A stretch of 11,637 bases of DNA. It comes from Bifidobacteriaceae bacterium NR021 (GTDB taxonomy: Bacteria; Actinomycetota; Actinomycetes; Actinomycetales; Bifidobacteriaceae). The notes under the pieces were generated by a model. It ran no database searches. It was not told the origin of the DNA and saw only the letters and a list, made by a program, of their open reading frames with translations. Location of the stretch: positions 5,052-16,688 of the forward strand of contig NQOP01000001.1 in the NCBI GenBank assembly GCA_003585845.1, read 5' to 3'. The translations under genes were made by a program, and so were the position numbers. Positions 1 to 11,637 of the stretch are shown piece by piece (positions within the stretch are counted from its first letter, which is position 1; every line of letters starts with the position of its first letter).

Positions 1-1407
1 TATCATTCATACGAAGGTTATGGCGGTTTAGACTTAAAAGTAGTTAACAAACCAAAGGGCGCTCGTATTGAGTGGAGATATGTGCGCGCTGACGAAGGTC
101 CTGACGCGTATGGAACCACTCTTTTTGCTGAGAGATTGCAGCTTCCAGCTGAGCCTGCAATGAACAAAATGAAAGTGTATGCTCACGCAACTGAAGGCGA
201 AACGCAAGTTGGCAAAGATACTGCGTCTGCAACCATAGTTGTTGAAGATCACGGTGCTGACGGGCATCCTGTAGTAAAAGCAATTGTTCCTTATAAGCGT
301 TTCAAACCAGGAGATACTTTACACGCGAAAACAGTATTGCTTAACCCTCATGTTGCAACAGATGCTACTACTGGTGAGCCAATCGATGACCCTACGAATC
401 CTGTAACTTCCATTGTTAAAGATTATGTTTGGTTGATGAAAAAGGAAGGGGAAAGCGAATTTAAGCGCATTCCTGGTGCTGTGAGCAGCAAGTTGGATCT
501 AAAACTTGATGCATCAATGCAAGGTGCAACGATTCGTCCTTCCTTAGTTTTAAAGAACGGTGAGCTTTACCGCAATAAAATGTTTGATGAGTTTTGCGAT
601 TATGTTATTGAGATGAAGGGTGTTCCTCACTCTCATAACAATGATGGCGATGATGATCAAAGCGGTTCTGATTCTGAAGATGATGAGAATCCTCATGGTA
701 AAAAGCGCCATGAGAAGCGTCATAAGAAGAGCAATAATAAGCGTCATAATAAGCGCAAAAATAAGACTAATCATTTTGCTGGTGGCAGGAGCTTTTTGAA
801 AGGCGTATTCGGAGGCACTGAAAATTCTGGGATATTCGGATCTAATTTTAACGGTGGATTCCAATTCGAATCTAATTTCTTTAAGAAATCCAACAAAAAG
901 TTAAAGCGCACAAAGAATAATCACAATAAGATTAACCGCACTAATCGTAAGAATAATTCTAAGAATAATGTGCAAAATGGTTCTGGTTCTGGTTCTGGCT
1001 CTGGCTCTAGCTCTTTTACAAGAACAGAAAATTCAAGCGGAAAATCGTCGCATAATTCATCGCGACGAACTTCTGGCGGAACTAATACTAAAAACAAGAG
1101 CTCTAAGAAAAGTGGACAGACTATTCGTAATTTCGTGAGAACAGATAATAATTCCGGCAATAATTTCAAAAATAGTTCTGTCAATAATTCTGATTTTGTT
1201 AAGAATAATGAACGCCATGCTTTGCAAGATGCAAGGCAATACGACGAAGAATCTGATGAATCTTATGAAGATGATTCAGATGATACGAAAGGTAATAGTT
1301 CCTCGAATAAATGGGTTGCGGTTGCAGCTTCAAGCGCGAGCGTTGGCTTATGTACAATAACTGGCGCATGCGGAGCATTGGTACGTTCTAAATTGAAATT
1401 GTTGTAA
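1..1407 (+). CDS. Large membrane-anchored surface protein, C-terminal part (5' end outside window)
   Basis: The frame is open from base 1, so this is the last 468 residues of a longer protein; the GTG at 82 is only an internal codon. Residues about 1-84 and 91-207 look like beta-rich, Ig-like domains (alternating hydrophobic residues, core Trp25 and Trp144), an inference from pattern only. After that comes a long low-complexity tail: an acidic stretch (about 214-230), a strongly basic His/Lys/Arg/Asn stretch (about 233-257), a second Lys/Asn-rich stretch (about 289-325), a Gly-Ser run (327-338) and an acidic patch near 413-427. The C-terminus has a weakly hydrophobic segment (438-461) and a short basic end (RSKLKLL), which fits a membrane anchor; there is no LPXTG motif. 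It lies 34 bases before the next surface-protein gene and probably belongs to the same operon. The GHxD/HxH repeat motifs of its neighbours are not visible here; they may lie upstream. The nearest family I can suggest is the ABC transporter-associated repeat proteins (TIGR03773), from context. Confidence 0.8.
   Translation, partial: YHSYEGYGGLDLKVVNKPKGARIEWRYVRADEGPDAYGTTLFAERLQLPAEPAMNKMKVYAHATEGETQVGKDTASATIVVEDHGADGHPVVKAIVPYKRFKPGDTLHAKTVLLNPHVATDATTGEPIDDPTNPVTSIVKDYVWLMKKEGESEFKRIPGAVSSKLDLKLDASMQGATIRPSLVLKNGELYRNKMFDEFCDYVIEMKGVPHSHNNDGDDDQSGSDSEDDENPHGKKRHEKRHKKSNNKRHNKRKNKTNHFAGGRSFLKGVFGGTENSGIFGSNFNGGFQFESNFFKKSNKKLKRTKNNHNKINRTNRKNNSKNNVQNGSGSGSGSGSSSFTRTENSSGKSSHNSSRRTSGGTNTKNKSSKKSGQTIRNFVRTDNNSGNNFKNSSVNNSDFVKNNERHALQDARQYDEESDESYEDDSDDTKGNSSSNKWVAVAASSASVGLCTITGACGALVRSKLKLL
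979..1014 (+). repeat. In-frame hexanucleotide Gly-Ser repeat
   Basis: Six consecutive 6-base units: three GGTTCT, two GGCTCT and one AGCTCT. They encode alternating Gly-Ser ending in Ser-Ser within the disordered tail of the first surface protein. The unit length is a multiple of three, so gain or loss of units would change linker length without shifting the frame. Confidence 0.85.
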
Positions 1408-1441
1408 ATAGTATTCGTATTATTACTAGAAAGTTTAAATA

Positions 1442-2653
1442 ATGAATTACAAACAAAATGAAACATTGCGAGTAAAACGAAAGAATGCATATTCTACTGC
1501 GTTACTTGCGCTCATATTTTCTTTAGTAACTTTGGTTGCATCTTTATGTGTACCAAATCCAATGCATGAGACTGCTTATGCTAATGAAGGCAGTCAGCCA
1601 GTTATGATTCAAGCAGGTCATGCTGATTTTGGGCCAACGCTAATCGACGGCAAATGGAAATTGAAGATTCGTGATGATACTGGTGACGAACCAGTGTGGC
1701 GAGACCCAGAAAATGTGGTATTTAAATTAGGTGGCAATTCAATAATTCCTATGCCTGATGACGCTGCTTACAGTTTTATTGGCGAAAAGCCTGGAACGAA
1801 GCTGTATGTTATTCCACAAACTCAGAATCCCGACGTGCCGTGGCTTGGTTGGAATACGCAGGAAGGTGGCGTGCTTAACGAGCTCGATCGCGGCGCGAAC
1901 CTTTCGCTTGAAGGAGTAAGTGGTCCAGGCAAATTGCATGTTTACTTAGAAAATGGCAATAACAATCCACAGCAGCTTTGGGACAGTACTAAAGGTTATC
2001 CACAAAACAGCTGGATTGAAACTAACGCTCATACTCACGTTAATTGGGTGTTTTCTAAGCCTGGAATTTATCATGTGAAGCTTACTTTTTCTGGAAAGCT
2101 TAAAAACGGACGCGCTGTAAGCGATACGCGTGTTCTTAATTTTGCAGTTGGAGATAATACTGATCCTAATGCTGCTTTAGGTGCGGGTGCTGCTGCTGGA
2201 TCAAGTGGCAACGAGGGCGACGAAGGCGACGAAGAGGATCAAGATGAAGAAGATAATGATGAAGCTGGAAAAGATGAAGCTGGTCATCATAACAAATTTC
2301 TCCACAACAAGCATAAGCATTCTCACAAAGTATCTGAGAAAAGTGACGATACAGCTTTAGTTCTTCAAATCGTAGGTATTTTTGTGGCTATTATTGCTGT
2401 AATTATTGTGATTTTTGTGCTAATAGCTGTAGTTAAAAGTAAGAAAGCACGAAATCTTGCGCTTGCTAAGCAAGTTTCTGCACAAGCTAATCAACAGTAT
2501 GCAAATAATGCAAATTCTGTGAATAATGCAAATGGCGACAATACCTTGTCAAATCTAGTGCGTGATCAAGAAACAACAGTAATGTCACCAATTAATAATT
2601 CTCAATATTCTCAATCGGACAATATGCAATCTGATGGTACTCAGTGGAAATAA
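1442..2653 (+). CDS. Membrane-anchored surface protein with one actinobacterial anchored-repeat domain (TIGR03769 / choice-of-anchor M type)
   Basis: 403 residues. The N-terminus is basic followed by a hydrophobic stretch (17-38), with a likely signal peptidase site after TAYA (residue 47). Residues about 55-237 form one copy of the repeat: it opens with AGHADFGP (58-65), has IPQTQNPDVPWLGW in the middle (124-137) and ends with AHTHVNWVFSKPGIY (196-210) and FAVG (234-237). An acidic linker (258-274) and a His-rich stretch (281-295, with His at 281, 282, 288, 291, 293, 295) lead into a strong transmembrane segment (304-331). A basic stop-transfer KSKKAR and an Asn/Gln-rich tail of about 70 residues follow, predicted to be cytoplasmic. 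Only a weak Shine-Dalgarno (AGAAAG, 1428-1433) precedes the ATG, but no better start fits the signal peptide. The repeat assignment is confident; the role as a metal-collecting surface partner of the downstream transporter is inferred from context. Confidence 0.88.
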   Translation: MNYKQNETLRVKRKNAYSTALLALIFSLVTLVASLCVPNPMHETAYANEGSQPVMIQAGHADFGPTLIDGKWKLKIRDDTGDEPVWRDPENVVFKLGGNSIIPMPDDAAYSFIGEKPGTKLYVIPQTQNPDVPWLGWNTQEGGVLNELDRGANLSLEGVSGPGKLHVYLENGNNNPQQLWDSTKGYPQNSWIETNAHTHVNWVFSKPGIYHVKLTFSGKLKNGRAVSDTRVLNFAVGDNTDPNAALGAGAAAGSSGNEGDEGDEEDQDEEDNDEAGKDEAGHHNKFLHNKHKHSHKVSEKSDDTALVLQIVGIFVAIIAVIIVIFVLIAVVKSKKARNLALAKQVSAQANQQYANNANSVNNANGDNTLSNLVRDQETTVMSPINNSQYSQSDNMQSDGTQWK

Positions 2654-2666
2654 TGGTGTAACGAAA

Positions 2667-4907
2667 ATGGTTCGTAATAGTATAAAGAAATTATCTCGCG
2701 CTTTGTTGGTGGGCGTGTGCTTGTGCGGCATGATGATGGGAACGCCTGCAGCTTTTGCTGACAATGGCAGTGACGCAACTGTTGTAAGCGGAAAGAAATC
2801 TTCTAAAGATTTTGCCGAAATAAAGAAAGCCAATTTTAAAGCGTGTGCAGCTGCTAAATTAGGTAAAACTGATTCACAACCTGCGGCTGATAGTAAAGCT
2901 GAAATGTGCCACGCGTATAAAGGGCATGCTGACGTTTTTGCAACTTTCTTTGATGCTACAAGCAAGCGCATGGTATTAGGCACCTTGGGTGATGCGTTTG
3001 AAAGTGAAGATCATGATGGCACTCGTTACGATACGAATCGACTTATTTTTGAAGTCGGTTCTAAAAACATCATGCAGCTTTCCAAAGATGATGATAATCA
3101 AGCAATAAAAGAAATCTACGCAACAACTCGCGAAGGTGTAGTCTGGTTCTTTGATCAGTCGGGAGCTGGGAATACTGGTGCATTATGGCCCGGTTTAGAT
3201 ACTAGACCGTTATATGAGGGAGCTGGTTCTACTTCAGTTAATCCAACGGTCAAACTGTCATTAACTGGTATCGAAGCACCTCACAATGGCGAAGTTTTTA
3301 TGTACACTCGCAGCGGTGACGATTATGAGAAAATGCTTGGCTCTGCTGACGGATGGCCGAAAGATGTTGATGTCACTGAGACTGGTGGCAAGCATTCGCA
3401 CATGTATTGGTCTTTTAACCGTCCTGGTGTGTACAAGTTAAAAATGAAGGCTACTGCTACCGTTGGTGGCGAGGAGCAAAGTGCTGAGCAAGTCTATACA
3501 TTCCACGTCACTAATCATGATGTAACAGCTGGGGATTTTGCTGATTATGATGGTGCATCTTTTGACGGTGATGAAGATGGTGAAGACGAAGAAGATTCAG
3601 ATGATAATGACGATGAAGATTCTCAAAGTGAAGGTAATGGCATTAATTTGCAACAAAGTAACGGATCTTTCTTCATTAACGGCAACAACAACACTGTGTA
3701 TGTGACTCCATGGCCTGGAGCAAAAATGCAGCAACAAGGGCTTTTTGGAGGCAATAGCGGTCTTTTTGGAGGCAATAACGGACTCTTCGGAAACAATAAC
3801 GGACTCTTTGGAAGCAATAACAGTGGTCTTTTTAATGGTGGACATAACGTTAAAGGCGGAAAGCAAAATTCTCAAAATCAGCAATCTGCTGCAACAAAGT
3901 TCAAAGACATCAAGGGCGACAAACTTGTTATAGACCACGGTCACGTTGATATTGCTGTATATACTGGCGATTCAAATAAAGTTGATATGGCTGTGCAAGA
4001 AGATGTGACAGGAAGCCACGTCTTTAGAGACACAGACACAGTTGTATTCGCAGTTGGTGATGCTGGTAAAACTAAGGGCGTTTATCGCATACCGCAAACA
4101 CAAATTGATGGTGTGCCATGGATGGGTTGGAATAATCAGTCTATGAATCCGCATAAGCCAACTCAATTGAGCCTAACAGGAGTTGAAGGTCCTGGAAACG
4201 TGCGCGTTTGGATGTTCGGAGGCTTGGGCGGCGGAGATAAAGAGATTTTCTCCACTCAAGGAGCAACAGATTATACGATACCTGCAAATACGCATGCTCA
4301 TGCGAATTGGGATTTTGACAAACCGGGATATTACACATTGCAATTCCAAGCTTCCGACGGAAATTCTACAGTAACTCGCAATATTCACGTTGCTGTTGGT
4401 GTAGATCCACAAGAAACACCAATGGGGTATGCTGGCGGCGGCGAAGGTGGCGGAAGAAAGGATCCGCAAGTCAAAAAAGGTGGGACTCCTACACCTAAGA
4501 ATCCACCAAAACCTACTAATTTGCCTCGTTCTGGCGGAAATAATGGCGGTCATGGAAACGGTGCCGTTGGTGGCGGAAATCCTTTTGTTGGTGGTCGTGG
4601 TTTTGGATCAAATAATTCACACTCTGGAAAACAATTGCCAAGAAAAGCTAAAAAGCATAAAGGTCTTGTTTCAAAAATTAGTAACAAGAGGCTTGCTAAA
4701 AGTTTGTACCGACAGAAGTTGAACGATAATGACGATGTTGTGAAGTCTGAAGCAAAAGGTGTAACAGGATTATTTAAGCGAAATCCTTTACTTGCTTATT
4801 CGCTTCTTGCTGGTGGAATTATTGCTGTGCTTGGCGTTTTGGGTGCAGGAATTTGGTATCTCTACAATCGCGGACTTATTAGCTTCAACTGGTTGTTGCG
4901 CTATTAA
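2667..4907 (+). CDS. Membrane-anchored surface protein with two anchored-repeat domains (TIGR03773-like)
   Basis: 746 residues from ATG 2667, 13 bases after the previous stop. I prefer this start because it gives a compact signal peptide (basic RNSIKKLSR, hydrophobic core, AFA cleavage after residue 31). An ATG at 2634 would add 11 residues and overlap the previous gene. Repeat 1 (about 84-283) is divergent but keeps GHAD (86-89), KHSHMYW (242-248) and NRPGVY (251-256); Cys60 and Cys81 lie just before it. An acidic linker (299-318) and an Asn-rich region with five GLFG-type units (358-391) separate it from repeat 2 (about 420-579), which is canonical: GHVD (425-428), IPQTQIDGVPWMGW (475-488), THAHANW (542-548), DKPGYY (551-556). 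A Gly/Pro/Lys-rich spacer with LPRSG (619-623), a basic stretch (655-684) and a transmembrane segment (710-732) follow, with a short tail. Two copies beside the transporter genes match TIGR03773 as I recall it. The role in metal capture is inference. Confidence 0.87.
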   Translation: MVRNSIKKLSRALLVGVCLCGMMMGTPAAFADNGSDATVVSGKKSSKDFAEIKKANFKACAAAKLGKTDSQPAADSKAEMCHAYKGHADVFATFFDATSKRMVLGTLGDAFESEDHDGTRYDTNRLIFEVGSKNIMQLSKDDDNQAIKEIYATTREGVVWFFDQSGAGNTGALWPGLDTRPLYEGAGSTSVNPTVKLSLTGIEAPHNGEVFMYTRSGDDYEKMLGSADGWPKDVDVTETGGKHSHMYWSFNRPGVYKLKMKATATVGGEEQSAEQVYTFHVTNHDVTAGDFADYDGASFDGDEDGEDEEDSDDNDDEDSQSEGNGINLQQSNGSFFINGNNNTVYVTPWPGAKMQQQGLFGGNSGLFGGNNGLFGNNNGLFGSNNSGLFNGGHNVKGGKQNSQNQQSAATKFKDIKGDKLVIDHGHVDIAVYTGDSNKVDMAVQEDVTGSHVFRDTDTVVFAVGDAGKTKGVYRIPQTQIDGVPWMGWNNQSMNPHKPTQLSLTGVEGPGNVRVWMFGGLGGGDKEIFSTQGATDYTIPANTHAHANWDFDKPGYYTLQFQASDGNSTVTRNIHVAVGVDPQETPMGYAGGGEGGGRKDPQVKKGGTPTPKNPPKPTNLPRSGGNNGGHGNGAVGGGNPFVGGRGFGSNNSHSGKQLPRKAKKHKGLVSKISNKRLAKSLYRQKLNDNDDVVKSEAKGVTGLFKRNPLLAYSLLAGGIIAVLGVLGAGIWYLYNRGLISFNWLLRY
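3738..3842 (+). repeat. GLFG-type 21-base tandem repeat in surface protein linker
   Basis: Five consecutive units begin with Gly-Leu-Phe. Three are 21 bases (3738-3758, 3759-3779, 3780-3800), the fourth has an extra Ser codon (3801-3824) and the fifth is partial (3825-3842). They encode GLFGGNS, GLFGGNN, GLFGNNN, GLFGSNNS and GLFNGG. Unit lengths are multiples of three, so copy number could vary in frame. The repeat lies between the two folded repeat domains and likely acts as a flexible or self-associating linker (inference). Confidence 0.85.
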
Positions 4908-4933
4908 GTTGCGCTATTAGGTTGCACTATTAG
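4895..4933 (+). repeat. Three 13-base tandem units spanning a stop codon
   Basis: Units at 4895-4907, 4908-4920 and 4921-4933 read GTTGCGCTATTA plus A or G; the third has one change (GCA for GCG). The first unit contains the last codons and the TAA stop of the two-repeat surface protein. The other two fill most of the gap before the lipoprotein gene. This looks like local slippage duplication. It widens the gap and places AGGAG close behind it. Confidence 0.85.
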
Positions 4934-4937
4934 TAGT

Positions 4938-4942
4938 AGGAG
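4938..4942 (+). promoter_or_regulatory. Ribosome binding site for the lipoprotein gene (GTG start)
   Basis: AGGAG lies nine bases before the GTG at 4952. It supports that GTG as the true start, which gives an N-terminus with a basic stretch, a hydrophobic core and a lipobox. Confidence 0.7.
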
Positions 4943-4951
4943 TGTGTAAGG

Positions 4952-6718
4952 GTGATTTATAAGCCCAAAAAAGTAAAGCAAACTTTGTTTTCTTCGCTTG
5001 CTGTAATTGCAGTCGTCGCGCTTATTTTGCCGCTTTCTGCTTGTGGTAGTGCTAACGGGAATCGTGCAGGACATCGCGATGGTCGAATTAATGTAGTTAC
5101 GACTACAGGCGTTTTGCGCGATATGGTTGCGAATGTAGCAGGTGATGCTGCAAATGTGAGCTCAATCGTGCCTGATAATGCAGATCCGCACTCTTACGAG
5201 CCGCGATTGCGTTCAATCAGAGACGTTGTGTATGCGGATGTGGCTTTTAGTAATTACATGATGCTTGAGGAGCATGGTGTTATTACTGCTTTAGATGCGA
5301 ATTTGCGAAAAGGCGTGCCGAATGTGCAACTTGCTGAAGAAAGCGTGAAACATGCGGCGGATATTATTCCAATGGTCGAAGATGTGTCGTTAGACACTAT
5401 TTGGCTTGGTCTTGCTACAGAACGCCAAACTTCGCAGCCGGTTGAGGAAGCTAAAGACGCTAAAGAACAACAAAAATCTCAAAAGAAATCTGATAAGTTG
5501 CAGTCTTTGCAGTCTTCGCAATCTTCTCAAGTTTCTCAGTCTTCGCAGTCAAACGCGCCTTCAACTGTAACGAAAGAAGGACGCGCTACTGTAATAAAGC
5601 CAAAAGCATACAACATGAAGCGTTCGGACAGGATCCGCTTAACTGCGACTAAAGTAACCGGTCCTGGTTCGCTTTTCGCTTACCTTACTGGCACTTTTGG
5701 AAGCGTAGAAACTTACGTTAATTCAGCAAACGGAATTAACGATGAAGATCATGTAGATTTGCCTGCGGACGCGCACACGCATTTAAGTTGGGCTTTTAGT
5801 AAGCCAGGAGAATACACTCTCGACTTTCATGCAGATATGCTCAATGCTCAAAACGAAAGAGTTGCAAGTTTAGGAAACGCAACTATGCGTTTTGCTGTAG
5901 GCATTAACGCGCAGAAATTAGCGAAAAAGCGTGGAGCTAGTGTAGTTTTGAATCAAGGCCATGCAGATTTGGCTTACGATTTAGCTAAACGCGGATTTTT
6001 GTACAGAGTTGACACTTTGCAAGAAAAGCGGTCGGTTGCGCCAAAGCGCGTGTATTATGAGCCGCGAGATGTAGTAGTAGAAGTGCCGACTAATGCTTTA
6101 AAAGAAATTCCAGCTGAACAAGGCTATAGATTCCTTGGATTTGCACGGCAGAAAATCTATCAACTTCCACAAGCTGTTCTTGGAAAACATGTTCACGGAG
6201 ATATTGATCCGCATTTATGGCAGTCAGTGAAAAACGGAATTGCTTATGTGCGCACAATAGCTGACCGCTTGTGTGAAGTCGATCCTAAAAATGCTCGCAA
6301 ATATCGCGCAAATGCGGACCGGTATATTAACAAGCTGCTCGATGTAGACGCTTATATGCGTAAAAAAGTTGCGTCAATTCCAAAAGAACGCCGCAACTTG
6401 GTTACAACGCATGACGCTTTTGCATACTTAGGTAAAGCTTATGGCGTAAATATTGCGGGATTTGTAACAATCAACCCTTCAAGCGAGCCGAGTGTGCAAG
6501 ATAGGCGCAGACTTTCGCAAATTTTGCGCGACTTGGAAATCCCTGCAGTGTTTTTAGAGCCGAATTTAATTTCTCGCTCGTCTGTGCTTAAAGAGCTTGC
6601 GTCTGAAGCACATGTGAAAGTTTGCCCAATTTATGGTGACGCCTTCGACGCAAATGTGCGAACTTACGCGGATATGATGCGAGCTAACGCGGATTCTTTA
6701 GCGAAATGTTTGAAGTGA
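4952..6718 (+). CDS. Anchored repeat-type ABC transporter, metal-binding lipoprotein (TroA/ZnuA family with inserted repeat)
   Basis: 588 residues. A lipoprotein signal ends in the lipobox LSAC (Cys31), so it is tethered to the outer face of the membrane. The metal-binding fold is split: the N-lobe is about 45-140 and contains DPHSYEP with His80; the C-lobe runs from about 413 and contains HGDIDPHLW (His421), TTHDAFAY (His487) and YGDAF (Asp563). The His-His-His-Asp set resembles ZnuA/TroA more than the His-His-Glu-Asp of manganese binders such as PsaA, so zinc is favoured but not proven. Between the lobes lie a Gln/Ser-rich linker (about 171-200) and a repeat domain whose C-terminal half (AHTHLSWAFSKPGEY, 274-288) precedes its N-terminal half (GHADL 336-340, then YRFLGF...IYQLPQ 392-407). 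The usual family length is near 300 residues, so the insert roughly doubles it. It ends 20 bases before the ATPase gene. Architecture matches TIGR03772 as I recall it. Confidence 0.9.
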   Translation: MIYKPKKVKQTLFSSLAVIAVVALILPLSACGSANGNRAGHRDGRINVVTTTGVLRDMVANVAGDAANVSSIVPDNADPHSYEPRLRSIRDVVYADVAFSNYMMLEEHGVITALDANLRKGVPNVQLAEESVKHAADIIPMVEDVSLDTIWLGLATERQTSQPVEEAKDAKEQQKSQKKSDKLQSLQSSQSSQVSQSSQSNAPSTVTKEGRATVIKPKAYNMKRSDRIRLTATKVTGPGSLFAYLTGTFGSVETYVNSANGINDEDHVDLPADAHTHLSWAFSKPGEYTLDFHADMLNAQNERVASLGNATMRFAVGINAQKLAKKRGASVVLNQGHADLAYDLAKRGFLYRVDTLQEKRSVAPKRVYYEPRDVVVEVPTNALKEIPAEQGYRFLGFARQKIYQLPQAVLGKHVHGDIDPHLWQSVKNGIAYVRTIADRLCEVDPKNARKYRANADRYINKLLDVDAYMRKKVASIPKERRNLVTTHDAFAYLGKAYGVNIAGFVTINPSSEPSVQDRRRLSQILRDLEIPAVFLEPNLISRSSVLKELASEAHVKVCPIYGDAFDANVRTYADMMRANADSLAKCLK

Positions 6719-6725
6719 AAGTGTT

Positions 6726-6730
6726 AAAGG
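6726..6730 (+). promoter_or_regulatory. Ribosome binding site deciding the ATPase start
   Basis: AAAGG lies eight bases before ATG 6739. The alternative in-frame ATG at 6706 lies inside the lipoprotein gene, has no such sequence before it and would add 11 residues with no family counterpart. Confidence 0.6.
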
Positions 6731-6738
6731 TAGTAAAT

Positions 6739-7527
6739 ATGGAAGAAAATGCAGTAATTTGCGCACAAAATTTGAATATTTCGTACGGTAGTCGCGCTGT
6801 TGTAAAAGACGTTTCTTTTACCATTAATAGTGGCGAATTTGTGGGATTGCTTGGTGCAAACGGTGCCGGTAAAACGACGCTATTTCGTGCAATTATGGGT
6901 TTGATTCCACATACTGGAAAACTCGAAGTGCGTGCTCCTCATATGGAAGGTGCAAAACTTAATTCTCGCGTATCTTACGTTGGGTATGTGCCACAACGTC
7001 ACGATATTGCGTGGGATTTCCCACTTTCTGTTTTAGATGTAGTGATGATGGGTAGGATTCGTCATATTGGTTACGTTCGCCGCGCTAAAAAAGAAGATTA
7101 CGAGATTGCATTAAACTCGCTTGAGCGCACAGGAATGGCTGATTTTCAAGATCGCACGATTGGAGAACTTTCTGGAGGTCAGCGGCAACGCGTGCTTGTT
7201 GCGAGAGCATTGGCTGGAGAGCCGCGTTTGCTTTTGCTAGACGAACCGTTTACTGGGCTCGATATGCCTACTCAGGAGTTGCTTACCGATTTGTTCTTGA
7301 AATTGTCTGCTTCTGGTGAAGCAATTCTCATGAGTTCGCACGATATTATTGGCTCAATTAACTCATGCTCGAGAATAATGCTATTTGATGGCACTATTGT
7401 GGGCGACGACGATCCGCAAAATTTGCAAACAGAACAGTGGGTACGAACCTTCCACGTAGCTCCGCAAAATCCGCTTATTAAAGCAGTTGAGCGCGTAATT
7501 GGTAAGGAAAGTGTGGTGGAAAAGTAA
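6739..7527 (+). CDS. Anchored repeat-type ABC transporter, ATP-binding subunit (Zn/Mn family)
   Basis: 262 residues, the usual size for a ZnuC/MntB-type ATPase. It hydrolyses ATP on the cytoplasmic face to power import through the permease encoded next. All nucleotide-binding motifs are intact: Walker A GANGAGKT (39-46), Q-loop VPQ (Gln86), signature LSGGQ (144-148), Walker B LLLLDEP (164-170), D-loop GLD (173-175) and the switch His201 in SSHD. The sequence RHDIAWDFPLSVLDVVMMGR (87-106) is typical of the metal-transport branch of the superfamily. The start is set by AAAGG at 6726-6730. The stop overlaps the permease start by one base (TAATG), so the two are probably translationally coupled. 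The NCBIfam counterpart is TIGR03771 as I recall it. Family assignment is firm; the exact metal is inferred from the binding protein. Confidence 0.94.
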   Translation: MEENAVICAQNLNISYGSRAVVKDVSFTINSGEFVGLLGANGAGKTTLFRAIMGLIPHTGKLEVRAPHMEGAKLNSRVSYVGYVPQRHDIAWDFPLSVLDVVMMGRIRHIGYVRRAKKEDYEIALNSLERTGMADFQDRTIGELSGGQRQRVLVARALAGEPRLLLLDEPFTGLDMPTQELLTDLFLKLSASGEAILMSSHDIIGSINSCSRIMLFDGTIVGDDDPQNLQTEQWVRTFHVAPQNPLIKAVERVIGKESVVEK

Positions 7528-8390
7528 TGTTATCTCCAATAGAATTTATACAAGATTTAACAAATCCTGATCTTTGGTTTTTGCTAAAAGCACTTATTGT
7601 AGCGTGCCTTTCTAGCGTAATTTGTGGTGTAGTTGGATGCTATGTAGTGCTTAGAGGAATGGCGTTTATTGGAGATGCTGTAGCTCATTCAGTGTTCCCA
7701 GGACTTGCAATAGCCTTCGTATTGCAAGGAAATCTGCTATTTGGAGGAGCACTCGCAGGAGTTGCAACCGCGCTAATCGTATCTATTTTTAGCCAAAACC
7801 GTAGGCTTCGCGAAGACTCATTTATTGGCGTATTTTTCGTATCTGCTTTCGCTCTTGGAATTGTGATTATTTCTAAAGCATCTGGCTACGCTGGATCCTT
7901 GGAATCCTTCTTGTTTGGCTCGATTACAGGTATTCCTGATTCAGATATCGCTGTTGTTGCTGTTACTGGTTTGATTATTTTGGCTATATTATGCATGTTT
8001 CACAAAGAGCTTGTTTGTGTATCGATGGATCGAGAAACTTCGCGCGCAATGGGATTGCCTGTTGCATGGCTAGATGGAATGTTGTACGTGTTAGTGGCTA
8101 TCGCTGTAGTTGTTTCCGTGCAAATTATTGGAAACGTGCTTGTACTTGCTCTGCTTGTGACTCCTGCTGCAACTGCGCGACTGCTTACTGATCGGCTATC
8201 TAGGATGATGATTTTAGCTCCTGTTATTGGTTGCGTTTCTTCGATTGTTGGAATGTATATTTCGTGGAGCTTTGATACAGCAACAGGCGGAACAATTGTG
8301 CTCGTAGCAACCGCTCTATTTGTGCTCGCTTGGGCGTGCTCTCCTAAACATGGGTTGATTGCAAAAGTAGGTCGTAGCGTAGGTTTATAG
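7527..8390 (+). CDS. Anchored repeat-type ABC transporter, permease subunit (ABC-3 family)
   Basis: 287 residues, very hydrophobic, with about eight membrane segments, as expected for the ABC-3 family (ZnuB, MntC, TroC). The family motif around RGMAFIGDAVAHSVFPG (43-59) is present, as is the segment MDRETSRAMGLPV (167-179), which probably contacts the ATPase, and the late helix IIGNVLVLALLVTPAATARL (200-219). It forms the membrane channel through which the lipoprotein-bound metal enters the cell; as a homodimer it would pair with two ATPase copies (family knowledge). ATG 7527 overlaps the ATPase stop by one base, and GGTGGA (7515-7520) serves as ribosome binding site inside the ATPase gene. 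The plsC-like gene begins 20 bases after its stop with no terminator between. The NCBIfam counterpart is TIGR03770 as I recall it. Confidence 0.94.
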   Translation: MLSPIEFIQDLTNPDLWFLLKALIVACLSSVICGVVGCYVVLRGMAFIGDAVAHSVFPGLAIAFVLQGNLLFGGALAGVATALIVSIFSQNRRLREDSFIGVFFVSAFALGIVIISKASGYAGSLESFLFGSITGIPDSDIAVVAVTGLIILAILCMFHKELVCVSMDRETSRAMGLPVAWLDGMLYVLVAIAVVVSVQIIGNVLVLALLVTPAATARLLTDRLSRMMILAPVIGCVSSIVGMYISWSFDTATGGTIVLVATALFVLAWACSPKHGLIAKVGRSVGL

Positions 8391-8410
8391 CATGCTGCAC
8401 AATAGAAAGC

Positions 8411-9295
8411 ATGGTATCAAAAGGAAAACCTTCGCCAAGAAGTGCAGTAAAACCACTCAGTGATGAGCAAGTAAAGCTTTTAGCGAGTAAACACAATCTA
8501 GTTGATCCAACGTATTACTATCCGACAGGAAAACGTAAGCCAAACCAGGCAGAAATTGACGCGCAAAATCCTAAAGCTGCCGAAAGACTGCTCGAAGGAA
8601 CATCGCGTGTATTGCGTTCGCGCTGCAAAGTAAAGGCGTGGGGATTGGAAAACGTGCCAGAAGAAGGCGTGTTTATTACAGCTTGCACACACGTGACGAT
8701 GTTTGACGTTTTCATACCTATGACTGCACTATTTCACCAAGGTCGCAGACCTCGCTACATGGCGAAAGCAGAACTTGCTCACTGGCCAATCTTAGGCAAA
8801 TGGTTCCAACTTGTAGGTATGCAACCGGTCCCGCGCAGAAGCGGAAAAGCGCGCGAAATTGAGGAAGAATCAATCAAAATCCTCACAAACGGAAGACCTT
8901 TAAGTGTATGGCCTGAAGGAACAGTTACGCGCGATCCTAAAAAATGGCCTATGAGCATGAAGCCCGGAATTGGTATAATTGCTCTCGAAGCATCGCGCAG
9001 GCTCGGACATCAGATTCCGCTATTTTGCGCTGTCACATGGGGTGCAGCAAGCATTAACCACTGGTGGCCGTGGCCAAAGAAAAATGTTGTAATGTGCTAC
9101 GATACACAACTCGATTATGCTGACTTGCTGCAGGGAAGCGAAAATTGGGGAGAGCTACCTCCTCTTGAATCTGCTGAAGAGTTGGCTCGTCGTGTGCGAG
9201 TTCGTATGACGCAGATTATGGAAGAAATTCGTGGAGAAAAATCTCCTGCAGGATACTTCGATTACAGGCAGATGAAACGCGTTACGGAAGAATAA
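8411..9295 (+). CDS. plsC: 1-acyl-sn-glycerol-3-phosphate acyltransferase-like protein
   Basis: 294 residues of the PlsC/LPLAT acyltransferase family, which adds an acyl chain to lysophosphatidate to make phosphatidate in membrane lipid synthesis. The catalytic HX4D motif is HVTMFD (His94, Asp99). Further family blocks are GMQPVPRRSG (136-145), WPEGTVTRD (167-175, in place of FPEGTRS) and QIPLFCAVTWGA (201-212). About 60 N-terminal residues precede the core, rich in Lys, Pro and Ser, and a charged C-terminal tail follows; the protein is longer than a minimal PlsC of about 240 residues. No strong ribosome binding site is seen before ATG 8411; AGAAAG at 8404-8409 is too close, so translation may depend on coupling to the permease gene 20 bases upstream. 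gpsA lies downstream and supplies the glycerol-3-phosphate used in the same pathway, which supports the role. Substrate choice cannot be read from sequence. Confidence 0.9.
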   Translation: MVSKGKPSPRSAVKPLSDEQVKLLASKHNLVDPTYYYPTGKRKPNQAEIDAQNPKAAERLLEGTSRVLRSRCKVKAWGLENVPEEGVFITACTHVTMFDVFIPMTALFHQGRRPRYMAKAELAHWPILGKWFQLVGMQPVPRRSGKAREIEEESIKILTNGRPLSVWPEGTVTRDPKKWPMSMKPGIGIIALEASRRLGHQIPLFCAVTWGAASINHWWPWPKKNVVMCYDTQLDYADLLQGSENWGELPPLESAEELARRVRVRMTQIMEEIRGEKSPAGYFDYRQMKRVTEE

Positions 9296-9316
9296 AAAAT
9301 ATACGGAAGAATAAAA
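9283..9316 (+). repeat. 15-base direct repeat spanning the plsC stop codon
   Basis: TACGGAAGAATAAAA occurs at 9283-9297 and again at 9302-9316, a 19-base period. The first copy holds the last codons and TAA stop of plsC. The second lies in the gap, so the stop-codon neighbourhood is duplicated. Confidence 0.85.
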
Positions 9317-9349
9317 TAAAGTATCTTTTTAAAATCCCGTAAAGCGTCA

Positions 9350-9410
9350 TGTGTAGAATTGTGTAATAGTGTGATTACAAATAAAAATAGCTATACAGTA
9401 GCTTATAAAA
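9350..9410 (+). promoter_or_regulatory. Possible promoter region before gpsA
   Basis: The 144-base gap between plsC and gpsA is AT-rich and holds several hexamers like a -10 box: TAGAAT (9354-9359), TATACA (9392-9397) and TATAAA (9404-9409). No convincing -35 box stands at the right distance from any of them; TTGTGT at 9359-9364 with TAAAAA at 9382-9387 is the best-spaced pair and is weak. The size of the gap, larger than any other here, is the main reason to suspect a promoter. The exact site is not determined. Confidence 0.25.
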
Positions 9411-9423
9411 CTCACAACCGAAA

Positions 9424-9430
9424 GGCAGGA
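9424..9430 (+). promoter_or_regulatory. Ribosome binding site deciding the gpsA start
   Basis: GGCAGGA, with AGGA at 9427-9430, ends nine bases before ATG 9440. It selects that ATG, where the nucleotide-binding motif begins within six residues, over ATG 9359, which would add 27 unrelated residues. Confidence 0.7.
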
Positions 9431-9439
9431 CGTAAAAAC

Positions 9440-10435
9440 ATGAACGTTACGGTGTTGGGTGCTGGTGCTTGGGGAACCGCGTTTGGACAAGTGCTCGCGG
9501 ATGCAGGAAATCAAGTGACAATGTGGGCAATAGAGCCAGAAATTGTTGAAGGAATTCGTGATCATCACCATAACGGCGTGCGCTTGCCAAGCGTTGAAAA
9601 ACTTCCAGAAAACATGACTGCAACTGGGGATCGAGCAGAGGCTGTTGCGAACGCGGATATTGTAGTCGTGGCAATTGCAGCACAGTTTGCTCGCGTTGCG
9701 TTAGCAGAATTTGTTGGTCTTATTCCACAAAATGCGATTGTTGTTTCGCTTATGAAAGGCATTGAGCGCACAACCGGCAAGCGCATGGATGAAGTCGTGT
9801 GCGAAGCTTTGAACTTACCGCGTAACCGTTTTGCTGCACTTTCCGGACCAAACTTGAGCAAGGAAGTTGCATCTCGCCACCCGGCTGCAGCAGTAGTTGC
9901 TTGCGCAGACAAATCTCAAGCAGAAGTAGTTGCAAAAGCATGCTCAAACAGCTACTTCAAGGCGTTTGTATCAACAGACGTAATCGGCGTAGAAATGTGC
10001 GGCTCGCTTAAAAACGTGGTTGCGCTCGCAGTTGGAATGGCTCGAGGCGCAGGATACGGCGAAAACACGGCGGCTATGATTGAAACGCGCGGTTTGGCAG
10101 AATTGACGGCTTTGGGTGTTGCGGAAGGCGCAGATTCGCGCACTTTTGCAGGTCTTGCTGGCTTCGGCGATTTAGTTGCAACTTGTGGATCTCCTCTAAG
10201 CCGCAACTATACTTTTGGCTCAAATCTCGGTAAAGGAATGAGCGTTGAAGAAGCAACTGCCGTAAGCAATGGCGTTGCAGAAGGCGTGCCAACCACAAGC
10301 GCAGTTGTGGCAATGGGCAAGCGTTTGGGTGTTGCAACTCCGCTTGCAAGTGCAATGGCTCGCGTGCTTGAAGAAGGAATTTCCTGCCAAGAAATGCTCG
10401 CAATGCTTTTCGACGACGATATTTGCGAAGAGTAA
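9440..10435 (+). CDS. gpsA: NAD(P)-dependent glycerol-3-phosphate dehydrogenase
   Basis: 331 residues, the normal length for GpsA. It reduces dihydroxyacetone phosphate to sn-glycerol-3-phosphate in the cytoplasm, giving the backbone for phospholipids. The Rossmann motif GAGAWG (7-12) opens the protein directly after the start. Conserved family residues are present: Lys106 in SLMKGIE, the block SGPNLSKEVA (135-144), the active-site Lys191 in GSLKNV, the stretch GYGENTAAMIETRG (205-218), GFGDLVATC (241-249) and SRNYTFG (254-260). Nothing is broken or missing. The start is set by AGGA at 9427-9430. It follows plsC, which acts later in the same pathway, and precedes ddl by 72 bases. It may have its own promoter in the gap upstream, but no strong match to consensus is seen. 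Confidence 0.97.
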   Translation: MNVTVLGAGAWGTAFGQVLADAGNQVTMWAIEPEIVEGIRDHHHNGVRLPSVEKLPENMTATGDRAEAVANADIVVVAIAAQFARVALAEFVGLIPQNAIVVSLMKGIERTTGKRMDEVVCEALNLPRNRFAALSGPNLSKEVASRHPAAAVVACADKSQAEVVAKACSNSYFKAFVSTDVIGVEMCGSLKNVVALAVGMARGAGYGENTAAMIETRGLAELTALGVAEGADSRTFAGLAGFGDLVATCGSPLSRNYTFGSNLGKGMSVEEATAVSNGVAEGVPTTSAVVAMGKRLGVATPLASAMARVLEEGISCQEMLAMLFDDDICEE

Positions 10436-10451
10436 GTAGCGTTTGCGAAAA

Positions 10452-10490
10452 TAATCAAAACTAATCCAAAATAATTAGAATAATTCAAAA
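10452..10490 (+). repeat. Four imperfect ~10-base AT-rich units before ddl
   Basis: Units beginning TAAT start at 10452, 10462, 10472 and 10481: TAATCAAAAC, TAATCCAAAA, TAATTAGAA and TAATTCAAAA. The 9-10 base spacing is close to one helical turn, so short A-runs recur on one face of the DNA. They fill most of the gpsA-ddl gap. Confidence 0.6.
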
Positions 10491-10507
10491 ATATATAAAG
10501 GAAAAAA

Positions 10508-11637
10508 ATGACGAAAAAGCGTGTAGTGTTCTTGTATGGCGGTAAGGCAGACGAACATTCGATTTCTTGCATATCTGCTGCTGGAGTGCTCAGTGCTGTA
10601 GACGAAAATCGTTTTGACATTGTGCGGATCGCAATCACAAAACAAGGCGAATGGATTGTTGGTGGCGAAGATCCGCGTAACTTCCACATGGAAGAAGGCG
10701 AGTTGCCAGTAATCACAAAAACCGCTGGAACGCGTGATGTTGTGCTTGACCCTGCAAAGGGTGCAGACGGATTCTTGGTGCGAAAAGCGGACGACACGCT
10801 TGAAAGTTTAGGTCATATCGACGCTGTTTTCCCAGTTCTTCATGGTCCAAACGGTGAAGATGGCACTTTGCAAGGCTTGCTAGAAATGATGCAAGTGCCG
10901 TACGTCGGTTGCGGAGTGTTGGCTTCGGCTGCATGCATGGATAAATACTACGCAAAGCAGCTGTTTAAGGCTGCCGGAATCGATGTCGCTCCGGGAATTG
11001 CGTTGGATGCTAGAAAATTTGCAAGTGACTCGACGAATCGCTTTGCTGCGTACGCAAACGAAATGCTTGCGCAAGTTGAGGCAGCAAAACTCGAGTATCC
11101 GCTTTTTGTAAAACCAAGCCGTGCAGGATCTAGTTTTGGCGTAACAAAAGTGGAATCGCATGATGCTGAGGCTTTAGCACAAGCCGTTTTTGAAGCTTCG
11201 AAGCACGATTGGCGAGTGCTAGTAGAGCAAGGAATTAACGCGCGAGAAATCGAGTGTGCGGTTCTTGCAGCTCGCGATGGCGAGGAGCCGAAAGTAAGCT
11301 TGCCAGGTGAAATTGTGTTAGACAAGCGTCAGGCTGGCGAAGATCAGTTCTACGATTTTGACAGCAAATACATGGATTCCGCGGCTTCGCACGTGGAAGT
11401 TCCAGCAGATCTTCCTGCGGAAACTTTGGAGCTCGTGCGTAAAACAGCGCTCGCAGCATTCAAAGCAGCAGACGGTAGAGGATTAAGCCGTGTTGATTCG
11501 TTCGTGACTCCTGAAGGTCATGTGATGATCAACGAAATCAATACAATGCCTGGGTTTACGCCAATCTCCATGTATCCAAAAGCTTGGGAAGCAACCGGAA
11601 TAAGTTATAGTGATTTAATTACAAAGCTTATTGAGGG
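10508..11637 (+). CDS. ddl: D-alanine--D-alanine ligase (3' end outside window)
   Basis: The frame is open for 376 codons from ATG 10508 to the right edge with no stop, so the C-terminus is cut, probably only slightly since the final motif is already present. Ddl joins two D-alanines with ATP to make the dipeptide at the end of the peptidoglycan stem. Visible family features: GGKADEHSIS near the N-terminus (11-20; Glu16; many Ddl have Ser where Ala14 stands here), FPVLHGPNGEDGTLQG (108-123), PYVGCGVLASA (131-141), ATP-grasp block YPLFVKPSRAGSSFGV (197-212), REIECAVL (246-253), FYDFDSKY (281-288), RVD (328-330) and INEINTMPGF (341-350). FYDFDSKY carries the Tyr context typical of D-Ala-D-Ala rather than D-Ala-D-lactate ligases (inference). 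AAAGGA (10497-10502) lies five bases before the start. It is 72 bases after gpsA and may be read from the same transcript. Confidence 0.96.
   Translation, partial: MTKKRVVFLYGGKADEHSISCISAAGVLSAVDENRFDIVRIAITKQGEWIVGGEDPRNFHMEEGELPVITKTAGTRDVVLDPAKGADGFLVRKADDTLESLGHIDAVFPVLHGPNGEDGTLQGLLEMMQVPYVGCGVLASAACMDKYYAKQLFKAAGIDVAPGIALDARKFASDSTNRFAAYANEMLAQVEAAKLEYPLFVKPSRAGSSFGVTKVESHDAEALAQAVFEASKHDWRVLVEQGINAREIECAVLAARDGEEPKVSLPGEIVLDKRQAGEDQFYDFDSKYMDSAASHVEVPADLPAETLELVRKTALAAFKAADGRGLSRVDSFVTPEGHVMINEINTMPGFTPISMYPKAWEATGISYSDLITKLIE

Follow-up and report, generated by a model that had tools for sequence, protein, structure and literature searches.

The substrate-binding lipoprotein (SBP) encoded in the window, that is, the whole stretch of 11,637 nucleotides analysed here (contig C4:5052-16688 of a 1.8 Mb genome), almost certainly carries a circularly permuted copy of the domain that its neighbouring surface proteins bear in native order. 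Along the window, the genes were arranged as the end of a surface protein, a one-repeat surface protein, a two-repeat surface protein, the lipoprotein, an ATPase and a permease, and close homologues bore the name Gardnerella. The last three products belonged to the families of the anchored-repeat ABC transporter (TIGR03772, TIGR03771 and TIGR03770), and the repeat of the surface proteins to NF038134, choice-of-anchor M (hereafter, M domain). All the features are collected in Table 1. Moreover, the first surface protein contained a long Asn/Ser/Lys-rich low-complexity region followed by a C-terminal hydrophobic stretch (window 643-1300).

Table 1. Features of the window and of the lipoprotein with its inserted M domain (positions in the window; residues of the 588-aa lipoprotein).
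Feature	Position	Strand	Basis
Third surface protein, C-terminal part	1..1407	+	native-order M domain upstream of the window (contig C4:3591-4181)
One-repeat surface protein, gene	1442-2653	+	
One-repeat protein, native-order M domain	1607..2149	+	NF038134 positions 2-184
Two-repeat surface protein, gene	2634-4907	+	
Two-repeat protein, native-order M domain 1	2913..3509	+	NF038134 positions 2-184
Two-repeat protein, native-order M domain 2	3918..4400	+	surface-only HMM match; NF038134 positions 1-169 at 3927-4370
SBP, 588 aa, with inserted permuted domain	4952..6718	+	TIGR03772 624.1 bits (whole protein; curated cut-off 350.45); PF01297 224.4 bits (two stretches; cut-off 29)
SBP first part, residues 32-146, with metal-ligand candidate H80 (DPHSY)	5045..5389	+	phmmer to MntA 5hx7, residues 37-107
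Second native half of the M domain, placed first, residues 150-317 (WLG, GPG, HTH..W.F, FAVG)	5399..5902	+	surface-only HMM columns 36-186, E 7e-22; strands 151-157 ... 303-316
Gln/Ser-rich low-complexity stretch within the insert, residues ~157-222	5420..5617	+	mostly low pLDDT
HxH of the M-domain site (H275, H277)	5774..5782	+	invariant in 67 SBP rows
Linker, residues 318-329, native C-terminus (FAVG) to native N-terminus	5903..5938	+	gap between HMM pieces
First native half of the M domain, placed last, residues 330-408 (GHAD ... FLG ... IYQLPQ)	5939..6175	+	surface-only HMM columns 2-76, E 3e-9; strands 331-333 ... 401-405
GHAD of the M-domain site (H337, D339)	5957..5968	+	both invariant in 67 SBP rows
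Remaining SBP, residues 412-588: KHVHG, DPHLW (H421), TTHDA (H487), YGDAF (D563)	6185..6715	+	PF01297 positions 97-263 at residues 408-586; residues of the four motifs invariant
ATP-binding subunit	6706..7527	+	TIGR03771 287 bits, cut-off 268.8
Permease subunit	7527..8390	+	TIGR03770 430.3 bits, cut-off 296.8

The lipoprotein scored well above the cut-offs of TIGR03772 and of PF01297 (ZnuA, cluster A-I SBPs). The cleft ligands of such proteins (H, H, H/E and D) appeared as H80, H421, H487 and D563, all of them invariant in 67 aligned SBP rows, and their role as ligands in the lipoprotein is assumed by analogy. Furthermore, the whole protein reached 85.7 bits with NF038134 (cut-off 55) in two stretches, the second half of the domain preceding the first. 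Judged by its sequence, the insert is a permuted relative of the choice-of-anchor M domain and no standard member of it. Beyond its own family, the best NCBIfam match of the lipoprotein was AztC (NF040870), with 194.8 bits below a cut-off of 350, and AdcA (NF033605) gave 83.8 bits against a cut-off of 700, both assignments being rejected. The predicted model of the whole protein resembled manganese and zinc SBPs in Foldseek, with matches to MntA, TroA and AztC structures (5i4k, TMt 0.84; AztC 5w57, 0.83).

Every motif quoted in an earlier note on this DNA was found at the place given there. In the one-repeat surface protein, these were GHAD (59-62), AYSFIGEKPGTKLYVIPQ (109-126), PWLGWNT (133-139), HTHVNW (197-202), FSKPGIY (204-210) and FAVG (234-237). 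Residues 145-410 of the lipoprotein (window 5384-6181) began with IWLGLAT (150-156), followed by TGPGSLFAYL (236-245), AHTHLSW (274-280), FSKPGEY (282-288) and FAVG (314-317), and only then by NQGHADL (334-340), EPRDVVVEV (370-378), YRFLGF (392-397) and IYQLPQ (402-407). An HMM built from full-length surface repeats alone (412 domains in 292 frames; the surface-only HMM) matched the lipoprotein of the window twice, with model columns 36-186 (E 7e-22) and then 2-76 (E 3e-9), its columns before ~78 being aligned to the low-complexity stretch. With NF038134, the two matches covered positions 44-184 and then 1-73, and those in the SBPs of two other genomes 42-184 then 1-75, and 77-184 then 1-74. 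The Gln/Ser-rich stretch, lying between the WLG strand and the strand that follows, was long only in the Gardnerella-like rows of the alignment and missing from the others, save for a short insert in the Alloscardovia row; much of the variation in length of the Gardnerella-like SBPs (roughly 570-620 aa) is probably due to it.

The swapped pair of matches appeared in 82 out of 82 SBP frames searched with the surface-only HMM. These comprised 79 loci found by peptide patterns, two loci from a phylum sample and the window itself, and they were partly non-independent (80 distinct rows; 39 left of 80 after thinning). Column 76 was the end of the second piece in every one of the 82 frames; the first piece started at columns 76-80 in 68 of them, earlier in eight (down to 36) and at 97-98 in six, so that the two pieces complement each other. 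No swapped pair was found among 147 adjacent match pairs from 295 surface frames. Likewise, all 120 database surface proteins had one native-order domain each, and 116 out of 120 database SBPs had the strict swapped pair. The other four were one pair in which the second piece reached column 108, two fragments restricted to the first piece and a 907-aa frame (P0077). In the latter, an SBP bearing the permuted pair came after native M-domain matches, an arrangement that may be a gene fusion or an artefact. Control lipoprotein frames, 82 of them reversed and 820 shuffled, gave no match to the surface-only HMM at E<=0.01, and neither did 15 related SBPs lacking the domain.

The same order was seen in genome samples. 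TIGR03772 was over its cut-off in 3 of the 396 genomes of the phylum sample, whose SBPs had the M domain swapped. In an order-wide sample, with 52 genomes having an M-domain match (47 of them over the TIGR03772 cut-off), the order was swapped in 37 out of 37 domain-bearing SBP genes examined: 33 as strict pairs, three with truncated matches and one missed by the motif rule (L165, second piece E 8e-4). The SBPs examined there came from 30 loci plus eight regions chosen by place, seven of which held a domain-bearing SBP and one (L164) an SBP without it. One of the peptide patterns, LDT[IV]WLG, spans the insert junction and the 79-locus set therefore favours the swapped architecture; this pattern was unused in the phylum and order samples, where loci were picked by TIGR03772, a family that contains the swapped insert. 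Moreover, the SBP sets may overlap, some frames being equal in length and matches. A motif rule excluded two SBP frames (L003 and L073), both of them swapped, from the cut scan, from the tree and from the count of HxH and GHxD motifs. The circular permutation claimed in the earlier note is borne out (swapped order in 82/82 and 37/37), and the comparison across Actinobacteria that it proposed found the swap in all domain-bearing SBPs examined. Apart from this, one SBP gene (L170, G518:C2:748343-749781) was apparently split over two reading frames (TIGR03772 1-376 and 375-486).

To locate the cut, the surface alignment was rotated by k columns and each rotation was scored on 80 of the 82 inserts. 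The mean score was 68.4 bits in the native arrangement (k=0) and had its maximum at k=76 (110.0 bits), the top being flat, with at least 107.9 bits from column 74 to 90; surface repeats showed the opposite trend (181.0 bits native vs. 109.6 permuted). Column 76 falls between VLPQTQ and NPGLLWPGW, and, relative to the surface copies, that of the SBP is shifted circularly by about 77 positions. The linker between the HMM pieces was 6-14 aa long in 79 SBP frames. Both results agree with the earlier note, which had opened the domain between the IPQ and WLG strands and joined its native ends by a short linker; its proposal that both ends fall at one hairpin fits the surface-family couplings across the cut (columns 73-84, 74-85 and 73-81). 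The opposite outcome that it had considered, a pair of distinct domains jointly failing to match a single repeat, is at odds with the hhalign comparisons, in which the halves rejoined in native order fitted the surface profile over 179 columns (E 2.3e-41) vs. 105 for the insert as it stands. The note had further suggested that the domain could sit between the two lobes of the SBP. Instead, the domain sits in the loop just before the metal ligand H421 (DPHLW), which in this SBP class is part of the first lobe, on the cleft rim, and so not between the lobes.

At that loop, relatives without the domain carried a short turn or a His-rich loop, the latter in 9 of 15 SBPs as counted by eye (the 15 readable among 27 loci, L005-L031, being those whose frame met a motif rule). 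One of them, a domain-free SBP with a His-rich loop (L014), kept HVHGEFDPHVW. As read from the range of the alignment, H421 would correspond to H138 of AztC. In that protein, the loop 117-133, directly before H138, is essential for zinc uptake from AztD, and so is each of its three His for taking the zinc of AztD (PMC7463823).

The surface repeat was modelled with high confidence (window 1586-2176; pLDDT 96.3, pTM 0.91). Its elements were E6-8, E11-20, E23-30, E37-39, E44-48, E53-55, H60-65 and E72-76 before the cut, and E85-90, H94-99, E100-112, E117-121, E129-133, E140-145, E149-151, E153-156, E160-172 and E177-188 after it. The lipoprotein model was moderate (pLDDT 75.7, pTM 0.66) and had in the first piece of the insert E151-157, H164-177 (low confidence), E227-236, E241-246, E252-257, E267-271, E275-277, E279-282, E286-297 and E303-316, and in the second piece, after a linker helix (320-326), E331-333, E337-343, E348-354, E366-369, E374-378, E383-385, H390-395 and E401-405. 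In these predictions, the insert and the surface repeat have equal elements in the same cyclic order with a shifted start. In the surface family, the couplings that join the pre-cut strand to the post-cut strand were accompanied by others to strand 116-118 (ladder 72-117/73-116). A total of 76 out of the 184 top couplings crossed the cut, fewer than the half expected under an even spread, and columns 9, 11, 83, 146 and 148 were among the most strongly coupled. Within the SBPs, mutual information gave no cross-cut covariation in the top 50 pairs (AUC 0.48, p 0.67), with AUC of 0.47 and 0.49 in the top 100 and 200, and mean-field couplings gave a weak signal (AUC 0.63, p 0.01 in the top 25; 0.57 and 0.56 in the top 50 and 100). 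The insert would form one compact fold within the SBP.

Regarding the candidate metal site, the invariant residues in 77 surface rows were the H and D of GHxD, the G of W.G, the first G of GPG and HxHxxWxF...G.Y. In the 67 SBP rows, they were W151, G153, GPG, H275, H277, W280, F282 and G286, and then G336, H337 and D339; the invariant string of the SBPs is that of the surface proteins, rotated. Moreover, HxHxxWxF followed by GHxD was found in 80 out of 80 SBP frames tested and in two more outside the motif rule. The GHxD His was missing in 41 of 394 full surface domains, which also had lost the first His of HxH in 41 cases, the second in 39 and the Asp in 16. The W and G of W.G were lost with it (40/41 and 29/41), and the GPG glycines hardly so (8/41 and 1/41). 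It should be reminded that the surface rows are related, so that the Fisher values (1e-53 and 6e-49) are no probabilities; the surface domains lacking at least one His showed 34 different motif pairs, of which many were variants within a single subgroup and a few contained alignment gaps. This joint loss of His points to one site with three His and perhaps the Asp, and HxH and GHxD probably make up a single three-His, one-Asp zinc site, by which the insert would carry zinc. On the other hand, a subgroup of surface repeats that had lost all three His (e.g. AGAD with RTGVVW) may perhaps consist of non-binding spacer repeats. In one SBP of the order sample (L165:1372-3150), the ligand motifs of the lobes were altered (DPEKY, DPALW and TEFDS) and the permuted domain kept HHHVSW and GHAD, a possible case of a receptor retaining the M-domain site alone.

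Further evidence on zinc comes from Corynebacterium diphtheriae, whose surface proteins responded to zinc in thermal shift, the growth effects of ZnuE and ZnuG requiring the His and their AlphaFold models bringing HxD and HxH together (PMC12445094). However, the His-to-Ala protein of ZnuE was still shifted with zinc and the result for the ZnuG mutant was unclear, so that zinc binding at the HxD/HxH site is unproven, as its authors state, and deletion of the SBP had a modest growth effect only (PMC12445094).

Taken together, the system is likely to be a zinc importer whose receptor bears a rotated surface-type domain at its metal cleft and may be fed by the surface M-domain proteins, zinc being the most likely metal of lipoprotein and importer by homology to the Zur-repressed znu cluster. 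One complete M domain would have been inserted before the second metal ligand, where other zinc SBPs have their His-rich or docking loop. In the inserted domain, the chain is opened between native strands 72-76 and 85-90 and a linker of 6-14 residues connects the native ends, which would let the domain exit and re-enter the SBP at one hairpin. The wall- and membrane-anchored M-domain proteins would collect zinc, and the M domain of the SBP, its orientation fixed at the mouth of the cleft, would dock with them or accept their zinc. The metal would then pass via H413 and H415 to H80, H421, H487 and D563, and be imported by the permease and the ATPase. For the hand-over from the surface proteins to the SBP, we put the chances at about even, and the transfer would run in that direction. 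A tentative reading, held somewhat below even chances, is that the permutation itself is the adaptation, a zinc domain of wall proteins having been rotated and grafted where the docking loop would be, turning the site towards the cleft and creating a two-site relay in one SBP that arose once in Actinomycetota. If so, one domain family would provide both the wall donor and the first acceptor of the receptor.

Same-family domains can pair together, and the insert may accordingly be a docking or spacing module that recognizes the surface proteins or the permease and carries no zinc. The zinc response kept by the His-to-Ala mutant of ZnuE in C. diphtheriae (PMC12445094) also fits this reading, which we regard as rather unlikely since the three His and the Asp were invariant in the 67 SBP rows, both motifs occurred in every frame tested, L165 retained them despite its altered lobe motifs and the surface domains losing one His mostly lost the rest. 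A zinc-carrying insert is preferred. Whether the two pieces rebuild an M domain at all is a different matter. The lack of cross-cut covariation in the SBPs by mutual information, and its weakness by mean-field couplings, would suit two half domains folding separately side by side. Nevertheless, the boundaries of the pieces are complementary, the linker is short, both pieces contribute conserved residues to the presumed site and the halves of the surface family share couplings, including the ladder 72-117/73-116, which makes separate folding very improbable. Still less credible, to the point of being negligible, is that the reversed order reflects a short HxH/HxD pair of separate origin, with no rearranged homologous domain. 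Such a pair would be compatible with the published report, in which only motif order and spacing are described (PMC12445094), and is contradicted by homology spanning both halves, the first-half piece giving E 3.4e-19 over 73 columns in hhalign and the other piece 6.6e-26 over 105 columns.

As for the direction of the change, a tree of the halves in native order placed 39 SBP domains on one side of a single branch and 129 surface domains on the other (SH-aLRT 100; quick search, unrooted tree), the simplest reading of which is that the swapped form arose once. Since one change separates the groups either way in an unrooted tree, the permuted form could also be the older one, from which the surface repeats derived. 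We consider this improbable, given that most TIGR03772 relatives in the phylum sample matched the lobes only, below the cut-off, with 3 of the 396 genomes above it. A weak point against it is that 5 of the 53 genomes with an M-domain match in the order sample were without TIGR03772 over its cut-off, as three of these five were incomplete or contaminated and two had an M match under the NF038134 cut-off.

The SBP family TIGR03772 is already known, as is the fact that it contains the repeat, and the description of the family presumably remarks on an insert. ZnuA (DIP0438) of C. diphtheriae, annotated as the same family, lies in the same kind of gene cluster (PMC6711530). Its HxD/HxH motif was described as being 'in the reverse orientation', with 45 residues between (PMC12445094). 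The permutation accounts for this published oddity and gives it a structural statement; the stem 'permut' is absent from the main text of that report and, in the part of it consulted, no cut, extent, universality or insertion place is given, whereas the permutation is identified here. No mention of a circular permutation of the M domain of the SBP was found in the literature, mostly at the level of open-access texts and titles. The surface repeats of NF038134/TIGR03769 (ZnuE, ZnuF, ZnuG and CmrA) share the domain and its marking residues with the SBP copy, but they are in native order, single or in tandem, while the SBP copy is rotated and inserted.

Among other transporters, MglB-2 (Tp0684) of Treponema pallidum is reportedly an SBP of divergent topology with a rearranged chain order. 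There, the SBP fold itself is rearranged, whereas here the SBP fold is ordinary and the inserted domain is permuted. In AdcA, the extra domain is C-terminal. Another likeness is that of AztC and AztD, as the loop of AztC at the equivalent place helps to receive zinc from a separate protein (PMC7463823). However, the AztC loop is short and flexible and AztD is a beta-propeller, while in the present SBP the loop is a domain of the family of its presumed donor. Similarly, surface zinc proteins have been proposed to feed a zinc SBP in streptococci (AdcA/AdcAII with PhtD), although the Pht proteins are unlike the M-domain proteins in sequence (PMC12445094). The lipoprotein is a clear example of a circularly permuted domain at the site of its insertion into a different fold, seen in all domain-bearing homologues examined from a large bacterial group, and the permuted insert suggests how surface zinc-binding proteins may pass metal to a transporter.

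The system was patchy, with an M-domain match in 53 of the 297 genomes of the order sample; among the listed genomes, it was found in 3 out of 14 of the genus of the window and in none of nine others of the family. The palindrome TAATGAGAATCATTA, which we take to resemble a Fur-family box, was located 105 bases upstream of the first gene of the operon (contig C4:3310-3324, with the start at 3429), that is, upstream of the window. It was present in nine out of nine Gardnerella-group loci of the 79-locus set (0.01 expected by chance in 5.2 kb); in the four of these loci with listed frames, it lay close to where the first surface frame starts. The assembly (89% complete) had one FUR-family gene, and the homologous cluster of C. 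diphtheriae is repressed by zinc through Zur (PMC6711530). Finally, in a medium that simulates genital secretions, the ten most induced genes of G. vaginalis included the transporter and two M-domain genes, with increases of 62- to 121-fold (PMC11979175), which lends medical interest to the working of the transporter.
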